Origin: Thermoclostridium caenicola
Lineage (GTDB): Bacteria > Bacillota > Clostridia > DSM-8532
NCBI RefSeq assembly: GCF_900142095.1
Contig: NZ_FQZP01000001.1
Span: forward strand, 1 to 64,000
Length of the DNA stretch: 64,000 nt
Direction: 5' to 3'
Shown here one piece after another: positions 1 to 64,000 of the stretch. The position numbers and the translations under genes were made by a program. Below the pieces are notes generated by a model, which worked only from the letters and a program-made list of their open reading frames with translations, was not told where the DNA came from and ran no database searches. The number at the start of each line of letters is the position of its first letter. Within the stretch, counting starts at the first letter, position 1.

Positions 1-1
1 G

Positions 2-208
2 TACAACTCTATGGCGTATCTTTCTCTTTCATTTAGGTGTTTGTTTTTTCTTGTTTCTGTGTTATTATTCATATATAACTCATGGTACTCCTTTGCTAAT
101 GTTTTTCTTTGGTTATTAAACATTTTACAATGGATTACCATGAGTTTTCTATATATTACGGCATTTTATTTTACAACTTCCCGCTTTGCTGATTCGCGTT
201 GGTTGTAA
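2..208 (+). CDS. Possible 3' end of a membrane-protein gene
   Basis: The frame is open from the first base of the window to a TAA at 206-208, so this may be the tail of a gene that begins upstream. The roughly 68 residues are very hydrophobic, with about three membrane-spanning stretches and many aromatic residues. The ATG at position 11 has no ribosome binding site, which favours a truncated gene over a complete 65-residue one. I do not recognise a family. It lies just before the first copy of the 165-bp repeat, so it could be a membrane immunity or accessory gene of the preceding cassette; that is inference from position only. AT-rich DNA gives chance hydrophobic frames, so confidence is low. 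Confidence 0.25.
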   Translation, partial: YNSMAYLSLSFRCLFFLVSVLLFIYNSWYSFANVFLWLLNILQWITMSFLYITAFYFTTSRFADSRWL

Positions 209-417
209 GAAATAATAAATCTCAACTTATTCTATATCTCCTGCATCTATTGGCACAAATGATTTACTGTTTCGTGTTTATAACACCGAAATAGCAATTA
301 TTGACAGTAATGGCGTGATATATTACTATAATAATTACTAATTTGTAAATTAAAATGATGATTCTTTATTTTTGCTTATCAACCAAACATGTTTTAAAGT
401 CGCGGCAGGATAACAGA
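209..417. other. AT-rich spacer with a possible decayed reading frame
   Basis: No complete gene is visible. Frame 3 is open from 219 to a TAA at 339-341 and gives about 40 residues that read like a protein C terminus (ending IIDSNGVIYYYNNY), but there is no start codon or ribosome binding site. It may be debris of an AT-rich accessory gene. Nothing else was recognised before the repeat at 418. Confidence 0.2.
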
Positions 418-580
418 TTGCAACAGCACTTCTGTGCATCTGAGACCATAAAGTGTGTGCGTGCCAACTTGATATCCTTGCAATGGAACCGATAGCAGGA
501 CCAGCCCAAAGAGGGGCTTACGCGAGCCTCGGCATCAGCTGTTGTCCATACGGCACTGAATCCGGGCATTAATGCAAGAA
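418..580 (+). repeat. Copy 1 of a ~165-bp hairpin-containing repeat
   Basis: This block is almost identical to 3451-3616. The copies differ mainly in a short central stretch after ACCATAAA, where copy 2 is 3 bases longer, plus single substitutions. Within it are a perfect hairpin GCAC-TTCT-GTGC, a second hairpin AGCCC-aaagag-GGGCT, and a possible long-range pairing of CTTGCA (near 477) with TGCAAG (near 574), which suggests a folded RNA or a recombination element. The plus strand has stops in all useful frames. A minus-strand frame is open in both copies but has no start signal that convinces me. It lies about 125 bp upstream of the toxin-like gene. No known riboswitch or intron was recognised. 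Confidence 0.75.
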
Positions 581-704
581 CCAGGCTGAATGGTGAATAC
601 AGGAACCTAGGGAGTATTGAAAGAGCAAAAAGAACTGGACAGCATTGAGGTGACTGTAAGGGGCTCATTATATAATGATATTTACAAGAGGAGGTTCACG
701 GGTT

Positions 705-2528
705 ATGAAGATGATTGTGGATCCGGACCGGATAGAGGAACTTGGAAGGCAGCTGAAGAATTTCAGTTTGGATGTAGAAGGCATGTACCGGTACGTACAC
801 GATATGGTGACGAGGCTGGTAGATGCGGTGGATGCAAAGTACCACGAGAGCTATGTGAGGGCGAACACACGGGCATTGCGGGAAGCGCTAGGGACGCTGC
901 GCGGCAATACGGAAACGGCATCCCGTAACCTGTAGGATTTATCAAGGTATGCCCTTGAATCGGCGCAGGAATACCGTGCAAGGGATAGCCAACTGGCCCG
1001 GCTGATAGCACAAAGCAGTATAAAGTTTGGGCTGAACTTTGACATGCAGAAGGCGCTAAGCGGGATATACAGGATAACGGGCGTATCAACCTCAATAGGT
1101 AGCAAGTTTGCGGTGGGAAATTTGAACATAAAACTGGGTACTGGAAGGGTTCCCGCATTACTGGCAGGCGGAAGTATACCTGTCCTGACAACTGGAGCGG
1201 CAGCAACCAACATGCAGGAAGTTGGAAATAAATAACAGGATGCGCTGGCAAAGCTGGATGAAATCATACGGCTTGAACAGAAGATTGTATGGGGTTTATT
1301 ATCGCCTGGGTCTCATAATGCTGAAATGCTGAGTAAAACATTGAGCGAGAAGAACAGTGTTATAGAAACACTTCTGTCATATGAAGAAGATGAGCAACTA
1401 AGAAAATTGCTTATAAAAGTAAAAAAAGGCGAACTGGGAGCTTGGGAGGAGTATAAACTTAGAAAACTTGAGAAAAGGGTTATACAGAGTGGTTATATAA
1501 GCGAAGAAGATAAGAAATTGATTGAGAAACTATCAATAGAGTTATTGATGTCAAGAAACCTAGGAAAACAGATAATATATGAAGATTTAGATGAGCTGAG
1601 GTGTAGATATCCTATAAAAGGGGCAGGAACTACAAGAGAGGATATAGATAAATTAAAAGAAGAAGGAAAAGGACTTGCAGGGATAATTACTACCTCTATT
1701 CAGAACAGAATTTATAGCAATAAATATTCTAATCGGCCTGATGCGAATACAGGAGTTCCATTAAGCGTACTTATTGCCAGCTACGGAGTCGAAGGAGACA
1801 CAAATATCATTATGGTACAAGCATGCTTATCGGTTTTAGGGTTTCCAATAGGAGATTCTGGCCCCAATAAAAATGGTGTTGATGGGGATTGGGGCGCTAG
1901 AAGTAAAGCTGCAGTCAGAGCATATCAGCAAATGAAAGGATTGGAAGCAACAGGTAAAGAAAGTAGTGATTTAGCTAAATCTTTGCTGGATTCGGTTAAG
2001 AATGGTGAAACGATAGATACCATTCTCGATAAATACCTTCAAAATCCACCTATGTCTAAAGCGGGCCTTATCCAGCTACCTGAAATAGGAAAAGGATATA
2101 TTATTGTAGATAATTATGTACATGCAAAAACAGGAGAAAATTGGGGAACACCTGAAACAGTCAAGTCATTGTTATCATTGGCAGAGAAATGGGCGGAATA
2201 TGATGATTCTTTATTGAGATTTAATGACTTGAGTATAGAAATAGGAGGTAAATTTGGACCACATGGAACACATCATAATGGCAAATATGTAGATATACGT
2301 CTTATAAGAAAAGATGGTGGTCTTGGTGACACTAACATCTACCACGATACCTATGATAAGGTGAAAACGAAAGAATTAGTCAGTTTGTTAATTGAAGATC
2401 CCAATGTTGAGAAAATATTGTTCAATGATGTGGATATAATCAGAGAATTTGTAAATAATGAGAACGGTGTTAAAATTATGAAATATCCTGGACACGATGA
2501 TCATCTGCATGTTCAATTCAAACGTTAA
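705..2528 (+). pseudogene. Decayed WXG100-like / MepA-type endopeptidase toxin gene
   Basis: One frame runs from ATG 705 (GAGGAGG at 689-695) to TAA 2526-2528 but is broken by TAG at 933-935 and TAA at 1233-1235, so the intact product would have been about 607 residues. The first ~100 codons give a charged helical domain like WXG100/T7SS substrates. A peptidoglycan-binding-1-like repeat follows near 1800-1990. The last ~150 codons match the penicillin-insensitive murein endopeptidase (MepA, M74) pattern: His 2271 with Asp 2292 (HHNGKYVD), an EDPNVEKILFND stretch, and a terminal HDDHLHV at 2493-2513, consistent with the zinc ligands of LAS metallopeptidases. The order secretion domain, wall-binding domain, hydrolase is that of a polymorphic antibacterial toxin. 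Codons turn AT-rich after about 1300. Alternatively the first 76 codons could be a separate WXG100 gene, but the downstream parts have no good starts. Confidence 0.7.
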
Positions 2529-2548
2529 TTGTAGTCGAGGTGATGCTA

Positions 2549-3337
2549 ATGAAGAGGTATACTTTTCTTACGAAAAAATGGATTGAATTGCTGATAATTA
2601 CGATATTGCTTTCAGGATGCAGTATTAGTACCGAAGATTCCTTGCAGCCCCCCCAACCAGTAGAACCTGATTATTCCCACTGTTCGACGGCAACACCTGA
2701 AGCACCGCAGACAGAACTTCCTGCATTAATCATTTCAGAATCAACTTCTCCAACACGGTCACCGGATAATCCAACAACAGATGCCGACAAATCCCAGACC
2801 CCCCCAGCGACACCTGAAACTGCGCAGACAGAATTGCCAGAACCGGCGATTTCTGAAACCACCTCTCAGCCAATACCTACGGCAAGAATTCCGGCACCAG
2901 AACCGCCGGAAAAGTTTCCAAAAGGGCTGGTCACAAACTATGACCTTGTACTGCTATATAACAATAAAGAACTGTTCCTGGATATGCAAAAGGAAGAGCT
3001 TATTGATATCTTAGACTGCCCTATAACAAATACAGAAATTGATAATGAGTCTTTTGACGAGTTCACAATTGTGACTGTTTTATTTGAAGACGGTACAAAA
3101 GCTGTTTTTACAGATGATACTTTATATTCATTAACCGTCAGCAGCAACAAATATATCACCCCAAGAGGACTGCGGGTCGGCGATTCAGTTGAGAAATTGC
3201 TAAAATTATATGGAGAGCCGGAATACATTCATGAAGGAGTTTATACTTATGGATACTATATAAGCAATTATGATCTTTTTATAGTGACTACTGATAATGG
3301 CACCGTTGGGAGCATTATGATAACTATGATTATGTAG
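2549..3337 (+). CDS. Lipoprotein with Pro/Thr-rich linker; possible immunity protein
   Basis: The start at ATG 2549 is supported by GAGGTG at 2537-2542; GTG 2540 and ATG 2543 are in frame but too close to it. The product (about 262 residues) has a lipoprotein signal ending LLSGC, then about 100 residues rich in Pro, Thr, Glu and Ser with a loosely duplicated TPE-x-PQTELP-type segment, then a globular C-terminal domain of about 130 residues that I cannot assign. The linker would hold the domain away from the membrane within the wall. It begins 20 bp after the toxin-like gene on the same strand and shares its AT-rich composition, which is the usual place for an immunity gene; a wall-located immunity protein would suit a murein hydrolase. 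That role is inference, and it could be an unrelated surface lipoprotein. Confidence 0.7.
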   Translation: MKRYTFLTKKWIELLIITILLSGCSISTEDSLQPPQPVEPDYSHCSTATPEAPQTELPALIISESTSPTRSPDNPTTDADKSQTPPATPETAQTELPEPAISETTSQPIPTARIPAPEPPEKFPKGLVTNYDLVLLYNNKELFLDMQKEELIDILDCPITNTEIDNESFDEFTIVTVLFEDGTKAVFTDDTLYSLTVSSNKYITPRGLRVGDSVEKLLKLYGEPEYIHEGVYTYGYYISNYDLFIVTTDNGTVGSIMITMIM

Positions 3338-3450
3338 TCTGTATTGATGGATCATGTCTATTGTATTTAATAAAGACAATAAGCTGTGAGGAAACATTTT
3401 CAAAGCATAGTTCGGTACGCTAACACACTAACAAACCTGATCTATTGCAA

Positions 3451-3616
3451 TTGCAACAGCACTTCTGTGCATCTGAGACCATAAAATATGCTATGCTTAC
3501 CAACTTGATATCCTTGCAATGGAACCGATAGCAGGTCCAGCCCAAAGAGGGGCTTACGCGAGCCTCGGCATCAGCTGTTGTCCATACGGCACTGAATCCG
3601 GGCATTAATGCAAGAA
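3451..3616 (+). repeat. Copy 2 of the ~165-bp hairpin-containing repeat
   Basis: It is near-identical to 418-580 and in the same orientation, ending at the shared GCATTAATGCAAGAA. It retains the GCAC-TTCT-GTGC and AGCCC/GGGCT hairpins. It lies between the two lipoprotein genes, about 38 bp before the second one starts, so both copies precede a gene of this island. Homologous recombination between the direct copies would delete the toxin-like gene and the first lipoprotein gene together (about 3 kb). Confidence 0.75.
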
Positions 3617-3653
3617 ACGGAAAGTCTGCGTGCAAAGGATGGTGCAATCTTTC

Positions 3654-4688
3654 ATGAAAAAAGCAATCGCCCTTGTTTTATCCATATTATCAGTCGTATT
3701 GCTCTATTGTGGATGCGCCCGAATGGCGGCGGAGCATTCTATACCGGATTCCAGCGATAATGTAGCTAACATTGAGCCATCTATACCTGAAGCCTCTGCG
3801 GAAGAACCTGTGATACCAACTCCAACACCTGCAGCATCGACAACAGCACCTGAACCACGAGGGACAGCAACCAATACACCATCAATATCGGAGGAATTTA
3901 ATACTGAAAATGAAGAGCCCAATTCTTTTAATGCTATTATAAGTGCAATAAGTGTAGATGGGATAGTTGATAATGGACTCCTGATAGGAGCGACAAAAGA
4001 TGGCTCCTGGCATACAATGGAAGATTTAGGTTTACCGGAGCATATTCGAAAAGTTCATGGTGGTTTCCTGATAGGAGCTTCAGAGGACGGCCCATGGTAT
4101 ACAATGGAAGAATTGGGGTTATCGAAAAATATACTAGAAAACCCGGACATACCGTATGCAAGAGGAGGAGAAACATATTATTTATATTCAAAAAATGGAT
4201 GCGTCGGTACGGTAGTTGGAGAAAAACCTATACTGCATTTAAATATTGGTGGTTTGGAAAAAGTTTTTAATGTTAAGTTTACGCCAATAGAAGCAAACGA
4301 GAGTTATTTGATTGGTATAACCGGAGATTGGAACCCGCTTCCAAGGAGGCCGAGTCAAACCAAAGACATGGATTTTTTAGTTGATTTGGACGGTGACGGA
4401 AAACAGGAACATTTCCGTTTTACCAGCAAGAAAAGTGAAAAGCCCAATGGAACAGATATCATGATGGCAATATATACAGATGATAAAAGTAAACCGGTAG
4501 CGGAAACAATGGTTGTATATAACCTTGTTAAAGGGGCGAAATATGATATTAGCACAATGGATCTGAATGGGGACGGAATCCTGGAAATTATTACTATGCA
4601 TCTTGGCTCATCTTATGTTGCAGTATCAGTATATGAATTTAAAAACAATAATCTTCAGGAAGTTTTGTCCTCATATACAGGTAATTAA
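3654..4688 (+). CDS. Lipoprotein with duplicated motif and DxDGDG calcium-type loops
   Basis: The likely start is ATG 3654, with AAGGATGG about 11 bases upstream; in-frame ATGs at 3630 and 3639 lack proper spacing. The product (about 344 residues) has a lipoprotein-type signal (VLLYCGC), a Pro/Thr/Ser-rich linker like that of the previous gene, and a repeated segment (GLLIGATKDGSWHTMEDLGL, then GFLIGASEDGPWYTMEELGL). In the last 120 residues are two loops, DLDGDGKQE and DLNGDGILE, of the kind that bind calcium in VCBS/FG-GAP or EF-hand-like proteins. It lies directly after repeat copy 2 and is AT-rich like the rest of the island. It may be a second immunity or accessory lipoprotein; function unknown. 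Confidence 0.7.
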   Translation: MKKAIALVLSILSVVLLYCGCARMAAEHSIPDSSDNVANIEPSIPEASAEEPVIPTPTPAASTTAPEPRGTATNTPSISEEFNTENEEPNSFNAIISAISVDGIVDNGLLIGATKDGSWHTMEDLGLPEHIRKVHGGFLIGASEDGPWYTMEELGLSKNILENPDIPYARGGETYYLYSKNGCVGTVVGEKPILHLNIGGLEKVFNVKFTPIEANESYLIGITGDWNPLPRRPSQTKDMDFLVDLDGDGKQEHFRFTSKKSEKPNGTDIMMAIYTDDKSKPVAETMVVYNLVKGAKYDISTMDLNGDGILEIITMHLGSSYVAVSVYEFKNNNLQEVLSSYTGN

Positions 4689-4747
4689 TGCTTCGTTGGG
4701 AATAAAGATAACGGTAACATGATTAGCTGATTTATTATCCTATTATA

Positions 4748-4795
4748 AAAACATAAAGCCTTGCAATTGTACTTATTGAGCCAATGCAATTAGGC
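4748..4795 (-). terminator. Probable intrinsic terminator of ppk-ppx
   Basis: Read on the minus strand, an imperfect stem (GCCTAATTGCATTG pairing with CAATTGCAAGGC) is followed by a T-rich tail, just after the ppk1 stop at 4801. Confidence 0.55.
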
Positions 4796-4800
4796 CGGAA

Positions 4801-6975
4801 TTACACAAATGAATCGCTTTCCTGGATCGGACTTGATACCGGGCGAAATACTCTTTGCACGGTCTGCTTTGTTATTTCGAAGGTTTCGGCTTCAGCTTCT
4901 TCCATGAAATAATCCTGTGCGCTAAGCCTCTTTTCCCCTTCCTGCGGAAGGACCAGGGCATATTTGCCGTCCTTGTTCATATGCCTCGCCTTGACGTTAT
5001 CCTTCAGATAAACCTCCAGGATATGCCGGACACGGCTTTTGGCTTCAGGATCCTCAATGGGAACCAGGAGTTCCACGCGCCTGTCCATATTCCTTTCCAT
5101 CCAGTCGGCACTGGAGATGAATACCTCCTCATTGCCTTCGTTACAAAAGCAGTAGATGCGGCCATGCTCCAGATACCGGCCTACGATGCTCCTCACACGG
5201 ATATTCTCGCTTATCCCTTTCAGACCGGGTCTCAGGCAGCACATGCCCCGCACAACCAGGTCAATCTGTACACCTGCGGCAGAAGCACGGTAGAGCCGTT
5301 CGATGATTTCCGAATCCACAAGGGCGTTCAGCTTGGCCTTTATGTAGGCCTGCTTGCCTGCCAGGGCATTCCGAATCTCCCGATCGATAAGGGAATTGAA
5401 GTGCCTGCGCAGCATGGTGGGCGCCATGACCAGTTTATGAAGCCTTGGCCTCTCGCAGAAGCCGGTGAGGGCATTAAAAACGGTGGATGCGTCCTCCCCG
5501 ATATACTTGTTGCAGGTCAGAAGCCCGATATCGGTATAAACCTTTGCGGTTTCATCGTTATAATTCCCCGTGCTGATATGGACATACCGGTTGATCCCGT
5601 CATCCTCCATCCGGACGATCAGGGTGATCTTGCAATGGGTTTTAAGCCCTACCAGGCCGTAAATCACGTGGCAGCCTGCTTTTTCCAGGCTCTTGGCCCA
5701 ATGGATATTGTTTTCCTCGTCAAACCTGGCCTTCAGTTCCACCAGCACCGTCACCTGCTTGCCCCGGTCGGCAGCCTCCGCCAGGGCCTTGATGATGGGC
5801 GATTTGCCGCTGACCCGGTACAGGGTCTGCTTGATAGCCAGCACGCGGGGATCATGGGCGGCCTTTTGGATCATGTCCACGATGGGTTCAAAGGATTCAT
5901 AGGGATGGTGCAGCAGGATGTCTTTTTCCCGGATGGCTTCAAAAATGTCTTTCCCGTCTGCAAGGGCCCTGGGTATCCGGGGTGTATAGGGCCTGTATTT
6001 CATCTCATCGAACCCTTCCATATCGTACAGCTCGTATAGGAAGGTCAAATCCAGCGGACCATCCACCCGGAAGACATATCCATCCCGCAGTTCCAGCTTC
6101 TTCTGAAGGATCCCGGTCAAAAGCTCGCTGGATCCCCTGGATACCTCCAACCTCATCGCCTGGCCACGGATTCTTTGCTTGAGCGACTTCTCAATTTCCA
6201 GCAGAAGATCCTCTGCCTCATCCTCGTCTATGGCCAGATCCCCGTTACGGGTCACCCTGTAGGCGCAGGCGGCCTTGATCCGCTTGCCGACATACAGCCT
6301 GTCGATGAACATGGAGATCACATCTTCCATGAGGACAAAGGTTCTTCTGCCGATTCCCTTCAGCTCCACCAACCGCGGGAAAACAGACGGCACCTGGACT
6401 GTGGCAAAGATATCTTCCTCATGGGATCCGCCGTTATCAATCAGGACACCGATGTTCAGAGTCTTGTTGTGTATCAGCGGAAACGGGCGGCCCGGATCGA
6501 CAGCCATGGGAGTCAACACCGGATAAACCACGCTGTCGAAATACTCGGACAGATAGGTTACCTGCGCTTCGTTCAATTCACCCGTAGACAGGAGATAAAT
6601 GCCGTTCTTCCGCATTTCGGGAACAAGTTTTTCGCTCCACAGGGCATATTCATCGGCTACCAGAATGCTGGTCCGCTCGGCTATCCTGTCCAGCTGGGCT
6701 GCAGGTGTCAGACCGGTTGCGTCGGGCCGCGTAAAGCCCGCATTGATCTGGTCATTGAGGGAACCTACACGCACCATGAAGAATTCATCAAGATTGGAAC
6801 TGGCAATGGCCAGAAACTTGAGCCGTTCCAGCAGTGGATTGTCCTGGTTTGCGGCCTCGTCCAGCACCCGCTGATTGAACTCCAGCCAGCTCAATTCCCT
6901 GTTGAGCAGGTATTGCGGTTTGGTATGCACCACTGACGGGTTCCCGTTGCGTTCCGCGGGATTTTGTCTTTCCAT
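4801..6975 (-). CDS. ppk1: Polyphosphate kinase 1
   Basis: It makes polyphosphate reversibly from ATP. The 724-residue product has the usual length and all four PPK1 regions: the N-terminal ELSWLEFNQRVLDEA and SNLDEFFMVRVG segments, the head domain, and two PLD-like catalytic domains. The phosphorylated histidine is expected in HISTGNYNDETAKVYTD, and the second catalytic histidine in GRYLEHGRIYCF. The start at ATG 6975 is chosen because GGGGAG precedes it; a longer frame to 6990 overlaps ppx without its own site. The ppx stop codon ends at 6977, one base away, so the two are almost certainly co-transcribed and translationally coupled. A hairpin terminator follows at 4748-4795. Confidence 0.97.
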   Translation of the reverse strand: MERQNPAERNGNPSVVHTKPQYLLNRELSWLEFNQRVLDEAANQDNPLLERLKFLAIASSNLDEFFMVRVGSLNDQINAGFTRPDATGLTPAAQLDRIAERTSILVADEYALWSEKLVPEMRKNGIYLLSTGELNEAQVTYLSEYFDSVVYPVLTPMAVDPGRPFPLIHNKTLNIGVLIDNGGSHEEDIFATVQVPSVFPRLVELKGIGRRTFVLMEDVISMFIDRLYVGKRIKAACAYRVTRNGDLAIDEDEAEDLLLEIEKSLKQRIRGQAMRLEVSRGSSELLTGILQKKLELRDGYVFRVDGPLDLTFLYELYDMEGFDEMKYRPYTPRIPRALADGKDIFEAIREKDILLHHPYESFEPIVDMIQKAAHDPRVLAIKQTLYRVSGKSPIIKALAEAADRGKQVTVLVELKARFDEENNIHWAKSLEKAGCHVIYGLVGLKTHCKITLIVRMEDDGINRYVHISTGNYNDETAKVYTDIGLLTCNKYIGEDASTVFNALTGFCERPRLHKLVMAPTMLRRHFNSLIDREIRNALAGKQAYIKAKLNALVDSEIIERLYRASAAGVQIDLVVRGMCCLRPGLKGISENIRVRSIVGRYLEHGRIYCFCNEGNEEVFISSADWMERNMDRRVELLVPIEDPEAKSRVRHILEVYLKDNVKARHMNKDGKYALVLPQEGEKRLSAQDYFMEEAEAETFEITKQTVQRVFRPVSSPIQESDSFV

Positions 6976-6976
6976 A

Positions 6977-8539
6977 TCACTTCTCCCCAACCATCCTGTT
7001 CCTGATGACCATCTGGGGTTTTAAGCCAAAAACCTCCGAGAAAAACTCCGATTTCATGTTGAAGGTCCAGTTTTCAAGAACGGCTTCCTCCCACGATTCC
7101 ACCCGGACAATGAATTGATCCCCCGAAACATCCATAGCGCTGATGCTCAGTTTCTGTTTATGGCTGGTATCCATGGCATCGGCCATCCTGATGATGGCGA
7201 TGAGCTTCATGGCTTTTATTCGCTCTTCGGTTCCCAGCTTCACCAGTCCCGTGCTGCCGAGTTCCGGCGTTTCGGAGCTGTGATAGCGCGCGATACACGC
7301 GGCCATGGTAAGTTCTTCGTCGGAAAGGCCGATGATCTGGGAAGCTCTGATGATATTATAGGAATAGACATAATGGGGATCGGAGGCGATATATTTGCCG
7401 ATATCATGGAGGATGGCCGCAATCTGCAGGATGAATCTCTCCCTTTCGCCCAGTCCATGGATACCGGTCAGCCGGTCAAAGATCTGCAGTGCCACCCTTT
7501 CCACGTAGCGCACATGTTTTTCGTTGGTGCGATATCGGGTGGCCATTTCCCGGACACAGGAAAGGATATCGGCATCGAAATCCATGCTGATACCCTTCTC
7601 CAGTTCGTCGTTGTACCTTTCAAGGATCAGGCCATCCACCAGCGAAACGCTGGGAATGATGAGCTTGTCGCTGCATGTCTTATCGAGGAACTTCTTGATC
7701 AGGATCAGGGAGGGCACAAAGAGTTCAGCGTCAGCCAAGGGAATATCATATTCCTCCGAGAGGGCCCTTGGTGTCTTGCCCAGGGCCTGGACGTAAATAC
7801 GCTCGAACTGTTCTTTGTCCAGTGAAACTACGCCTTTGTCCACACCCAATCGGGCCAGTTCCGCTAGATAATCCAGCTCGCCGCTGGCAAGGACAAAGTG
7901 CTTCAACTCATTGGAGCTTTTCAGGTATTCGACGCTTTCAATATGCGCTTCAATATACTCTTCAAGGACCCTGGAAAAGTTCAGGGTATGCTTTTCGATT
8001 TTTGCGATGGATTCCTTGATACGCAGGGCTCCCAGTTTCAGGCTCTGGCTTGAGGCCAGGAGGTTGTTCTCCATCAGGAGCAACTGGATGCTGCCGGCCC
8101 CGATATTCAGGATCAGCGTCGGCTCGCTTATATCGATGATGCCATTGTTCATCAGTTGCCATTTGATGGCCTTGTAGGTTAGGAACTTTTCCTGGGAGTT
8201 ATTGATGATCTCCACATCGAAACCCGTCTGGAACTTGATCCTGTCGATCATGAAATCCCGGTTGGCAGCTTCCCTGAGAGCGCTGGTAGCCACAACCCGC
8301 CATTCGGTAACGCCATAATCCGCCATCAGGCGCTTAAATCCCTGGATGGCTTCACAGGTTTTCTTAACGGATTCAAAGCTGAGTTTCCCGTCATTGAAGG
8401 TATCCCTGCCCAGGAGGATCAGGTGGTCAACGGTTTCCAGATCCCGGATCCTCCCTTCAGGGGTTACCTCCACAATCTTCATCTTCAGCCTATAGGAACC
8501 GATATCAATGGCGGCAAAAAGCCTCGGCGGGCAATACAT
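6977..8539 (-). CDS. ppx: Ppx/GppA exopolyphosphatase with HD domain
   Basis: It is predicted to remove terminal phosphate from polyphosphate and perhaps from pppGpp. The N-terminal half has the ASKHA phosphatase signature (FAAIDIGSYRLKMKIVEV; later ILNIGAGSIQLLLME). The C-terminal ~200 residues hold an HD domain (AAILHDIGKYIA and MAACIARYHSSE), as in the long Ppx class. The product is 520 residues from ATG 8539, which has GGGGAG seven bases upstream; GTG 8545 is a weaker choice. In INIGAGS the usual DIGGGS motif is altered at its first and fourth residues (N for D, A for G), which may affect activity. It is the first gene of a two-gene unit with ppk1, putting synthesis and breakdown of polyphosphate under shared transcription. 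Confidence 0.93.
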   Translation of the reverse strand: MYCPPRLFAAIDIGSYRLKMKIVEVTPEGRIRDLETVDHLILLGRDTFNDGKLSFESVKKTCEAIQGFKRLMADYGVTEWRVVATSALREAANRDFMIDRIKFQTGFDVEIINNSQEKFLTYKAIKWQLMNNGIIDISEPTLILNIGAGSIQLLLMENNLLASSQSLKLGALRIKESIAKIEKHTLNFSRVLEEYIEAHIESVEYLKSSNELKHFVLASGELDYLAELARLGVDKGVVSLDKEQFERIYVQALGKTPRALSEEYDIPLADAELFVPSLILIKKFLDKTCSDKLIIPSVSLVDGLILERYNDELEKGISMDFDADILSCVREMATRYRTNEKHVRYVERVALQIFDRLTGIHGLGERERFILQIAAILHDIGKYIASDPHYVYSYNIIRASQIIGLSDEELTMAACIARYHSSETPELGSTGLVKLGTEERIKAMKLIAIIRMADAMDTSHKQKLSISAMDVSGDQFIVRVESWEEAVLENWTFNMKSEFFSEVFGLKPQMVIRNRMVGEK

Positions 8540-8608
8540 GGTCACACTCCCCGTTCATTCCATCATACTCAGGATGCCCATTGTTCATGCCTCCGCTTTT
8601 GCCCCATA

Positions 8609-9250
8609 TCAATAGCCCAGTTCCTCGCCGACAAGGATGACCTTGATGCGGTCGGGAACCATCTGCTGCCTGAAAACCACATAATCGCAGCATATCCTGT
8701 CCTCGCTCCTGCAATCCTGGCAATAGCCGGTATGGACACAGGGCGTCCTGCGCGAAAGACGCACGGTATTTGCCGGAGCGGCGATCTGCCTGAGCCGGTT
8801 GACGGCTTCGTCCAGATCGGTCACGATTTTGTTGCAGCCTGCGATGACGATAACATTGTCCGGCCCGTAAATCATGGCGGCCACCCGGTTCCCTCTACCG
8901 TCCACGTTGAAGAGTTCGCCTTTTTCGGTAACGGCGTTGGTGCTGGTCAGGAAGAAGTTCACCGAGAAAGCCTTTCGGTGAATTTCGGTCATCTGCTCCG
9001 GCGTCAGGCCTTCCGCATAGCGATCATAGAATATGTATCGCCCCGAGCGCAGATGATCGATAACCCCTGTTTCAAAAAGGGTCATGGATCCGCCCACCGC
9101 CACCGTGTCGCCTTCCTTCATCAGGGTCTCCAGCAAAGGGACCACATCCTTGCGGGATTCCACATAGAAGGCCTGCATCCTGTTTTTTTGGAGATTCTCC
9201 ATGGTCCTTTCAATTCTTTTCTTCATGACAAACTGTAGATGCTTATCCAT
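8609..9250 (-). CDS. LUD-domain protein (LutC/DUF162-like)
   Basis: The 213-residue product resembles the short clostridial LUD-domain proteins, relatives of LutC of lactate oxidation. Visible family features are the N-terminal helical MKKRIERTMENLQKNRM, VAVGGSMTLFETGVIDHLR, FFLTSTNAVTEKGELFNVDG and VIVIAGCNKIVTDLDEA. The tail is Cys-rich (CVHTGYCQDCRSEDRICC), which could bind metal or a cluster. The start is ATG 9250 with AGAGGTG five bases upstream; the frame extends further without a site. It ends 70 bp before ppx on the same strand and may be read with it. The clostridial members have no firmly known substrate, so only the family is assigned. Confidence 0.88.
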   Translation of the reverse strand: MDKHLQFVMKKRIERTMENLQKNRMQAFYVESRKDVVPLLETLMKEGDTVAVGGSMTLFETGVIDHLRSGRYIFYDRYAEGLTPEQMTEIHRKAFSVNFFLTSTNAVTEKGELFNVDGRGNRVAAMIYGPDNVIVIAGCNKIVTDLDEAVNRLRQIAAPANTVRLSRRTPCVHTGYCQDCRSEDRICCDYVVFRQQMVPDRIKVILVGEELGY

Positions 9251-9357
9251 AACAACACCTCTGTATACCCGTATAGTCATATTATACCATAAACGGAAAT
9301 CGCAAACCCCTGCGGGGCGCAACGCGACCTGTTGTCCGGGACAGGTTTCTGCCAAAT

Positions 9358-9402
9358 GACAAAAATCCGGCCTGGGATCCCGATTGCACCCCAAACCGGA
9401 TC
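9358..9402 (-). terminator. Intrinsic terminator after serA
   Basis: On the minus strand, GATCCGG pairs with CCGGATT across an inner GGG/CCC stem, followed by TTTTTG. It lies 27 bases after the serA stop and separates serA from the LUD gene. Confidence 0.7.
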
Positions 9403-9428
9403 TTTTGCTATCCTGTCAGCCCCGGGAA

Positions 9429-11033
9429 TTAAAAGTAAAGCTTGGAGGCTTTCAGTATGCCGTCGATAGAACGGAGCTGCTCAAGTATCTCATCGGAAAC
9501 ATCGCTGTCCACGCTGACAAAGGATACGGCCTTGCCATCCTTGCTGTTGCGGCTCCACTGCATGGCAGCGATATTGATATTGTTCTCGCCCAAAAGGGTG
9601 CCCACCTTGCCGATGATCCCCGGGACATCCCTGTTCTGCAGGGCCAGCACATACTGGGTCGGTTCAAAATCCAGCTGGTACCCGAAGAAATCCACAATCC
9701 TGATGCTGTCCCTGGCAAAAACCGTTCCGGCAATCGAAAGGGTTCTGTCCTTGCGATGGATCTTCACGGTGATCAGGTTGGTGTATTTCTCAAGGGTGCT
9801 GGTCTTGCTTTCAATAAGCTCAATGCCCATCTCATTCAGCTTCATCAGTGCATTGACGTAATTCACTTCGGAGTTCATGATGGTGGACAGAAGACCCTTG
9901 ACCACAGAAATGGTAATGGGTTTGGTATCCAGCCCCACCAGATCGCCGCTGTATATGATCTCGATCTTGTTTATCCTTTCCTTCTCAGCCTGGAAGTAAA
10001 TGCTTCCCAGTTTTTCACCAAGGCTGAGGAAGGGCTTGAGCTTGTTCAGATCACCTGTGATATGGGGCATGTTGACGGCAGATACCAGTTCGCCGTTCAA
10101 TACAGCCTCCACCTGCTTGGCCACGCCCAAAGAGCAGTTCACGTTGGCTTCCTTCGTGGAAGCGCCAAGATGGGGAGTAAAGATAACCTGATCCAAATCA
10201 AGGAGCTTGTTCCAATAATCCTGCTCCTCAGGAGCCTTGTTGAAGTTGGGCTCAACCTCCTGAACGTCGAGGGCTGCTCCTGCCACATGGCCCGACACAA
10301 TCGCGTCATAAAGGGCATCCTCGTCAATCATACCGCCCCGGGCCACATTGACAATTCTGACGCCCTTCTTGCACAGGGCCAGCTCGCGCCTGCCGATGAG
10401 GTTCTTGCTTTCAGGGGTTTTGGGGATATGAATGGTAATCACGTCCGCCTCTTTCAGCAGGTCATCCAGGTTTTCCTTCCGGATAATGCCCAGCTGGGCG
10501 AACCTTTCATCCGATATGTAAGGATCGTAACCCACAATGTTCATGCCCACGCCTTTCAGCTTCTTGGCAACAATGGAACCAATCTTGCCAAGACCGATGA
10601 CGCCCGCGGTCTTCCCTTCCAGTTCCTCACCGACAAACTTGTTTCTCCTGAAGTCCTTGTTCTTGGCTGCGTGATGCGCCTGGGGGATATTTCTGAACAC
10701 AGCGAATATCAAGGCAACGCTCAGCTCGGCAGCCGCGTTGGTATTGCCTTCAGGGGTATTGACCACCGTAATGCCGCGCCTGGTGCATTCCGCCACATCA
10801 ATATTGTCCACGCCATTGCCTGCCCTGCCGGCTACCTTCAGCTTTACTGCCTTTTCCAGCACTTCGTGCGTTACTTTTGTGGCACTTCGTACGATGATTG
10901 CGTCGTAGTCTCCGATAACCTCCAAAAGCTCTTCCTTTGAGATGCCAAAAGGCGTATCCACCTCAAAGCCCTTGCTTCTGAGATACTCGATTCCATTTGG
11001 AGCCATCTTGTCGGTTACGATAATTTTTGCCAT
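9429..11033 (-). CDS. serA: D-3-phosphoglycerate dehydrogenase
   Basis: It oxidises 3-phosphoglycerate to 3-phosphohydroxypyruvate, the first step of serine and then glycine synthesis. The 534-residue product is the long three-domain form: a 2-hydroxyacid dehydrogenase fold with NAD-binding GVIGLGKIGS, catalytic RGGMIDEDAL and TPHLGAST with its His, then an ASB-like intervening domain, then a C-terminal ACT domain (VPGIIGKVGTLLGENNINIA). The start at ATG 11033 (protein MAKIIVTDKMAPNG) has AAAGGTGG upstream; an upstream in-frame extension to 11150 runs into the leader terminator and is not real. A tandem glycine riboswitch and a terminator lie in the leader, so expression probably responds to glycine. 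The ACT domain may add serine feedback on the enzyme. Confidence 0.97.
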   Translation of the reverse strand: MAKIIVTDKMAPNGIEYLRSKGFEVDTPFGISKEELLEVIGDYDAIIVRSATKVTHEVLEKAVKLKVAGRAGNGVDNIDVAECTRRGITVVNTPEGNTNAAAELSVALIFAVFRNIPQAHHAAKNKDFRRNKFVGEELEGKTAGVIGLGKIGSIVAKKLKGVGMNIVGYDPYISDERFAQLGIIRKENLDDLLKEADVITIHIPKTPESKNLIGRRELALCKKGVRIVNVARGGMIDEDALYDAIVSGHVAGAALDVQEVEPNFNKAPEEQDYWNKLLDLDQVIFTPHLGASTKEANVNCSLGVAKQVEAVLNGELVSAVNMPHITGDLNKLKPFLSLGEKLGSIYFQAEKERINKIEIIYSGDLVGLDTKPITISVVKGLLSTIMNSEVNYVNALMKLNEMGIELIESKTSTLEKYTNLITVKIHRKDRTLSIAGTVFARDSIRIVDFFGYQLDFEPTQYVLALQNRDVPGIIGKVGTLLGENNINIAAMQWSRNSKDGKAVSFVSVDSDVSDEILEQLRSIDGILKASKLYF

Positions 11034-11130
11034 GCTTATACCACCTTTATCCAATTTAGTGTGCGCTTTTTCATACGCCGGGCAAGCCATCGGAATATGG
11101 AAATCCAGCTGGCGGAACCATTCCCTGGTC

Positions 11131-11163
11131 TCAAAAAAGCAAAAAGTCAAACGCGAGTTTGAC
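11131..11163 (-). terminator. Attenuator-type terminator in the serA leader
   Basis: On the minus strand a perfect 7-bp stem, GTCAAAC-TCGC-GTTTGAC, is followed by TTTTTGCTTTTTTG. It lies between the glycine riboswitch and serA, about 100 bases before the start codon, and is the likely expression platform of the riboswitch. The sequence alone does not tell whether glycine promotes or prevents its formation. Confidence 0.75.
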
Positions 11164-11246
11164 CTGGCAGATGATGCTTTAAATGCAATGGCCCAATGTG
11201 ACCCGGTTTATGCTTCAACAGGGTCATGCCATGTGAAACCATGCCG

Positions 11247-11400
11247 CACTCTGTCCTTTTGCCTGAGAGATACATTCCATGGCGGAACTTGCCCCTTCGG
11301 CGCCTTAACGGTCTCTCCAGAGTTCCGTCCGGTCAAGGTCTTTTTACCTGAGAGTATGACTCCTTCGGTGTGCTGCCTGGCAGCCTCTCTCCCTCGGCCT
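11247..11400 (-). promoter_or_regulatory. Tandem glycine riboswitch upstream of serA
   Basis: The minus strand shows the two aptamers of the gcvT-type glycine riboswitch in order. Aptamer 1 has GGGAGAG, CACCGAAGGAG and CTCTCAGGTAAAAAGACC. Aptamer 2 has CTGGAGAGACC, GCGCCGAAGGGGCAAG and CTCTCAGGCAAAAGGACAGAG-type sequence at 11247-11267. These are the conserved cores that bind glycine, and the linker between them is short as in the known tandem class. The known family most often controls gcv operons or transporters; here it precedes serA on the same strand with a terminator between them. Confidence 0.93.
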
Positions 11401-11461
11401 TCATCCGGTTCCGATATTCTGTTTTATGCTGTACGGAAGGTTTGTTAAATATTTAATAATG

Positions 11462-11489
11462 ATTATACTCCAAGGCATGGAAATGTCAA
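11462..11489 (-). promoter_or_regulatory. Sigma-A promoter for the riboswitch-serA transcript
   Basis: On the minus strand TTGACA (11484-11489) and TATAAT (11462-11467) are both perfect consensus with a 16-bp spacer. Transcription would begin near 11455, about 55 bases before aptamer 1. Confidence 0.8.
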
Positions 11490-11619
11490 GTGCTTATAAA
11501 TCTGCCATATTGCACGGAAACGGTGGAATATTTTAGGGATGTTTTGGGCAGAATAAGCATGGCGACCATCACAACCTATCTCATGTGATAGGCCAGTATG
11601 AAACGACAGGAGGTTTACC

Positions 11620-11874
11620 ATGCATAAGATTGCGGTCCAGGAAGGATTGGACAGAATCGGCGAGTATCTGGCTGCCAGGGGATACCAGGTTGAAAAGATC
11701 GGTTTCGACGCGGCTTCACAGGTAAAGGACAAGGATTACGATGCCATTGTGCTGTCAGGCATCAATGACAATTTCCTGGGCGTCTGCGACACCGTAACCC
11801 GTGCCCCGGTCATCATCGCCACCGGCATGACTGAAGAGATGATTTATCAGCAGTTGGAAAAGCGTCTTCAATAG
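11620..11874 (+). CDS. UPF0180 family protein (YkuS-like)
   Basis: The 84-residue product matches the small UPF0180/YkuS family of Firmicutes in length and pattern (KIAVQEGLDRIGEYLAARGY, DYDAIVLSGINDNFLG, APVIIATGMTEEMI). It looks like a single alpha/beta domain related in shape to response-regulator-like folds. The family function is unknown. The start ATG 11620 follows a strong AGGAGG. A hairpin CCTATC-tcatgt-GATAGG at about 11576-11593 precedes it and may be an operator. It converges with the flavoprotein gene at 11886, 11 bases away. Confidence 0.87.
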   Translation: MHKIAVQEGLDRIGEYLAARGYQVEKIGFDAASQVKDKDYDAIVLSGINDNFLGVCDTVTRAPVIIATGMTEEMIYQQLEKRLQ

Positions 11875-11885
11875 GACAGTGCCTG

Positions 11886-12371
11886 CTATCTGTCACGTCT
11901 GGTTCCCACAAGCGGCACTTCGTCACGGAAGGCCTTTTTTTCAGCCACGCTGAGCCGCTCAATAGCGGGCCTGCCGTCGCTGTACTTCCAAAGCGAAATC
12001 AGGGTTGGTTCCACCTCCACCACACATTCGTCATCCAGCCATGAGTAGGTTTCAAACGATCCCTGGTGCAGCCTTGAATATTTTTCCCTGAACCACGGGA
12101 TATCATAGGGATGCCCCAAGATTGCTGCTGTCCCTTCAATCTGGATATTCTCCATGCATAAGGCCACCCGGAGGTTTTCCCTGATCTGGCTGATCTTCAT
12201 GGATGCGGCTGATGTCTGGAAGGCTGCCTTCAGCCCATTAAAGACAAAACTCATGTTCCGCGCGGTCACGCGGCCTCCGGCGCAGGTGGCCAGCGCCATG
12301 ACGGCGCTTTCGCCCAGCTTCGCCAGGATTTCCTGTTCCAGAGCCTCATAAGAGATTTCCACAGTATCCAT
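11886..12371 (-). CDS. Pyridoxamine 5'-phosphate oxidase-like FMN-binding protein
   Basis: The product of about 161 residues has the split beta-barrel pattern of the PNPOx-like superfamily (VMALATCAGGRVTARNMSFVFNG, then a strand-rich core and ENLRVALCMENIQIEGTA). Such proteins bind FMN or F420-like cofactors and often act as small-molecule reductases or detoxifiers; the substrate cannot be read here. ATG 12371 abuts AAGGGGG with no spacing, so GTG 12362 (fourth codon), with nine bases of spacing, may be the true start. It lies downstream of the MarR gene but after a terminator, so it may be transcribed separately or by read-through. MarR-flavoprotein pairing is common for stress-inducible reductases. 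Confidence 0.85.
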   Translation of the reverse strand: MDTVEISYEALEQEILAKLGESAVMALATCAGGRVTARNMSFVFNGLKAAFQTSAASMKISQIRENLRVALCMENIQIEGTAAILGHPYDIPWFREKYSRLHQGSFETYSWLDDECVVEVEPTLISLWKYSDGRPAIERLSVAEKKAFRDEVPLVGTRRDR

Positions 12372-12444
12372 CCCCCTTGTTTTTGTATTCCTTCCATGCG
12401 GAGTGGAATAAGCCTCATTTGGTTTGACATAAAACCATTTGGGT

Positions 12445-12482
12445 AAAAAAACTGTTTTCAGGGATAGCTTTGATCCGCTATC
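12445..12482 (-). terminator. Intrinsic terminator after the marR gene
   Basis: On the minus strand GGATAGC-ggatcaaa-GCTATCC is followed by a small CTG-aaaa-CAG hairpin and TTTTTTT at 12445-12451. It starts two bases after the MarR stop codon. Confidence 0.75.
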
Positions 12483-12483
12483 C

Positions 12484-12903
12484 TCAGAAATTATCCTTAA
12501 TTCTTTTAAGCAGGGCGACGAGCTGCTGCTGTTCTTCCTCGGATATCCCCCTGTACAGGGTAGTCATCAGCTCCTCAGAGATTTGAAAAAAAGCCTTCTC
12601 CATGGCTGCTCCCTTTGGAGTCAGGGAAACGCAGTAACTCCTCTGATCCTCGGGATCCCGCTTCCTGGTCACATAACCCAGATCCAGGAGTTTATTGACC
12701 AGCGCCGTAATGGTGGATTTATCCTTGCCGGTCACCCGCGAAAGCTCCTTCATGGACATTTCCTTATGGATAAAAAGGTTATACAGGATGTTGCCATGGG
12801 AGGTGACCAGCCCATGGAGCCCGTGCCGTGCCATCTGTTCTTCGAGGAACCGGTTCGCCCTGTCCCTTATGGCTGATATCAAGGCTAATGCACTGCCTAC
12901 CAT
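12484..12903 (-). CDS. MarR family transcriptional regulator
   Basis: The 139-residue product shows the MarR winged-helix order: helix 1 (ALISAIRDRANRFLEEQM), MSMKELSRVTGKDKSTITALVNKLLDLGYVTR as the DNA-binding helices, DPEDQRSYCVSLTPKG as the wing, and a C-terminal dimer helix. I chose ATG 12903. The frame reaches TTG 12927, but that codon lies inside the promoter. The consensus -10 box ends at 12910, so transcription should begin almost exactly at the ATG and the mRNA may be leaderless. A 12-bp palindrome in the promoter spacer suggests autorepression. The ligand is unknown. Confidence 0.92.
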   Translation of the reverse strand: MVGSALALISAIRDRANRFLEEQMARHGLHGLVTSHGNILYNLFIHKEMSMKELSRVTGKDKSTITALVNKLLDLGYVTRKRDPEDQRSYCVSLTPKGAAMEKAFFQISEELMTTLYRGISEEEQQQLVALLKRIKDNF

Positions 12904-12909
12904 GAGGCC

Positions 12910-12938
12910 ATTATAGTTTGATATCAAATAATTGTCAA
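12910..12938 (-). promoter_or_regulatory. Sigma-A promoter with embedded palindromic operator for marR
   Basis: On the minus strand TTGACA (12933-12938) and TATAAT (12910-12915) are perfect consensus with a 17-bp spacer. The spacer contains the perfect 12-bp palindrome TTTGATATCAAA at 12917-12928, a fitting MarR dimer site that would block RNA polymerase. Confidence 0.85.
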
Positions 12939-13072
12939 GATTCGCCAGGTTTTTTGGGAGATACCTGATGCAGCCTGTCGATTATATGGGCGGACAGGCG
13001 CAACGCGTCATTCACGCGCAGCGGACCACAGGCTTACACTGTATCAGGAACGTTTTTTCAGATGGGGTCCCC

Positions 13073-13825
13073 ATGGATCATACATTGAAGCTTCTCTTGG
13101 TCATGGTCGCATCCGGCCTTCTGGGCGGAGTGGTAAACTTCATATATAGCTATTCCAATGGAAGAAAAAAGATGGTGCAGTTCGTTGATCTATTGAAATC
13201 GATGATCACCGGTGTGGCGGCTGCCCTGCTGATTCCCATCTTCCTGAATACCATATCCAGCAACATCGTCAAGGAATCGGAAACCGATGATGGCAAACTG
13301 CTGGTTTTCGCAGGTTTCTGCGTCATCGCCGCCGTCTCATCAAAAGCCTTTATCAAAGCCATTTCCGGCAGAGTCCTGGAACGGGTTAACAGGATCGAGG
13401 AGGATGTACAGGCCGTCAAGTCGGAAGTAAAACCGATGGTCCTCAAGCATTCCGAATTTGATGAGGCCAAAAGGCGTAAGGAAAAGGCTGACGGCAGAAA
13501 CAGCCCTGTTCAGGCAAACAGCGCAGGGGAAACCGTTCCGGATGAAACCAAAAGCATAAAGGTGCTGGAGAAGCTGGCTGACAGCGATTACGCCTTCCGC
13601 TCCATCGAAGGGCTTGCCAGCGATGTCAACATGGAGCCCGAACAAGTTCAGGAATGCCTGGAGCATTGCGTCTCCAGCGGCCTGGCCGGACAGATAGAGA
13701 ACAGCCTGGGTGTCCGTTTTTATATCACGGAGGACGGGCAGAGCCATCTGCTCAGCTATAACGGACAAAACAAAGAAGAACCGGAAGACGCGCAACCGGC
13801 TCAACAGGAGTATCCTCAGGAATAG
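13073..13825 (+). CDS. YEATS-associated 3-TM membrane protein with C-terminal winged helix
   Basis: The product is about 250 residues from ATG 13073 (GGGG five bases upstream; the frame extends to 12932 without a site). Three hydrophobic helices lie in the first ~100 residues (LLLVMVASGLLGGVVNFI; GVAAALLIPIFLNTIS; LLVFAGFCVIAAVSSKAF), closely resembling the 3-TM module described as associating with prokaryotic YEATS-like domains. A charged coiled segment follows (VLERVNRIEEDVQAVKSEVK). Residues ~160-235 look like a winged helix (VLEKLADSDYAFRSIEGLAS and a SLGVRFYITEDG wing). No YEATS domain is present here. The architecture suggests a membrane-anchored signalling or DNA-linked protein; its role is unknown. 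It stands alone between marR and ftsY. Confidence 0.7.
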   Translation: MDHTLKLLLVMVASGLLGGVVNFIYSYSNGRKKMVQFVDLLKSMITGVAAALLIPIFLNTISSNIVKESETDDGKLLVFAGFCVIAAVSSKAFIKAISGRVLERVNRIEEDVQAVKSEVKPMVLKHSEFDEAKRRKEKADGRNSPVQANSAGETVPDETKSIKVLEKLADSDYAFRSIEGLASDVNMEPEQVQECLEHCVSSGLAGQIENSLGVRFYITEDGQSHLLSYNGQNKEEPEDAQPAQQEYPQE

Positions 13826-13827
13826 GC

Positions 13828-14742
13828 TTATTCAGCTGCCATCAGGGCTTCCGCGAAGTCCTGCGGGATGAAGGGCTGCAGATCATCCATCTGCTCACCC
13901 ACGCCTACAAATTTCACGGGAACGTTGAGCTCGTTCTTGATGGACAGGATGATACCGCCCTTGGCCGTACCGTCCAGCTTGGTCAGGATTAACCCGGTCA
14001 GCTGCGAGACTTCCGAGAAGGTCTTGGCCTGGGAGACCGCGTTCTGTCCGGTGGTGGCATCCAGCACCAGCAGCGTCTCCACGGCAGCCCCCGGAAGTTC
14101 CCTGTTGATGATGCGGAACAGCTTTTTCAGCTCTTCCATCAGGTTCTTCTTGGTGTGGAGCCGTCCGGCGGTATCGCAGATCAGCACGTCCACCTTCCTG
14201 GACTTGGCCGACTGAATGGCATCAAAGACCACGGCCGATGGATCTGCGCCCTCAGAATGCTTGACGATATCTACGCCGGCGCGTTTTGTCCATATCTCCA
14301 GCTGGTCGATGGCTGCAGCCCGGAAGGTATCGGCCGCCGCAACCAGCACCTGTTTGCCCTGGGATTTCAGCAGGTAAGCCAGCTTTCCGATGGACGTGGT
14401 CTTGCCGACGCCGTTGACGCCGATAATCACAATGACCGACGGCGTTGTGGAAAGGTTCAGGCCGCTCTGCTCATCGCTCAGTCTCTCGGCAATAATGCGC
14501 TTGATGGCCTGACGCACCCCTTCAGCGGTGGTGATCTTTTCCTTTTTGACCATATCCCTGAGCTGATCGATGATGGCCACCGAGGTTTCAACCCCAACAT
14601 CGGCGGTGATCAGGATCTCCTCCAGTTCCTCAAAGAGCTCCTCGTCCACCTTGCCGAAGGATACCAGCACCTGGTCGATCTTCTGCGCAATGGATTCTCT
14701 CGTTTTTTTCAGGCCGTTCTTCAATTTATCAAATACGCCCAT
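13828..14742 (-). CDS. ftsY: Signal recognition particle receptor FtsY
   Basis: This is the SRP-receptor GTPase that docks ribosome-nascent chain complexes at the membrane. The 304-residue product is the short Gram-positive form without a long acidic N terminus. It has the NG domain: helical N part, P-loop [52 protein letters not shown] and the closing [15 protein letters not shown]. The start is ATG 14742 with AGGAGG; an upstream extension to 14790 lacks support. It follows smc by 48 bp on the same strand, the conserved smc-ftsY order of Firmicutes, so the two are probably co-transcribed. rnc, usually upstream of smc, is not in this window. Confidence 0.97.
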
Positions 14743-14790
14743 GGTTGTCCTCCTGCGATTGTAATCTCGGGTAAGCGCATGGCTTCCCAT

Positions 14791-17700
14791 TTACCCGGCG
14801 TTCCGCTCAAGGCTCTTGTCCAGCTTCATGGATACCACCTTGGACACCCCGTGCTCCTGCATGGTAACGCCATACAGGGTATCGGCTGCTTCCATGGTGC
14901 CCTTGCGGTGGGTGATCACGATGAACTGGGCCTTGTCGGTATAGCGACGGATATATTCTGCAAATTTATAGACATTGGCGTCGTCAAGCGATGCCTCAAT
15001 CTCGTCCAGTATGTAGAAGGGAGCCGGCCGCATCCGCAGTATGCCGAATATCAGCGCGATGGCCACCATCGCACGCTCCCCGCCGGAGAGCAGCATCATG
15101 TTCTGGAGTTTCTTTCCCGGCGGCTGGACAATGATGTCGATGTCGCTCTCAAGCACATTTTGCTCGTCAGCCAGCCGCACCTCGGCATGACCTCCCTCGA
15201 ACAGTTCCTTGAACACCAGGTTGAAATTGCGGTTGATCAGCGCAAACTGCTCGACAAACTGTTTTTTCATCACCTGGGTGATCTCGTGGATGACCTTGTT
15301 GAGCTTTTCCTCGGATTTCACCAGATCATCCCGCTGGGTTTTCATGAAACCATAGCGTTCCCTGGTTTTGGCGTAATCCTCTATGGCCGCCACATTCACA
15401 GGGCCCAGATCCCGGATCTCGGCCTTCAGTTCACCAATTCGGGTCTGGGTGGCCCGGACATTGGTGATCTCCTGCCTGAAGGGTTCCGCGTTGCCGTAGG
15501 TCAGGCCGTATTCATCCCATAACCTGTTCTGGATGGTTTCCAGCTCGGCCTCCATCTTGGCCTTCCTGGCTTCCAGCCTTCCCAGCTCTTCCTGCAGGCT
15601 CATGATGGTGTTATTATGGCCGGTTACGGCATCCAGCATGCCTGCCAGCTCTTCCTCCAGCACCCGCATCTCTTCGGCAAGGCTTTCGGCCTTAAGTTCC
15701 AGGCCGGTTTTTTCTTCGTTCAGGCTGCGGATTTTCTCCCGGAGGCCTTCAATGGCAGCCCGGAACTCTTCAATGCGCTGCAGGTTGTGCCTGCGGTCGG
15801 CTTCGCGCTTTTCCAGGCTTCCCGAGAGGCTGGCCTGCTCCTCCTTTATCTGGGCAAGCTGTTCTTTCATGTTCTGGATGCTCTCGGCTATGGAATTGAC
15901 CGAAACCCGGTAATCGTTGATGTCCGCATGCAGCGCATCCCGTTTTGCCTGCTCGTCCTTGTTCTTTATCTGATGAGACTTGATAAGCTCCTTCAGGGCC
16001 TGGATCTCATCCTCTATCCTGCGGGCGTTCTCGGTCTCCTGGGCGCTTTCGTTCATGACCTTCTGAATATTCCGGTCAATCTCCTCTTCCTGCTGCCTCA
16101 GCAGCTCCACCCTGGCCGACAGGCGCTTGATGTTTTCAAGGATCCTGGCCACATGGCTCTCGTCCCTGAGCCTGACCAGTTCCAGATCGGAAAGCGCTTT
16201 CCGGCTTGCTTCCAGCTCTTCGGCGTTCTGCCTGCTTTCCTGTTCAGCGGCACTGATCGTCTCTTCCAGTTCCTTCTGGCGTTTGACCGCCTCCCTGATC
16301 TTGTCCTCCAGTTCCCTGATCACCCTGTGCCGGCTGATCAGGCTGGACAGCTTGGAGGACTGGCTTCCGCCCGTGATGGAACCGCCGGCGTTCAATAGTT
16401 CCCCCTCTCTGGTCACGATGCGGAAGGCATAGCTGAACCGGCGCGCCATCTGGATGGCTGAATCCATGTTGTCCACAATCACTGTCCTGCCAAGGAGATT
16501 CAGGATGATGCCCTTGAACCGGCCGTCGCAGGAGACCATGTCGGAGGCGATGCCCTCAAAACCCGGCATGCTGCGGACCTGGCTTAAGATTTCAGGTTCC
16601 AGGGTTCTGGGTTTGACGGAAGAGACGGGCAGGAAGGTGGCCCGCCCCAGGTTATGGCGTTTGAGATATTCAATGGCCCGCTTGGCCGCGTATTCATCAT
16701 CGGTGATGATGTTCTGGAGAGCGCCGCCGAGGCAGACCTCGATAGCCACCTCGTAAGCTTCACGGACGGTGATCAGCTGGGCCAGCGCTCCGTGGATACC
16801 CCTTCCGAATTCCTTATCGTCATGGCAGGCCTTCATGACAGCTTTGACGCTGTGGCTGTAGCCTTCCATGGTGGCTTCCATGTCCAGCAGCACCTTGCGC
16901 CTTGATTCCAGGCTGTGAAGGTCGCGCCTTACCGTGTCGCAGGTATTCCGCAGGGACTCCAGCCTGCCCATGATCTGGTTTTTCTGCGCTTCCAGGCGAT
17001 CTGCCGTTTCCCTCGCGGCAGCGATCGCCTCCCGGGTCTTGCGCAAAGAGGCTTCCAGGTCCTCTTTCGTCATCTGCTCCCGGTCCTTTTCCAGGATGGC
17101 CTGGCGAATATCCTCCGCAAGCCTGTTCTTCAGCTGCCGGTAGTTTTCCAGGTCGTTCCTCAGGTTGTTGGCCCGGATCCTGGAATCGGACAGCTGATCC
17201 TGCTTGTCCATCACGGTTTGCTTGGCCTCTTCAATGATCCGCTCGCTCTCATCCAGTTGGGTCATGATGGCGGCAAGCTGCTGCTCGGCCTCTGCCAACA
17301 GGTTTGCAAACCGTTCCGAGTCTTTGGTCAGCTGCTGGAGCCTTTTTTCCTTGCGCTCGGCCTCGGCTTCCAGGGCGGCCATCCTTCCCTGGAAGTTCCG
17401 AATATCCTCGCCATAGCCTTCATTGCTGGAATGGAGGTGGTTGATCTTCTCTTCATAAACCCGGATATTGCTTTCGTTCTTTTCGATCCCGGTTTCCAGG
17501 CTATGGATGGACTGGCGCACGCTCTCGGCCTCTTGTTTGAGCCTTTCCAGCCGCTCGTTCTTGCTCCTGTTGCTGTTGCGTATATTCTCTATCCTTCTGT
17601 TTTCTTCATCGATCTGTTCCTTCAGCCCGTCGGCCTGGCCATCCACTTCTTCAATCCGTTTTTTCAGCTTGTCAATGGTGTCCAGGAAAAGGCTGACTTC

Positions 17701-18375
17701 AATACCCTTCAGTTCGTTGCTGAGGTCGATGAATTTCCTGGCTTTCTCGGCCTGCTGGGCCAGCGGTTCCAATTGTGCCTCCAGCTCAGCGATGATGTCA
17801 TTGATGCGAAGAAGGTTCTGCCGGGTGCTCTCCAGCTTCCGCTCGGCTTCCCTTTTCCGGGCCTTGTACTTGGTGATGCCGGCCGCTTCCTCGAAAACCT
17901 GCCTTCTTTCCTCGGAACGAGCGCTTAATATCTCGTCGATGCGGCCCTGCCCGATGATGGAATAGCCCTCCCGGCCCACACCGGTGTTCATGAAGAGCTC
18001 GGTAATGTCCTTCAGCCGACAGGGTGTTTTATTGATGGCATATTCACTTTCCCCCGACCTGTACATCCTCCGGGTAATGGTTACCTCGGAAAAATCGATG
18101 GGAAGGGTCCTGTCGCTGTTGTCGATGACCAGTGACACCGACGCAAACCCCACAGGCTTCCGGTGCTGTGTTCCGGAAAAAATGACATCTTCCATGCGGC
18201 TTCCGCGCAGGGTTTTCGCGCTTTGCTCCCCGAGAACCCAGCGCACGGCATCGGCGATATTGCTCTTTCCGCTGCCGTTGGGACCCACGACCGAAGTCAG
18301 TCCGGAGTTGAAATTCAGCACAATTTTATCGGCAAAAGATTTAAAGCCCTGTATTTCAAGGGATTTCAGATACAA
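14791..18375 (-). CDS. smc: Chromosome segregation protein SMC
   Basis: This is the core ATPase of the SMC-ScpAB condensin that organises and segregates the chromosome. The 1194-residue product has the standard layout: N-terminal Walker A GPNGSGKSNIADAVRWVLGE, a long coiled coil, a central hinge (about residues 510-670, with GALQNIITDDEYAAKRAIEY), the returning coil, and the C-terminal LSGGERAMVAIALIF signature and Walker B FYILDEIEASLD. I chose TTG 18375, which gives the family-typical start MYLKSLEIQGFKSFADKI and has AGAGG seven bases upstream; GTG 18384 abuts that site. ftsY follows in the same unit. The start is 60 bases after the stop of the SLH/transglutaminase gene; a TACAAT in that gap may be a promoter. 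Confidence 0.98.
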   Translation of the reverse strand: MYLKSLEIQGFKSFADKIVLNFNSGLTSVVGPNGSGKSNIADAVRWVLGEQSAKTLRGSRMEDVIFSGTQHRKPVGFASVSLVIDNSDRTLPIDFSEVTITRRMYRSGESEYAINKTPCRLKDITELFMNTGVGREGYSIIGQGRIDEILSARSEERRQVFEEAAGITKYKARKREAERKLESTRQNLLRINDIIAELEAQLEPLAQQAEKARKFIDLSNELKGIEVSLFLDTIDKLKKRIEEVDGQADGLKEQIDEENRRIENIRNSNRSKNERLERLKQEAESVRQSIHSLETGIEKNESNIRVYEEKINHLHSSNEGYGEDIRNFQGRMAALEAEAERKEKRLQQLTKDSERFANLLAEAEQQLAAIMTQLDESERIIEEAKQTVMDKQDQLSDSRIRANNLRNDLENYRQLKNRLAEDIRQAILEKDREQMTKEDLEASLRKTREAIAAARETADRLEAQKNQIMGRLESLRNTCDTVRRDLHSLESRRKVLLDMEATMEGYSHSVKAVMKACHDDKEFGRGIHGALAQLITVREAYEVAIEVCLGGALQNIITDDEYAAKRAIEYLKRHNLGRATFLPVSSVKPRTLEPEILSQVRSMPGFEGIASDMVSCDGRFKGIILNLLGRTVIVDNMDSAIQMARRFSYAFRIVTREGELLNAGGSITGGSQSSKLSSLISRHRVIRELEDKIREAVKRQKELEETISAAEQESRQNAEELEASRKALSDLELVRLRDESHVARILENIKRLSARVELLRQQEEEIDRNIQKVMNESAQETENARRIEDEIQALKELIKSHQIKNKDEQAKRDALHADINDYRVSVNSIAESIQNMKEQLAQIKEEQASLSGSLEKREADRRHNLQRIEEFRAAIEGLREKIRSLNEEKTGLELKAESLAEEMRVLEEELAGMLDAVTGHNNTIMSLQEELGRLEARKAKMEAELETIQNRLWDEYGLTYGNAEPFRQEITNVRATQTRIGELKAEIRDLGPVNVAAIEDYAKTRERYGFMKTQRDDLVKSEEKLNKVIHEITQVMKKQFVEQFALINRNFNLVFKELFEGGHAEVRLADEQNVLESDIDIIVQPPGKKLQNMMLLSGGERAMVAIALIFGILRMRPAPFYILDEIEASLDDANVYKFAEYIRRYTDKAQFIVITHRKGTMEAADTLYGVTMQEHGVSKVVSMKLDKSLERNAG

Positions 18376-18434
18376 ACCGTACACCTCTGAGCATAGAGAT
18401 TAAAAAAGATCTACATCATTGTATCACAGAAAGG

Positions 18435-20111
18435 TTATTTAAAAAATAGCTCGATAATCCCATAGCTGTCTACGGGTTTATAGGCGCAAATCCTCCTGTT
18501 CGCCCTGGACTGGATTTCCTTGAAGGCCTTGTTCAGATCAAACCCGATTTCCTGGTTCGGGCTTATCTTGACGGCAATCGAATCGTGGCCCTCCCTGGCT
18601 TTCCTGGACGCATAGGAGACAAATGCGTCATACCCGATGGCGATGAGATCGTTATAGACATAATAGTTATGCTCTGTGGAGACGCAGACAGGATAACTGG
18701 TTCTGTCCCACCGGTGATCCCTGCCGATATCCTCATCGGGCAGGTTGAAATAGGTATGGATCAGCTTGTTGCTCCCGTCTTTCATGATTGGATCATCCCA
18801 TGTGGCATCGAGATGATAATATTTCCCTTCGATTTTAACGATGTTCCAGGCATGGCTCTGATATGTGCCCGTAAAGCTGTTCAGCGCCTGGCCGGTCACC
18901 AGCAGGCATTCCACCCCGGCCCGGTCAAGCAGCAGCTTTATCGCCTTGGCATAACCTTCGCAGACCGCCTTTCCAAGGCACAGGACGCCATAGGCAGAGT
19001 TGGCTTCGGGAGATCTAGACGGGGTCGGATCATAGGTGCAATGATTGACGATATAGTCATGGATGACAAGCTCCTTCTGAAAATCGGTCATGCCGGGCCG
19101 GATCAATTCCCTCAGCAGGGCTTCGGCCCTCTCCTCCAGAAGCCGCCTGTGTTTTTTCACGATCTCGATATCCAGGCTGTAATCGAATGTGAGCAGGCCG
19201 TCGCTCCGGTAAATCAGGCCTGTATTGTAAAGAATCTCGGGCGTGTCGTTAAGCACATCCTGCCAGACGGCGAAGACCTCCTCCGGGGTATCGGAAGCGG
19301 TATTGACGGGAAGCATGATGGATTCGGACACCGACAGAAGCGCATCGCGGATCAGCTCATAGACGACCTCCCGGTCGGAGGGTCGATACGCATAACCGGG
19401 AAGGCGCATGCCGGTTCCTGATGCAGGATCGCTGAGAATAAAACCATATTTTGCTGCCGTTATGGCACTGATATACCCTTTCCCTATCAAATCCTCCATC
19501 AGATGACGTCTGTCGGGAAGCCTTGCCTGAAGCGCGGCATAAAGGATACCCACCGCGTCATCCTTTATCAGGACCTTTTTGCTGAGGATGGTAACAGCCC
19601 TTTCGTCCAGCCCGCTGATCTCACCCAGGAACGCCATCGGGCGAAGAAGGACTTCCGGGGAATCGGTGCCATAGCCCATATTCCTGAGGATCATGGCGGC
19701 AAAAGTGTCGCTGTCCATCCATGCCCTGGGACTCAGGGTGCCCGGGGATGTGCCTGCCGCCATGCCTGTTTTGACGGCATAGGCTATATATGGACGCGCA
19801 GAGGGCGCGATGAGATGGCTGTCGGAATACCGGGAGAGGATTCCGTCCACCTCGCTTTGGGTTAGCGCATGGACTTCATCCTTCTTCCCGAACAATTTGA
19901 CAAGGGCCACAACAGCCGCCTGCCTCTGGAGCTTAGCCCCCGGCTTCGCATCAAAAGGCTCGGTATACCAACCGTCGATGATGCCCAGGGCATGGAGCAG
20001 GGCGGCCTCAGCCTCATATCGGGCGGCGGACACCGGCACTATAGCAAAAGAGGATATGAAAACCAGGAAAACCAGAAGGATAATGATGAACTTTTCCGGT
20101 TTTTTCATCAT
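18435..20111 (-). CDS. Secreted SLH-type / transglutaminase-like wall protein
   Basis: The 558-residue product has an N-terminal signal peptide (IIILLVFLVFISSFAIVPVSA). About 200 residues with SLH-like repeats follow (YIAYAVKTGMAAGTSPGTLSPRAWMDSDTFAAMILR), which attach proteins to secondary wall polymers. Near residues 350-450 is a transglutaminase-like cysteine-protease core with the triad in KAVCEGYAKA, YQSHAWNIVKI and LDATWDDP. Such clostridial proteins are thought to act as wall peptidases or cross-linkers; the reaction is not established. ATG 20111 starts the frame, but ATG 20108 is better spaced from GGGAG. A promoter lies at 20138-20167. It is upstream of smc, an unusual neighbour. Confidence 0.85.
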   Translation of the reverse strand: MMKKPEKFIIILLVFLVFISSFAIVPVSAARYEAEAALLHALGIIDGWYTEPFDAKPGAKLQRQAAVVALVKLFGKKDEVHALTQSEVDGILSRYSDSHLIAPSARPYIAYAVKTGMAAGTSPGTLSPRAWMDSDTFAAMILRNMGYGTDSPEVLLRPMAFLGEISGLDERAVTILSKKVLIKDDAVGILYAALQARLPDRRHLMEDLIGKGYISAITAAKYGFILSDPASGTGMRLPGYAYRPSDREVVYELIRDALLSVSESIMLPVNTASDTPEEVFAVWQDVLNDTPEILYNTGLIYRSDGLLTFDYSLDIEIVKKHRRLLEERAEALLRELIRPGMTDFQKELVIHDYIVNHCTYDPTPSRSPEANSAYGVLCLGKAVCEGYAKAIKLLLDRAGVECLLVTGQALNSFTGTYQSHAWNIVKIEGKYYHLDATWDDPIMKDGSNKLIHTYFNLPDEDIGRDHRWDRTSYPVCVSTEHNYYVYNDLIAIGYDAFVSYASRKAREGHDSIAVKISPNQEIGFDLNKAFKEIQSRANRRICAYKPVDSYGIIELFFK

Positions 20112-20137
20112 ATTCTCCCTTACTTCGATCTAGCTTC

Positions 20138-20167
20138 ATTATAGTGCCTGTCCGCCCAAAACGACAA
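20138..20167 (-). promoter_or_regulatory. Probable sigma-A promoter for the SLH/transglutaminase gene
   Basis: On the minus strand TTGTCG (20162-20167) and TATAAT (20138-20143) are 18 bp apart, about 27 bases before the start codon. Confidence 0.6.
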
Positions 20168-20234
20168 TAAAATTCTGTTACATTTTCTCAATGACAGCAA
20201 TAAAGGCGTTAAGCGCCGGGATTTCGAGGCGGGA

Positions 20235-21620
20235 TCACACCGGGGAATCCTGGCCCCTGTCCTTCAGCCTGACATAATCCTGGCGTTTCTTGATGTTTTT
20301 GTACGCCGGGCGGATGATCCTGCCGCCGTTGAGATGTTCCTCGATAATATGGGCACACCAGCCCACCACACGGGCTATCGCGAAGATCGGCGTATTCATT
20401 TCCACAGGTATGTCCAGCATGTTATAGACAAAACCGGAATAAAAGTCGATATTGGCACACATGGGTTTATCGGATTTCTTGATTTCCCTGAATACCTCGG
20501 GAGCCAGTCTTTCGACCCGCTTATGCAGTTCAAACTCTTCCATTCTGCCTTTCTGGCAGGCAAGCTGTTCAGCCTGCTCACGCAGCAGGATGCATCGCGG
20601 ATCCGACAGGGTATACACCGCATGGCCCATACCGTAGATCAGACCGGAACGGTCGAAGGCTTCCTTTCTGACGATTTTGGCCAGGTAATCACGGATCTGG
20701 GCATCGCTCCCCCAATCCTTGACCTCACGCTTAAGATCCTCCATCATGCCGATGACCTTGCTGTTGGCGCCGCCATGCTTGGGCCCCTTAAGGCTTCCGA
20801 TGGCTGCCGCCAGCGAAGAGTAGATGTCGGTTCCAGAGGATGAAACAACATGGGCCGCAAAGGTGGAGTTGTTACCGCCGCCGTGCTCGGCATGCAGCAC
20901 GAGGGCCAGGTCAAGAACCTTTGCCTCCAGCGGCGTATACTCGCCCGATGCCCTCAGCAGCATCAGCAGGTTTTCGGCCGTGCTCAGTTCCGGCCTGGGC
21001 TTATGTATCACAAGGCTCTTCCCGTCGAGGTAATGGGCCTTGGCCTGATAGCTGTATGCAGCCATCAACGGGAACTTGGCGATCAGGTTCACGCTCTGCT
21101 TCAGCAGGTTCTTCACGCTGGTATCATCCGGATTGTCGTCATAGGAGTACCAGATCAGCACCAGCCGGGCCAACTGGTTCATCAGATCACGGCTGGGTAC
21201 ATTGAGGATGTTGGATCGCACAAAGTCCTCGGGGATGCTCCTGTACGCTGCCAGCACGCTCCTGAACTGCTCCAGTTCCCTCTCCGTGGGCAGATCGCCA
21301 TGGAGAAGAAGATAGGCGCATTCCTCAAAGCCAAACCGGTCTTCGGACAAAAAGCCTTCAACCAGGTCGTAGATGTCGATGCCCCGGTAAATGAGCCGGC
21401 CTTCCACCGGAATTTTCTCATTTTCGTCTATCACGTAGGCATGGACCTCACCGATCTCGGTGAGCCCGACCAGCACACCCGAACCGTCTTCATTCCTCAG
21501 ACCTCTCTTGACGTTGTATTTGCTGTAAACGCCAGGCATAAACCTGCATTTGATTTCGGCCGCTTCCCCCCAGATGTCAAAATAGTTGTCCAGTTCAGCC
21601 TGGGTTATCTCCTTAAGCAT
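20235..21620 (-). CDS. gltA: Citrate synthase
   Basis: It condenses acetyl-CoA with oxaloacetate to give citrate, the entry to the oxidative TCA branch that leads to 2-oxoglutarate and glutamate. The 461-residue product is the longer clostridial form. Catalytic regions are visible: LHAEHGGGNNSTF with its His, GPKHGGANSKVIGM, and MGHAVYTLSDPR; EMNTPIFAIARVVGWCAHI is near the end. The start is ATG 21620 with AAGGAGG; a longer frame to 21833 crosses the promoter and is false. A sigma-A promoter (21672-21700) and a large dyad (21703-21739) lie upstream, so it is probably regulated independently of acn-icd, which lies 2.8 kb further along on the same strand. Confidence 0.96.
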   Translation of the reverse strand: MLKEITQAELDNYFDIWGEAAEIKCRFMPGVYSKYNVKRGLRNEDGSGVLVGLTEIGEVHAYVIDENEKIPVEGRLIYRGIDIYDLVEGFLSEDRFGFEECAYLLLHGDLPTERELEQFRSVLAAYRSIPEDFVRSNILNVPSRDLMNQLARLVLIWYSYDDNPDDTSVKNLLKQSVNLIAKFPLMAAYSYQAKAHYLDGKSLVIHKPRPELSTAENLLMLLRASGEYTPLEAKVLDLALVLHAEHGGGNNSTFAAHVVSSSGTDIYSSLAAAIGSLKGPKHGGANSKVIGMMEDLKREVKDWGSDAQIRDYLAKIVRKEAFDRSGLIYGMGHAVYTLSDPRCILLREQAEQLACQKGRMEEFELHKRVERLAPEVFREIKKSDKPMCANIDFYSGFVYNMLDIPVEMNTPIFAIARVVGWCAHIIEEHLNGGRIIRPAYKNIKKRQDYVRLKDRGQDSPV

Positions 21621-21671
21621 GAAAGCAACCTCCTTGTGAGATAGCTGTTGTCGCCATATTCGATTTTTACT

Positions 21672-21700
21672 ATTGTATAAAAATAATACGCATGCGTCAA
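21672..21700 (-). promoter_or_regulatory. Sigma-A promoter of citrate synthase
   Basis: On the minus strand TTGACG (21695-21700) and TACAAT (21672-21677) are 17 bp apart, about 52 bases before the start codon. Confidence 0.75.
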
Positions 21701-21702
21701 GA

Positions 21703-21739
21703 GATTTTGCAATTATCATCATGCGATATTGCAAAAATC
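21703..21739. promoter_or_regulatory. Inverted repeat abutting the citrate synthase -35 box
   Basis: GATTTTGCAAT (21703-21713) and ATTGCAAAAATC (21728-21739) form a dyad with 14 bp between the arms. It starts two bases beyond the -35 box, where an activator or repressor dimer could sit. It is not the ATAA-N7-TTAT pattern of Bacillus CcpC. The remainder of 21740-22006 shows nothing recognisable. Confidence 0.55.
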
Positions 21740-22006
21740 CTTGTGCCTGCATTTTTCGAACCCGTCCACAAAAACCAACAACGCATCTGGTGGTCTGCAT
21801 AAAGCCGCCCAGACAGACTGTTCCATTTTTCACAAGTTGGGAGATTGCATGTCCATACTTGCAATTCCGTGAATAATATTACGGTGAGGCCTGCATAAAA
21901 ATATAGGACAACGAAACCCGCCGCTTCTGGCGCCCCAACAACCTATAATGGCGAAATTGGACATAAAATCTCATGAGAAAGATCTTGACATGCGGTTAAC
22001 GATATG

Positions 22007-22041
22007 AAAAAAGACCCGCGTGCGATACTGCTGCGCGGGCC
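22007..22041 (-). terminator. Intrinsic terminator after the secreted transglutaminase gene
   Basis: On the minus strand GCCCGCG and CGCGGGT form a stem, followed by CTTTTTTC, 38 bases after the stop at 22079. Confidence 0.75.
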
Positions 22042-22078
22042 ATGGCAAAGCAAACATGACAAGAAAGAGATGATGGGC

Positions 22079-22873
22079 TTAGTATTCCCTGCTCTTGGTG
22101 TATTGGGAAGCGGGTTTTTCCATGTCAACTTTTTTCCCGCCCTTGAGCACCACCGAGTCGTAAGTGGTATCCACGATCATCCACCGATCCTCGTCGGCCA
22201 GGTAGACCTCGTTCCAGGCATGGTAGCCTTTCACGTTTGTGGAGTACCCCTTGATCAGCTTGCAGGGTATGCCCTGGCTTCTCAGCATGGCGGCAAAGAC
22301 AGCGGAATAATCGTAGCAAATCCCCTTGCCATCGCGGAGAATCTCATCGATGTTCGGTACATAGGTGGTCGGGATGTTGTTGATCTTGTCATAATCATAG
22401 CTGAGATTTTCAACCACAAAGCGGTAAATGGCACCGATCTTTTCCCTGTCGGTCTTAAGTCCGGCAGTAAGCTCCTTTGCCTTCTTGATGGTTTCCATAT
22501 CCTGATTCCAGTTCACCGTCTGAATGGAAGCCAGAAAGACCTTCAGCGGGTTGTCCATCTCTGCCTTGATGTTCTGGGACCTGACCGCCCGGTACTTGGT
22601 TCCCTGGATATTTTCAAAGATAACGACCTGGTAACTGCCGTTTCCGAGCTGGAGAGGGAAATACTCAAAAGAGTTCCGCCCAAACAGATCATAGTCATAG
22701 GTGTCTTCACTCTTCTGGACGCGGGTCTTGGTTCTCTTTTCGGCCGCAGGCGCATAGCGGGCACCCACAGAGCCGTCTGGAACCCTGGTATTGTCAAACT
22801 CGCTGTTAACCTGGGCTATCGGGCTGCCGATCAGTGAAGCGCCAACAATCAGCGCTATCAGCACTTTCAGCAT
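22079..22873 (-). CDS. Secreted transglutaminase-like protein
   Basis: The 264-residue product begins with a signal peptide (VLIALIVGASLIGSPIAQ) and has a transglutaminase-core fold near residues 150-250 with the triad Cys in GKGICYDYSA, His in GYHAWNEVY and Asp in IVDTTYDS. Between the signal and the core is about 90 residues with no recognised domain. It probably acts on the cell wall or on extracellular protein as a cysteine peptidase or amide-exchange enzyme. The start ATG 22873 has GAGGGGGG upstream, and a clear terminator follows at 22007-22041. It differs from the SLH-bearing paralogue at 18435 in having no wall-anchoring repeats. Confidence 0.85.
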   Translation of the reverse strand: MLKVLIALIVGASLIGSPIAQVNSEFDNTRVPDGSVGARYAPAAEKRTKTRVQKSEDTYDYDLFGRNSFEYFPLQLGNGSYQVVIFENIQGTKYRAVRSQNIKAEMDNPLKVFLASIQTVNWNQDMETIKKAKELTAGLKTDREKIGAIYRFVVENLSYDYDKINNIPTTYVPNIDEILRDGKGICYDYSAVFAAMLRSQGIPCKLIKGYSTNVKGYHAWNEVYLADEDRWMIVDTTYDSVVLKGGKKVDMEKPASQYTKSREY

Positions 22874-23095
22874 AGGACCCCCCTCACTTAATCAAGCAAA
22901 AAACATATCCGTTTTCTCTTTTTTTACCAACTTCCGAACCAAAACAAACACATTGATGAACGCCCGGAAATTTCATCCATTCCCGGTAAAAGCAAAAGCT
23001 CGGCTTCCGCAGGCCGGTTTCTTCTCTTTAAAACCTTCCCTTTATTTCCCAGTCGCCCGCATGTCCTGCCAAGCCGCATGGCACATGGTTCACAG

Positions 23096-23748
23096 TCAGC
23101 TGAAGTAATCGACGATGGCTTTCTGGCAGGACTGCTTGCAGATGATGAACAGGGTATCCCTCTCCCTAAGCACGGTTTGTCCGTTGGGAACAATGGTCTC
23201 ATTGCCCCGGATAACCGACATGATCATGGCTTCCTTCGGAAGCTTCATGTCCATGATCTTTCTGTCGCAGGCCTGGGACTTCTTCGAAACAACAACTTCG
23301 CTGAGCATGAGATCGCCCTGTTTCAGTTTTGCCAGCGTTTTACCGCGGAAAAGTCGATCTCTTTTTCTATCATCTCGGCGATGATGGAAGTGCTGGAAAC
23401 CGAAATATCCACGCCCAGCTTTTCAAACACGGCAATGTTCTTGGGATTATTGACCCTGGCAATGGTTCTGCGGACATGGAAATTGCGTTTGGCCAACTGG
23501 CAGGCTATCAGGTTGTCCTGGTCCTGTCCCGTTACCGCAATAAACACATCGGCATGCTGGGCCCCGGCTTCTGAAAGCAGGTTGATGTCGGTTCCGTCGC
23601 CGTGCACCACGGCCACCTCCAGGTCCGAGGCCAGCTTGCTGCAATACTCCTGGTTCTTCTCGATAACCGTAATCTTATGTTTGTTGGGCAGCAGGGTTTT
23701 CACAAGGTAGTATCCCACCTTGCCTGCGCCGATAATGAATACGTTCAT
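23096..23748 (-). pseudogene. TrkA-like potassium regulator, frameshifted
   Basis: Two frames cover one protein. 23323-23748 encodes an RCK_N domain (MNVFIIGAGKVGYYLVKTLL, an NAD-binding GxGxxG start, then VVHGDGTDINLLSEAGA). 23096-23308 encodes the matching RCK_C/TrkA_C domain (MSVIRGNETIVPNGQTVLRERD). They join by adding one base at the AAAA run at 23338-23341 (minus strand GGTAAAACGC), which restores AVKTLAKLKQGDLMLSEVVV. So there is a one-base deletion in a homopolymer: a real mutation, a sequencing error, or less likely a programmed shift. The gene follows a complete trkA paralogue by 32 bp and would regulate a Trk/Ktr-type K+ channel with it. Confidence 0.8.
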
Positions 23749-23780
23749 GGCAACATCCTTACAAGGCTGCTTTTATTGTA

Positions 23781-24395
23781 TTAATCCACTTTTCCCGCAA
23801 TGACAAGCTTGCTGCCCTTTTCCACCACCGTATAGGGATGGGCAAAGGTGAACCGGCCATCCTTCAGGATGCCGAAGATGAACCGGTCATCCTTCCGCCT
23901 GATATCGATAATCTGGCTTCCCACCAGGTCCGGATCCACATCCTCTATGGTGAAGGAAATCGTGTTTGATCCTATGGTGCAGGTGGTTTCAAAAGGCTTA
24001 CCAGTCAGGAAAGCCGCAATGGTCTCCACGGTCAGGTTGGTGGGGCATATGGTTTCCAGCCCGAACTGGTGGAAGATATCCTCCCGGGCCGGATTGTAAA
24101 TCCTTGCCACTACGCGCGGAATCCCGCACAGATCCTTGGCCACCTGGCTGACCATGATGTTCATGTTGTCATCCGGGGTTACCGCGGCCAGGGCATCCGC
24201 CTGATCGATACCGGCCTTTTTGAGGATGTCCTGGTCAATGGGAACACCCACCACCCTAAGTCCGCTAAAATCGTCATCCAGCTTCTCAAAAGCGGATTCA
24301 TCGCTGTCGATGACGGCCACATCATAGCCTTCGCGGGAAAGCTTGCTGGCAAGGCCCGATCCCACCTTGCCACACCCTGCGATGATGATATGCAT
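23781..24395 (-). CDS. TrkA family potassium uptake regulator (RCK_N-RCK_C)
   Basis: The 204-residue product has the single-unit KtrA/TrkA layout: a Rossmann RCK_N domain (MHIIIAGCGKVGSGLASKLSRE; acidic VIDSDESAF; DALAAVTPDDNMNIM) and a C-terminal RCK_C domain (GSQIIDIRRKDDRFIFGILKDG). It should bind NAD(H) or ATP and gate a membrane K+ channel. No channel subunit is adjacent; the nearest TrkH is at 30980. It begins 18 bases after icd and precedes the frameshifted paralogue, so it appears to be in the acn-icd transcription unit. Paired trkA-type genes of this size occur in clostridia. Confidence 0.88.
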   Translation of the reverse strand: MHIIIAGCGKVGSGLASKLSREGYDVAVIDSDESAFEKLDDDFSGLRVVGVPIDQDILKKAGIDQADALAAVTPDDNMNIMVSQVAKDLCGIPRVVARIYNPAREDIFHQFGLETICPTNLTVETIAAFLTGKPFETTCTIGSNTISFTIEDVDPDLVGSQIIDIRRKDDRFIFGILKDGRFTFAHPYTVVEKGSKLVIAGKVD

Positions 24396-24413
24396 GGTAC
24401 TTCCACCTCGTCG

Positions 24414-25625
24414 TTATCCAAGCAGCTTGTCAAGGCGCGTTTTAATCTCCAACAGGAAATCCCTGGTGTTGACCTTCCTGATCCGGGGCAGGCTGGACAG
24501 GGCAGCCAGGTCCCCGGTCATCACACCTTCCTCTATGGTCATCTTGGTAGCTTGCTCAAGTTTATCCGCGAAATCAATCAGATCCTTGAGCCCGTCAAGT
24601 TCGCCTCTCTTTCTGAGGGCACCGGTCCAGGCGAACAGGGTCGCCACCGAGTTGGTGGAGGTCTCCTCGCCCTTGAGGTGCTTGTAAAAATGCCGCTGCA
24701 CCGTACCATGGGCCGCTTCATACTCATAGTACCCTTCCGGCGATACCAGAACCGATGTCATCATGGCCAGGCTTCCGAACGCGGTGGCCACCATGTCGGA
24801 CATCACATCGCCGTCATAGTTCTTGCATGCCCATATGAAGCCGCCCTCGGAGCGCACCACGCGGGCTACCGCATCATCGATGAGGGTATAGAAATAGGTG
24901 ATGCCCGCTTCCTCAAACTGCCGACGGTATGTAGAATCATAGAGTTCCTGGAAGATATCCTTGAACCGGTGGTCATATTTCTTTGAAATGGTGTCCTTGG
25001 TGGCAAACCAGAGGTCCATCTTCTGGTCCAGGGCATATCTGAAGCAAGCATGGGCAAAGCTTTTAATGGAGGCTTCGGTGTTGTGCATACCCATAAGCAC
25101 CCCGGGTCCGTTAAAATCATGGATGACCTGGCGGGTCACGTTGCCGTCCCGATCGGTGAAGACCAGCTCGGCCTTACCAGGCCTGTCAACCTGCATCTCG
25201 GTATTTTTATAGATATCCCCGTAGGCATGGCGGGCGATAACAATGGGCTTCTTCCAGGTCTTTACAAAAGGCTCAATCCCTTTCACGAGGATGGGCGCCC
25301 GGAAGACGGTGCCGTCCAGGATAGCCCGGATGGTGCCGTTGGGGCTCTTCCACATCTGCTTCAGGTTGTATTCCCTGACCCTTTCCGCATTGGGTGTGAT
25401 GGTGGCGCACTTGACGGCAACACCGTATTTTTTGGTGGCCAGGGCCGATTCCACGGTCACCTGGTCGTCGGTCTCGTCCCGGTGCTTCAGTCCAAGATCA
25501 TAATATTCTGTCTTCAGATCGATATAGGGCTCTATGAGGATTTCCTTTATCCATGCCCAGATGACCCGGGTCATCTCATCCCCGTCCATCTCTACCAGCG
25601 GGGTTTTCATCAGGATTTTAGCCAT
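24414..25625 (-). CDS. icd: Isocitrate dehydrogenase, NADP-dependent type
   Basis: It oxidises isocitrate to 2-oxoglutarate and CO2. The 403-residue product is the eukaryote-like/type II dimeric form ([37 protein letters not shown] with the substrate Ser/Asn/Arg; [45 protein letters not shown]), which uses NADP. The start ATG 25625 has TTGGAGG. It follows acn by 14 bp, so the two are co-transcribed from the promoter near 27717-27745, and continues into trkA genes. With citrate synthase it gives a 2-oxoglutarate supply for glutamate. No 2-oxoglutarate dehydrogenase is in the window, as expected for a branched anaerobic cycle. Confidence 0.96.
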
Positions 25626-25639
25626 TCTTTAACCTCCAA

Positions 25640-27559
25640 TCAGAACTGCTTCTTTATCCAGGGAAGCTTTCCGCCTGTTTTGAGGATTTCGGCATCCAGC
25701 TTCGAAAGAGTATGCTCTAGCTCGATAACCGCTCCGGTGGTTTTGTTGGTCAGCTTGCATGGACCGAGGAGATCGCCGATGGCGATTTCCAGGTCATCCC
25801 CCTCGGATATCCTGTCGTAATCCTCAGGATTTTTGAAGGTCAGCGGTACAATACCGAAGTTGATCAGGTTGGCCAGATGGATCCTGGCGAAGGACTTGAC
25901 CACAACAGCCTTCACGCCGAGGTACTTGGGCGCCAGCGCCGCATGCTCACGGCTGGAGCCCTGGCCGTAGTTTTCACCACCGATGATGAAACCGCCGCCG
26001 TAGGACCTGGCCTTCTCGTAGAAGGAAGGATCCACCGCTTCAAACACATGCTTGGAGATTTCCGGGATGTTGCTGCGCAGGGGCAGGATCTTGGCACCGG
26101 CAGGCATGATATGGTCGGTGGTGATATTGTCGCCCACCTTGATCAAAGCCTTCCCTTCCAGCTTGTCGCCAAGGGGTTCAAAGGACGGAAGCGGCCTGAT
26201 GTTGGGGCCCCTGACAATCTCAACCTTTTTGGCTTCTTCCTCGGGCAGGGGCTTGATGATCATATTGTCGTTAACGAAGAACTTCTTGGGCAGCTCGAAC
26301 TTGGGAGCTTCTCCCAGTTCCCTCGGATCGGTCAGATAGCCGGTTATGGCTGTGGCCGCCGCAGTTTCAGGGCTTACCAGGTACACCTTGGCATCCTTTG
26401 TGCCGCTGCGCCCCTCAAAATTGCGGTTGAAGGTTCTCACCGAAACGCCCTCGGAACGCGGCGCGCAGCCCATGCCGATACAAGCGCCGCAGGCGTTTTC
26501 CATGATCCTGGCGCCGGCACGGACTATGCTGGCATAGCCGCCGTCGGCAATCAGGTGTTCCACCACCTGTCTTGAGCCGGGGCTGATGGTCAGGTGCAGG
26601 TTCTCCGCGACGGTTTTTCCGTCCAGGATGGCAGCCACCATCATCAGATCCCTCAGGGATGAATTGGTGCAGGAGCCGATGGCTACCTGATCCACCTTGA
26701 TGGGGCCCACTTCACGCACCCTTCTCACATTGCCCGGGCTGTGGGGAAGGGCCACCATGGGTTCAATCTCGGACAGGTTGATTTCGATGACCTCATCGTA
26801 GGTCGCATCTTCATCGGGCACCAGAAGCTGCCAGTCCTCTTCCCTGCCCTGGGCTTTCAGGAATTCCCGGGTGATCTCATCGCTGGGGAAGATGCTGGTG
26901 GTACAGCCGGTTTCGGTTCCCATATTGGTGATGGTTGCCCGGTCGGGAACGCTCAGGGTTTTCACGCCCTCGCCAAAATATTCGAAAACCTTGCCCACAT
27001 TGCCTTTAACATCCACGCGCCTCAGCACTTCCAGGATAACATCCTTTGCGGAAACCCAGTCGTTGAGGCGACCCGTCAGTTTGATGCCCACAATTTTGGG
27101 ATACTTGATTCGGAATGGCGCGCCCGCCATGGCGCATGCCACGTCCAGTCCGCCCGCACCCATGGCAAAGCAGCCTATGCCGCCGGCAGTAGGCGTATGG
27201 CTGTCAGAGCCGATAAGTGTATTACCCGGACGCGCGAAGCGTTCCAGGAATACCTGGTGGCAGATGCCGTTGCCCGGCCTGGAGAAATAAAGACCGTACC
27301 TTTTGGCAACGCTCTGAAGGTACAGGTGATCGTCCGCGTTCCTGAAATCGGTCTGCAAGGTGTTGTGATCGACAAAGCTGACGCTGAACTGGGTTTTGAC
27401 GCGATCAATGCCTATGGCCTCGAACTGGAGATAGGCCATGGTTCCCGTGGCGTCCTGGGTGAGCGTATTGTCGATTTTCAGGGCCACTTCCTGCCCTGCA
27501 ACAGCCTCCCCTTCCACGATGTGCCTGGATAGAATTTTTTCCGTAATGGTTCCTGCCAT
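25640..27559 (-). CDS. acn: Aconitate hydratase
   Basis: It interconverts citrate and isocitrate using a [4Fe-4S] cluster. The 639-residue product is the shorter bacterial aconitase type common in Clostridia. Cluster ligands are expected in AIGSCTNSS and ENACGACIGMGCAP. Other matches are IGSDSHTPTAGGIGCFAMGAGG near residue 140 and, in the swivelling domain, SYGGGFIIGGENYGQGSSRE. The start is ATG 27559 with AAGGGTG upstream; the frame extends to 27754 but overruns the promoter. It is the first gene of acn-icd-trkA-trkA', with a roughly 150-base leader that has short GC-rich stems but no recognised riboswitch. Confidence 0.96.
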   Translation of the reverse strand: MAGTITEKILSRHIVEGEAVAGQEVALKIDNTLTQDATGTMAYLQFEAIGIDRVKTQFSVSFVDHNTLQTDFRNADDHLYLQSVAKRYGLYFSRPGNGICHQVFLERFARPGNTLIGSDSHTPTAGGIGCFAMGAGGLDVACAMAGAPFRIKYPKIVGIKLTGRLNDWVSAKDVILEVLRRVDVKGNVGKVFEYFGEGVKTLSVPDRATITNMGTETGCTTSIFPSDEITREFLKAQGREEDWQLLVPDEDATYDEVIEINLSEIEPMVALPHSPGNVRRVREVGPIKVDQVAIGSCTNSSLRDLMMVAAILDGKTVAENLHLTISPGSRQVVEHLIADGGYASIVRAGARIMENACGACIGMGCAPRSEGVSVRTFNRNFEGRSGTKDAKVYLVSPETAAATAITGYLTDPRELGEAPKFELPKKFFVNDNMIIKPLPEEEAKKVEIVRGPNIRPLPSFEPLGDKLEGKALIKVGDNITTDHIMPAGAKILPLRSNIPEISKHVFEAVDPSFYEKARSYGGGFIIGGENYGQGSSREHAALAPKYLGVKAVVVKSFARIHLANLINFGIVPLTFKNPEDYDRISEGDDLEIAIGDLLGPCKLTNKTTGAVIELEHTLSKLDAEILKTGGKLPWIKKQF

Positions 27560-27716
27560 GTGTTCTATCACCCTTGCTATGTTTTTTATTGTGAATTCAG
27601 GGACCCGCAAGAGCCCTGAAATAAAATCAAGGCGCCGGTTATTTCTGTGGTTGGATAATGCGCCCATCCCATGCCCGTTCCAAAAAACGGCGGGCCATCC
27701 TTTTGTGAACAAACCT

Positions 27717-27745
27717 ATTATATAATACACCACCCCGGGTGACAA
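27717..27745 (-). promoter_or_regulatory. Sigma-A promoter of the acn-icd unit
   Basis: On the minus strand TTGTCA (27740-27745) and TATAAT (27717-27722) are separated by exactly 17 bp. Transcription would start near 27710, leaving a leader of about 150 bases before acn. Confidence 0.75.
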
Positions 27746-27769
27746 GCCGGACATGACCTGAACGCCGTT

Positions 27770-27886
27770 TCAGACCGCGCTGCCTTTATTGCTTCTTTTT
27801 TTACGCTTTAGCCCGATATTATCTATCCAGAGCCCAAGGAACAGATCAGCAATTTCACCAATTAACTCTATGAAAAACTCAATCAT
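27770..27886 (-). CDS. Small hydrophobic-helix peptide, 38 residues
   Basis: ATG 27886 has AGGGGGGAG six bases upstream and the frame ends at TGA 27770-27772. The product starts MIEFFIELIGEIADLFLGLW, an amphipathic or short membrane helix with alternating acidic residues, and ends in a strongly basic tail (GLKRKKRSNKG). Short acidic-hydrophobic peptides with basic tails occur in clostridial genomes, but I cannot name a family. AT-rich sequence with TATAAT-like boxes lies upstream in 27900-28000. It precedes the acn promoter on the same strand. Coding status rests on the ribosome binding site and the composition of the peptide. Confidence 0.55.
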   Translation of the reverse strand: MIEFFIELIGEIADLFLGLWIDNIGLKRKKRSNKGSAV

Positions 27887-28165
27887 ACGCGCTCCCCCCT
27901 GTTCTTGTCAGGCAACATATTATTATATGAGATATCGGGACAGCCGGAAGCTGTTGCGTATTCGATAGGTATTATATATGGGTATCCCCTGATTTTTAAG
28001 TGAAAAAGCAAAAATTTAATGCATATTTAATCATTTTGCTAAAGGCTTTTAATCCTTGTCCAAGAACAGTGAACCGTATCTCTAATGATGTGTAAAGACA
28101 CTTCACTTTTTATAACAGCTCTGATAGAATCCAAGCATGTAAACCATAAACGGGGAGTTGGCGCC

Positions 28166-28702
28166 ATGGATTACGAGAGCTATGAGAAAGCGGAAAACAA
28201 GGTTCTTTTGCTCTATTTTCTCAAGCACATCCGGATACCCGTCAGCAACATGCAGTTAACCCGAATCATGCTGGAGAACCGTTTCATGAACTATTTTCTG
28301 CTGCAGCAGGGATTGCACGAGCTGATCAAGGACAAGCTGGTGAACTGCGAAACACGGGACAGCCTCGACTACTACACCCTTTCCGCCCAGGGCGAAAAAA
28401 TCCTTGAGATGTTTGAAAATATCCTCCCCGCCGGCATCCAGGCCAGGGTCAGGGAGGTTGCGGAGGCAAACCGGCCCGCCGTCAGGCAGGAAGCCTCGGT
28501 CATCGCCGAGTACGTCCTGGAGAATGAGAACGAATATGAGGTGAAATGCAAGATCGTTGAGGATTTCAAGCCCCTCATCGATATTCGCCTGTCGGTAGGA
28601 TCAAGGGATGACGCCAGGCTCATCTGCAACAACTGGAAGGCCAAAGCCAAGGAGATCTACCCCCAGGTCATCGGCGTTCTCCTGGGCAAGGATAAGGAAT
28701 AG
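28166..28702 (+). CDS. DUF4364 family protein
   Basis: The 178-residue product matches the DUF4364 family of Clostridia: an N-terminal winged-helix-like part (NKVLLLYFLKHIRIPVSNMQLTRIMLE; LHELIKDKLVNCETRDSLDYYTLSAQGEKILEMF) and a C-terminal strand-rich domain (YEVKCKIVEDFKPLIDIRLSVGSRDDA). The first part suggests a DNA-binding regulator, but no target is established. The start is ATG 28166 with GGGGAG eight bases upstream; an upstream in-frame extension to 28085 has no site. It converges with the YdcF gene, five bases away. Confidence 0.85.
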   Translation: MDYESYEKAENKVLLLYFLKHIRIPVSNMQLTRIMLENRFMNYFLLQQGLHELIKDKLVNCETRDSLDYYTLSAQGEKILEMFENILPAGIQARVREVAEANRPAVRQEASVIAEYVLENENEYEVKCKIVEDFKPLIDIRLSVGSRDDARLICNNWKAKAKEIYPQVIGVLLGKDKE

Positions 28703-28707
28703 CCACA

Positions 28708-29484
28708 CTAGTGATCCAGCAGCATGGATTTGATGAAAGCGAAGAATTCCCTGAGATAACTGTTCAGCACAATGACCGACGGTGTGGGAGCGGGTATGGC
28801 ATAGGCCTCAAACCCGTTCCTTTTGGCAAGGATCCTTGCCCTGAGCACATGGAAATCGCTGGTGACAAAAACCAGCCTGACCGTTTCCCCGGGCTCCGCC
28901 CCGATCAGGGCACGACTGTACCTGAAATTCTCCATGGTGCTGGTGGAGCGGGTCTCCCTGAGGATGGCGTCTTCGGGAATACCCGCATCGATCAGGTATT
29001 TCGCCATGGCATCCGCCTCAGGCATGGGCTCGTCGGCTCCTTGCCCGCCCGATACGATGATGGTCACATGGGGATTGGCACGATAATAGGCTACCGCCTC
29101 ATCCAACCGGTTGATCAGGGACAGGGTGGGCCTGCCGTCAGGCCAGATGCCGCACCCCAGAACAAGCAGGTAATCCACCTTACCGGCCAGTTCGGCACGA
29201 TGCAGCAGCGGGTCGGCAATGATCAAACCTTCAACCAGAACAAAGATGGCCAGGCATACGATGAGAATCACCCGCAAAAGCGTTCTCAGCCGCTTGCTTT
29301 TCAAGACGGGCCTTTCCACGAATGCCATCTTGAACGCAGCAGCAATCAGAACCAGGCCGATCAGACCGGGCAGCACAATTCCCAGGTTGACATTCCTGAC
29401 ATAATACCAGGTAAAAGCCGAATCCAATATCAAAAGGGCGCCCAAAACCGTAAACAGGACGCTGAACAATCTCTTTTTGTCCAA
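28708..29484 (-). CDS. YdcF/ElyC-like membrane protein (DUF218)
   Basis: Two or three N-terminal membrane helices (VLFTVLGALLILDSAF; IVLPGLIGLVLIAAAF; VILIVCLAIFVLVEGLI) are followed by a DUF218 Rossmann-like domain: DYLLVLGCGIWPDGRPTLSL, IIVSGGQGADEPMPEADAM, ILRETRSTSTMENFRYSR and FVTSDFHVLRARILAK. The family includes SanA and ElyC, which affect envelope barrier and peptidoglycan precursor lipid use; the enzyme activity is not settled. I place the start at TTG 29484, six bases after GAGG; GTG 29496 is possible and adds four residues. Product about 258 residues. Confidence 0.85.
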   Translation of the reverse strand: MDKKRLFSVLFTVLGALLILDSAFTWYYVRNVNLGIVLPGLIGLVLIAAAFKMAFVERPVLKSKRLRTLLRVILIVCLAIFVLVEGLIIADPLLHRAELAGKVDYLLVLGCGIWPDGRPTLSLINRLDEAVAYYRANPHVTIIVSGGQGADEPMPEADAMAKYLIDAGIPEDAILRETRSTSTMENFRYSRALIGAEPGETVRLVFVTSDFHVLRARILAKRNGFEAYAIPAPTPSVIVLNSYLREFFAFIKSMLLDH

Positions 29485-29537
29485 TGCCAACCTCACTCAG
29501 TTTAATTCAGGATAGTCCTGATACAACCCCCTGAATG

Positions 29538-30281
29538 CTATTTGATCTCCTGTATTTCAATGGTGTAAATCGTCACGTTCTCCAAAGGCTTGTCGGCCTC
29601 GTCGGTCTCCACGGCAGCGATTTTGTCCACCACATCCATGCCTTCGTAAACCTGACCGAACACGGTATGCACAAAGTTGAGCCCCGGTGTGCCCCCATGT
29701 TTCTTAAACAGCCCTATCAGATCCTCGGGATAACCGGCTTCCTTCATGGCGTTGACTTCGCCTTCGGTGATCTGGTCCCTCTGGACGATGAAGAACTGGC
29801 TTCCATTGGTGTCTGGTCCGGCATTGGCCATGCTCAAGGCGCCCCTGTAATGGAGCAGGTTCAGGGAAAACTCATCCTCAAAAGGCTCACCCCATATGCT
29901 TTCGCCACCGGTACCATCGCCTTTCGGATCCCCGCCCTGGATCATGAAGTCATCGATGACCCTGTGGAAGGTCACATTATCATAATAGCCGTTCTTCGAA
30001 TGGGTTACGAAGTTTTCCACCGCTTTGGGAGCTTCTTCGGGAAACAGCAGGATCCTGATATCGCCCATGCTGGTTTTCATGATCGCAACGGTATCCCCTG
30101 CCTTCGGCTCCCTGAGCTGGTATCCGGCAATATACTTCAGCTGGGTTGTTTCAGTGGACTCGGGTGTCCCGGTGGGATTCTGGGTCTTGTCTTCCTCGCT
30201 TGGTGCCATTTTGGATGTGCAGCCTCCTGTCATGAATAATACAATCAGTGCAACGATTGCGAAGATCCTTATGTTTTTCAT
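29538..30281 (-). CDS. Peptidyl-prolyl cis-trans isomerase lipoprotein (cyclophilin)
   Basis: The 247-residue product has a lipoprotein signal ([12 protein letters not shown]) and a linker of about 50 residues, then a cyclophilin domain: [60 protein letters not shown] and [14 protein letters not shown], containing the usual catalytic Arg (FHRV) and Phe positions. It should fold or refold proteins on the outer face of the membrane. Between the conserved blocks is a cyclophilin insert ([20 protein letters not shown]). Start ATG 30281 with GGAGG. It is divergent from trxA across about 300 bases; a TATAAT at 30372-30377 (minus strand) is a probable -10 box. Confidence 0.93.
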
Positions 30282-30458
30282 CTGTCGTTCCTCCATTTGC
30301 CCGTGTACCGGCAATCCGTCCTTTATCGCCGGGCGAATCCCATTTTAATGCCCGAACTATTCGGAGAACCTATTATACCACATCGTTCGGACGCATGAAA
30401 CCATGCTCTGGTCAAAATGCGGCTGCCCGGCTATGCTGGCAATGGGATGCCCTGTTGG

Positions 30459-30487
30459 TTGTGAGTGTGACTTTGTTACTGTATAAT
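30459..30487 (+). promoter_or_regulatory. Sigma-A promoter of trxA
   Basis: TTGTGA (30459-30464) and TATAAT (30482-30487) are 17 bp apart, about 98 bases before the trxA start. Confidence 0.65.
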
Positions 30488-30584
30488 TAATCCTAGCAGC
30501 ATTATATTATTAACAAAGACAGTTCAAATTAACCTGACAGATTCCAAAGCATATGACAGGTTTTTTGAAAGGAGTATGATCCCT

Positions 30585-30890
30585 ATGAATATTACGAAAG
30601 CCAATTTTGAAGCGGAAGTTCTGAAATCCGACATACCCGTTCTGGTTGACTTCTGGGCTCCCTGGTGCGGGCCATGCAGGATGCTCAGCCCGGTGATCGA
30701 GGAGCTTGGCCGCGAGTTGAAGGATCAGGCAAAGGTTGTGAAGATCAATGTGGACGAGGAGCCTGAGCTGGCCTCCCAGTTCGGGGTCATGAGCATTCCA
30801 ACCGTCATCGCCTTCAAGAACGGAAAAGCCACCTCCAAGGTTGTTGGTTTCCGGGCCAAGGAAGAGCTGAAAAGCCTGCTGTTGAAGTAG
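30585..30890 (+). CDS. trxA: Thioredoxin
   Basis: The 101-residue product is a standard thioredoxin with the WCGPC active site, VDFWAPWCGPCRMLSPVIEE, the cis-proline in MSIPTVIAFKNGK, and the VGFRAKEELKSLL tail. It reduces protein disulfides in the cytoplasm. The start ATG 30585 has AAAGGAG ten bases upstream; ATG 30576 is too close to that site. It is monocistronic, with a promoter at 30459-30487 and a terminator at 30922-30963. Confidence 0.97.
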   Translation: MNITKANFEAEVLKSDIPVLVDFWAPWCGPCRMLSPVIEELGRELKDQAKVVKINVDEEPELASQFGVMSIPTVIAFKNGKATSKVVGFRAKEELKSLLLK

Positions 30891-30921
30891 TCCCTACCAC
30901 ATATAAAACCAATTCCTGTTT

Positions 30922-30963
30922 ACCCCGAATCTCAGCCCGACTTTATTGAGGTTCGGGGTTTTA
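30922..30963 (+). terminator. Terminator between trxA and trkH, possibly bidirectional
   Basis: ACCCCGAATCTCA pairs with TGAGGTTCGGGGT, followed by TTTTAAT on the plus strand. The opposite strand ends the stem with TAAACAGG, so it is weaker in that direction. Confidence 0.7.
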
Positions 30964-30979
30964 ATATGCTTAATGGTTA

Positions 30980-32431
30980 TCAGATGTTCGCCCGTCTCCA
31001 GGATGAAGGCGAAAATATCAGCAGAACAGGCAAGATTTCAAGCCTTCCGACAATCATGTCAAGCGATAAAACGATTTTGCTCAGCAGTGAAAAGCTTGAA
31101 AAATTACCCATAGGTCCTACCAGCCCGAGACCCGGCCCGACATTTCCGATGGCACTGATCACCGCAGTGACGGATGTTACCAGGTCTTTCCCCTCCAGTG
31201 TCACGACGAGGGTGGAGCATGCGATAGCTACCAGATAGAAGAAAAAGTACGTCAAAACGCCGATCTGGGTTTCCTCATCAACAACTTTACCCCCGATCTT
31301 CACGCTATAAATTGATCTGGGATGTATAATCTTGACCACTTCACGCTTGGCAATCCTAAACAACAGGAGAATCCGGATGCATTTCATGGCGCCTCCTGTT
31401 GATCCGGCGCACGCCCCCACAAACATCAGGATGATCAGGATAACCTTGCTAAATGTAGGCCAGAGGTTAAAGTCTGCTGTGGCATAGCCGGTTGTGGTAA
31501 TGATGGAACTGACCTGAAAGGATGCGTGTCTCAGGGCCTCCCCAAAATTTTGGTACACCGTCCCTACGGTATTGCACATAATGAGTACGGTGGAAATAAC
31601 CACGGTACCCATATAGAACAGGAACTCCTCGTTATGCAGGAAGGCCTTGGGATTACCTTTAATCGCCTGGTAATACAGCGAAAGATTCACTCCGAACATC
31701 AACATGAATACAGTGATAATGATTTCCACCGCCAGATTATGATACGCTCCCACACTCTCGTTCATATTGGAAAAACCACCTGTACCGGCAGTACCGAAAG
31801 CATGGATGAAGGCATCATAGATTGGGAGTCCGGCAATATGCAGCAGCAATAGCAGCACCAAAGTCATGGCTAGATAGATGGCATAAAGAATTTTAGCGGT
31901 CTGCCCTATCTTAGGAACCAGCTTTCCCGGTAAAGGTCCCGGGCTCTCCGCCTGCATGATATGAAGCGAACCTGCCTTGGTTGATGGCATGACAGCCAGC
32001 GTCAGCACCAGCACACCCATTCCGCCGATCCAGTGGGTGAAGCTTCTCCAGAACAGGAGTCCCTTTGGAAGGTTTTCAATATCATTCAGGATCGTAGAGC
32101 CTGTGGTTGTAAAACCGGAAACACATTCAAAAAATGCATCAATGAATCTGGGGATAGCCCCGCTGAGAAAAAAAGGGAGCGCCCCAAAAGCTGACATCAG
32201 CAGCCAGCTCAGAGCCACTAAGGCAAAAGCGTCCCTGGTATATAAATTTTCATAGCCGACATTTATCCGTGAAGCCGCCGTACCTAATACGAGCAGTAAC
32301 AGAATGGTGATTAAAAACGAGGAGAAGTCATCTTGCCTATTGAGCAGGGACACAAACAATGAAGGCAGCATGCTTGCTGCCTCAATAATAAGCACGTATC
32401 CCAGGTTCTTGACGATCAGCCTGATATTCAT
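30980..32431 (-). CDS. trkH: TrkH family potassium uptake protein
   Basis: The 483-residue membrane protein has the four membrane-pore-membrane repeats of TrkH/KtrB with filter loops visible: GFTTTGSTIL, AFGTAGTGGFSNMN, SIITTTGYATADFN and AIGNVGPGLG, each with a conserved Gly. It forms the K+ (or Na+-coupled K+) path in the cytoplasmic membrane. Its ATG overlaps the trkA stop (ATGA, 32428-32431), a sign of strict co-translation with the regulator. The C terminus is short after the last helix. Confidence 0.95.
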   Translation of the reverse strand: MNIRLIVKNLGYVLIIEAASMLPSLFVSLLNRQDDFSSFLITILLLLVLGTAASRINVGYENLYTRDAFALVALSWLLMSAFGALPFFLSGAIPRFIDAFFECVSGFTTTGSTILNDIENLPKGLLFWRSFTHWIGGMGVLVLTLAVMPSTKAGSLHIMQAESPGPLPGKLVPKIGQTAKILYAIYLAMTLVLLLLLHIAGLPIYDAFIHAFGTAGTGGFSNMNESVGAYHNLAVEIIITVFMLMFGVNLSLYYQAIKGNPKAFLHNEEFLFYMGTVVISTVLIMCNTVGTVYQNFGEALRHASFQVSSIITTTGYATADFNLWPTFSKVILIILMFVGACAGSTGGAMKCIRILLLFRIAKREVVKIIHPRSIYSVKIGGKVVDEETQIGVLTYFFFYLVAIACSTLVVTLEGKDLVTSVTAVISAIGNVGPGLGLVGPMGNFSSFSLLSKIVLSLDMIVGRLEILPVLLIFSPSSWRRANI

Positions 32432-33801
32432 TCAAGCTTCCCTCCAGGAGCTAATATATCATTCAAATCAGTCAAACCACCGTTCATGGTTATCACAATA
32501 ACGCTGTCGCCTGACTTAATCGCGTCATCGCCGTGAGGTATAATTATCCGGCCTTTCCTTGCGATAGCCACTACCAGCGTATTCTTTACCAGTTTAAGCT
32601 TTTTGAGAGGTATATTGAGAAATCGTGTCGAAGCCCCTGCAATAAATTCTATCGCTTCCGCCTTGCCGTTGATGATGCGGTAAAGCGTCTCAACGGGGTT
32701 GCCTATGGCATTCTTCATACCGCGGACATAGCGCAGAATATAGTTGATTGTGATCAGCTTGGGATTGATAACGTTATCTATGTCCATTTTCTTAACCAGT
32801 TGGGGATAATTGTTTCTGGTCACCTTGGCAATGACCTTCCCCACCCCCAATTGCTTGGCTGAGAAGGCCGTCATCAGGTTTTCTTCGTCATTGCCTGTCA
32901 AACATATAAAGGCATCCATGTCCCGAAGATTTTCAGAAAGGAGTAAAGACTCATCGGTGCCATCTCCATGGATAATAAGCGTGTCAGGAAGCAGCTCGGT
33001 GAGTTCCATGCATCTCTCTTTATTTTTTTCGATAATCTTAGCTTTCATGTCGGTTTTCTTGATATACTGGACCAGATAATAAGCAATCAGGCCGCCTCCG
33101 ATCACCATGATATTCCTGATTTTTTGTGTACATCTTCCGATTTGTTTGCAGAAATTGTATACGCTGGACGGGCTTCCAACAATGTAAAGGGTATCGCCTT
33201 TTTGGATCTCATAATCACCGTTGGGGATGAGGAGTTCTTCCCCTCTCATCACAGCACCGACCAGGATATCCGAAGAAATAGTTTTGGAGATGTTTCTTAA
33301 TTGCATCCCGATGATGGGCATGTCTTCATCTGCCAGAATCTCTACAATCTCTACTCTGCCTCGCGCAAAAACTTCTATATTGACTGCCGAAGGAAAACTA
33401 AGCACCCGTGCAATCTCACCGGCAGCGGCTTGCTCGGGGTTTATAACAAGATCAAGACCAAGTTCATGTTTCAGAAGCGAAAGTTCATTGGCATATTCAG
33501 GGTCTCTGATTCGAGCGACCGTATGTTTGGCGCCAAGCCTTTTGGCGGTAAGGCAACAAACCATGTTCAGTTCATCCCTGGATGTAGCTGCAATGACCAG
33601 GTCCGCCTGCTTGACACCTGCTTCAATCATGACGCCGGCATTGACGCCGTTCCCTTTTATGCACATGACGTCCAGATTCTCTCTGGCCTTCTGGAGCGCC
33701 TCATCATTTTTATCAATAATGACTACATCATTATCTTCCCGGGAAAGGGTCTCAGCCAAGCTGTAACCTACTTTCCCATCGCCGATGATGATTATTTTCA
33801 T
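32428..33801 (-). CDS. trkA: Trk system potassium transporter TrkA
   Basis: The 457-residue product has two RCK units in tandem: MKIIIIGDGKVGYSLAETLS with RCK_C near residue 150-215, then IMVIGGGLIAYYLVQYIK with its own RCK_C at the end (LKKLKLVKNTLVVAIARKGR). It binds NAD(H) and gates TrkH, encoded next in the same unit with a four-base overlap. The family start MKIIIIG is at ATG 33801; its ribosome binding site is weak, and an upstream ATG at 33828 has none. The two smaller TrkA-type genes at 23096-24395 are separate paralogues. Confidence 0.95.
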   Translation of the reverse strand: MKIIIIGDGKVGYSLAETLSREDNDVVIIDKNDEALQKARENLDVMCIKGNGVNAGVMIEAGVKQADLVIAATSRDELNMVCCLTAKRLGAKHTVARIRDPEYANELSLLKHELGLDLVINPEQAAAGEIARVLSFPSAVNIEVFARGRVEIVEILADEDMPIIGMQLRNISKTISSDILVGAVMRGEELLIPNGDYEIQKGDTLYIVGSPSSVYNFCKQIGRCTQKIRNIMVIGGGLIAYYLVQYIKKTDMKAKIIEKNKERCMELTELLPDTLIIHGDGTDESLLLSENLRDMDAFICLTGNDEENLMTAFSAKQLGVGKVIAKVTRNNYPQLVKKMDIDNVINPKLITINYILRYVRGMKNAIGNPVETLYRIINGKAEAIEFIAGASTRFLNIPLKKLKLVKNTLVVAIARKGRIIIPHGDDAIKSGDSVIVITMNGGLTDLNDILAPGGKLE

Positions 33802-34017
33802 AGTCCAAGAATCACTACCATCGTTCATTTAATTATGGATAGGCTCAGTATATTCAGTGTATTAAACGTGATTTGTTTTGTCAACTCAATTCTAGCCACA
33901 CTTCGGTCACGCATCCGAACCTGTCTACCCGAGGTGAAAGCCATTCACGTTCATGTTATACTATCCGTAAGGAACTTCTGCAGATATTGACGGCAGGCAA
34001 ACGGCGGGTGATAGGAT

Positions 34018-34671
34018 ATGCTGGATGATAAGACGTTAGCCGAGCTGCGCAAGGCTTTTCCGTTTGTGGAGGAGTTGGGGCATTCTATGAACCTGTTGCG
34101 CGATTCGGCCAGTCTGCACCGCTTCGATGCAGGCGCTTTTCTCATGGATGAAAACCGTCATTGCCCGGGAGTTATTTTCATTTTGTCGGGCGTCATCCGA
34201 ATCCTGAAGATCTCGGAGGAGGGAAGGGAAATCACGCTATACCGCATTGGCAGGGGTGAAACCTGCGTGCTCACGGTGGCCTGCCTTTTGGGAGTCGGGG
34301 ACGTGCCTTTCCCCGTTTCCGCCATTGCCGAACAGGATGCCACCGTGGTCCTGATCCCGGCAGAAACTTTCAAAAAGCTTTTCTATGCGTCCCTACCGGT
34401 CCAGAAATTCATCTTTTCCGCCATGTCCGCGAAATTTTACTCGGTGCTGGGGCTCATCGAAAACATGACTTTCAAGCGCACCAGCGACCGTTTGAAGGAT
34501 TATCTCATCTCCAAGACCGCCGGTGGCGTCTATCCCCTCTATGCCACCCATGAGGCCATCGCCGCAGATCTGGGAACCGCACGCGAAGTGGTCAGCAGGC
34601 TGCTGAAAGATTTGGAGAGCAAGGGCATCGTCAGCCTGAGCCGGGGGAAAATCCTGCTGCTCAAACCCTAG
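34018..34671 (+). CDS. Crp/Fnr family transcriptional regulator
   Basis: The 217-residue product has an N-terminal cyclic-nucleotide-binding-like beta barrel (GVIFILSGVIRILKISEEGREITLYRIGRGETCVLTVACLLG) and a C-terminal Crp-type HTH (YATHEAIAADLGTAREVVSRLLKDLESKGIVSLSRGKILLLKP). The typical cAMP-binding Arg-Ser motif is not obvious, and the Cys residues CVLTVAC within the barrel could sense redox or metal. It is next to and upstream of the CoA-disulfide reductase/rhodanese gene on the same strand, so that gene may be its target. This pairing fits sulfur or oxidative-stress control. Confidence 0.9.
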   Translation: MLDDKTLAELRKAFPFVEELGHSMNLLRDSASLHRFDAGAFLMDENRHCPGVIFILSGVIRILKISEEGREITLYRIGRGETCVLTVACLLGVGDVPFPVSAIAEQDATVVLIPAETFKKLFYASLPVQKFIFSAMSAKFYSVLGLIENMTFKRTSDRLKDYLISKTAGGVYPLYATHEAIAADLGTAREVVSRLLKDLESKGIVSLSRGKILLLKP

Positions 34672-34891
34672 GAAAATTTGTCCCCATTCCTTTCCTGCCC
34701 CACAGCCAATCCCGCCGGGGCATTTGACTGTAACATTGTCACTGGGGCTGCCCGCCCATCCATTGTATCATGTGCTTAGGCAGTACCGCATGGCCCGGAA
34801 GGCCGGCTGCTGCTCTGCAGATTATCTGCATGCGCGCCAGGCTGTACCGCCCTTTTCCCCCATGCATTCCATCTGCGAGAGGAGTGTACCC

Positions 34892-36547
34892 ATGAGCAGG
34901 AAGATAGTGATTGTAGGCGGCGTTGCGGGAGGTGCAACCGCCGCAGCAAGGCTCAGAAGGCTGGATGAAAACGCCCGCATCGTCATGTTTGAAAAAGGCG
35001 AGCATATTTCCTTTGCCAATTGCGGTCTTCCCTATTACATAGGCGGCGTGATCCGGAGCAAGGATAAGCTGACGCTACAAACGCCCGAATCCTTTTCCCG
35101 GCGCTACAATGTGGATGTCCGGGTCAAGAGCGAGGTTATCCGGATCAACCGGCAGGACAAAACCGTTACCGTTAAGGACCATCATACCGGAAACACCTAT
35201 GAGGAAGCGTATGATGTGCTCATCCTTTCACCCGGAGCGGAGCCCATGGTGCCCAATCCTGACTGGGCGCGGCTTGACGCTGTGTTTACCCTACGCTCCA
35301 TTCCGGATACCTTTAAAATCACGGAATATGTTCAGAGAATCAATCCCCGCCGGGCCGTTGTTGTGGGCGCCGGCTACGTGGGCATGGAAATGGCAGAAAA
35401 TCTTCACCAGTTGGGACTTGAGGTGTCCATCATCGAGATGGCCGATCATGTGATCCCGCCGCTGGATGCCGAAATGGCCGCAGAGGTCCATCATCACATC
35501 CTGGGTAAGGGTATTTCCCTTTACCTGGGCAAAGGCCTGACGGCCATCCGGCAATCCGCCGGGGGTTACGAACTGACTTTAAGCGACGGAGAAAACCTGA
35601 CTGCCGACATGGTCATCCTGGCAGCGGGCGTCCGCCCCGACAGCCGACTGGCCGTGGAAGCCGGACTGGAAACAGGCCTGCGGGGCTGCATCGTCACCAA
35701 TGACCGCATGCAGACCTCCGACCCGTCCATCTATGCCGTGGGAGATGCCATAGAAGTCAAGGATTTTGTGACAGGAAAAAAAGTATTCGTGCCCCTTGCC
35801 TCACCGGCCAACAAGCAGGCGCGGATCGCCGCCGACAATATCTGCGGGCTTGACAGCACCTATGGCGGGACCCAGGGCACGGCCATCCTGAAGGTCTTTG
35901 ATATGACCGTGGCGGTCACCGGAAACAGCGAACGGGCACTGAAGGCCGCTGGGGTGGACTACGAAAAATCCTATACCTACAGCGCTTCCCATGCGGGATA
36001 TTATCCCGGCGCAACCTTCATGACCATCAAGCTGCTGTTTGAAAGAAAGTCCGGGACCATCCTGGGCGCCCAGATCGTCGGCCACCAGGGAGTGGATAAA
36101 CGCATGGATGTGCTGGCTACAGCCATCCGGGCCAGGATGACGGTCCGGGACCTGGCCGGCCTGGAACTGGCCTATGCTCCCCCATTCGGTTCGGCCAAGG
36201 ATCCTGTCAACATAGCCGGGTATGTGGCTTCCAATATCCTGAACGGTACCATGCGGATTTTCCATTGGCATGATGCGGACGGGCTCGACGCTTCCCGCGC
36301 TACGCTTCTGGATGTGCGGACAGAAGCGGAATTTAAAAAGGGAACCCTGAAGAATGCCGTCAATATCCCTCTCGATTCCCTCAGGGAGCGCCTGGACGAG
36401 CTGGACAAAAACAAGCCGGTATATGTTTTCTGCCAGGTCGGATTCAGAAGTTATGTGGCCTCCCGCATCCTGATGCAGAAAGGATTCAGGGAGGTTTACA
36501 ACCTTTCGGGCGGCTACCGCCTGTATAAGCTGGTCGCTTCCCGTTGA
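34892..36547 (+). CDS. CoA-disulfide reductase-type flavoprotein fused to rhodanese
   Basis: The 551-residue product has an N-terminal FAD/NAD(P) disulfide reductase (FAD motif IVIVGGVAGGATAAARLRRL; active Cys in FANCGLPYYIGG; NAD motif VVVGAGYVGMEMAENLHQLG; ILAAGVRPD; YAVGDAIEV; dimer domain with SHAGYYPGAT) and a C-terminal rhodanese domain of about 100 residues (LLDVRTEAEF; active Cys in VFCQVGFRSY). This is the layout of CoA-disulfide reductase/NADH:polysulfide or NADH oxidase family proteins. It could reduce CoA-disulfides or per/polysulfides. Start ATG 34892 has GAGAGGAG. It lies 220 bp after the Crp/Fnr-like gene. Confidence 0.93.
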   Translation: MSRKIVIVGGVAGGATAAARLRRLDENARIVMFEKGEHISFANCGLPYYIGGVIRSKDKLTLQTPESFSRRYNVDVRVKSEVIRINRQDKTVTVKDHHTGNTYEEAYDVLILSPGAEPMVPNPDWARLDAVFTLRSIPDTFKITEYVQRINPRRAVVVGAGYVGMEMAENLHQLGLEVSIIEMADHVIPPLDAEMAAEVHHHILGKGISLYLGKGLTAIRQSAGGYELTLSDGENLTADMVILAAGVRPDSRLAVEAGLETGLRGCIVTNDRMQTSDPSIYAVGDAIEVKDFVTGKKVFVPLASPANKQARIAADNICGLDSTYGGTQGTAILKVFDMTVAVTGNSERALKAAGVDYEKSYTYSASHAGYYPGATFMTIKLLFERKSGTILGAQIVGHQGVDKRMDVLATAIRARMTVRDLAGLELAYAPPFGSAKDPVNIAGYVASNILNGTMRIFHWHDADGLDASRATLLDVRTEAEFKKGTLKNAVNIPLDSLRERLDELDKNKPVYVFCQVGFRSYVASRILMQKGFREVYNLSGGYRLYKLVASR

Positions 36548-36785
36548 AACCACAGGCAAATGACCGAAACCTTTCCGGACGGCAGGCCGAAATGGCCTGC
36601 CTTTCTTCCAGAAAAAAACTCCTGTTGATTAAAATGCACATCGATGCTATGATTATGATATTATGGAATCTCCATGAAGTTCTTATCCTTGCTATATAAA
36701 GCTCGCCCGGCATGCTCAAAGAAAGGAACAGGATGGTATATGCCAAGTATAAACGCTTCGGGATTCCGGTAAAGGATGTGGCACA

Positions 36786-37832
36786 ATGACTTACAAAATC
36801 AAGGGTATCCTGGTGTTGATCCTATCCATCCTGCTCCTTGGGGGATGCGGTTCAACGGCAATGACATATGCTCAGAAGGAAATGGCAAGGCAGATAGACC
36901 GGCTATGTACCGAAAAGAACTTCAATGGCGCGGTTCTCGTGGTCAACAAGGGACAGGTCATTCTGAGCAAGGGCTATGGCCTGGCCAATTACGAAGAAAA
37001 AACGCCCAACAGCCCGGATACGGTGTTCAGAATAGCATCCCTCTCAAAACAGTTCACAGCGGCAGCCATTCTGCTTCTTGAAGAAAGAGGTCTCCTGAAA
37101 ACAGATGACCCTCTCAGCAAATACATTCCCGACTTTGCAAACGGCGATCGGATAGCCTTGCATCACCTGCTCACCCACACGTCGGGCATTACCGATTACA
37201 TATCCCTGGTGGACAAAACCGGCGATCATGCCTATGCTCCCGCCGTGCTTATCGCGCAGATTAAGGACAAGCCCCTTTTGTTCAATCCGGGGGAGAAATT
37301 CGCATACAGCAATTCCAACTATGCCCTGTTGGGATATATTATCGAACAGGTCTCCGGTATGAGCTATGGGGATTTTATGGCAGAAAACATCATTAAACCC
37401 CTGGGCATGGAGAATACAGGCTATGCCCCAAACGAAACATTGCCGGGGCGGGCTGTCGGCTACGACAATATCCGGGATGGCAGCAAAGCAACCCCCATGA
37501 ATTTGACGGTGGCCTATGCCGCCGGTGGTCTGGAATCAACGGTGCAGGACCTGTACAAATGGCTTCAGGCTTTGGATGGCACCACGCTCTTGTCTGAAAA
37601 ATCCCGAAATAAAATGTTCACCCGCCACCTGAGCAATTACGGCTATGGCTGGATGATCAGCCACTTTTCAGAGGACATCATGTGGCATTCGGGAAGCTTA
37701 AACGGATTCTTATCGGTCATTTACCGGGATACCAAGCAGGATAATGCGATCATCATCCTGTGCAACAATTATCTGACCAACCTGGGGATGCTGAGAGATA
37801 AGATTAATGAAATCCTCAAAGCAGGGGAATAG
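36786..37832 (+). CDS. Class C beta-lactamase-like serine hydrolase lipoprotein
   Basis: The 348-residue product has a lipoprotein signal (LILSILLLGGC) and a serine beta-lactamase/DD-peptidase fold with the three motifs SLSK (Ser-x-x-Lys, in RIASLSKQFTAAAI), YSN (FAYSNSNYALLGYI) and HSG (MWHSGSLNGFLS). The HHLLTHTSGI stretch is typical of the AmpC/EstB/Pbp4* group. It is probably a wall-modifying DD-peptidase or esterase on the outer face, not a resistance enzyme, but the substrate cannot be read. Start ATG 36786 with AAAGGATG upstream. The 238-bp region before it (36548-36785) shows no other gene. Confidence 0.92.
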   Translation: MTYKIKGILVLILSILLLGGCGSTAMTYAQKEMARQIDRLCTEKNFNGAVLVVNKGQVILSKGYGLANYEEKTPNSPDTVFRIASLSKQFTAAAILLLEERGLLKTDDPLSKYIPDFANGDRIALHHLLTHTSGITDYISLVDKTGDHAYAPAVLIAQIKDKPLLFNPGEKFAYSNSNYALLGYIIEQVSGMSYGDFMAENIIKPLGMENTGYAPNETLPGRAVGYDNIRDGSKATPMNLTVAYAAGGLESTVQDLYKWLQALDGTTLLSEKSRNKMFTRHLSNYGYGWMISHFSEDIMWHSGSLNGFLSVIYRDTKQDNAIIILCNNYLTNLGMLRDKINEILKAGE

Positions 37833-38011
37833 GCCAACTTGTCCGCCGCAAAGGGCATTTCCGGTCCCCCCCATGAACACCGCTGCGGCTTTTTCGATGG
37901 CAGATACAGACAGCCGAAAACATCTGTGGTAATATAAAAAAAGTATGCGGCGTAACGGCGAACCGGCCTTTTGGCCGACGGTCCGATAACAGGGGGGTGC
38001 AGGCAGGAATC

Positions 38012-38575
38012 ATGACACCAAGAGAGATTCTGAACTTTTTGGGCGTGGCGGAAAAATTGAAATCGGTACTGCGTCATTCATGGACATCCACCGGCAGGCA
38101 GGAAAGCGTGGCGGAGCACAGCTGGCGCCTCTGTGTCTTTGCCTGGCTTTTGAAGAACAGGTTTCCGGACATCAATATGAACAAGGTTATCAGGATGTGC
38201 CTGTTCCATGATCTGGGCGAAGCCCTGACCGGTGATATCCCAAGCTTTGAAAAGACCGGCAGTGATGAGAACACCGAAAAACTAGCGATCAGCCGGATAC
38301 TTGATATGCTGGACGACGATCTGAAAGCTGAACTTGCAGCATTGTTCCGCGAGATGGAAGAGCAGAAGACCCGTGAAGCCAGGCTGTATAAAACGCTTGA
38401 CAAGCTGGAGGCAGTCATCCAGCACAACGAGGCCCCCCTGGAAACATGGATCCCCCTGGAATATGAGCTCAATCTCACTTACGCCGACGATTATGTCAAG
38501 GGCGACCCGTTTCTGGAGGAATTCCGGGAGCAAATGAGAAAAGATACACTGGAGAAGATAGCCGGCGGAAAATAA
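38012..38575 (+). CDS. HD-domain phosphohydrolase (YfbR-like)
   Basis: The 187-residue product has the HD metal-binding pattern: AEHSWRLCVFAW (His), CLFHDLGEALTGDIPSFEK (His-Asp) and a later Asp in YKTLDKLEAVIQ. This resembles the YfbR/YGK1-type 5'-deoxynucleotidases that act on dNMPs. The start at ATG 38012 has AGGCAGGA upstream; GTG 37997 abuts AGGGGG. A hairpin (CGGCC-TTTT-GGCCG) lies just before. The stop codon lies within a terminator at 38563-38591. Confidence 0.88.
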   Translation: MTPREILNFLGVAEKLKSVLRHSWTSTGRQESVAEHSWRLCVFAWLLKNRFPDINMNKVIRMCLFHDLGEALTGDIPSFEKTGSDENTEKLAISRILDMLDDDLKAELAALFREMEEQKTREARLYKTLDKLEAVIQHNEAPLETWIPLEYELNLTYADDYVKGDPFLEEFREQMRKDTLEKIAGGK

Positions 38576-38591
38576 TTTTTTCCGCCGACTT
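38563..38591 (+). terminator. Terminator overlapping the stop of the HD gene
   Basis: A perfect 10-bp stem, CGGCGGAAAA (38563-38572) with TTTTCCGCCG (38578-38587), encloses the TAA stop codon in its loop and is followed by ACTTTT. Confidence 0.75.
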
Positions 38592-38594
38592 TTG

Positions 38595-38623
38595 TTGAAA
38601 GCGGTTGGCAGTCGTGCTATGAT
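38595..38623 (+). promoter_or_regulatory. Sigma-A promoter of malic enzyme
   Basis: TTGAAA (38595-38600) and TATGAT (38618-38623) are 17 bp apart, about 41 bases before the start codon and immediately after the previous terminator. Confidence 0.7.
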
Positions 38624-38663
38624 AAGATTGTTAAAAAAAATACAAAACGCAGGAGGAAACACT

Positions 38664-39836
38664 ATGACAATCGGAGAACGCTCTCTACAAAAACACAAAG
38701 AATGGGGCGGTAAAATAGAGATCATCAGCCGTGCCCCCGTCAACAACAAGGAAGATCTGTCCCTCGCCTACACTCCGGGCGTGGCTGAGCCCTGTCTGGC
38801 GATCCAAAAGAACGTGGACGATTCCTATATCTATACCCGTCGCTCGAACCTTGTTGCGGTTATCACAGACGGTACGGCCGTTCTGGGACTTGGCGATATC
38901 GGGCCTGAAGCAGGCATGCCGGTTATGGAGGGCAAATGCGTCCTCTTCAAGACCTTTGGAAACGTGGATGCCTTCCCGCTCTGCATCCGTTCTAAGGACG
39001 TGGATACCATTGTCAACACCATCAAGCTGATCGCCGGCAGCTTTGGCGGAATCAACCTGGAGGATATTTCCGCTCCCCGCTGCTTCGAGATAGAGCGCAG
39101 GCTGAGAGAAGAACTGGACATCCCTGTATTTCATGATGACCAGCATGGCACGGCAATTGTAACAGTGGCTGCCATGCTCAACGCACTGAAGATCTGCAAG
39201 AAGAATATCGAGGACATTGAAGTTGTCGTCAATGGTTCCGGCGCGGCTGGTATCGCCGTAACCAGGCTTCTGATGAGCATGGGCATGAAAAAGGTCATCC
39301 TGTGCGATACGAAGGGCGCCATCTACAAGGGCCGCGACAATCTGAACCCCGAAAAAGCCATGATGGCCGAGATCTCCAACCTGGAAATGAAGAAGGGCAC
39401 CCTGCGGGATGTTATCAAGGGCGCCGATGTCTTCATCGGACTTTCCGGTCCCGGTATGGTGGATGAGGACATGGTCAGGAGCATGGCCAAGGATCCCATC
39501 ATCTTTGCCATGGCCAATCCGATTCCTGAAATCATGCCCGATGCGGCTTTAGCTGCCGGTGCCAAGGTTGTGGGTACAGGCCGCTCCGATTTCCCGAACC
39601 AGATCAACAACGTGCTGGCCTTCCCCGGTATCTTCCGTGGAGCTCTGGATGTGCGGGCCAGCGATATCAATGATGAGATGAAGATCGCCGCAGCAAAGGC
39701 CATCGCATCCCTGGTTTCCGACGAAGAGCTGTGTCCGGAATACATCATCCCCGCTCCTTTCGACAAGCGCGTTGGTCCGGCTGTAGCCGAAGCCGTAGCC
39801 GAAGCCGCCAGAAGGACCGGCGTTGCCAGGATCTAA
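38664..39836 (+). CDS. NAD(P)-dependent malic enzyme
   Basis: It decarboxylates malate to pyruvate with NAD or NADP. The 390-residue product is the short bacterial form with ISRAPVNNKEDLSLAYTPGV, VAVITDGTAVLGLGDIGPEA, metal-binding PVFHDDQHGTAIVTVAA, Rossmann VVNGSGAAGIAVTRLL, and FAMANPIPEI; no phosphotransacetylase fusion is present. The start ATG 38664 has AGGAGG. It supplies pyruvate and reducing power and complements the citrate synthase-aconitase-ICD genes of this window. A 15-bp stem terminator follows at 39893-39952. Confidence 0.96.
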   Translation: MTIGERSLQKHKEWGGKIEIISRAPVNNKEDLSLAYTPGVAEPCLAIQKNVDDSYIYTRRSNLVAVITDGTAVLGLGDIGPEAGMPVMEGKCVLFKTFGNVDAFPLCIRSKDVDTIVNTIKLIAGSFGGINLEDISAPRCFEIERRLREELDIPVFHDDQHGTAIVTVAAMLNALKICKKNIEDIEVVVNGSGAAGIAVTRLLMSMGMKKVILCDTKGAIYKGRDNLNPEKAMMAEISNLEMKKGTLRDVIKGADVFIGLSGPGMVDEDMVRSMAKDPIIFAMANPIPEIMPDAALAAGAKVVGTGRSDFPNQINNVLAFPGIFRGALDVRASDINDEMKIAAAKAIASLVSDEELCPEYIIPAPFDKRVGPAVAEAVAEAARRTGVARI

Positions 39837-39892
39837 TGGCTGAAGGTATGTAAGTTTTTGGCCAGGCCTATCACATATCATCAATAAATACT

Positions 39893-39952
39893 AATCCCCC
39901 TGTCTTGCGCGTATAGATAGAATAAGCCAATGGTCAAGGCAGGGGGATTTTT
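39893..39952 (+). terminator. Terminator hairpin that also carries the next gene's ribosome binding site
   Basis: AATCCCCCTGTCTTG (39893-39907) pairs with CAAGGCAGGGGGATT (39935-39949) over 15 positions with one G-U wobble, followed by a T run ending at 39952. The GGGGG in the right arm is the only candidate Shine-Dalgarno for the GTG start at 39953, so the same stem may end malic enzyme mRNA and mask that start. Confidence 0.8.
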
Positions 39953-40540
39953 GTGCCCAGGAACAAGGCAACCGTTGCCTGTGATATCACCGATACGGTA
40001 AACCTGCAGTATCGGTCCGAAGGATACGAAATCCATCATGTCAGGGCAGCCATAGGCCATATAGGATGCGAAACGGCCGAAGGCAAATTCTGCCTGGTTT
40101 ATGGCGAGTATACCCTCTTCCTGCTGCTCAGAAGCACGTCAAAAAAGCATGAGTACGGCATAAAGGCCATCCGGAGCCCGTTCATCAGAGCCATCCCATT
40201 GGACGGGAATCTCTCGGTTTTTTCCAACAGTTCCAGGCTCCAGGTCTCCCTGATCGGCTCCCCCGAATGTACCCTGGAGGATATGGAGACCCATCCCGGA
40301 GGCAAAAACATGTCCTGCCGTATCACGCTATCCTATCGGCTTGAATTCCGGGACTCCGCAGAGGGTGAAGAAAAGCCCTATTCCGGGACATCCTCGGCCG
40401 GCGAAGCGACGGACTCGTCCGACAGCAGCTCCGTAAAGGTATGGCGGGTGGACAGTTCACAGAACCATACCATCGAGAAGCTCCTGGGCATAGACAGGGA
40501 CACCCTGATGCAGTTCAACAAAAGCCATCAGCAGGAATAA
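39953..40540 (+). CDS. Hypothetical protein, possibly SPOCS/DUF3794-like
   Basis: The 195-residue product starts at GTG 39953, whose ribosome binding site is in a terminator hairpin. The first ~110 residues look like a beta domain (GKFCLVYGEYTLFLLLRSTS, IKAIRSPFIRAIPLDG) reminiscent of the SPOCS/DUF3794 fold seen in the convergent neighbour. A Ser/Thr/Glu-rich segment follows, then a short basic tail that could be a LysM-like remnant (IEKLLGIDRDTLMQFNKSH). No signal peptide. If the similarity holds it is a spore-surface protein, but this is weak inference. It converges with the SPOCS gene across a perfect hairpin terminator. Confidence 0.6.
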   Translation: MPRNKATVACDITDTVNLQYRSEGYEIHHVRAAIGHIGCETAEGKFCLVYGEYTLFLLLRSTSKKHEYGIKAIRSPFIRAIPLDGNLSVFSNSSRLQVSLIGSPECTLEDMETHPGGKNMSCRITLSYRLEFRDSAEGEEKPYSGTSSAGEATDSSDSSSVKVWRVDSSQNHTIEKLLGIDRDTLMQFNKSHQQE

Positions 40541-40552
40541 GATATAAGACAC

Positions 40553-40580
40553 AAAAAAAGAGGGCTGTAAAACAGCCCTC
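40553..40580 (-). terminator. Terminator between the convergent 39953 and SPOCS genes
   Basis: GAGGGCTG and CAGCCCTC form a perfect 8-bp stem with a TAAAA loop. On the minus strand it is followed by TTTTTTT at 40553-40559. It lies 11 bases after the SPOCS stop. Confidence 0.85.
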
Positions 40581-40591
40581 AGCGTTCAGGA

Positions 40592-41209
40592 TTAATAATA
40601 GCGGCCTTTATATGGAAAGGCTTCCTTTGCGCAGAACTTCTCCTTGTCATAGTCCTTGTCATAGTCCTTGCATTTGTCCTTGTCCTTTTCTTTATCCTTG
40701 TCCTTATCCTTGTCCTTGAACTCGTCCACGGTAACATGCTGTACCCTGACGACCTTGAAGGTAAGGCGGACAACGACTTTCTCAAGGAGCTTCTCATAAG
40801 CGGGAACGCCGCAGACAATGGTCTTGGACTGCAGATCGTCAATCTCGCCTTCCACGACAGCTTCTATGAGTTCGGGGGTGTCTCCCGGACATACTTTTTC
40901 ACCCTCAACGGGGCAAATGGTCACGAAGCCGCCGAAGGGGATCTTGGTGGTCAGATGGAAGACAGGTCCGTTGACCGAATCGTCATGGACATGCTCCACG
41001 GTCTTGTAAACAATGTTCTTCCACAGGTAGGCGTTGAAAATAACCTTCCCGGGAATGACCTTCACATCATACACCTCGATCCACTTTTTGATCTCCTTGA
41101 TCTCAAAAATCGGTGGACTCGGCGGAGAAACCTTTATCTCTTTCTCGATAAAGAATTGCTCGCTGCCAACACCTACAACAACAGGGACCTGAAGTTCTTT
41201 CTTGCCCAT
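40592..41209 (-). CDS. SPOCS/DUF3794-domain protein with Lys-Asp repeat tail
   Basis: The 205-residue product has a DUF3794 (SPOCS) domain in its first ~150 residues (VPVVVGVGSEQFFIEKEI; IEVYDVKVIPGKVIFNAYL; HLTTKIPFGGFVTICPVEG). Such domains occur in clostridial spore-associated proteins. The last ~50 residues are a low-complexity run of Lys-Asp/Lys-Glu dipeptides with a few Cys and Tyr, ending EAFPYKGRYY. This charged tail could bind minerals, cross-link, or line a spore layer. Start ATG 41209 with AAAGGAG eight bases upstream. It is convergent with 39953 and followed by a perfect terminator. Confidence 0.8.
   Translation of the reverse strand: MGKKELQVPVVVGVGSEQFFIEKEIKVSPPSPPIFEIKEIKKWIEVYDVKVIPGKVIFNAYLWKNIVYKTVEHVHDDSVNGPVFHLTTKIPFGGFVTICPVEGEKVCPGDTPELIEAVVEGEIDDLQSKTIVCGVPAYEKLLEKVVVRLTFKVVRVQHVTVDEFKDKDKDKDKEKDKDKCKDYDKDYDKEKFCAKEAFPYKGRYY
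40645..40720 (-). repeat. Short-unit coding repeat (Lys-Asp dipeptides)
   Basis: Approximate 6-12-bp units of TCCTTG / TCATAG lie in tandem inside the SPOCS gene, encoding KD, KE and KDYD repeats. Such tracts change length by slippage, in frame when whole units move. Confidence 0.75.
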
Positions 41210-41268
41210 TCTTTCATCTCCTTTCATGAATATTGTTTTTTCGGGTATTGCTCTGTCGAACAAGCCCA

Positions 41269-41580
41269 CTACATACTATTCGGGCACGTCCACTTTGGTG
41301 ACGGCCGAAAGCCGCATGAAATCCCGCATACATGTTTTTGCAAGGTTTGAGCAACAATAAGGCCAAGCATTGTTCCCATCATGGAAAGGAGATGCATGCA
41401 ATGGACAAATCCGGAATGAGAAGACCCGACCCATCCGATCCCGACGCCCATGGAACCGAAAATCATCAGCGTCAGCATTTTGAACGGAACGAGGTGCCCC
41501 CGGTACCGGAACTGCAGGGCCACGCCAAGCATACCAAGCAAAAGGCAAAACCCATCAGATATGACGGAAAGAAGCCCCAT
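41269..41580 (-). CDS. Hypothetical three-helix membrane protein (alternative to the plus-strand ORF)
   Basis: The 103-residue frame has three hydrophobic stretches (LLLGMLGVALQF; MLTLMIFGSMGVGIGWVG; HLLSMMGTMLGLIVAQ) with Gly-rich small-residue packing, and a weak AGGGTGA before ATG 41580. It ends 60 bp before the SPOCS gene and could be co-transcribed with it. It overlaps fully with a hydrophilic plus-strand frame (41401-41592), so only one is likely real: a hydrophobic frame gives a hydrophilic complement. I slightly favour this strand because of its coherent helices. Confidence 0.4.
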   Translation of the reverse strand: MGLLSVISDGFCLLLGMLGVALQFRYRGHLVPFKMLTLMIFGSMGVGIGWVGSSHSGFVHCMHLLSMMGTMLGLIVAQTLQKHVCGISCGFRPSPKWTCPNSM

Positions 41581-41592
41581 TCATCACCCTGA
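41401..41592 (+). CDS. Hypothetical small hydrophilic protein (alternative to the minus-strand ORF)
   Basis: The 63-residue frame has a strong AAAGGAG at 41385-41391 before ATG 41401. The product is rich in His, Pro, Asp and Lys with no hydrophobic core (MDKSGMRRPDPSDPD; KQKAKPIRYDGKKPH) and may be disordered. It lies opposite the membrane-like frame 41269-41580. The good ribosome binding site is the only support. Confidence 0.35.
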   Translation: MDKSGMRRPDPSDPDAHGTENHQRQHFERNEVPPVPELQGHAKHTKQKAKPIRYDGKKPHSSP

Positions 41593-41728
41593 GCCCACTA
41601 CCGCCGCCGGTATCGGACAGCCCGGCTAAACGCCAGCAGCCCATGGGGGGTATTATCCCCTGGATCTATGGTAAAATCAGGATTAATGCTATAATAGGAA
41701 TCAGATGTCCATATATGGAGGGTATGCT

Positions 41729-43270
41729 ATGAAACGATACGGCTACAGAAAGAAGCCAATGCTATGGGCACTGGTTCTGACCCTGATCATGCTTTCCGGA
41801 TGCGGAGATACCCCACCGGAGATCGTCAGCGTAACACCGCCGTCCCAGCTGGATCCCGCATCCCAAAATCCACCAGAGGCCACACCTGAAGCAACTGCCG
41901 AGCCAGCTGAGCCCACGCCGGATTCCGGTCCCACGGTTGTGGAACGCAACGGACATTTGAGGGTGGAGGGAACCCAGCTGGTAAACGAGGCTGGCCAGCC
42001 GGTACAGCTCAAGGGAGTCAGTACCCACGAGGTTGCTTCCTTTGGCTATCTGGTTACATACAATGCCTTGAAGCAGATGCGGGATGACTGGAACCTGACG
42101 GTGTTCAGGATAGCCATGTATACCGAGGATGCCACCGGATACATCCGAAACCCCGCCGTGAAGGATATCGTGACGCGAATTATTGATGACTGTATAGACC
42201 TGGGCATCTATGTCATCGTCGACTGGCACATCCTTTATGACAACACGCCCCTGAAATACAAGGACCAGGCTGTAGCGTTCTTCTCAGAGATATCTGCCCG
42301 TTACGGGGATTATCCCAACATCATCTATGAGATCTGCAATGAACCCAATGGTGCCGCTACCACCTGGGAAGGCCATATCAAGCCCTATGCGGATGAAGTC
42401 ATACCCGCTATCCGAAAGAACGATCCCGACAACATCATCATAGTAGGCACACCCACCTGGAGCCAGGATGTAGATATCGCGGCAGACGACCCGCTTCCCT
42501 ATGACAATGTCATGTATGCCCTGCACTTCTACGCAGGATCCCATGGGCAGTTCCTCATGGATAAGATCGATTACGCCCTTTCGAAAGGTCTGCCCATTTT
42601 CGTCAGCGAATGGGGAAGCTGCCTGAACACCGGGGATGGCCCCACATTCCACGAGGAATCCATGGCATGGATCAAATTCCTGGATGAGCGGAATATCAGC
42701 TATGTGAACTGGTCATACAGTACCAAACAGGAAGGTGCCTCCATCCTGCGAAAACAGATCGATGTCAATGCCAAATGGACGGATATCGACCTGACCGAGG
42801 GCGGATTGTTCACCAAGTACGCCATTAAAGGCACCAAGGAAACTGTATTGTTTGCCGACGGCTTTGAAACCAAAACCTACGGCCATGGCAAATGGAAAAG
42901 GAGCAACGACAGCACCACCTATGAGACCGAGAATCCCTACAAGGGCAAAGTTGCCGCATCCATCGGAAAGGACGGTTTTCTTGAAAGGGCCGTTACCACC
43001 GTGCCTTATGAAAACCTCAAACTGCACCTGGCTTATACCTTTGTGAACGGAAACCCCGGTGATGTGGTGCGAATCGAATGGTTTGACGGTTCAAGTTATA
43101 ATCTTGTCACCGAACTGCCGCTGGCTGATGAATGGCTCGAACTCGACGTACAGCTTCCTGACAGCGCTTCGGGCGTGCGGGATTTCTCAGTCCGGATCAC
43201 AGCGGCGGTGGCCGGCGAAGAAACCCGGCTGCTGGTGGACGAGGTCTGGCTGGCCGCAGAGAAAAAGTAA
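41729..43270 (+). CDS. Lipid-anchored GH5 endoglucanase
   Basis: The 513-residue product has a lipoprotein signal (LTLIMLSGC) and a ~45-residue Pro/Glu/Thr linker. A GH5 (subfamily 2-like) catalytic domain follows: QPVQLKGVSTHEV, YVIVDWHILYDN, acid-base Glu in IIYEICNEPNG, ALHFYAGSHG and nucleophile Glu in PIFVSEWGSC. The C-terminal ~135 residues form a predicted beta-sandwich (TVLFADGFETKTYGHGKW), perhaps carbohydrate-binding. No dockerin is present, so it acts on the cell surface and not in a cellulosome. It should cleave beta-1,4-glucan. Start ATG 41729 has GGAGG; TATAAT at 41690-41695 is a likely -10 box. Confidence 0.93.
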   Translation: MKRYGYRKKPMLWALVLTLIMLSGCGDTPPEIVSVTPPSQLDPASQNPPEATPEATAEPAEPTPDSGPTVVERNGHLRVEGTQLVNEAGQPVQLKGVSTHEVASFGYLVTYNALKQMRDDWNLTVFRIAMYTEDATGYIRNPAVKDIVTRIIDDCIDLGIYVIVDWHILYDNTPLKYKDQAVAFFSEISARYGDYPNIIYEICNEPNGAATTWEGHIKPYADEVIPAIRKNDPDNIIIVGTPTWSQDVDIAADDPLPYDNVMYALHFYAGSHGQFLMDKIDYALSKGLPIFVSEWGSCLNTGDGPTFHEESMAWIKFLDERNISYVNWSYSTKQEGASILRKQIDVNAKWTDIDLTEGGLFTKYAIKGTKETVLFADGFETKTYGHGKWKRSNDSTTYETENPYKGKVAASIGKDGFLERAVTTVPYENLKLHLAYTFVNGNPGDVVRIEWFDGSSYNLVTELPLADEWLELDVQLPDSASGVRDFSVRITAAVAGEETRLLVDEVWLAAEKK

Positions 43271-43283
43271 ACGGAAAACAACC

Positions 43284-43304
43284 GTGAAAGGCGTGGCCTT
43301 TCAC
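43284..43304. promoter_or_regulatory. Perfect 9-bp hairpin between GH5 and the panE-like gene
   Basis: GTGAAAGGC and GCCTTTCAC enclose a GTG loop. No T run follows, so it is not a standard terminator; it sits 8 bases before the AGGAGG of the next gene and may control its translation, stabilise the mRNA or bind a protein. Confidence 0.55.
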
Positions 43305-43327
43305 AGACAGACAGGAGGTTATGAGCA

Positions 43328-44260
43328 ATGCCGGAAAGGATGATAAAAAGGGCACATATTTCAGGGTTGGGGGCTATTGGGAGCGTTTTTGCCTCCTTCC
43401 TCTACGAACATGACAGGGAATCGGTTAAAGTGATTGTGGATGCCGAAAGGGCCCGCCGTTACCAGGCACAGGGCATCACCGTCAACGGCAAGCGATACGA
43501 TTTCGATTATGTCATCTCCCAGCCGTCGGTGGAACCAGCCGATCTGATTCTGATCGCAGTAAAAGGTCATCACCTTGGTGAATCCATTGAAGCCATCAGG
43601 CCTTTTGTGGGGGAAAACACCATCCTGCTGTCGCTGCTCAACGGCATCACCAGCGAGGACATCCTGGCACGCGAATTCGGTGATGCGCACATCCTCCATG
43701 GTTTTGTGGTGGGCACCGATGCCACCCGGGAAGGGCTGAGTACCAGGTATTCCAATAAAGGCAAGATCGTTTTTGGCCATAAGAACAAGCCCGATTCGGA
43801 AGACGTCCAAGCCGTCAAAGCCTTCTTTGACTGGACTGGCGTTCCTTACGCCAATCCTTCCGATATTCTGAAGGAACAGTGGTGGAAATTCCTTCTGAAC
43901 GTGGGCATCAACCAGACCTCAGCCGTTCTTCGGGCACCTTATTGGATCTTCCAGAACATCCAGGAAGCGCGGGATCTGATGATGAGCGCCGCCAGGGAAG
44001 TCCTTCCCATCGCTCAGAAGGAAGGCATCAACCTAAAGGAAGAGGACATCGCCAATTTCCTGCCTCTTGTGGATACCATGGCCCCCGACGGAAAAACCTC
44101 CATGCTCCAGGATGTGGAGGCCGGCAGAAAGACGGAAGTGGAACTGTTTGCCCAGACCGTCGTTGAGCTTGGGAGAAAGCATGGTATCCCCACACCGGTC
44201 AACGAGATGCTGTATCGGATGCTCCGCATCATTGAGCAGACCTACCCTAACCTATCCTGA
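43328..44260 (+). CDS. panE: Ketopantoate reductase family protein
   Basis: The 310-residue product has the PanE/ApbA pattern: Rossmann HISGLGAIGSVFASFLYE, LILIAVKGHHLGESIEAI, LSLLNGITSEDILAREFG and the C-terminal helical domain WKFLLNVGINQTSAVLRAPY with the catalytic Lys and Asn. In pantothenate synthesis it reduces 2-dehydropantoate to pantoate with NADPH; no other pan gene is near, so it may be a paralogue with another substrate. Start ATG 43328 has AGGAGG. Its end overlaps the convergent GH31 gene by 14 bases. Confidence 0.88.
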   Translation: MPERMIKRAHISGLGAIGSVFASFLYEHDRESVKVIVDAERARRYQAQGITVNGKRYDFDYVISQPSVEPADLILIAVKGHHLGESIEAIRPFVGENTILLSLLNGITSEDILAREFGDAHILHGFVVGTDATREGLSTRYSNKGKIVFGHKNKPDSEDVQAVKAFFDWTGVPYANPSDILKEQWWKFLLNVGINQTSAVLRAPYWIFQNIQEARDLMMSAAREVLPIAQKEGINLKEEDIANFLPLVDTMAPDGKTSMLQDVEAGRKTEVELFAQTVVELGRKHGIPTPVNEMLYRMLRIIEQTYPNLS

Positions 44261-46604
44261 TCTCCGCATCGGAGCCGTCCAGTTCAAAATGCCAGGCCCG
44301 ATTCTCATATACGCAGCCCTCTGACGGGAGATCTTCATCCAGCCCGTAGACGGCTGCGTAAGCTTTTTTCAGGCCTCCTCCATAGCCTGTCGCCAGGTTT
44401 TCCAGCCTGAACCGGAAAGACCTGGGCGAGGGCGATTGCTGCGTCAGGCGGCGGAGATTGAATGCGCCGTCGCGATAATCCTGGGTAAGACCGTCGTCCT
44501 CATAAAGATCGAAACTGCCCTCCGGGCCTGCGTAGAGCTCAAACCAAAGGGTGCTGAAATCCATGAAACGGGTGCTTTCGGCACTCCGCGCCATGGGAAT
44601 GATGGCGCCTTCGCGGACATAGACCGGTATCCGGTCCAGGGGCGCATCCGCAATGATGTATGTTCCGCCTTCCAGGCGTTCCTTAGTGTGGAAATCATAC
44701 CACCCTCCATGCGGCAGGTAAACCAGGCGCTTTCTGTCGCCGGGACGCACGACGGGCGCCACCAGGATGTCCTTGCCAAACATAAACTGATCGTTGATGC
44801 CATAGACATTCCTGTCATCCTGGAAATCCAGGATCAGCGGCCGCATAACGGGCAGCCCCGTCTCACAGGCCCGCCTGAACTCGCTGTACAGGTACGGCAA
44901 TAGCGCATACCGCAGCTGAATGGCCCTTCGGGCTATGCTTTCCACTTCGGGACCAAAGGACCATGGCTCGTGATCCCGCGTACCCCTGTCGGAATGGGCC
45001 CTGAAGAAGGGGGTGAAGGCACCCAGCTGAACCCAGCGGGCATAGAGCTCCGGGCTGCTGTTGCTCTGGAATCCTCCCACGTCTCCTCCCACAAAGGGAA
45101 TGCCGGATAAACCGATGTTCAGGTGCATGGGAATGGAAGCAGCCAAATGCTCCCACCAGCTGTAGTTATCCCCTGTCCAGACAGCTGCATAACGCTGAAT
45201 ACCCGCATAGGCCGATCGGGTGAGGATGAACGGACGCTCACCGGGTTTCAGCGCCCTGAACCCTTCGTGGGTAGCCCGACACATGAGAATCCCGTAAGCA
45301 TTGTGGCATTTTGAGAAAGGCTGGGGTTTTCCGTCAAAGTCCATCATCAGGTCATTGGGCACCGTCGCCAGGGTTCGATCCGGGGTTCCGGGCTTAAAAT
45401 CGCTGGGCTCGTTCATGTCGTTCCATATGCCGGAAACACCTGCATCAAAAAGCACGGTGTGCTTGAACCCCCACCATTTCCGCGTTTTCTCCCTGGAAAA
45501 GTCGGGGAACGCAGCCGTGCCGGGCCAGACCTCCCCATGATAAACCTCCCCCGTGGGGAACTTGCAGAAATGTCCTTCCCGCGTACCCTCCAGATATACA
45601 GAGTAGTCCGAATCCTTTCTGATGGCGGGATCCACAATGGTAACCACCCTGAAGCCCTGTTCTTCAAGCCGGGCTATCATTCCCTTCGGTTCCGGGAACC
45701 GGCTGGCATCCCAGGTAAAAATGCGGTATCCATCCATATAGTCGATATCCAGGTAGATCACGTCGCAGGGGATTTGCCTTGCCCTGAAGCTTTCGGCCAG
45801 CTCCAGAACCCGCTCCTGGGGGTAATAGCTGAAACGGCACTGCTGGAAACCGAGGCTCCAGATGGGTGGCATCTCCATGCGCCCTGTCAGCCGGGTGTAC
45901 CGCATGACCACTTCGGCAATGGACGGGCCATCGATGAGATAGAGATCCAGGCAGGAATCATTCACGGTGACGGACAGCCTTTCCCTGTCCTCATAGCCCA
46001 GGTCAAACTCCGATCGGGCGATGGAATCCAAAAAAAGGCCGTATGCCCTTTCCCCGTCAAAAAAGATCAGGAAAGGGATGCTTTTATACAGGGGATCCTT
46101 GTCCGGCGTATGCAGGGGATCGTCGGTATTCCACATGATGTAGCGGCGGCCTCTCCTGTCAAGGAAACCCGTTTTCTCACCAAGGCCGAAAAACATCATG
46201 GATTCACCTATCCTGGCAGAAACGGACAGGGTTTTTCCTATCCTGCAAAAGGCCTGTTCCAGTTCCAAAAGGGTTCCGCTGCAGCGGCTGGAAACCGAAA
46301 GGCCGGGCTGATCCGCCCTGAGTTGGATTGCCAATGCGCCATTGCTGATGGTTACAAGATCCTGTTCGTCGGACAGCGCAAGCCGGTCGTCGGGTTCGGC
46401 AACCACGGCAAGGGATTCCGAATCAGGTATCTCCCCAGGCGCCAGGGTTATCCGCAGGATACCTTCCCCGAAGGATTCCATCCTGGCCTGTCCCCGTTCA
46501 AAGGCCACATAGAACTTGTTATGCTCAAGCCGGCAATCGGTGACCTTGCCGGCGGTTATTTTTCTTGTCGCTTCTTTTGAACCACAATTTCCAGTCATCA
46601 TCAT
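44247..46604 (-). CDS. GH31 alpha-glucosidase
   Basis: The 785-residue product has an N-terminal beta domain (MFFGLGEKTGFLDRRGRRY), a TIM barrel with GH31 motifs (PPIWSLGFQQCRFSYYP; nucleophile Asp in GIWNDMNEPSDF; acid-base Asp in HSDRGTRDHEPWSF; GLSGIPFVGGDVGGF), and C-terminal beta domains. It hydrolyses terminal alpha-glucosidic links or a related sugar; the exact specificity is not clear from motifs. No signal peptide, so it is probably cytoplasmic. Start codons ATG 46604, 46601 and 46598 follow each other after AGGTG; the second or third is best spaced. It overlaps the panE-like gene tail by 14 bases. Confidence 0.95.
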   Translation of the reverse strand: MMMTGNCGSKEATRKITAGKVTDCRLEHNKFYVAFERGQARMESFGEGILRITLAPGEIPDSESLAVVAEPDDRLALSDEQDLVTISNGALAIQLRADQPGLSVSSRCSGTLLELEQAFCRIGKTLSVSARIGESMMFFGLGEKTGFLDRRGRRYIMWNTDDPLHTPDKDPLYKSIPFLIFFDGERAYGLFLDSIARSEFDLGYEDRERLSVTVNDSCLDLYLIDGPSIAEVVMRYTRLTGRMEMPPIWSLGFQQCRFSYYPQERVLELAESFRARQIPCDVIYLDIDYMDGYRIFTWDASRFPEPKGMIARLEEQGFRVVTIVDPAIRKDSDYSVYLEGTREGHFCKFPTGEVYHGEVWPGTAAFPDFSREKTRKWWGFKHTVLFDAGVSGIWNDMNEPSDFKPGTPDRTLATVPNDLMMDFDGKPQPFSKCHNAYGILMCRATHEGFRALKPGERPFILTRSAYAGIQRYAAVWTGDNYSWWEHLAASIPMHLNIGLSGIPFVGGDVGGFQSNSSPELYARWVQLGAFTPFFRAHSDRGTRDHEPWSFGPEVESIARRAIQLRYALLPYLYSEFRRACETGLPVMRPLILDFQDDRNVYGINDQFMFGKDILVAPVVRPGDRKRLVYLPHGGWYDFHTKERLEGGTYIIADAPLDRIPVYVREGAIIPMARSAESTRFMDFSTLWFELYAGPEGSFDLYEDDGLTQDYRDGAFNLRRLTQQSPSPRSFRFRLENLATGYGGGLKKAYAAVYGLDEDLPSEGCVYENRAWHFELDGSDAEIRIG

Positions 46605-46779
46605 ACACCTATTCTTTCCCCGTTGTTGTGCGGGACATTCCTTCCCGTTACAAGGTTCATACCCGTCTTGGCGGGAATTGAAACACGCGGGACAGGGGCG
46701 GCTGCTGTTTGAACGCACTGAGTTCAGCCGCCCCCATTCAAACAGCTACTGTTTTGCAGCCGTGCAGCACAGTGACCTA

Positions 46780-46859
46780 CTTTACGGACGCCCAAAGATT
46801 GCCACGCTCCGCTGACGCTGCGCTCACAATGACACCTGTCCAGGAAGGCGTCCGTAAAG
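46780..46859. mobile_element. MITE-like palindromic element, 80 bp
   Basis: Perfect 13-bp terminal inverted repeats, CTTTACGGACGCC (46780-46792) and GGCGTCCGTAAAG (46847-46859), enclose a GC-rich core containing GATTGCCACGCTCC and CGCTCACAATGAC, a pattern familiar from dispersed short repeats in bacterial genomes. There is no coding capacity or obvious target duplication. It lies between the GH31 and hydrolase genes. Confidence 0.55.
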
Positions 46860-46881
46860 GCAAGGCCGCATTACGATAAGG

Positions 46882-47667
46882 CTACACCACCCTTTTCAGC
46901 TTCGCGTTCTTATGGAGCCGAATATTGTTGATGAAATTATAGACCATCTCGTTGAACAGATCTGGGTCCGCCAGAGGCAAACCATGGCCGGCACCGGCCA
47001 CCAGGTAACCGGTACAGTTTCGGTTTGCCCGCACCATATCCCGAACCGAGGCTTTCACTTTGCCCCGTTCCTTCGTGCCCGCCAGGACGAGGGCCGGAAC
47101 GTTTGAGTTGGCGAAGGTTTCCGGCAGGGCATAGCTCATATTGGCTTCCATCACGCTCAGGAAATTATCCCGGGTCAGTTTCAGGGAATCCCGGTAATAT
47201 TGCTCCCAATACGCATCCGGTATGTATAGGCTTTTTGCCTGCCATTTGGAAAACCATTCGACCCGGACCAGGCCGAAACTCTTTTTCAGCAAGGAGATCA
47301 GGAAAGTTCTCCCGGTATTCACCGGACGCACCATGGCGCTGAGGATCACAGCAGCCTCCACCTTCTCAGGCCATCTGCTCAGGATCTCCACCACAAGCTG
47401 GCCTCCCAATGAGAAACCCACCAGGATAACCTTTTCGGTTCCCACCACATCCCTGACGGCCGTCAGCACTTTTGAAGCAGCATCGTTCATGGAAATGAAC
47501 GGAATATCCGCGCTTCTTCCATGGCCCGGAAGATCCGGGATAATCACATGATAATCCCTGAAAAACTCGGCCTGCCTGTCCCACATCCAGCCGGCGACAC
47601 CGCCGCCGTGCAGAAAAACCATGGATGGGCCACGGTACTCTCCTGTTCGCCTGATATAAAGGTCCAT
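46882..47667 (-). CDS. Alpha/beta hydrolase
   Basis: The 261-residue product has the alpha/beta hydrolase fold: oxyanion HGGGVAGWMWD, DLPGHGRSAD, nucleophile Ser in ILVGFSLGGQLVVE, a late Asp region (PDLF) and catalytic His in GAGHGLPLADP. It could be an esterase, lipase or C-C hydrolase; no specificity motif is recognised and there is no signal peptide. Start ATG 47667 has AAAGGAG. It ends 20 bases before the MITE-like element. Confidence 0.92.
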   Translation of the reverse strand: MDLYIRRTGEYRGPSMVFLHGGGVAGWMWDRQAEFFRDYHVIIPDLPGHGRSADIPFISMNDAASKVLTAVRDVVGTEKVILVGFSLGGQLVVEILSRWPEKVEAAVILSAMVRPVNTGRTFLISLLKKSFGLVRVEWFSKWQAKSLYIPDAYWEQYYRDSLKLTRDNFLSVMEANMSYALPETFANSNVPALVLAGTKERGKVKASVRDMVRANRNCTGYLVAGAGHGLPLADPDLFNEMVYNFINNIRLHKNAKLKRVV

Positions 47668-47758
47668 GTCCGCTCCTTTCGAACATTGAAAATTGCCGCA
47701 GAAAGGGTATCACATGCAAGGCAATACCAGTTTCTTCAACTTTTAATATAACAGATGC

Positions 47759-47983
47759 CTGACGGAAGAAAAGCGGAAAATTGTCGAAGGCGGAACACAC
47801 GGTGGAAAAAGTGTCCCGGACGGGAAAAGGAAAAGCACCATGATGGACATATTGGCCGCATTGAACCATGAAGGGAAACCGTTGGTCACCGTTGCCCACG
47901 AGCCCCTGATTGCCCGAAGATACAGGCACATCGTGTACTTAAGAAACAGCGGAATAACCGCTCAGGCGCGGATACGCTTGTAA
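47759..47983 (+). pseudogene. Vestigial 3' end of an ABC transporter ATPase gene
   Basis: The plus frame is open to TAA 47981-47983. Its last ~45 codons read MMDILAALNHEGKPLVTVAH, then EPLIARRYRHIVYLRNSGI, which parallels the D-loop/H-loop tail of MacB/LolD-type ABC ATPases (typically ...LL..LN.EGKTIV.VTH.P..A...R.I.L..G.I), with the H-loop His in VAHEP. The segment before it (GGTHGGKSVPDGKRK) does not retain Walker B or signature sequence. No ribosome binding site fits. It overlaps the end of the glycosyltransferase gene on the other strand, so it is likely a decayed fragment. Confidence 0.5.
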
Positions 47984-49131
47984 GCGTTCACGATTTCCCT
48001 GTACCTGCCGTACACCTCATCCACGATGCTCTCCCAGTTCCTGTACAAGGTGTCATGGGCATTTTCTCCAATCTTCTCAAGATCGGCATACTGTACCGCG
48101 TCAAAGATTCTGTTGGCTATGGCTTCCGGACTGTTCTCACTCAAAAGTCCGTTGACCCCGTCGACTACACCTTCCGCCGTATTGGAACCTTTTACAAGGA
48201 GGGCGGGGCATTTCTGGGATGCCGCTTCCTGCAGCACGATGGATGCATTGTCGTAAAGCGACGGGAACAGCAACAGATCAGCCCTGCAGAACAGGGATTT
48301 CAGGTAGCTCCGGTCATAAACCGCCCCCAGAAAGATCACTCGGTCGGTGAGGTTCAGATCCGCCACCAGTTTCTTCAGATCTTCCCCCGCGTAACCCATT
48401 CCGGCAATCAGCATTTTATAGTCCATTCCCATATCACGGAGATGGGCAAGGGCCTGGATCAAAACTTTCAGGTTTTTCTGCCAGACCAGCTGGCCCACAT
48501 ACAGGAAGACGCGTTCATCGGGTTTCAGGTACAGCCTTTCATCAACAACCCGGCCTTCGGCCTTTCGGTCCTCGGCCGTTTCGAATTCGGTTCCGTTATT
48601 GACTACCTCTATTCGGCCTTTGTAGCCATACTCCCGCAAGGTTCCGGCGGTTGCGTTATTGACTGTCCAGACAAAATCGGCCGAGTTATAGAAATCGACT
48701 ATCATGGATACGCCGATCCTTGCGGCGCCTTCAAATCTCAGGGATTCGCGCAGATCATCATAGTATTTGGAATGGAAGGAGGCCACAATGGGGATGCCGC
48801 GCTTGTGGGCAATATGCATGGCAATCCTGCCGGCACTGAACGGAGAATGGGCATGGACAATGTCAAAAGGAATATTCCGGATGCGGCGCATGAACTGGAT
48901 ATCCAGCACAGGCAGACCCGTCCGGTACGGCGGCCTTGTGGGCACACCGATGGAATGATACCGCAATACTTCAAAATCTTCTTTATCCTCATAATTGGGA
49001 AAGTGGGGCGTAACCACGTAACTGATGCCGTACTTCCTGTTCAACCAGTATGCATAGTTTCTGACCACATTGGTCACCCCATCCATGATAGGGGTGAACG
49101 CCTCATTAAACTGCCCGGTAACAAGACCCAT
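47962..49131 (-). CDS. GT4-family glycosyltransferase
   Basis: The 389-residue product shows a GT-B fold: N-terminal GQFNEAFTPIMDGVTNVVRN and VHAHSPFSAGRIAMHIA, C-terminal FLYVGQLVWQKNLKVLIQAL, VIFLGAVYDRSYLKSLFCRA and LLLFPSLYDNASIVLQEAAS with the GT4 Glu. It probably transfers a hexose to a lipid, such as diacylglycerol or an envelope precursor; acceptor unknown. Start ATG 49131 has GGAGG; a -10/-35 pair is at 49241-49270. The last codons overlap the ABC remnant on the other strand. Confidence 0.92.
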   Translation of the reverse strand: MGLVTGQFNEAFTPIMDGVTNVVRNYAYWLNRKYGISYVVTPHFPNYEDKEDFEVLRYHSIGVPTRPPYRTGLPVLDIQFMRRIRNIPFDIVHAHSPFSAGRIAMHIAHKRGIPIVASFHSKYYDDLRESLRFEGAARIGVSMIVDFYNSADFVWTVNNATAGTLREYGYKGRIEVVNNGTEFETAEDRKAEGRVVDERLYLKPDERVFLYVGQLVWQKNLKVLIQALAHLRDMGMDYKMLIAGMGYAGEDLKKLVADLNLTDRVIFLGAVYDRSYLKSLFCRADLLLFPSLYDNASIVLQEAASQKCPALLVKGSNTAEGVVDGVNGLLSENSPEAIANRIFDAVQYADLEKIGENAHDTLYRNWESIVDEVYGRYREIVNAYKRIRA

Positions 49132-49240
49132 GCAGATACCTCCAAAACTCGGCATTCATGCTCAATTTGTTAATCTTTATTCAAATAAGCCAGGCCTATG
49201 CATCCAACCCAATCACAGGTCAGCGTTTTTGGCAAAAAAT

Positions 49241-49270
49241 ATTATATACCCCGTCCCGGCTTCCCTTCAA
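49241..49270 (-). promoter_or_regulatory. Probable sigma-A promoter of the glycosyltransferase
   Basis: On the minus strand TTGAAG (49265-49270) and TATAAT (49241-49246) are 18 bp apart, about 110 bases before the start codon. The remainder of 49271-49500 shows no gene. Confidence 0.55.
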
Positions 49271-49514
49271 GATTTTATGCCAGTTTTAATGGTATTCTAA
49301 TCCTTGTCTCCATCAGCAGGCATCATCCTGCCACCCCCTGTCCCGGGAATGTAAGTCCGCAAAATTCCCGGGAAATAGTATATGAACAGCATTTTTTCAA
49401 TTATCACTGTTCTGCAATACCGTCAAAACAAGATGGAAATTAACGTCGCTTTTCTGTAAAATGGTAATGCGGACAAGCCATCCGCATGCTACTTCGGATT
49501 GGGAGCGTGGAAAT

Positions 49515-50080
49515 ATGATAAACCGCATCCACATACTGGGTGCGTCCGGCTCGGGAACCACCACCTTGGGCAAAGCCCTGGAAGAAAGGCTGGGATATCG
49601 CCATTTCGATACCGACGATTACTTCTGGCTGCCCACGGAGGATCCTTTCACCGTACACAGGCCGGTGAAAGAAAGGCTGGAGCTGTTGACAAAGGATCTG
49701 GCAAGACATGAAAAATGGGTGCTGACAGGTTCTTTATGCGGCTGGGCGATGGCTTGATTCCGCTCTTTGATCTTGTGGTCTTTCTGTGGATCCCAGAGGA
49801 TATCAGGCTGACACGCCTGAAGGAAAGGGAGCTCCAAAGCTACGGCAGTGCGGTTGAGCCGGGCGGCAGCAGATATGAAAACTCTCAGGCCTTCCTGAGG
49901 TGGGCGGCCCAATATGACACCGGGGGCATGGAAATCAGGAGCAGGCTTCTCCATGAAAAATGGCTGGCCAGTCTGACCTGTCCCGTTCTGCGCATCGAAG
50001 GAGACACGACTGTAGAAGAGCGGATAAAGGCTGTGGAATCGATGATCACAGGCAAAGCTCAAACTCAATCTCGTGCCTGA
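49515..50080 (+). pseudogene. P-loop NMP-kinase-like protein, frameshifted
   Basis: Two frames cover one protein. The first (49515 to ~49746) gives INRIHILGASGSGTTTLGKA (a P-loop) and YRHFDTDDYFWLP, then breaks. The second (to TGA 50080) continues GDGLIPLFDLVVFLWIPEDI, then RLTRLKERE and the lid-like rest. Adding one G in the GGG run at 49744-49746 joins WVLTGSLCGW to GDGLIPLFDL. Length would be about 189 residues, as in adenylate-kinase-like or shikimate-kinase-like small P-loop proteins. A real deletion or a homopolymer error cannot be told apart here. The start ATG 49515 has GGGAG. Its end overlaps the convergent GNAT gene by 35 bases. Confidence 0.78.
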
Positions 50081-50525
50081 TAGGAATATCATCCAGGCCC
50101 TTCAGCGGAATCTGCGGCTTGATTTTTCTGGACTCTTCGATAGCATTTCTATGAAGGGCTGCCATGTCAAATCCCCTTCTTTGGTAAAAACGGATGGCGT
50201 GGATGTTGTCATTGGTGGTGATGAGCCATACCCTTCTGCATCCCGCGGTTCTGGCTTTCTGCACAACGCTGTCCACAAGGGCGCTGCCAATGCCGAAGTT
50301 TTCAAGCATGCTGTCCAACGTGACGATTTCACACTGGTCATTTTCGATATGGTATGTAATCATGCCCTTGATCTGTCCGTCCACCCATGCGAGAAAGCCG
50401 GGCAGGTTCGCGGCATGGTACACCTTTCCTCTTGATACGATTATCTCCGAGCCCCAAAGCTCTGACAACAGGCCTGCAACCGTGCTCCTGTCCTTCTGCG
50501 TTACAGCCCTTATCTGAATCTCCAT
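50046..50525 (-). CDS. GNAT family N-acetyltransferase
   Basis: The 159-residue product has the GNAT fold: IQIRAVTQKDRSTVAGLLSE, the acetyl-CoA loop region FGIGSALVDSVVQKARTAG, and VWLITTNDNIHAIRFYQRRG, the classic motif B. It transfers an acetyl group to an amine; the substrate is not apparent. The start is ATG 50525 with GAGGTG. It converges on and overlaps the P-loop kinase gene. Confidence 0.9.
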   Translation of the reverse strand: MEIQIRAVTQKDRSTVAGLLSELWGSEIIVSRGKVYHAANLPGFLAWVDGQIKGMITYHIENDQCEIVTLDSMLENFGIGSALVDSVVQKARTAGCRRVWLITTNDNIHAIRFYQRRGFDMAALHRNAIEESRKIKPQIPLKGLDDIPIRHEIEFELCL

Positions 50526-50719
50526 ACTGCACCTCGTCAATGTCTTTCAGAATGAATACAACCAAAGGTCATCATGCGGCTCATGCCGCGCAAGGGTTTC
50601 GAACATGCATCCACATTATACCATAACAGAAACATGCAAGTCTGCATATGGCATCCTTCTGCTGTTCGTCCAATGCTGCGCGGCATGAACATCAGCCGAT
50701 AAGGGCAGGACATCTTGTT

Positions 50720-53005
50720 TTATTCAACAGCCTTCAGTGAGCTCACCATGTCGATGGTGCCGACCTTCCTGGACAGCAGCAGGCCGACCGCCAGGGACGT
50801 TGCAAGCGTTCCGATGATGCACAGGACGAGGGTGGCCGGGCTGACCCTGGCCGGCATGTCGATGGCTTCCGAAAGGGTGGAAACCATGTAGGCGATAAGG
50901 GCATAGCCGCACGGTATACCGATGATAATGCCTACAATGGTCAGCAGTAGATTCTGCTTGTTGAGCAGACCCCGAATCTGCCCCGGGAAAAAGCCCAGTA
51001 CCTTCAGGGTGGCCAGTTCCCGGACGCGTTCGGCAAAAGACAGGGAACCGAGGTTATAAAGCACCACTGCACCCAGGACCACGGCGGCGAGGATGAGAAT
51101 TCCCACCAGTGTCCGCATGCTTTCAAGCATCTTCTCAAGGCCTGCCCGCATTTCATCCTTGCTCTTCACATCCTTGACGCCGGGCAGCCCGACGGCATCC
51201 GAACCGTTGCCGGCAACCAGCAGTGCCGTGGGTACCATGGTGTCGTATGCGGCCTCATAGGCCCTTTCAGACATGGTAATTCCCTGGCCGGTTGGGCTCC
51301 TGTAGAGGGCCTCAACCCTGGTTATATGCCATTGGGTATCCCCGGGGTTGCGCCATTCAAACGTTTCTCCCACTTCCAGGCCCAGCAGGGTCGCCATCTT
51401 GCAGGTCATGGCAGCCCCGCTGTCGGGAAGCGTCATGGGGTTTCTTTCCGGATCCTGGAACCGGATCTGTTCTCCCGGCTCAATCACGGTCAAAAATCCG
51501 GTTTCTTCCCTGCCATCCTTCCTGAGCTCAATGGCAAGTTCCTGGATCAGCTGTCCGCCGTACTTTTGCTTCAAAGCGTCTATCTCTTCCTGATGAATCT
51601 CCTCCTTCAGGTTAATCCTGTAGTCGTAGGCATGCAAATCCCGGTACATCCAGTCCCCCAGGCCGCCGATGGTATCCAGCACGCCGAATGCGCACAGGAG
51701 GAGGGTCATGGACCCGGCCACGCCGGCGATCGCCATGGCGGAACGGACTTTACTGCGCAAGATATCACGGATGTTCCATTGGGCGGAAAAGCCCAGCTTA
51801 TGCCACAAAGCGCTCTTTTCCCAGCGGGTATGGCGCCCGGCTCTCGGAGGTTTTGGCCTCATGCAGGCGGCTGGGACATCCTTGAGTTCCCTCCGGCAGG
51901 CAAAATAGCTGGATGCGCCGCAGCAGAGAACCGCGATGATCACCACCGCGCAGGATTCGGGTGTGAGGACCGCATACCAGTCTGGCAGGTAATAGAGTGT
52001 TTTCTGCATTTCAAACAGGATGGGGGGCACCAGCAGCGGCCCGATGGCAAGCCCCAGAAGGCCTCCGGCAAGCCCAATCCATATGCCATAGGAAATATAG
52101 TGGAACAGGATTTTATGCCTGCTGTACCCCATCGCCTTCAGCGTGCCTATCTGTATCCTCTGGTTGCCCGTCATGCGCACCATGGTGGTGAGCATGGCCA
52201 GCGCCGCAATCAGGAAGAACACCACGGGAAACACGTTTCCTATGGCCTTGTTCTGCTGGATTTCCATTTCAATCATGGAAGTGCTCAGATGGGTTTCATG
52301 GGTCTGAAGCAGGCTGTACTTCCCTTTAAAGCGCTTTTCCAGTTCGGACTGGACCACCTTTGCGTCAGCGGAGTCCTCTAGCCTGATCATCAGCTGGTTA
52401 TAGGGTAGTGGAAGGATCTCCGGCAGAACTTTCTTGGGCACAAAGGCGAATCCGAAGTTCTCAGGCTGGGGAAACAGTTGGGTTTCATCCCTGGCACAAT
52501 ACACATACTCCGGGTGCATGATAAGGCCTATAACTTCCTTTTCGAACACCATTCCGCCGGCTTCGGCCCGGATGGTATCTCCCACGCGGATGTCGTGGGC
52601 TTCGGCAAAATAACTGTCCAGCCATATCCCGTCCCTGGCAGGGTCAAAGGCTTCCCCCTCGACGAGATGAGGCCTGGAGAGCTCATTATCCTCAATGATA
52701 TGTATCCTTAATGCAGGTTTTTTCCCGGTCTGCACCACCGCATCAGCGATAAGGCGGCGGGAAACAGCCTCAACCTCCGATATTTGGGCCGCTTCCTCCA
52801 GGTCTTCCTCCGTAAAGTTCCGGCCGAGAAGCCAGAAGTCAGGCAGGCGGCTTTCTTCATAAAAACGGTCCCGTTCGTGTTTCATCCCCTGCCATTCGGC
52901 GTTGATCCCGGCAAATACGGTAACGCCCAGCATGGACATCAGAAAAATGGCTATGAACTGGGAAAGGTTCTGCCGCATATCCCTGAACATCTTTTTCAGG
53001 AGCAT
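50720..53005 (-). CDS. ABC transporter permease, double FtsX type
   Basis: The 761-residue product has two FtsX domains with an extracytoplasmic domain of about 200 residues after the first helix and a second one later (the MacB-PCD-like arrangement): AIFLMSMLGVTVFAGINAEW at the start, VVFFLIAALAMLTTMVRMTG and LKAMGYSRHKILFHYISYG, and near the C terminus LVGILILAAVVLGAVVLYNL and LKVLGFFPGQIRGLLNKQ. Likely an efflux or lipid/peptide-handling exporter. ATG 53005 overlaps the ATPase stop (TGATG), so they are translationally coupled. Last gene of the tetR-ATPase-permease unit. Confidence 0.93.
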   Translation of the reverse strand: MLLKKMFRDMRQNLSQFIAIFLMSMLGVTVFAGINAEWQGMKHERDRFYEESRLPDFWLLGRNFTEEDLEEAAQISEVEAVSRRLIADAVVQTGKKPALRIHIIEDNELSRPHLVEGEAFDPARDGIWLDSYFAEAHDIRVGDTIRAEAGGMVFEKEVIGLIMHPEYVYCARDETQLFPQPENFGFAFVPKKVLPEILPLPYNQLMIRLEDSADAKVVQSELEKRFKGKYSLLQTHETHLSTSMIEMEIQQNKAIGNVFPVVFFLIAALAMLTTMVRMTGNQRIQIGTLKAMGYSRHKILFHYISYGIWIGLAGGLLGLAIGPLLVPPILFEMQKTLYYLPDWYAVLTPESCAVVIIAVLCCGASSYFACRRELKDVPAACMRPKPPRAGRHTRWEKSALWHKLGFSAQWNIRDILRSKVRSAMAIAGVAGSMTLLLCAFGVLDTIGGLGDWMYRDLHAYDYRINLKEEIHQEEIDALKQKYGGQLIQELAIELRKDGREETGFLTVIEPGEQIRFQDPERNPMTLPDSGAAMTCKMATLLGLEVGETFEWRNPGDTQWHITRVEALYRSPTGQGITMSERAYEAAYDTMVPTALLVAGNGSDAVGLPGVKDVKSKDEMRAGLEKMLESMRTLVGILILAAVVLGAVVLYNLGSLSFAERVRELATLKVLGFFPGQIRGLLNKQNLLLTIVGIIIGIPCGYALIAYMVSTLSEAIDMPARVSPATLVLCIIGTLATSLAVGLLLSRKVGTIDMVSSLKAVE

Positions 53006-53712
53006 CACCAATTAACCTCCTCAACACTGACAGGAGACGGGTTTCTGACCTCTTCAACAATCTTTCCGCTCCGCAGCCGGATGAGCCTGTCTGCTGCGGG
53101 AGCAAGCGCCGAGTTATGGGTAACGATGATCACAGTATGCCCCTTCTCCCGGCTCATCCTCTGCAGCAGGGACAGGATGAGCACACCCGTCTCGCTGTCG
53201 AGGGCGCCCGTAGGCTCGTCGCACAAAAGCAGGGTCGGGTTTTTGCAAATGGCACGGGCAATGGAAACCCTCTGCTGTTCCCCGCCGGAAAGCTGTGCGG
53301 GGAACTTGTTCAGATGGGTCTCCATGCTGACCGATGCCAGGATCTCCCTGGCGTCCAGCGCGTTCCTGACCAGCTCTTTGGTAAGGGCTACATTCTCATA
53401 GACCGTGAGCGTGGGGATCAGGTTGTAGAACTGGAAGACAAACCCGATATGATCGCGGCGGTAGGCAGTCAGCTGCTTTTCATCGTAGGTCGCGATGTCG
53501 CAGCCGTTGACATAGATGGATCCGGAGGTCACCCGATCCATGCCGCCCAGGAGATTGAGCACCGTGCTCTTCCCGGCCCCGCTTGGGCCAAGGATAACCG
53601 TAAACTCTCCCTTATGTATCTCGAAACTGATGTTGTCCGCGGCACGTATCTTGTTTTCCCCATAGGCATACTCTTTCGTCACATTCTCAAAACGAATGAG
53701 CGGTTCCATCAT
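53005..53712 (-). CDS. ABC transporter ATP-binding protein (MacB/LolD-like)
   Basis: The 235-residue product has Walker A GPSGAGKSTVLNLLGGMD, Q-loop FVFQFYNLIPTLTVYENV, signature LSGGEQQRVSIARAI, Walker B LLLCDEPTGALD and H-loop VTHNSALAPAAD, the pattern of MacB/LolD/YtrE-type ATPases. It powers the FtsX-type permease encoded next. The paired ATG ATG at 53712/53709 have AAAGG upstream. It lies between the tetR gene and the permease in one operon. Confidence 0.96.
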   Translation of the reverse strand: MMEPLIRFENVTKEYAYGENKIRAADNISFEIHKGEFTVILGPSGAGKSTVLNLLGGMDRVTSGSIYVNGCDIATYDEKQLTAYRRDHIGFVFQFYNLIPTLTVYENVALTKELVRNALDAREILASVSMETHLNKFPAQLSGGEQQRVSIARAICKNPTLLLCDEPTGALDSETGVLILSLLQRMSREKGHTVIIVTHNSALAPAADRLIRLRSGKIVEEVRNPSPVSVEEVNW

Positions 53713-53727
53713 GCAATTACCTTTCTG

Positions 53728-54339
53728 TTATATATTTTTCAGAACTTCAGGACTTACACCCAGCAGTCCTGAAAGCATATCCAACAGGGTATCGGTCGTG
53801 AGATTTTTCTTGTCGTGGACCAGATCGTCCTCACCGTGAACAAGCCCGAAAACACCGAAAACAAGGAAAGAAGCCGTTAATTTCGGATCCTTTACACGGG
53901 CAAGCCCCCGCTCTCTGAGGGTTGCCAGAAGCTCTGCAATGGGCCCGATCACCTCACCCGCTATCTGGAACGCCAGGCGGTAATGGATTGCCCGGAACTC
54001 CTCCTGGTGGATTTCGTCCATCAGGATACTCTCCGATACAGGAAGGACGTGGTGCATGGTATCCACGACCTTCTCGATGCGGCTTCTGAAGGTCAGGGAG
54101 TCGTCCCTGATAATGGCGATAATCCTTTCTGAAAATTGTCGGGCCAGCCTTTCCATAACCGCCCGGAAGACTTCTTCCTTGGATTTGAAATAGTAGTAGA
54201 AAAGGCCCTGCGCCACATTGATCCGCCTGACGATATCGCTGACCGAGGTTTTTTCGTAACCCCTGGTCAGGAAGAGTTCCATGGCGGCATCCAGGATTTC
54301 TTCTTTCCGTTCCTCGGGATTTTTGGATATGCGCGTCAC
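53728..54339 (-). CDS. TetR family regulator
   Basis: The 203-residue product has a TetR HTH near residues 8-60 (KEEILDAAMELFLTRGYEKT, SVSDIVRRINVAQGLFYYYF) and a divergent ligand-binding half. GTG 54339 is chosen because AGAAGGAG precedes it by seven bases; the longer frame to 54393 would run through the promoter and operator. It is first in the tetR-ABC-permease operon and likely represses it through the TGACTGA-TCAGTCA palindrome in its own promoter, to be relieved by a transported compound. Confidence 0.93.
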   Translation of the reverse strand: MTRISKNPEERKEEILDAAMELFLTRGYEKTSVSDIVRRINVAQGLFYYYFKSKEEVFRAVMERLARQFSERIIAIIRDDSLTFRSRIEKVVDTMHHVLPVSESILMDEIHQEEFRAIHYRLAFQIAGEVIGPIAELLATLRERGLARVKDPKLTASFLVFGVFGLVHGEDDLVHDKKNLTTDTLLDMLSGLLGVSPEVLKNI

Positions 54340-54363
54340 ATCATCACTCCTTCTTATATTTCC

Positions 54364-54393
54364 ATTATAATCTACTGACTGACATTCAGTCAA
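54364..54393 (-). promoter_or_regulatory. Sigma-A promoter with TetR-type operator
   Basis: On the minus strand TTGACT (54388-54393) and TATAAT (54364-54369) are 18 bp apart. The perfect inverted repeat TGACTGA-N3-TCAGTCA covers 54376-54392, overlapping the -35 box and half the spacer. Confidence 0.85.
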
Positions 54394-54535
54394 TAATAAG
54401 TTTCAAAATTCCGCCTCCGTTTAAGGGAGGCGGAATACATCCGGGAAACTCCAGTTCTGGGTTTCGCCATGCAGAATTATACCATGTTCAGGAAAACCAT
54501 GCAGCATCGTGCCGGCTTTCCCGCCGTAAGGACGG

Positions 54536-55201
54536 CTATCGCCCCAGTATCAGCCGGCCCACATCCTCCGCAGTCTCCACGATATAAGTGGCATTTTCCT
54601 TCCGAAGATCCTCCTGCGTACCATATCCGTACAGGACGCCGATGCAGTCGATCCCGACTTCCCTGGCGCCTATGACGTCGTATTTCGTGTCCCCAACCAA
54701 CACGACGCCGTCCTTTCTACTGATATGGAGCTCATCCAGGCAATAGCGCAAAACTTCGCCCTTGGTGGATCTTGAGTCGTCGGGGTTGCTGCCCGCAATC
54801 ACCACAAAGTAATGGGCCAGTTTGAAATGCTCCAGGATCTGCCTGGCATGGGCCATGATCTTGGAGGTCGCCACAGCCAGCGTTTTCCCGCTGGATTTCA
54901 GTTTCTCAAGCAGTTCAGGGATCCCCGGATATACCGAATTCTCGAACATGCCTTTGGCAACATAATATTCCCGATAAAGCCTGATGGCTTCAGCCACCTG
55001 TTCATCATTGAATCCGCACAGGGTCCTGAAGGAATATTTCAGCGGAGGTCCAACGAATTTTTCAAGGGCGGCCGCATCCTGCTCCTCAAAGCCCATGGAT
55101 TTCAGGGCATAATTGAAGGAATTGACTATCCCCGGCTTTGAATCGGTCAGCGTTCCGTCCAGATCAAAGAGAATGATGTCGTAGTTTCTTGTGGTCTGCA
55201 A
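54536..55201 (-). CDS. HAD family phosphatase (phosphoglycolate phosphatase-like)
   Basis: The 221-residue product has HAD motifs: DIILFDLDGTLTDSK (nucleophile Asp), LAVATSKIMAHARQIL (Thr/Ser), KDGVVLVGDTKYDVIGA (acidic residues), and a C1 cap with VGPPLKYSF. This matches the Gph/PgmB-like subfamily. The substrate is not certain. TTG 55201 with AAGGAG eight bases upstream is the best start; ATG 55261 gives an unsupported extension. Confidence 0.9.
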   Translation of the reverse strand: MQTTRNYDIILFDLDGTLTDSKPGIVNSFNYALKSMGFEEQDAAALEKFVGPPLKYSFRTLCGFNDEQVAEAIRLYREYYVAKGMFENSVYPGIPELLEKLKSSGKTLAVATSKIMAHARQILEHFKLAHYFVVIAGSNPDDSRSTKGEVLRYCLDELHISRKDGVVLVGDTKYDVIGAREVGIDCIGVLYGYGTQEDLRKENATYIVETAEDVGRLILGR

Positions 55202-55418
55202 TCTGTTCACTCCTTGAAGCAACGTCTTTTGATAAAATTCGGGGCATCCCCGGGTATTCATTATTAAGGCTGTGAGATTTTTATTATATCACATATTCAG
55301 ATTTTTGCCCTGCTTCATTGGCTCAGAATCACAAATACGCATTGTATCAGGTACCATTATCCCGTGATATCCCTGCTGTCCTTGCTGGCAGGCGCAGGAC
55401 TGGAGTTGCTCTCCAGGA

Positions 55419-55453
55419 TTAAAACAACCCGGCCGCTGGGCGGGACCGGGTTG
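55419..55453 (-). terminator. Intrinsic terminator after guaB
   Basis: On the minus strand CAACCCGG and CCGGGTTG form a stem closed by a GC-rich loop, followed by TTTTAA, about 20 bases after the guaB stop. Between this and the HAD gene (55202-55418) nothing else was recognised. Confidence 0.75.
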
Positions 55454-55472
55454 CTGCTTTCCAAACCATTTA

Positions 55473-56966
55473 TCAGTATTCACTGTCTTTAAGAATGATG
55501 TCATGGGCACCGCCTTCAATCAGGCTGGTGGAGGACACCAGGACAAGCCTTGCGGTCTCCTGCAGATGCTTGATGCTCTTGGCTCCGCAGCTGGACATGG
55601 TGGACCGGATCTTGCTCAGGGTAACCTCCAGGTTGTCCTTCAGCTTACCGGCGTAAGGCACATAGCTATCCACGCCTTCTTCGAACTTCATGTGAACGCT
55701 GCCACCCTGATCGTAGCGCTGCCAGTTCCTTGCGCGGTTGGAGCCCTCGCCCCAGTATTCCTTCACATAGCTGTTGCCGCGCTTCACCTTCTTGTTCGGG
55801 CTTTCATCAAACCGGGCAAAATACCGTCCCATCATGACGAAATCCGCTCCCATGGCCAGGGCCAGTGTCACATGATAATCATGGACAATGCCGCCGTCGG
55901 AGCAGATGGGGATATAGATGCCGGTCTTTTCAAAATATTCATCCCTTGCCTGGGCCACCTCGATGACAGCGCTGGCCTGACCGCGTCCGATACCCTTCTG
56001 CTCGCGGGTGATGCAGATGGAGCCGCCGCCGATACCCACCTTCACAAAATCGGCGCCCGATTCCACCAGGTACATGAAGCCTTCGCGATCGACCACGTTA
56101 CCGCCGCCGATTTTGGCATCCGGATAATTCTCCTTGATGTATTGGATGGTTTCCCTCTGGTATTCGGAGAATCCGTCGGAAGAATCCACGCAGAGGATGT
56201 CCACTTCAGCTTCCAGCAGGGCAGGCACTCTCTCCTTGTAGTCCCTGGTATTGATACCGGCCCCCACCATCAGCCGCTTTTTGTCATCCATCAGCTGCAG
56301 GGGATTCTGCTTGTGTTCTTCATAGTCCTTTCTGAAAACAAGGTACTGGAGCCTCTGATCCTTATCGATGATGGGAAGAGCGTTGAGTTTGTGCTCCCAG
56401 ATGATGTCGTTGGCTTCGCTCAGCGTGATGCCGACGTAACCCACAATGAGATCCTTGAAGGGAGTCATGAACTCGGATACTTTCTTATCCAGCGGATCCC
56501 GACTCAGCCGGTAATCGCGCCCGGTAACAATTCCCAAAAGCTTGCCGTTGGCTGTTCCGTCGTCGGTGACCGCAATGGTGGAATGCCCCGTCTTTTCCTT
56601 GATGGCCAGCACATCCCTCAGGGTATGGTTCACTGAAACATTGGAGTCGCTGACGACAAATCCGGATTTATGCTTCTTGACCTTTCTGACCATTTCGGCC
56701 TGTTCTTCAATGGGCTGTGAGCAATATATAAAAGAAAGACCACCGCATTTGGCCAATGCAATGGCCAGTGTATCGTTTGAAACGGCCTGCATGATTGCGG
56801 ATACTATCGGAATGTTCAATGTGATGGCCGGTTTTTCACCTTTGGCGAACTTGGTAATGGGTGTCCGCAAATCAATATTCTCCGGCGTACAGTCCTTCGT
56901 CGTAAGATTCGGCAACAGCAGATATTCGCTGAATGTCCGCGAAATATCCGGATAAATAATAGCCAT
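55473..56966 (-). CDS. guaB: IMP dehydrogenase
   Basis: It oxidises IMP to XMP, the first committed step of GMP synthesis. The 497-residue product has the TIM barrel with [20 protein letters not shown], two CBS domains (about residues 110-225, with [19 protein letters not shown]), active Cys in [18 protein letters not shown], and flap region [20 protein letters not shown]. The start ATG 56966 has GGGAGGAG. No guanine riboswitch is visible in the 120 bases upstream. A GC-rich terminator follows at 55419-55453. Single gene unit. Confidence 0.96.
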
Positions 56967-57090
56967 GGCAATCTCCTCCCAACAGTATTTTCATGATCAC
57001 ACGCAATAAATTTTAAATATTGTATATAACTTTCCTGCAGATGTCAACTGTCAGGCAGCAGGATCCAAAGAACGGCGAAAATGCCGCCGT

Positions 57091-57714
57091 TTATTTTCTC
57101 TTTCTGAAGCCCCCCGTTATCTTGCGACGGATATCCACATTGCTGATAAAGGGCGTCCTGCGCGTTTTTTTCTCGGGAAAAATGCCGGCGTGGGCCGCCT
57201 TTGCCGACTCTATGGAATAGAAGACTTTGGAATCGGCCTGTTCAATGATGGATACGGCCTCATCCAGATCCTTGCGCCGTATCAGGGAAAACAGCAGCGT
57301 AACCTCCTTGGTCGCCCCCCTGCCTTCCACGGCGGTGACGCCAAATCCTGCTTCTATGAGTTTCTCCATCAGGGTTTCCTTTTCCGGGTTCTCCTTGATG
57401 ACAAATATCCTGAGCACAAGATAACCAATGGCCAGCTTCTCTTCCGCCATGATGCCCAGGTAATTGCCCAGTGCAAAGCCCAGCGCGTACGCCACATAGC
57501 ATAGCGGATTGTTCAGGTTCTGCATGATCTGGCTGATGGCCACAATCCAGATAAACACCTCAAAAAATCCCAGGATGGGCGCAGCAAGGCGGCTGCCCCT
57601 TGACACGAAGATGATGCGTATGGTTCCCAGGGTTACATCCACCATGCGCGCCAGAACGATCAGGATGGGCAGTATAACCCAGGAAAACAGGTCGCTAGAC
57701 ATCAAATCCGCCAC
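57091..57714 (-). CDS. UPF0316/DUF2179 membrane protein
   Basis: The 207-residue product has about three N-terminal membrane helices (LPILIVLARMVDVTLGTIRI; FFEVFIWIVAISQIM; CYVAYALGFALGNYLG) and a C-terminal cytoplasmic DUF2179 domain of ~100 residues (GFGVTAVEGRGATKEVTLLF). The family (YebE/UPF0316) is of unknown function. GTG 57714 has GGGGAGG upstream. Confidence 0.9.
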   Translation of the reverse strand: MADLMSSDLFSWVILPILIVLARMVDVTLGTIRIIFVSRGSRLAAPILGFFEVFIWIVAISQIMQNLNNPLCYVAYALGFALGNYLGIMAEEKLAIGYLVLRIFVIKENPEKETLMEKLIEAGFGVTAVEGRGATKEVTLLFSLIRRKDLDEAVSIIEQADSKVFYSIESAKAAHAGIFPEKKTRRTPFISNVDIRRKITGGFRKRK

Positions 57715-57841
57715 AATGATCCTCCCCTGTCCACAAGTCTTGCCTGTGTCGGATGGTTATGTATATTATGTTTACCCACGCCGCAGGAACGATTCACAGC
57801 GGCTTATTGAGAAACTACGACAGACAGACAAAAACCATACC

Positions 57842-57892
57842 ATAAAAAAAAGGAACAGGCAACAACCTTTTTGGAATGTCGCCCGTTTCCTC
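57842..57892 (-). terminator. Intrinsic terminator after the ECF S component
   Basis: On the minus strand GGAAACGGGC pairs imperfectly with GCCTGTTCC, followed by TTTTTTTT, 21 bases after the stop at 57913. Confidence 0.6.
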
Positions 57893-57912
57893 TTATTTTC
57901 CTGACGGCAGAT

Positions 57913-58437
57913 TCACGCCTTGATCACCCTGCCAAGGGCTTTCAGGACCAGCAGGGCAAGGACGCCGCCTATGGCGGCCGTCACCAGCTGGGGCCAGCTG
58001 AAGGTGGCGATCATGGCGCCGGCTTTTTGGGCAGGCAGCCCCATCAGGCTGACAAAGATGTTGACGCCGGCAAAGAGAAAAGCGAATTTGAGAACGGCTC
58101 CGGCGCAGATGCCCAGTATCCGGTTCTTTTTAAGCAGGACGAACATCAGCACCAGGATGAAGTTGCCCCCAGCCACGACGGGTGCGAAGGGCAGCGGCAT
58201 GGAAGCGCCTGTCAGAATAGCGCCAAAGGGTGCCAGAACGGCCACCGCCGTTCCTCCCCATATGCCTGTGGTTGCCGCAGCTATCAGAAGGCAGGCATTG
58301 ACCAGGGAACCGGTGATGAACTGGTTGAACTGCCCCAGGGGAATCGCCCGCCCGATGGTCTGGAATACGATGGTCAGGGCCAGAAGAATCGCCGTTCTGG
58401 CAATAAAGTGAACTGAAAGCTTCTTGTTTTCCATCAT
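57913..58437 (-). CDS. ECF transporter S component-like membrane protein
   Basis: The 174-residue product has about six membrane helices (ARTAILLALTIVFQTIGRAI; FITGSLVNACLLIAAATTGI; AVLAPFGAILTGASMPLPFA; ...PQLVTAAIGGVLALLVLKAL), the size and Gly/Ala-rich pattern of substrate-binding (S) components of ECF vitamin transporters. The substrate is not recognised and no ATPase or T component is adjacent; a shared module elsewhere is likely. ATG 58437 and 58434 follow GGAGG. I see no convincing TPP, FMN or THF riboswitch upstream. The spacer 58438-58703 contains a plus frame of 62 codons that is probably not real. Confidence 0.85.
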   Translation of the reverse strand: MMENKKLSVHFIARTAILLALTIVFQTIGRAIPLGQFNQFITGSLVNACLLIAAATTGIWGGTAVAVLAPFGAILTGASMPLPFAPVVAGGNFILVLMFVLLKKNRILGICAGAVLKFAFLFAGVNIFVSLMGLPAQKAGAMIATFSWPQLVTAAIGGVLALLVLKALGRVIKA

Positions 58438-58703
58438 GCTACCTCCAATTATCCTGTTTCGATATCCTGTTTCGTACATCAGCCTGATGCATGCCGTCAC
58501 GCTTGCCCGGCAACCCGCATGCCAGGCCGGATAATAAAACAACTCTTCCCCATCGTCAGGAAGAGCCGTCATTTTCATACCTCATACCATCAACCCCCTC
58601 CGACTGAGAATGCTCCGATTCGTCAGGATTTTGAGAATTATATGGTGGGATCCCTGATACAGGAAGTCTTCCGGTATCTCAGATCGTTCCATGCCATATA
58701 CAA

Positions 58704-58958
58704 CTAGCTTACTACGGCCACTTTGGCCTTCACGCCTTTTATGTTTCCAAGCTTGCCGCTCAAGGCACCTATTTCGTCATTGGTGCCGTCCACGATGATG
58801 GAAATCACAGAAATCCCCCTCTCTTCATAGGGGATTCCCATGCGCCCGACAATGATATGCGCATAATCGCTCAATATGGCATTGACCTTTCCGGCCGATT
58901 CATCCCGGTTACTGACAACAATGCCTATTACGGCAACCCTGCTGTTGGTCTCCATCAT
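58704..58958 (-). CDS. TM1266-type iron-only hydrogenase system regulator
   Basis: The 84-residue product matches the small ACT-like TM1266 family (RVAVIGIVVSNRDESAGKVN, AHIIVGRMGIPYEERGISVI, IGALSGKLGNIKGVK), usually annotated as a putative regulator of iron-only hydrogenase systems because it lies near hydrogenase maturation genes. The nearest hydrogenase-like gene here is at 62790 on the other strand. The ATG pair at 58958/58955 has a weak ACGGGATG upstream. Confidence 0.87.
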   Translation of the reverse strand: MMETNSRVAVIGIVVSNRDESAGKVNAILSDYAHIIVGRMGIPYEERGISVISIIVDGTNDEIGALSGKLGNIKGVKAKVAVVS

Positions 58959-59042
58959 TCATCCCGTCGCTTATCAGTTATTACGCATGGTACAACAATA
59001 ATCCGGCAAGGATCAAAAAAGAACAGCCCTTGCTATCGGGCC

Positions 59043-60758
59043 TTATTTCAGTTCCTTATAGCGCTTGATCTTCTTTGTGGTTGTCTTGGCGAACTCCTCG
59101 TCCCTCAGTTCGAAATGCCTGATGTATTTGTACAGCACCAATTGCTTGTTCACATTCCTGACCTCGTTGCCGATCACTTCATGGGGCGTGCTTCCAGGTG
59201 CCGTGCCGTTTTTGATGTCCTCTTCAATCTTCTCATAATTGGGGACAATCATGGCGTGGACAGCAATATCTTCATCACCCTCATCGGCTTTCCCGTACAC
59301 AAGGGATTCCTTGATATACGGGCTTCTTCCCAGCAGGGTCTCTATCTCTTCCGGATAGATGTTCTTACCGTTCTTGGTGACGATAACGTTCTTTTTGCGC
59401 CCGGTAATGTGGAGGAATCCGTCCTCGTCGAAGTATCCCAGGTCCCCGGTGTAGAACCAGCCATCCCGTATGGCTTCCCGGGTAGCCTCTTCGTTCTTGT
59501 AATATCCCAGCATGACGGAAGGTCCCTTGCATTTGATCTCCCCGATGCCCTCCTCGTTGGGGTTGTCGATGGCCACTTCCAGATTGGGCAGGGGAAGACC
59601 TGCCGCATCATCCTTATAGCAAATATCGCGGTTTAGTGTCACAATGGGGGAGCATTCGGTCAGGCCATAGCCCTGGACCAGGTTGATACCCATATCCCTA
59701 AAGCCTTTGGCCACCTGCGGATCGATGGCTGCCGCACCGCTGATGAAGAGCCGGAGCTTTCCACCGAAGGTCTCATGGATCTGCCTGAAAAGCTTTTTCC
59801 GGATATCGATGCCGATTCTTCGGAGGGCATTGCTGAGCCTGATGGCGAACTTGAGTTTCCCAAGGCTTCCCGTTTTGGCTGCCTGGTTCATGATCTGCTT
59901 ATACATGGATTCAAAGATCAGGGGAACACCGTTCATGATGGTGCAGCCCGATTCCTTCAGGTTTTTCACGATGTGCCGCAGCCCTTCGCAGAAAGCGATC
60001 GTGCATCCCCTGTACATCTGGCACAGAAAGCCGCAGGTACACTCATAGGTGTGGTGGATGGGCAATACGGACAGGAACGTGTCCTTTTCGTCGATATAAA
60101 GCATTGAGCACATGTTCATCAGGTTCTCGCAGATGTTTCGCTGCGACAGCATAACCGCCTTGGAGGTATCGGTAGTTCCGGAGGTGAACAGCAGGATATT
60201 CATGACCTCCGGGTGGATCTCCGCATCCAGGAAGGCCCTGTTCCCCTTTTCCAGCAGTTCCCGGCCGCGCTCCAGGAGGCGTGAAAAGGACAGCACATCG
60301 CCGTTGTCCTGCTCTGCATCCATATTGATGAAGCAGACCTCCTGATGGTTGGCGCGGATGGTCTCCATGGATTCAGCCAGGTTTTGCGAATAGATGACCG
60401 CATTGGCCTCGGAACGCCTGATGAGATTGTCGATTTCATTGGGCGGAAGCTCCTTGTCAAGGGGAACTGCGACGCCCGTACCGCACAGTACCGCAAGATA
60501 GGACACATTCCATTCATAGCGGTTTTCACTGATCATGGCGATCCGCTTGTCCTTGAGGCCCAGATCGACCAGGGCTGTTCCCAGGGCATCAATGTCCTGC
60601 TTGAACTGCTTGTAGGAAATGGGAATATATTCGGGGTTGCCCTCCCGCTTCACCAGGAAGGCCGCCTTGTCACCGAACAGCTCCACGCTGGAGGTGATCA
60701 TTTCCCTGAGATCCCGGATTGGTCTTACCTCATACAAATTCTCGTAACAATTCTTCAT
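59043..60758 (-). CDS. AMP-dependent acyl-CoA synthetase
   Basis: The 571-residue product has ANL superfamily motifs: P-loop-like LLFTSGTTDTSKAVMLS (with T for the usual G at one position: TSGTTDTSK), VQGYGLTECSPIVTLNR, GWFYTGDLGYFDEDGFLHIT and KNVIVTKNGKNIYPEEIE, typical of long-chain fatty-acid CoA ligases. It activates a carboxylic acid as acyl-AMP, then acyl-CoA. ATG 60758 has GGGGT upstream. No fatty-acid genes are adjacent. It is divergent from the diguanylate cyclase gene. Confidence 0.92.
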   Translation of the reverse strand: MKNCYENLYEVRPIRDLREMITSSVELFGDKAAFLVKREGNPEYIPISYKQFKQDIDALGTALVDLGLKDKRIAMISENRYEWNVSYLAVLCGTGVAVPLDKELPPNEIDNLIRRSEANAVIYSQNLAESMETIRANHQEVCFINMDAEQDNGDVLSFSRLLERGRELLEKGNRAFLDAEIHPEVMNILLFTSGTTDTSKAVMLSQRNICENLMNMCSMLYIDEKDTFLSVLPIHHTYECTCGFLCQMYRGCTIAFCEGLRHIVKNLKESGCTIMNGVPLIFESMYKQIMNQAAKTGSLGKLKFAIRLSNALRRIGIDIRKKLFRQIHETFGGKLRLFISGAAAIDPQVAKGFRDMGINLVQGYGLTECSPIVTLNRDICYKDDAAGLPLPNLEVAIDNPNEEGIGEIKCKGPSVMLGYYKNEEATREAIRDGWFYTGDLGYFDEDGFLHITGRKKNVIVTKNGKNIYPEEIETLLGRSPYIKESLVYGKADEGDEDIAVHAMIVPNYEKIEEDIKNGTAPGSTPHEVIGNEVRNVNKQLVLYKYIRHFELRDEEFAKTTTKKIKRYKELK

Positions 60759-61031
60759 GCCGATACCCCATTCCTGACAAATTCAAGCTGTTTTCAGCCA
60801 TTCTGGCTTATTTCACCTTCTGCATAACACGATTCTATCAAACTATCCATGAAAAGGAAAGTATAAACATTCATGCATGTGGTGAATTCCAGCCGGCATC
60901 GGCAATGGATGCTTTTGCCGCTTTACCCTGCAAAGAATATCTTTTTCATATTGTTTACTTCTATACTTTTTGCTATGCTTACTTTGTAGTTTTTGTATTT
61001 TTTTGACGAAGATGGATTGAGGGTGATTCGA

Positions 61032-62726
61032 TTGAGCAAAAGTCAAATTACGCCCTTGGTATCGATTTTGATTGCGATTGTCGAAATCATTGTCACGGTG
61101 ATCGTTTTTCTCATTTCCTCAAGCGGCAGCACCGTTCCTATCACGCAGGATGAAGCCATCAGCCTGTCCGATGGCTGGACGTGTTTTTGGGAAGATACGG
61201 ATGAGGCCACCATACTCAGTATACCGACTAAGCTGGAGGGAGGTTATGCGGGAAGAATTCTCCACCTTTCGAACCATTTACCCGACAGGAGCTTCCGCAA
61301 TCCAAGCCTGATGCTGCGCACGTCCGAGCAGCGCGTTGCAGTTCTTTTAAACGACAACCTCATCTATGAGTTCCAGCCGAAGGATCCCGGACGGGCTCCC
61401 GGCAGCATGTACCATTTCATCAACCTGCCTGCTGGTTATGAAGGCGGCCGGCTGGATATCTTCCTGTCGTCGCCGCTCAACCAGTTTTCCGGGATAATCA
61501 ACGAGATCCGGATCGGCAGCATTACATCCCATATCCTGTTCATCCTGAAACAGGGCAGCGTCAGCCTGGTTCTGGCCGTGGTTGCCATTGTGCTCGGGTT
61601 TATCATGCTCAGCTTTTTCGTGTCCATGTGCTATGCCGGTTCCAGGCATGTGAGCATCCTCTACCTGTCCCTGTTCATCATACTGTCCGGGACCTGGATG
61701 TGTTCTGAAAGCCGTGCGCTGGAACTGTTCGTAAGAAACCCCATGCTCATCATGTGCGTTGCCTTCACGGCGCAGTATCTTGCTCCCATCCCGCTCCTGG
61801 CGTTTGTCATCGATATGTTCAGGCCGAAATATACCAACTGGCTGAAACAGTTTGCCATTATCTTTACCGCCCACTTTTTCGTGATCGCCATCCTGTACCT
61901 GCTTGAGATCGTCGAATTTTACAATTCGGTGGTCCTGTTCCACTCGGTCCTGATTTGCTGCATCATTGTTTTCCTGGTGATGTCGGTCAGCGAAATCCGG
62001 CGCGGGAAAAAAGGCATCCGGCTTTTCTTCCTGGGCTGCATCGCGCTTTGCATGGCCATCTGTGCCGATATCATACGCTACTACTTCAAGCCCCTTCCCT
62101 GGGTTGTGAAACCGATCATCTACCAGTACGGGCTCTTCGTATTCATCATTACGGCTGTTGCAGCCCTGGCCCGGCACATCTTTGTGACCCGTGAGGAAAA
62201 GATCAGCCATGACATCCTCATGTCCCTTGCCTTTACGGATACCCTGACGGGCTTAAAAAACCGCCGTTCCTTTGATGAACGGATGGAAGCCCTCAACAAG
62301 GAACTGGATGATTATTCATCCATTCATCTGGTTATCCTGGATATCAATAATCTGAAGCAGGTCAACGACACCCTGGGCCACAGGGAAGGCGACCAGCTAA
62401 TCATGGAAGGAGCCCGGCTGATCAGCGAAACCCTGGGAAATCTCGGGGAGATCTTCCGGATTGGCGGGGATGAATTTGTTGTGCTGATCACCAATATTGA
62501 ACCCTACTTCATTCAGGTTGAACTGGATACCCTGAACAAGAAGATCGAAGCCTTCAACGAGAAGGACACGCCCTTCAAGCTCAGCATCGCCTACGGTCTT
62601 GGCAGCTACAGCAAAGACCAGGACAAGGATCTGCATGATGTCTTCGTCCGGGCGGACAAATCCATGTATATCTGCAAGGAAAACCAGAAAGGTTTGCATC
62701 ATGCGGGCAAGCAAATCAAATCATAA
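61032..62726 (+). CDS. 7TM diguanylate cyclase (GGDEF)
   Basis: The ~564-residue product has an N-terminal helix, an extracytoplasmic beta domain of ~150 residues (ISLSDGWTCFWEDTDEATIL; VAVLLNDNLIYEFQPKDPGR), about seven membrane helices (the 7TMR-DISM-like layout), then a GGDEF domain with RIGGDEFVVLITNI (active GGDEF intact) and DILMSLAFTDTLTGLKNRRS. It should make c-di-GMP in response to an external signal. An RxxD inhibition site is not obvious. I place the start at TTG 61032, six bases after GAGGGTG; an ATG-less extension to 60993 is open. The hydrogenase-like gene begins 63 bp downstream on the same strand. Confidence 0.88.
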   Translation: MSKSQITPLVSILIAIVEIIVTVIVFLISSSGSTVPITQDEAISLSDGWTCFWEDTDEATILSIPTKLEGGYAGRILHLSNHLPDRSFRNPSLMLRTSEQRVAVLLNDNLIYEFQPKDPGRAPGSMYHFINLPAGYEGGRLDIFLSSPLNQFSGIINEIRIGSITSHILFILKQGSVSLVLAVVAIVLGFIMLSFFVSMCYAGSRHVSILYLSLFIILSGTWMCSESRALELFVRNPMLIMCVAFTAQYLAPIPLLAFVIDMFRPKYTNWLKQFAIIFTAHFFVIAILYLLEIVEFYNSVVLFHSVLICCIIVFLVMSVSEIRRGKKGIRLFFLGCIALCMAICADIIRYYFKPLPWVVKPIIYQYGLFVFIITAVAALARHIFVTREEKISHDILMSLAFTDTLTGLKNRRSFDERMEALNKELDDYSSIHLVILDINNLKQVNDTLGHREGDQLIMEGARLISETLGNLGEIFRIGGDEFVVLITNIEPYFIQVELDTLNKKIEAFNEKDTPFKLSIAYGLGSYSKDQDKDLHDVFVRADKSMYICKENQKGLHHAGKQIKS

Positions 62727-62789
62727 TAGGGTGCAAGGGGTATATAAATAATAGTTTGCTCATAGTAACCCTGAAAGTGGTGATCAATC

Positions 62790-64000
62790 TTGGGTACCTT
62801 CAGAGAATTGTACAACAGACTTGTGGATGCCGCTCTGCGGAAGGAACTCGATAAGGAAGTCAGAGAAATAATGGCGTCGGGGGAATACAAGCCGGAGGAA
62901 GTGGACAGGCTGGTTAATCCCATGGCGCATCCCGTGGTAATGCGGGTGAGCGACTGCCAGTGCCCGTCGGGAGAAGACCGGGACAACTGTGCGGTAGCCT
63001 GCCTGTTTTCGGCCATTGAGCGGGATGAAAACGGCAACGTGGTCATTTCCACGGTGGACTGCACCGGATGCGGCGTATGCATGGAGAATTGCAAGCACGA
63101 TACGCTCATCGACCGGAAGGAAATCATCCCTGTCCTGGAATTGCTCAACGAGCGCAAACGGCCGGTCTATGCCATGATCGCCCCGGCCTTCAACGGCCAG
63201 TTCAGCCTGGATGTGACCGCCGGCAAGCTGCGCACCGCCTTTAAGCTGGCAGGCTTCTACGGCATGCTGGAAGTGGCCCTCTTTGCCGATATCCTGACCC
63301 TCAAGGAGGCCTTGGAATTCGACAGGACCATCCATACCGACCGGGATTTCATGCTGACCAGTTGCTGCTGCCCCATTTGGGTGAACATGATCAAAAAGAT
63401 TTACCATGATCTGATTCCCCACATGCCTCCAGCGGTTTCACCCATGGTGGCCTGCGGACGGGCCATCAAACGCATCCATCCCGATGCCGTCACGGTATTC
63501 ATCGGCCCCTGCGTCGCCAAAAAGGCCGAAGCACGGGAAGCCGACATCGCAGATGCTGTGGACTACGTGTTGACTTTCCAGGAGATATCCGATATCTTTC
63601 AGAAGTTGGGTATAGACCCTGCCGTTCTCCCAGAGGACATGCGGGACCATTCCTCCAGATGCGGCCGGATTTATGCCCGAACCGGCGGGGTCAGCGAAGC
63701 GGTCCAGAACACCCTCAATCGGCTGAAGCCAGACAGGAAGATCAAGCTCAGAGCCATACAGGCCGACGGGGCCATTGAATGCAAGCGGCTGCTGAAGGAG
63801 ATCATGGAGGGAAATATCAAGGCCAATTTTATCGAGGGCATGGGCTGCAGGGGCGGCTGCGTGGGTGGACCCAAAGCCATCATCAACAAGGAGGAAGGAA
63901 CCGTCCATGCCAATGAATACGGCAATAACGCCTCCTACCCGACCCCCATCGACAATCCCCATGTCGTCGATCTCCTGGAAAGGCTGGGATTCCACACGGT
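62790..64000 (+). CDS. [FeFe]-hydrogenase-like sensor or catalytic protein (partial)
   Basis: The open frame runs from TTG 62790 to the window end (at least 403 codons, C terminus missing). Residues ~50-105 hold Cys-rich segments: SDCQCPSGEDRDNCAVAC and a ferredoxin motif CTGCGVCMENC. Then the H-cluster domain shows L1 TSCCCPIW, L2 IGPCVAKKAEA and L3 EGMGCRGGCVGGP, the three Cys motifs of [FeFe] hydrogenases. L2 has Gly where catalytic forms have Met (MPC), and L1 has an extra Cys, both closer to the putative sensory or group C/D-type hydrogenases. It follows the diguanylate cyclase on the same strand. No PAS domain is in the visible part. Start TTG has GTGGTGAT upstream. Confidence 0.85.
   Translation, partial: MGTFRELYNRLVDAALRKELDKEVREIMASGEYKPEEVDRLVNPMAHPVVMRVSDCQCPSGEDRDNCAVACLFSAIERDENGNVVISTVDCTGCGVCMENCKHDTLIDRKEIIPVLELLNERKRPVYAMIAPAFNGQFSLDVTAGKLRTAFKLAGFYGMLEVALFADILTLKEALEFDRTIHTDRDFMLTSCCCPIWVNMIKKIYHDLIPHMPPAVSPMVACGRAIKRIHPDAVTVFIGPCVAKKAEAREADIADAVDYVLTFQEISDIFQKLGIDPAVLPEDMRDHSSRCGRIYARTGGVSEAVQNTLNRLKPDRKIKLRAIQADGAIECKRLLKEIMEGNIKANFIEGMGCRGGCVGGPKAIINKEEGTVHANEYGNNASYPTPIDNPHVVDLLERLGFHT

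Follow-up and report, generated by a model that had tools for sequence, protein, structure and literature searches.

In the available portion of PMC3766115 (2013), serC and serA are placed under a glycine riboswitch in a single Clostridium species, and serine genes are described as rare in the regulons; serC is also reported in the accessible text of PMC2211319. According to the part of PMC9481103 (2022) that is available, five ZTP/glycine tandems are located before the gene that initiates the conversion of 3-phosphoglycerate to serine, with the glycine part predicted to be an OFF switch, and tandems of this type occur in Bacillus and Oceanobacillus. The same portion describes two glycine/T-box-Ser tandems located upstream of serC, serA and serS, in which the glycine part is likely OFF. 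The glycine cleavage (GCV) switch of C. difficile is ON in the accessible text of PMC11477304. Word searches found no serA, serC or serine in the main text of PMC6944388 and no serA or phosphoglycerate in that of PMC12452182, and the available parts of PMC7266159, PMC13273304 and PMC2258182 add no further case of a glycine riboswitch over serA. An earlier interpretation of the locus considered here, made from the letters alone (the sequence-only reading), implied that a riboswitch over serA is unusual. This holds in so far as such control is rarely reported, but the arrangement, serA included, is already in print, as far as the accessible texts of PMC3766115 and PMC9481103 go.

The window is the whole stretch of Thermoclostridium caenicola DNA that was analysed, 64 kb in length. 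In a search of the entire window at the gathering score (32 for RF00504), the glycine riboswitch family RF00504 is found twice, both times on the minus strand, and these are the sole Rfam matches; no other RNA family, including T-box and ZTP, reaches the gathering score. The elements follow one another on that strand in the order promoter, aptamer 1, aptamer 2, terminator, serA (Table 1). The two adjacent aptamers share one terminator as the expression platform (11165-11144), which as DNA reads AGGTCAAAC-TCGC-GTTTGACTT followed by a T tract. The consensus promoter, the two gcvT-type aptamers, the terminator and their order ahead of serA, all claimed by the sequence-only reading, are thus borne out, with the strand, absent from that reading, now added. 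The promoter/terminator scan returned no other minus-strand promoter-like site from the terminator to serA. Shuffled versions of the scanned region yield on average 0.6 terminator-like and 1.0 promoter-like sites, so the window's terminator taken alone is not beyond chance, and its support comes from the conservation of the hairpin in relatives. The locus is a tandem glycine riboswitch with an attenuator ahead of serA, and its ligand is presumably glycine.

Table 1. Elements of the serA leader and the gene that follows it (positions in the window)
Feature	Position	Strand	Remark
sigma-70 type promoter, TTGACA-N16-TATAAT	11462..11489	-	12/12 consensus positions
glycine aptamer 1 (RF00504)	11326..11404	-	49.7 bits, model 1-94
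glycine aptamer 2 (RF00504)	11244..11325	-	53.5 bits, model 6-91
aptamer 2 P1 5' strand, GAACUCUG	11318..11325	-	GACCUCUG or near in most relatives; common to P1 and the predicted antiterminator
aptamer 2 P1 3' strand, CAGAGUGC	11246..11253	-	
candidate antiterminator of the window, 5' half, GGUUUCACAUGGC	11228..11240	-	weak
candidate antiterminator 3' half, GCCAGGUCAAACU	11156..11168	-	weak; overlaps the terminator 5' arm
intrinsic terminator, AGGUCAAAC-UCGC-GUUUGACUU then U tract	11144..11165	-	promoter/terminator scan
serA, D-3-phosphoglycerate dehydrogenase, PGDH_inter and ACT domains	9429..11033	-	534 aa; family search

The SerA protein is full-length and scores 638.4 bits against TIGR01327 (PGDH; cutoff 454). 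The gene that comes after it encodes a LUD-domain protein (8609-9394, minus strand). Since the gap between the two holds only a weak terminator-like site of five pairs (9314-9301), at chance level, their co-transcription is possible. On the other side, a divergent UPF0180 gene (11620-11874, plus strand), presumably YkuS-like, has its start some 130 bp away from the promoter of serA.

The occurrence of this arrangement was followed in a sample of 33 genomes of the order; serA was matched in 32 of them and RF00504 in 31. Aptamer 2 and a terminator hairpin lie ahead of serA in 29 of the 32 serA-matching genomes. The terminator is of the GUCAAA type, with 7-8 anchored pairs, in 27 of the 29 leaders, and the hairpin is imperfect in the other two (L008, L009). 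In some genomes the leader is seen in part: a contig end cuts aptamer 1 in L033, and only one aptamer of G031 reached the search threshold, with both visible in the sequence. The other three of the 32 are G019, G023 and G008. In G019, the start of serA coincides with the end of a contig, and a tandem riboswitch lies at the end of another contig, so that the linkage is not visible. The other two have lost elements. G023 (L029) retains aptamer 1, but its aptamer 2 is broken, with the 3' part gone, and its serA has no visible terminator upstream. In G008 (L037), a leader and aptamer 1 relic runs directly into the ribosome-binding region of serA, and the riboswitch is almost entirely lost. The named relatives are mostly metagenome assemblies of uncultured Clostridiaceae or Clostridia. 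Judged by these sequences, the glycine-riboswitch leader of serA is a conserved feature across almost the whole order; the leaders are related, and their conservation is therefore not independent.

The P1 helix of aptamer 2 has, in most relatives, a 5' strand that is GACCUCUG or near to it, and the 5' arm of the terminator is typically CAGAGGUC. The strand GACCUCUG has two possible partners: CAGAG of the P1 3' strand, which closes the aptamer, or the terminator arm CAGAGGUC. Such complementarity between the P1 5' strand and the terminator 5' arm is present in 24 leaders of the order that belong to genera other than the window's. In these leaders, P1 and the antiterminator are mutually exclusive, and glycine, which is expected to stabilise P1, would therefore free the terminator, as in an OFF switch. 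According to this model, transcription would start just downstream of the promoter. At low glycine, P1 of aptamer 2 would remain open, which would allow one strand of it (in the relatives, the 5' strand GACCUCUG) to pair with the terminator 5' arm, and with this antiterminator formed the polymerase would read through into serA. At high glycine, both aptamers would fold, P1 would close and the terminator arm would be released, leading to the formation of the terminator and the switching off of serA.

The duplex of the P1 5' strand and the arm was compared with shuffled arms. In the 24 leaders, it is matched by no more than 9 of 200 shuffles of the whole arm. The arm was located by its GUCAAA motif, an anchor by which three of the eight positions of the antiterminator are set in advance; with GUCAAAC kept and the 11 preceding bases shuffled, the duplex is matched in at most 29 of 500 cases, and in at most 11 of 500 in 23 of the 24 leaders. 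Twenty of the 24 share a common register, in which each of the five positions outside the anchor forms a pair in 17 to 20 of these leaders. The other four (L018-L020, L023) have a displaced complement, CUCCGGAG or similar with CUCUGGAG, which is still strong; by inspection, L023 has an A-U pair where most leaders have C-G. When the arms were dealt among 40 leaders, the real mean energy was reached in none of 2000 deals, and among 35 leaders (the window's genus left aside) in 4 of 2000. The arms of 11 leaders from outside the 33 order genomes were found by a GAGGUCA-like motif, which biases the pairing counts of these leaders toward the claim; because of this motif, and because the leaders are related, the dealing result is not an independent probability. 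A shared alternative antiterminator downstream of P1 was not found, and only L025 and L032 of the 29 leaders stand out in this respect (3 and 0 of 200 shuffles). The accessible open literature, with subscription papers and supplements outside the search, yielded no description of a P1-5'-strand antiterminator or of this order.

The energetic link between P1 and the terminator was computed with constrained ensembles, in which each of the two was forced or forbidden; this is equilibrium folding, which ignores the kinetics of transcription and the energy of the ligand. The plain fold of the window's leader is no better than that of shuffles (z -0.78; 16 of 100 as good), and by inspection it contains the terminator and misses the aptamer 2 P1. 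For this reason, the direction was taken from the constrained folding and from comparison. Automatic terminator finding was replaced by the GUCAAA anchor after it had picked other hairpins in L008, L020, L026 and L035, and a different register in L009. Because the final terminators of L008 and L009 are parsed as just two pairs, the coupling values of these two leaders are poor.

When aptamer 2 is the only one included, the formation of P1 promotes the terminator in all order leaders but the window (28 of 29). For the 24 leaders outside the genus, the coupling lies between -2.3 and -8.4 kcal/mol, and no more than 5 of 40 shuffles reach so low a value. With both aptamers compared to neither, the terminator is favoured in all 26 order leaders computed; L024, L033 and L035 of the 29 were left out, as their aptamer 1 was not parsed. 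The weakest two-aptamer couplings are those of L007 (-0.8), L023 (-1.9), and the window and L019 (both -2.1). The genome of the window holds two further tandem glycine riboswitches, one before gcvT (L003) and one before an AGCS-type symporter (L001; the name, alanine/glycine symporter, is a reading of its sequence). The coupling of the gcvT leader, in which terminator and P1 3' strand overlap, is +2.4, the sign of an ON switch; that of the symporter leader is -9.2, the sign of an OFF switch. These signs agree with the directions predicted for the two controls from other species, in the available parts of PMC11477304 and PMC5829553.

The sequence of the window behaves differently from its relatives in some of these measures. 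Its coupling for aptamer 2 alone, +1.4 kcal/mol, has the sign opposite to OFF, and P1 formation makes the terminator arm 3.0 kcal/mol less accessible. With both aptamers, the coupling of -2.1 kcal/mol is reached by 19 of 60 shuffles; it is negative in all 15 length variants (-0.5 to -2.9). This negative value is due to aptamer 1: once aptamer 1 is folded, adding aptamer 2 works against the terminator in 12 of the 15 variants, a wrong sign that occurs in the window only among 26 leaders. The positive coupling, the lowered accessibility of the arm and the sign of this last step are what would be expected of an ON switch, in which glycine blocks the terminator and raises serA, for example to tap one-carbon or glycine-fermenting metabolism. 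Glycine riboswitches of breakdown genes are ON, and in the accessible text of PMC11477304 the GCV switch of C. difficile is ON and the grd switch is suggested to be so. Against this stands the geometry of the leaders: in the order leaders with an automatic terminator pick, the terminator lies 36-144 nt past P1 and does not include the P1 3' strand, unlike in the gcvT leader. The relatives are also uniformly negative, in 28 of 28 with aptamer 2 alone, 25 of 25 with both aptamers and 11 of 11 outside the 33 order genomes (7 of the latter within shuffles), and the window keeps the negative sign in every length variant when both aptamers are compared to neither. Taken together, an ON switch is unlikely.

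In the window's genus, the complement on which the antiterminator depends in other relatives is eroded in all five leaders, and two of its eight positions pair in none of them. The duplex of the P1 5' strand and the arm lies within shuffles in four of the five leaders (28, 94, 45 and 36 of 200), the other being L007 (5 of 200); for the window it is matched by 28 of 200 whole-arm shuffles and by 49 of 500 with the anchor kept. When the window is folded without P1 and the terminator, 11240-11228 pairs with 11168-11156 in 11 of 13 positions. The duplex search picked another register and was itself not beyond shuffles (20 of 200), which leaves this replacement pairing weak. The sequence-only reading had anticipated an antiterminator that pairs with one terminator arm: such a pairing is clear in the leaders of the 24 relatives, but the candidate in the window itself is weak.

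The erosion, the window couplings lying within shuffles, and the losses seen elsewhere in the order (the relic in G008, the broken aptamer 2 in G023) could also reflect a decay of the link between aptamer and terminator at the level of the genus, which would leave the leader weakly responsive or a constitutive attenuator. Against this, the promoter, both aptamers and the terminator of the window remain intact, and the other four leaders of the genus couple negatively with aptamer 2 alone (-4.3, -4.4, -2.1 and -6.6, two of them with a poor terminator parse of 2 pairs, L008 and L009). We consider this decay improbable. The genus presumably retains OFF switching through some remodelled pairing.

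In a wider set, 34 (L067-L100) of 58 named serA loci were searched with Rfam, three of which (L067, L092, L093) are the serA loci of the order genomes G032, G011 and G008. RF00504 matches 13 of the 34 and gives no match at the gathering score in 21, and of these 21 loci L091, L095, L096 and L098 start at or inside serA and therefore could not show an aptamer. The glycine aptamer is immediately upstream of serA in L068, L069 and L070. In L072, L073, L074, L077, L082, L089, L094 and L097 it lies about 1.2-1.4 kb upstream, with one ORF between; loci of this kind include Ruminiclostridium papyrosolvens and Anaerobacterium chartisolvens. In L073, the one locus searched, the gene between the aptamer and serA encodes an aminotransferase of class V that stays below every serC cutoff. 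No T-box or ZTP reaches the gathering score in the 34 loci. In L069, a c-di-GMP-I riboswitch is located at 3941-4029, about 0.65 kb downstream of serA. The couplings of the 11 leaders outside the 33 order genomes are all negative (-0.2 to -9.1), and 7 of the 11 are not distinct from shuffles (at least 5 of 40 as low in the middle-only shuffle).

The reading that we favour, with a probability of roughly 0.75, is that the tandem glycine riboswitch attenuates serA by feedback as an OFF switch, with glycine as the probable ligand and the direction in vivo predicted from comparison. For the window, we infer this direction mainly from the relatives, together with the function of the gene and the intact parts of the leader. 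The OFF direction, predicted by the sequence-only reading from biosynthetic logic, is the best supported one: the antiterminator is conserved in relatives and the energy test gives opposite signs for the gcvT and symporter leaders, with the window's own evidence weak and partly contrary. In wider terms, the chances are about even that several Clostridia lineages share one serine-pathway platform, in which the P1 5' strand (CUCUG core) alternates between P1 and an antiterminator on CAGAGGUC, and that the window's genus has recently swapped the pairing. If true, this would be a natural turnover of the expression platform under an unchanged aptamer and gene. The shared use of a P1 strand as antiterminator would also amount to a base-pair rule open to compensatory mutation. 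From the sequences compared, this P1-5'-strand antiterminator and the erosion that it has undergone in one genus appear to be the new part of the analysis, a modest one.

The enzyme encoded by serA is the first of serine/glycine synthesis, and plentiful glycine very likely shuts the pathway. The leader in the window extends a link between glycine and serine synthesis that is already published, and it is well conserved; end-product feedback on the first step of the pathway thereby moves from scattered examples to a feature of nearly the whole order. Compared to the known systems, the ZTP/glycine tandems likewise hold a glycine riboswitch over a serA-type step that is predicted to be OFF, but in the available text on them a ZTP riboswitch precedes the glycine one, and the window has no other RNA family at the gathering score. 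The glycine/T-box-Ser tandems are likewise placed over serine biosynthesis, with two full aptamers and a likely OFF direction in the accessible portion of PMC9481103. In contrast to these and to the Clostridium serC/serA case, as far as they are described in the available texts, the window has no T-box match, serA follows directly after the riboswitch, and the arrangement is kept almost order-wide. The known uptake-controlling glycine riboswitch also uses tandem aptamers and glycine-induced premature termination, but it controls uptake and not synthesis. The gcvT glycine riboswitch belongs to the same family, RF00504, and is published, in the parts available, as ON for the glycine cleavage genes. 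Should the predictions of direction be right, one RNA family would give three outputs in one genome: breakdown through gcvT switched ON, uptake through the symporter switched OFF, and synthesis through serA switched OFF.
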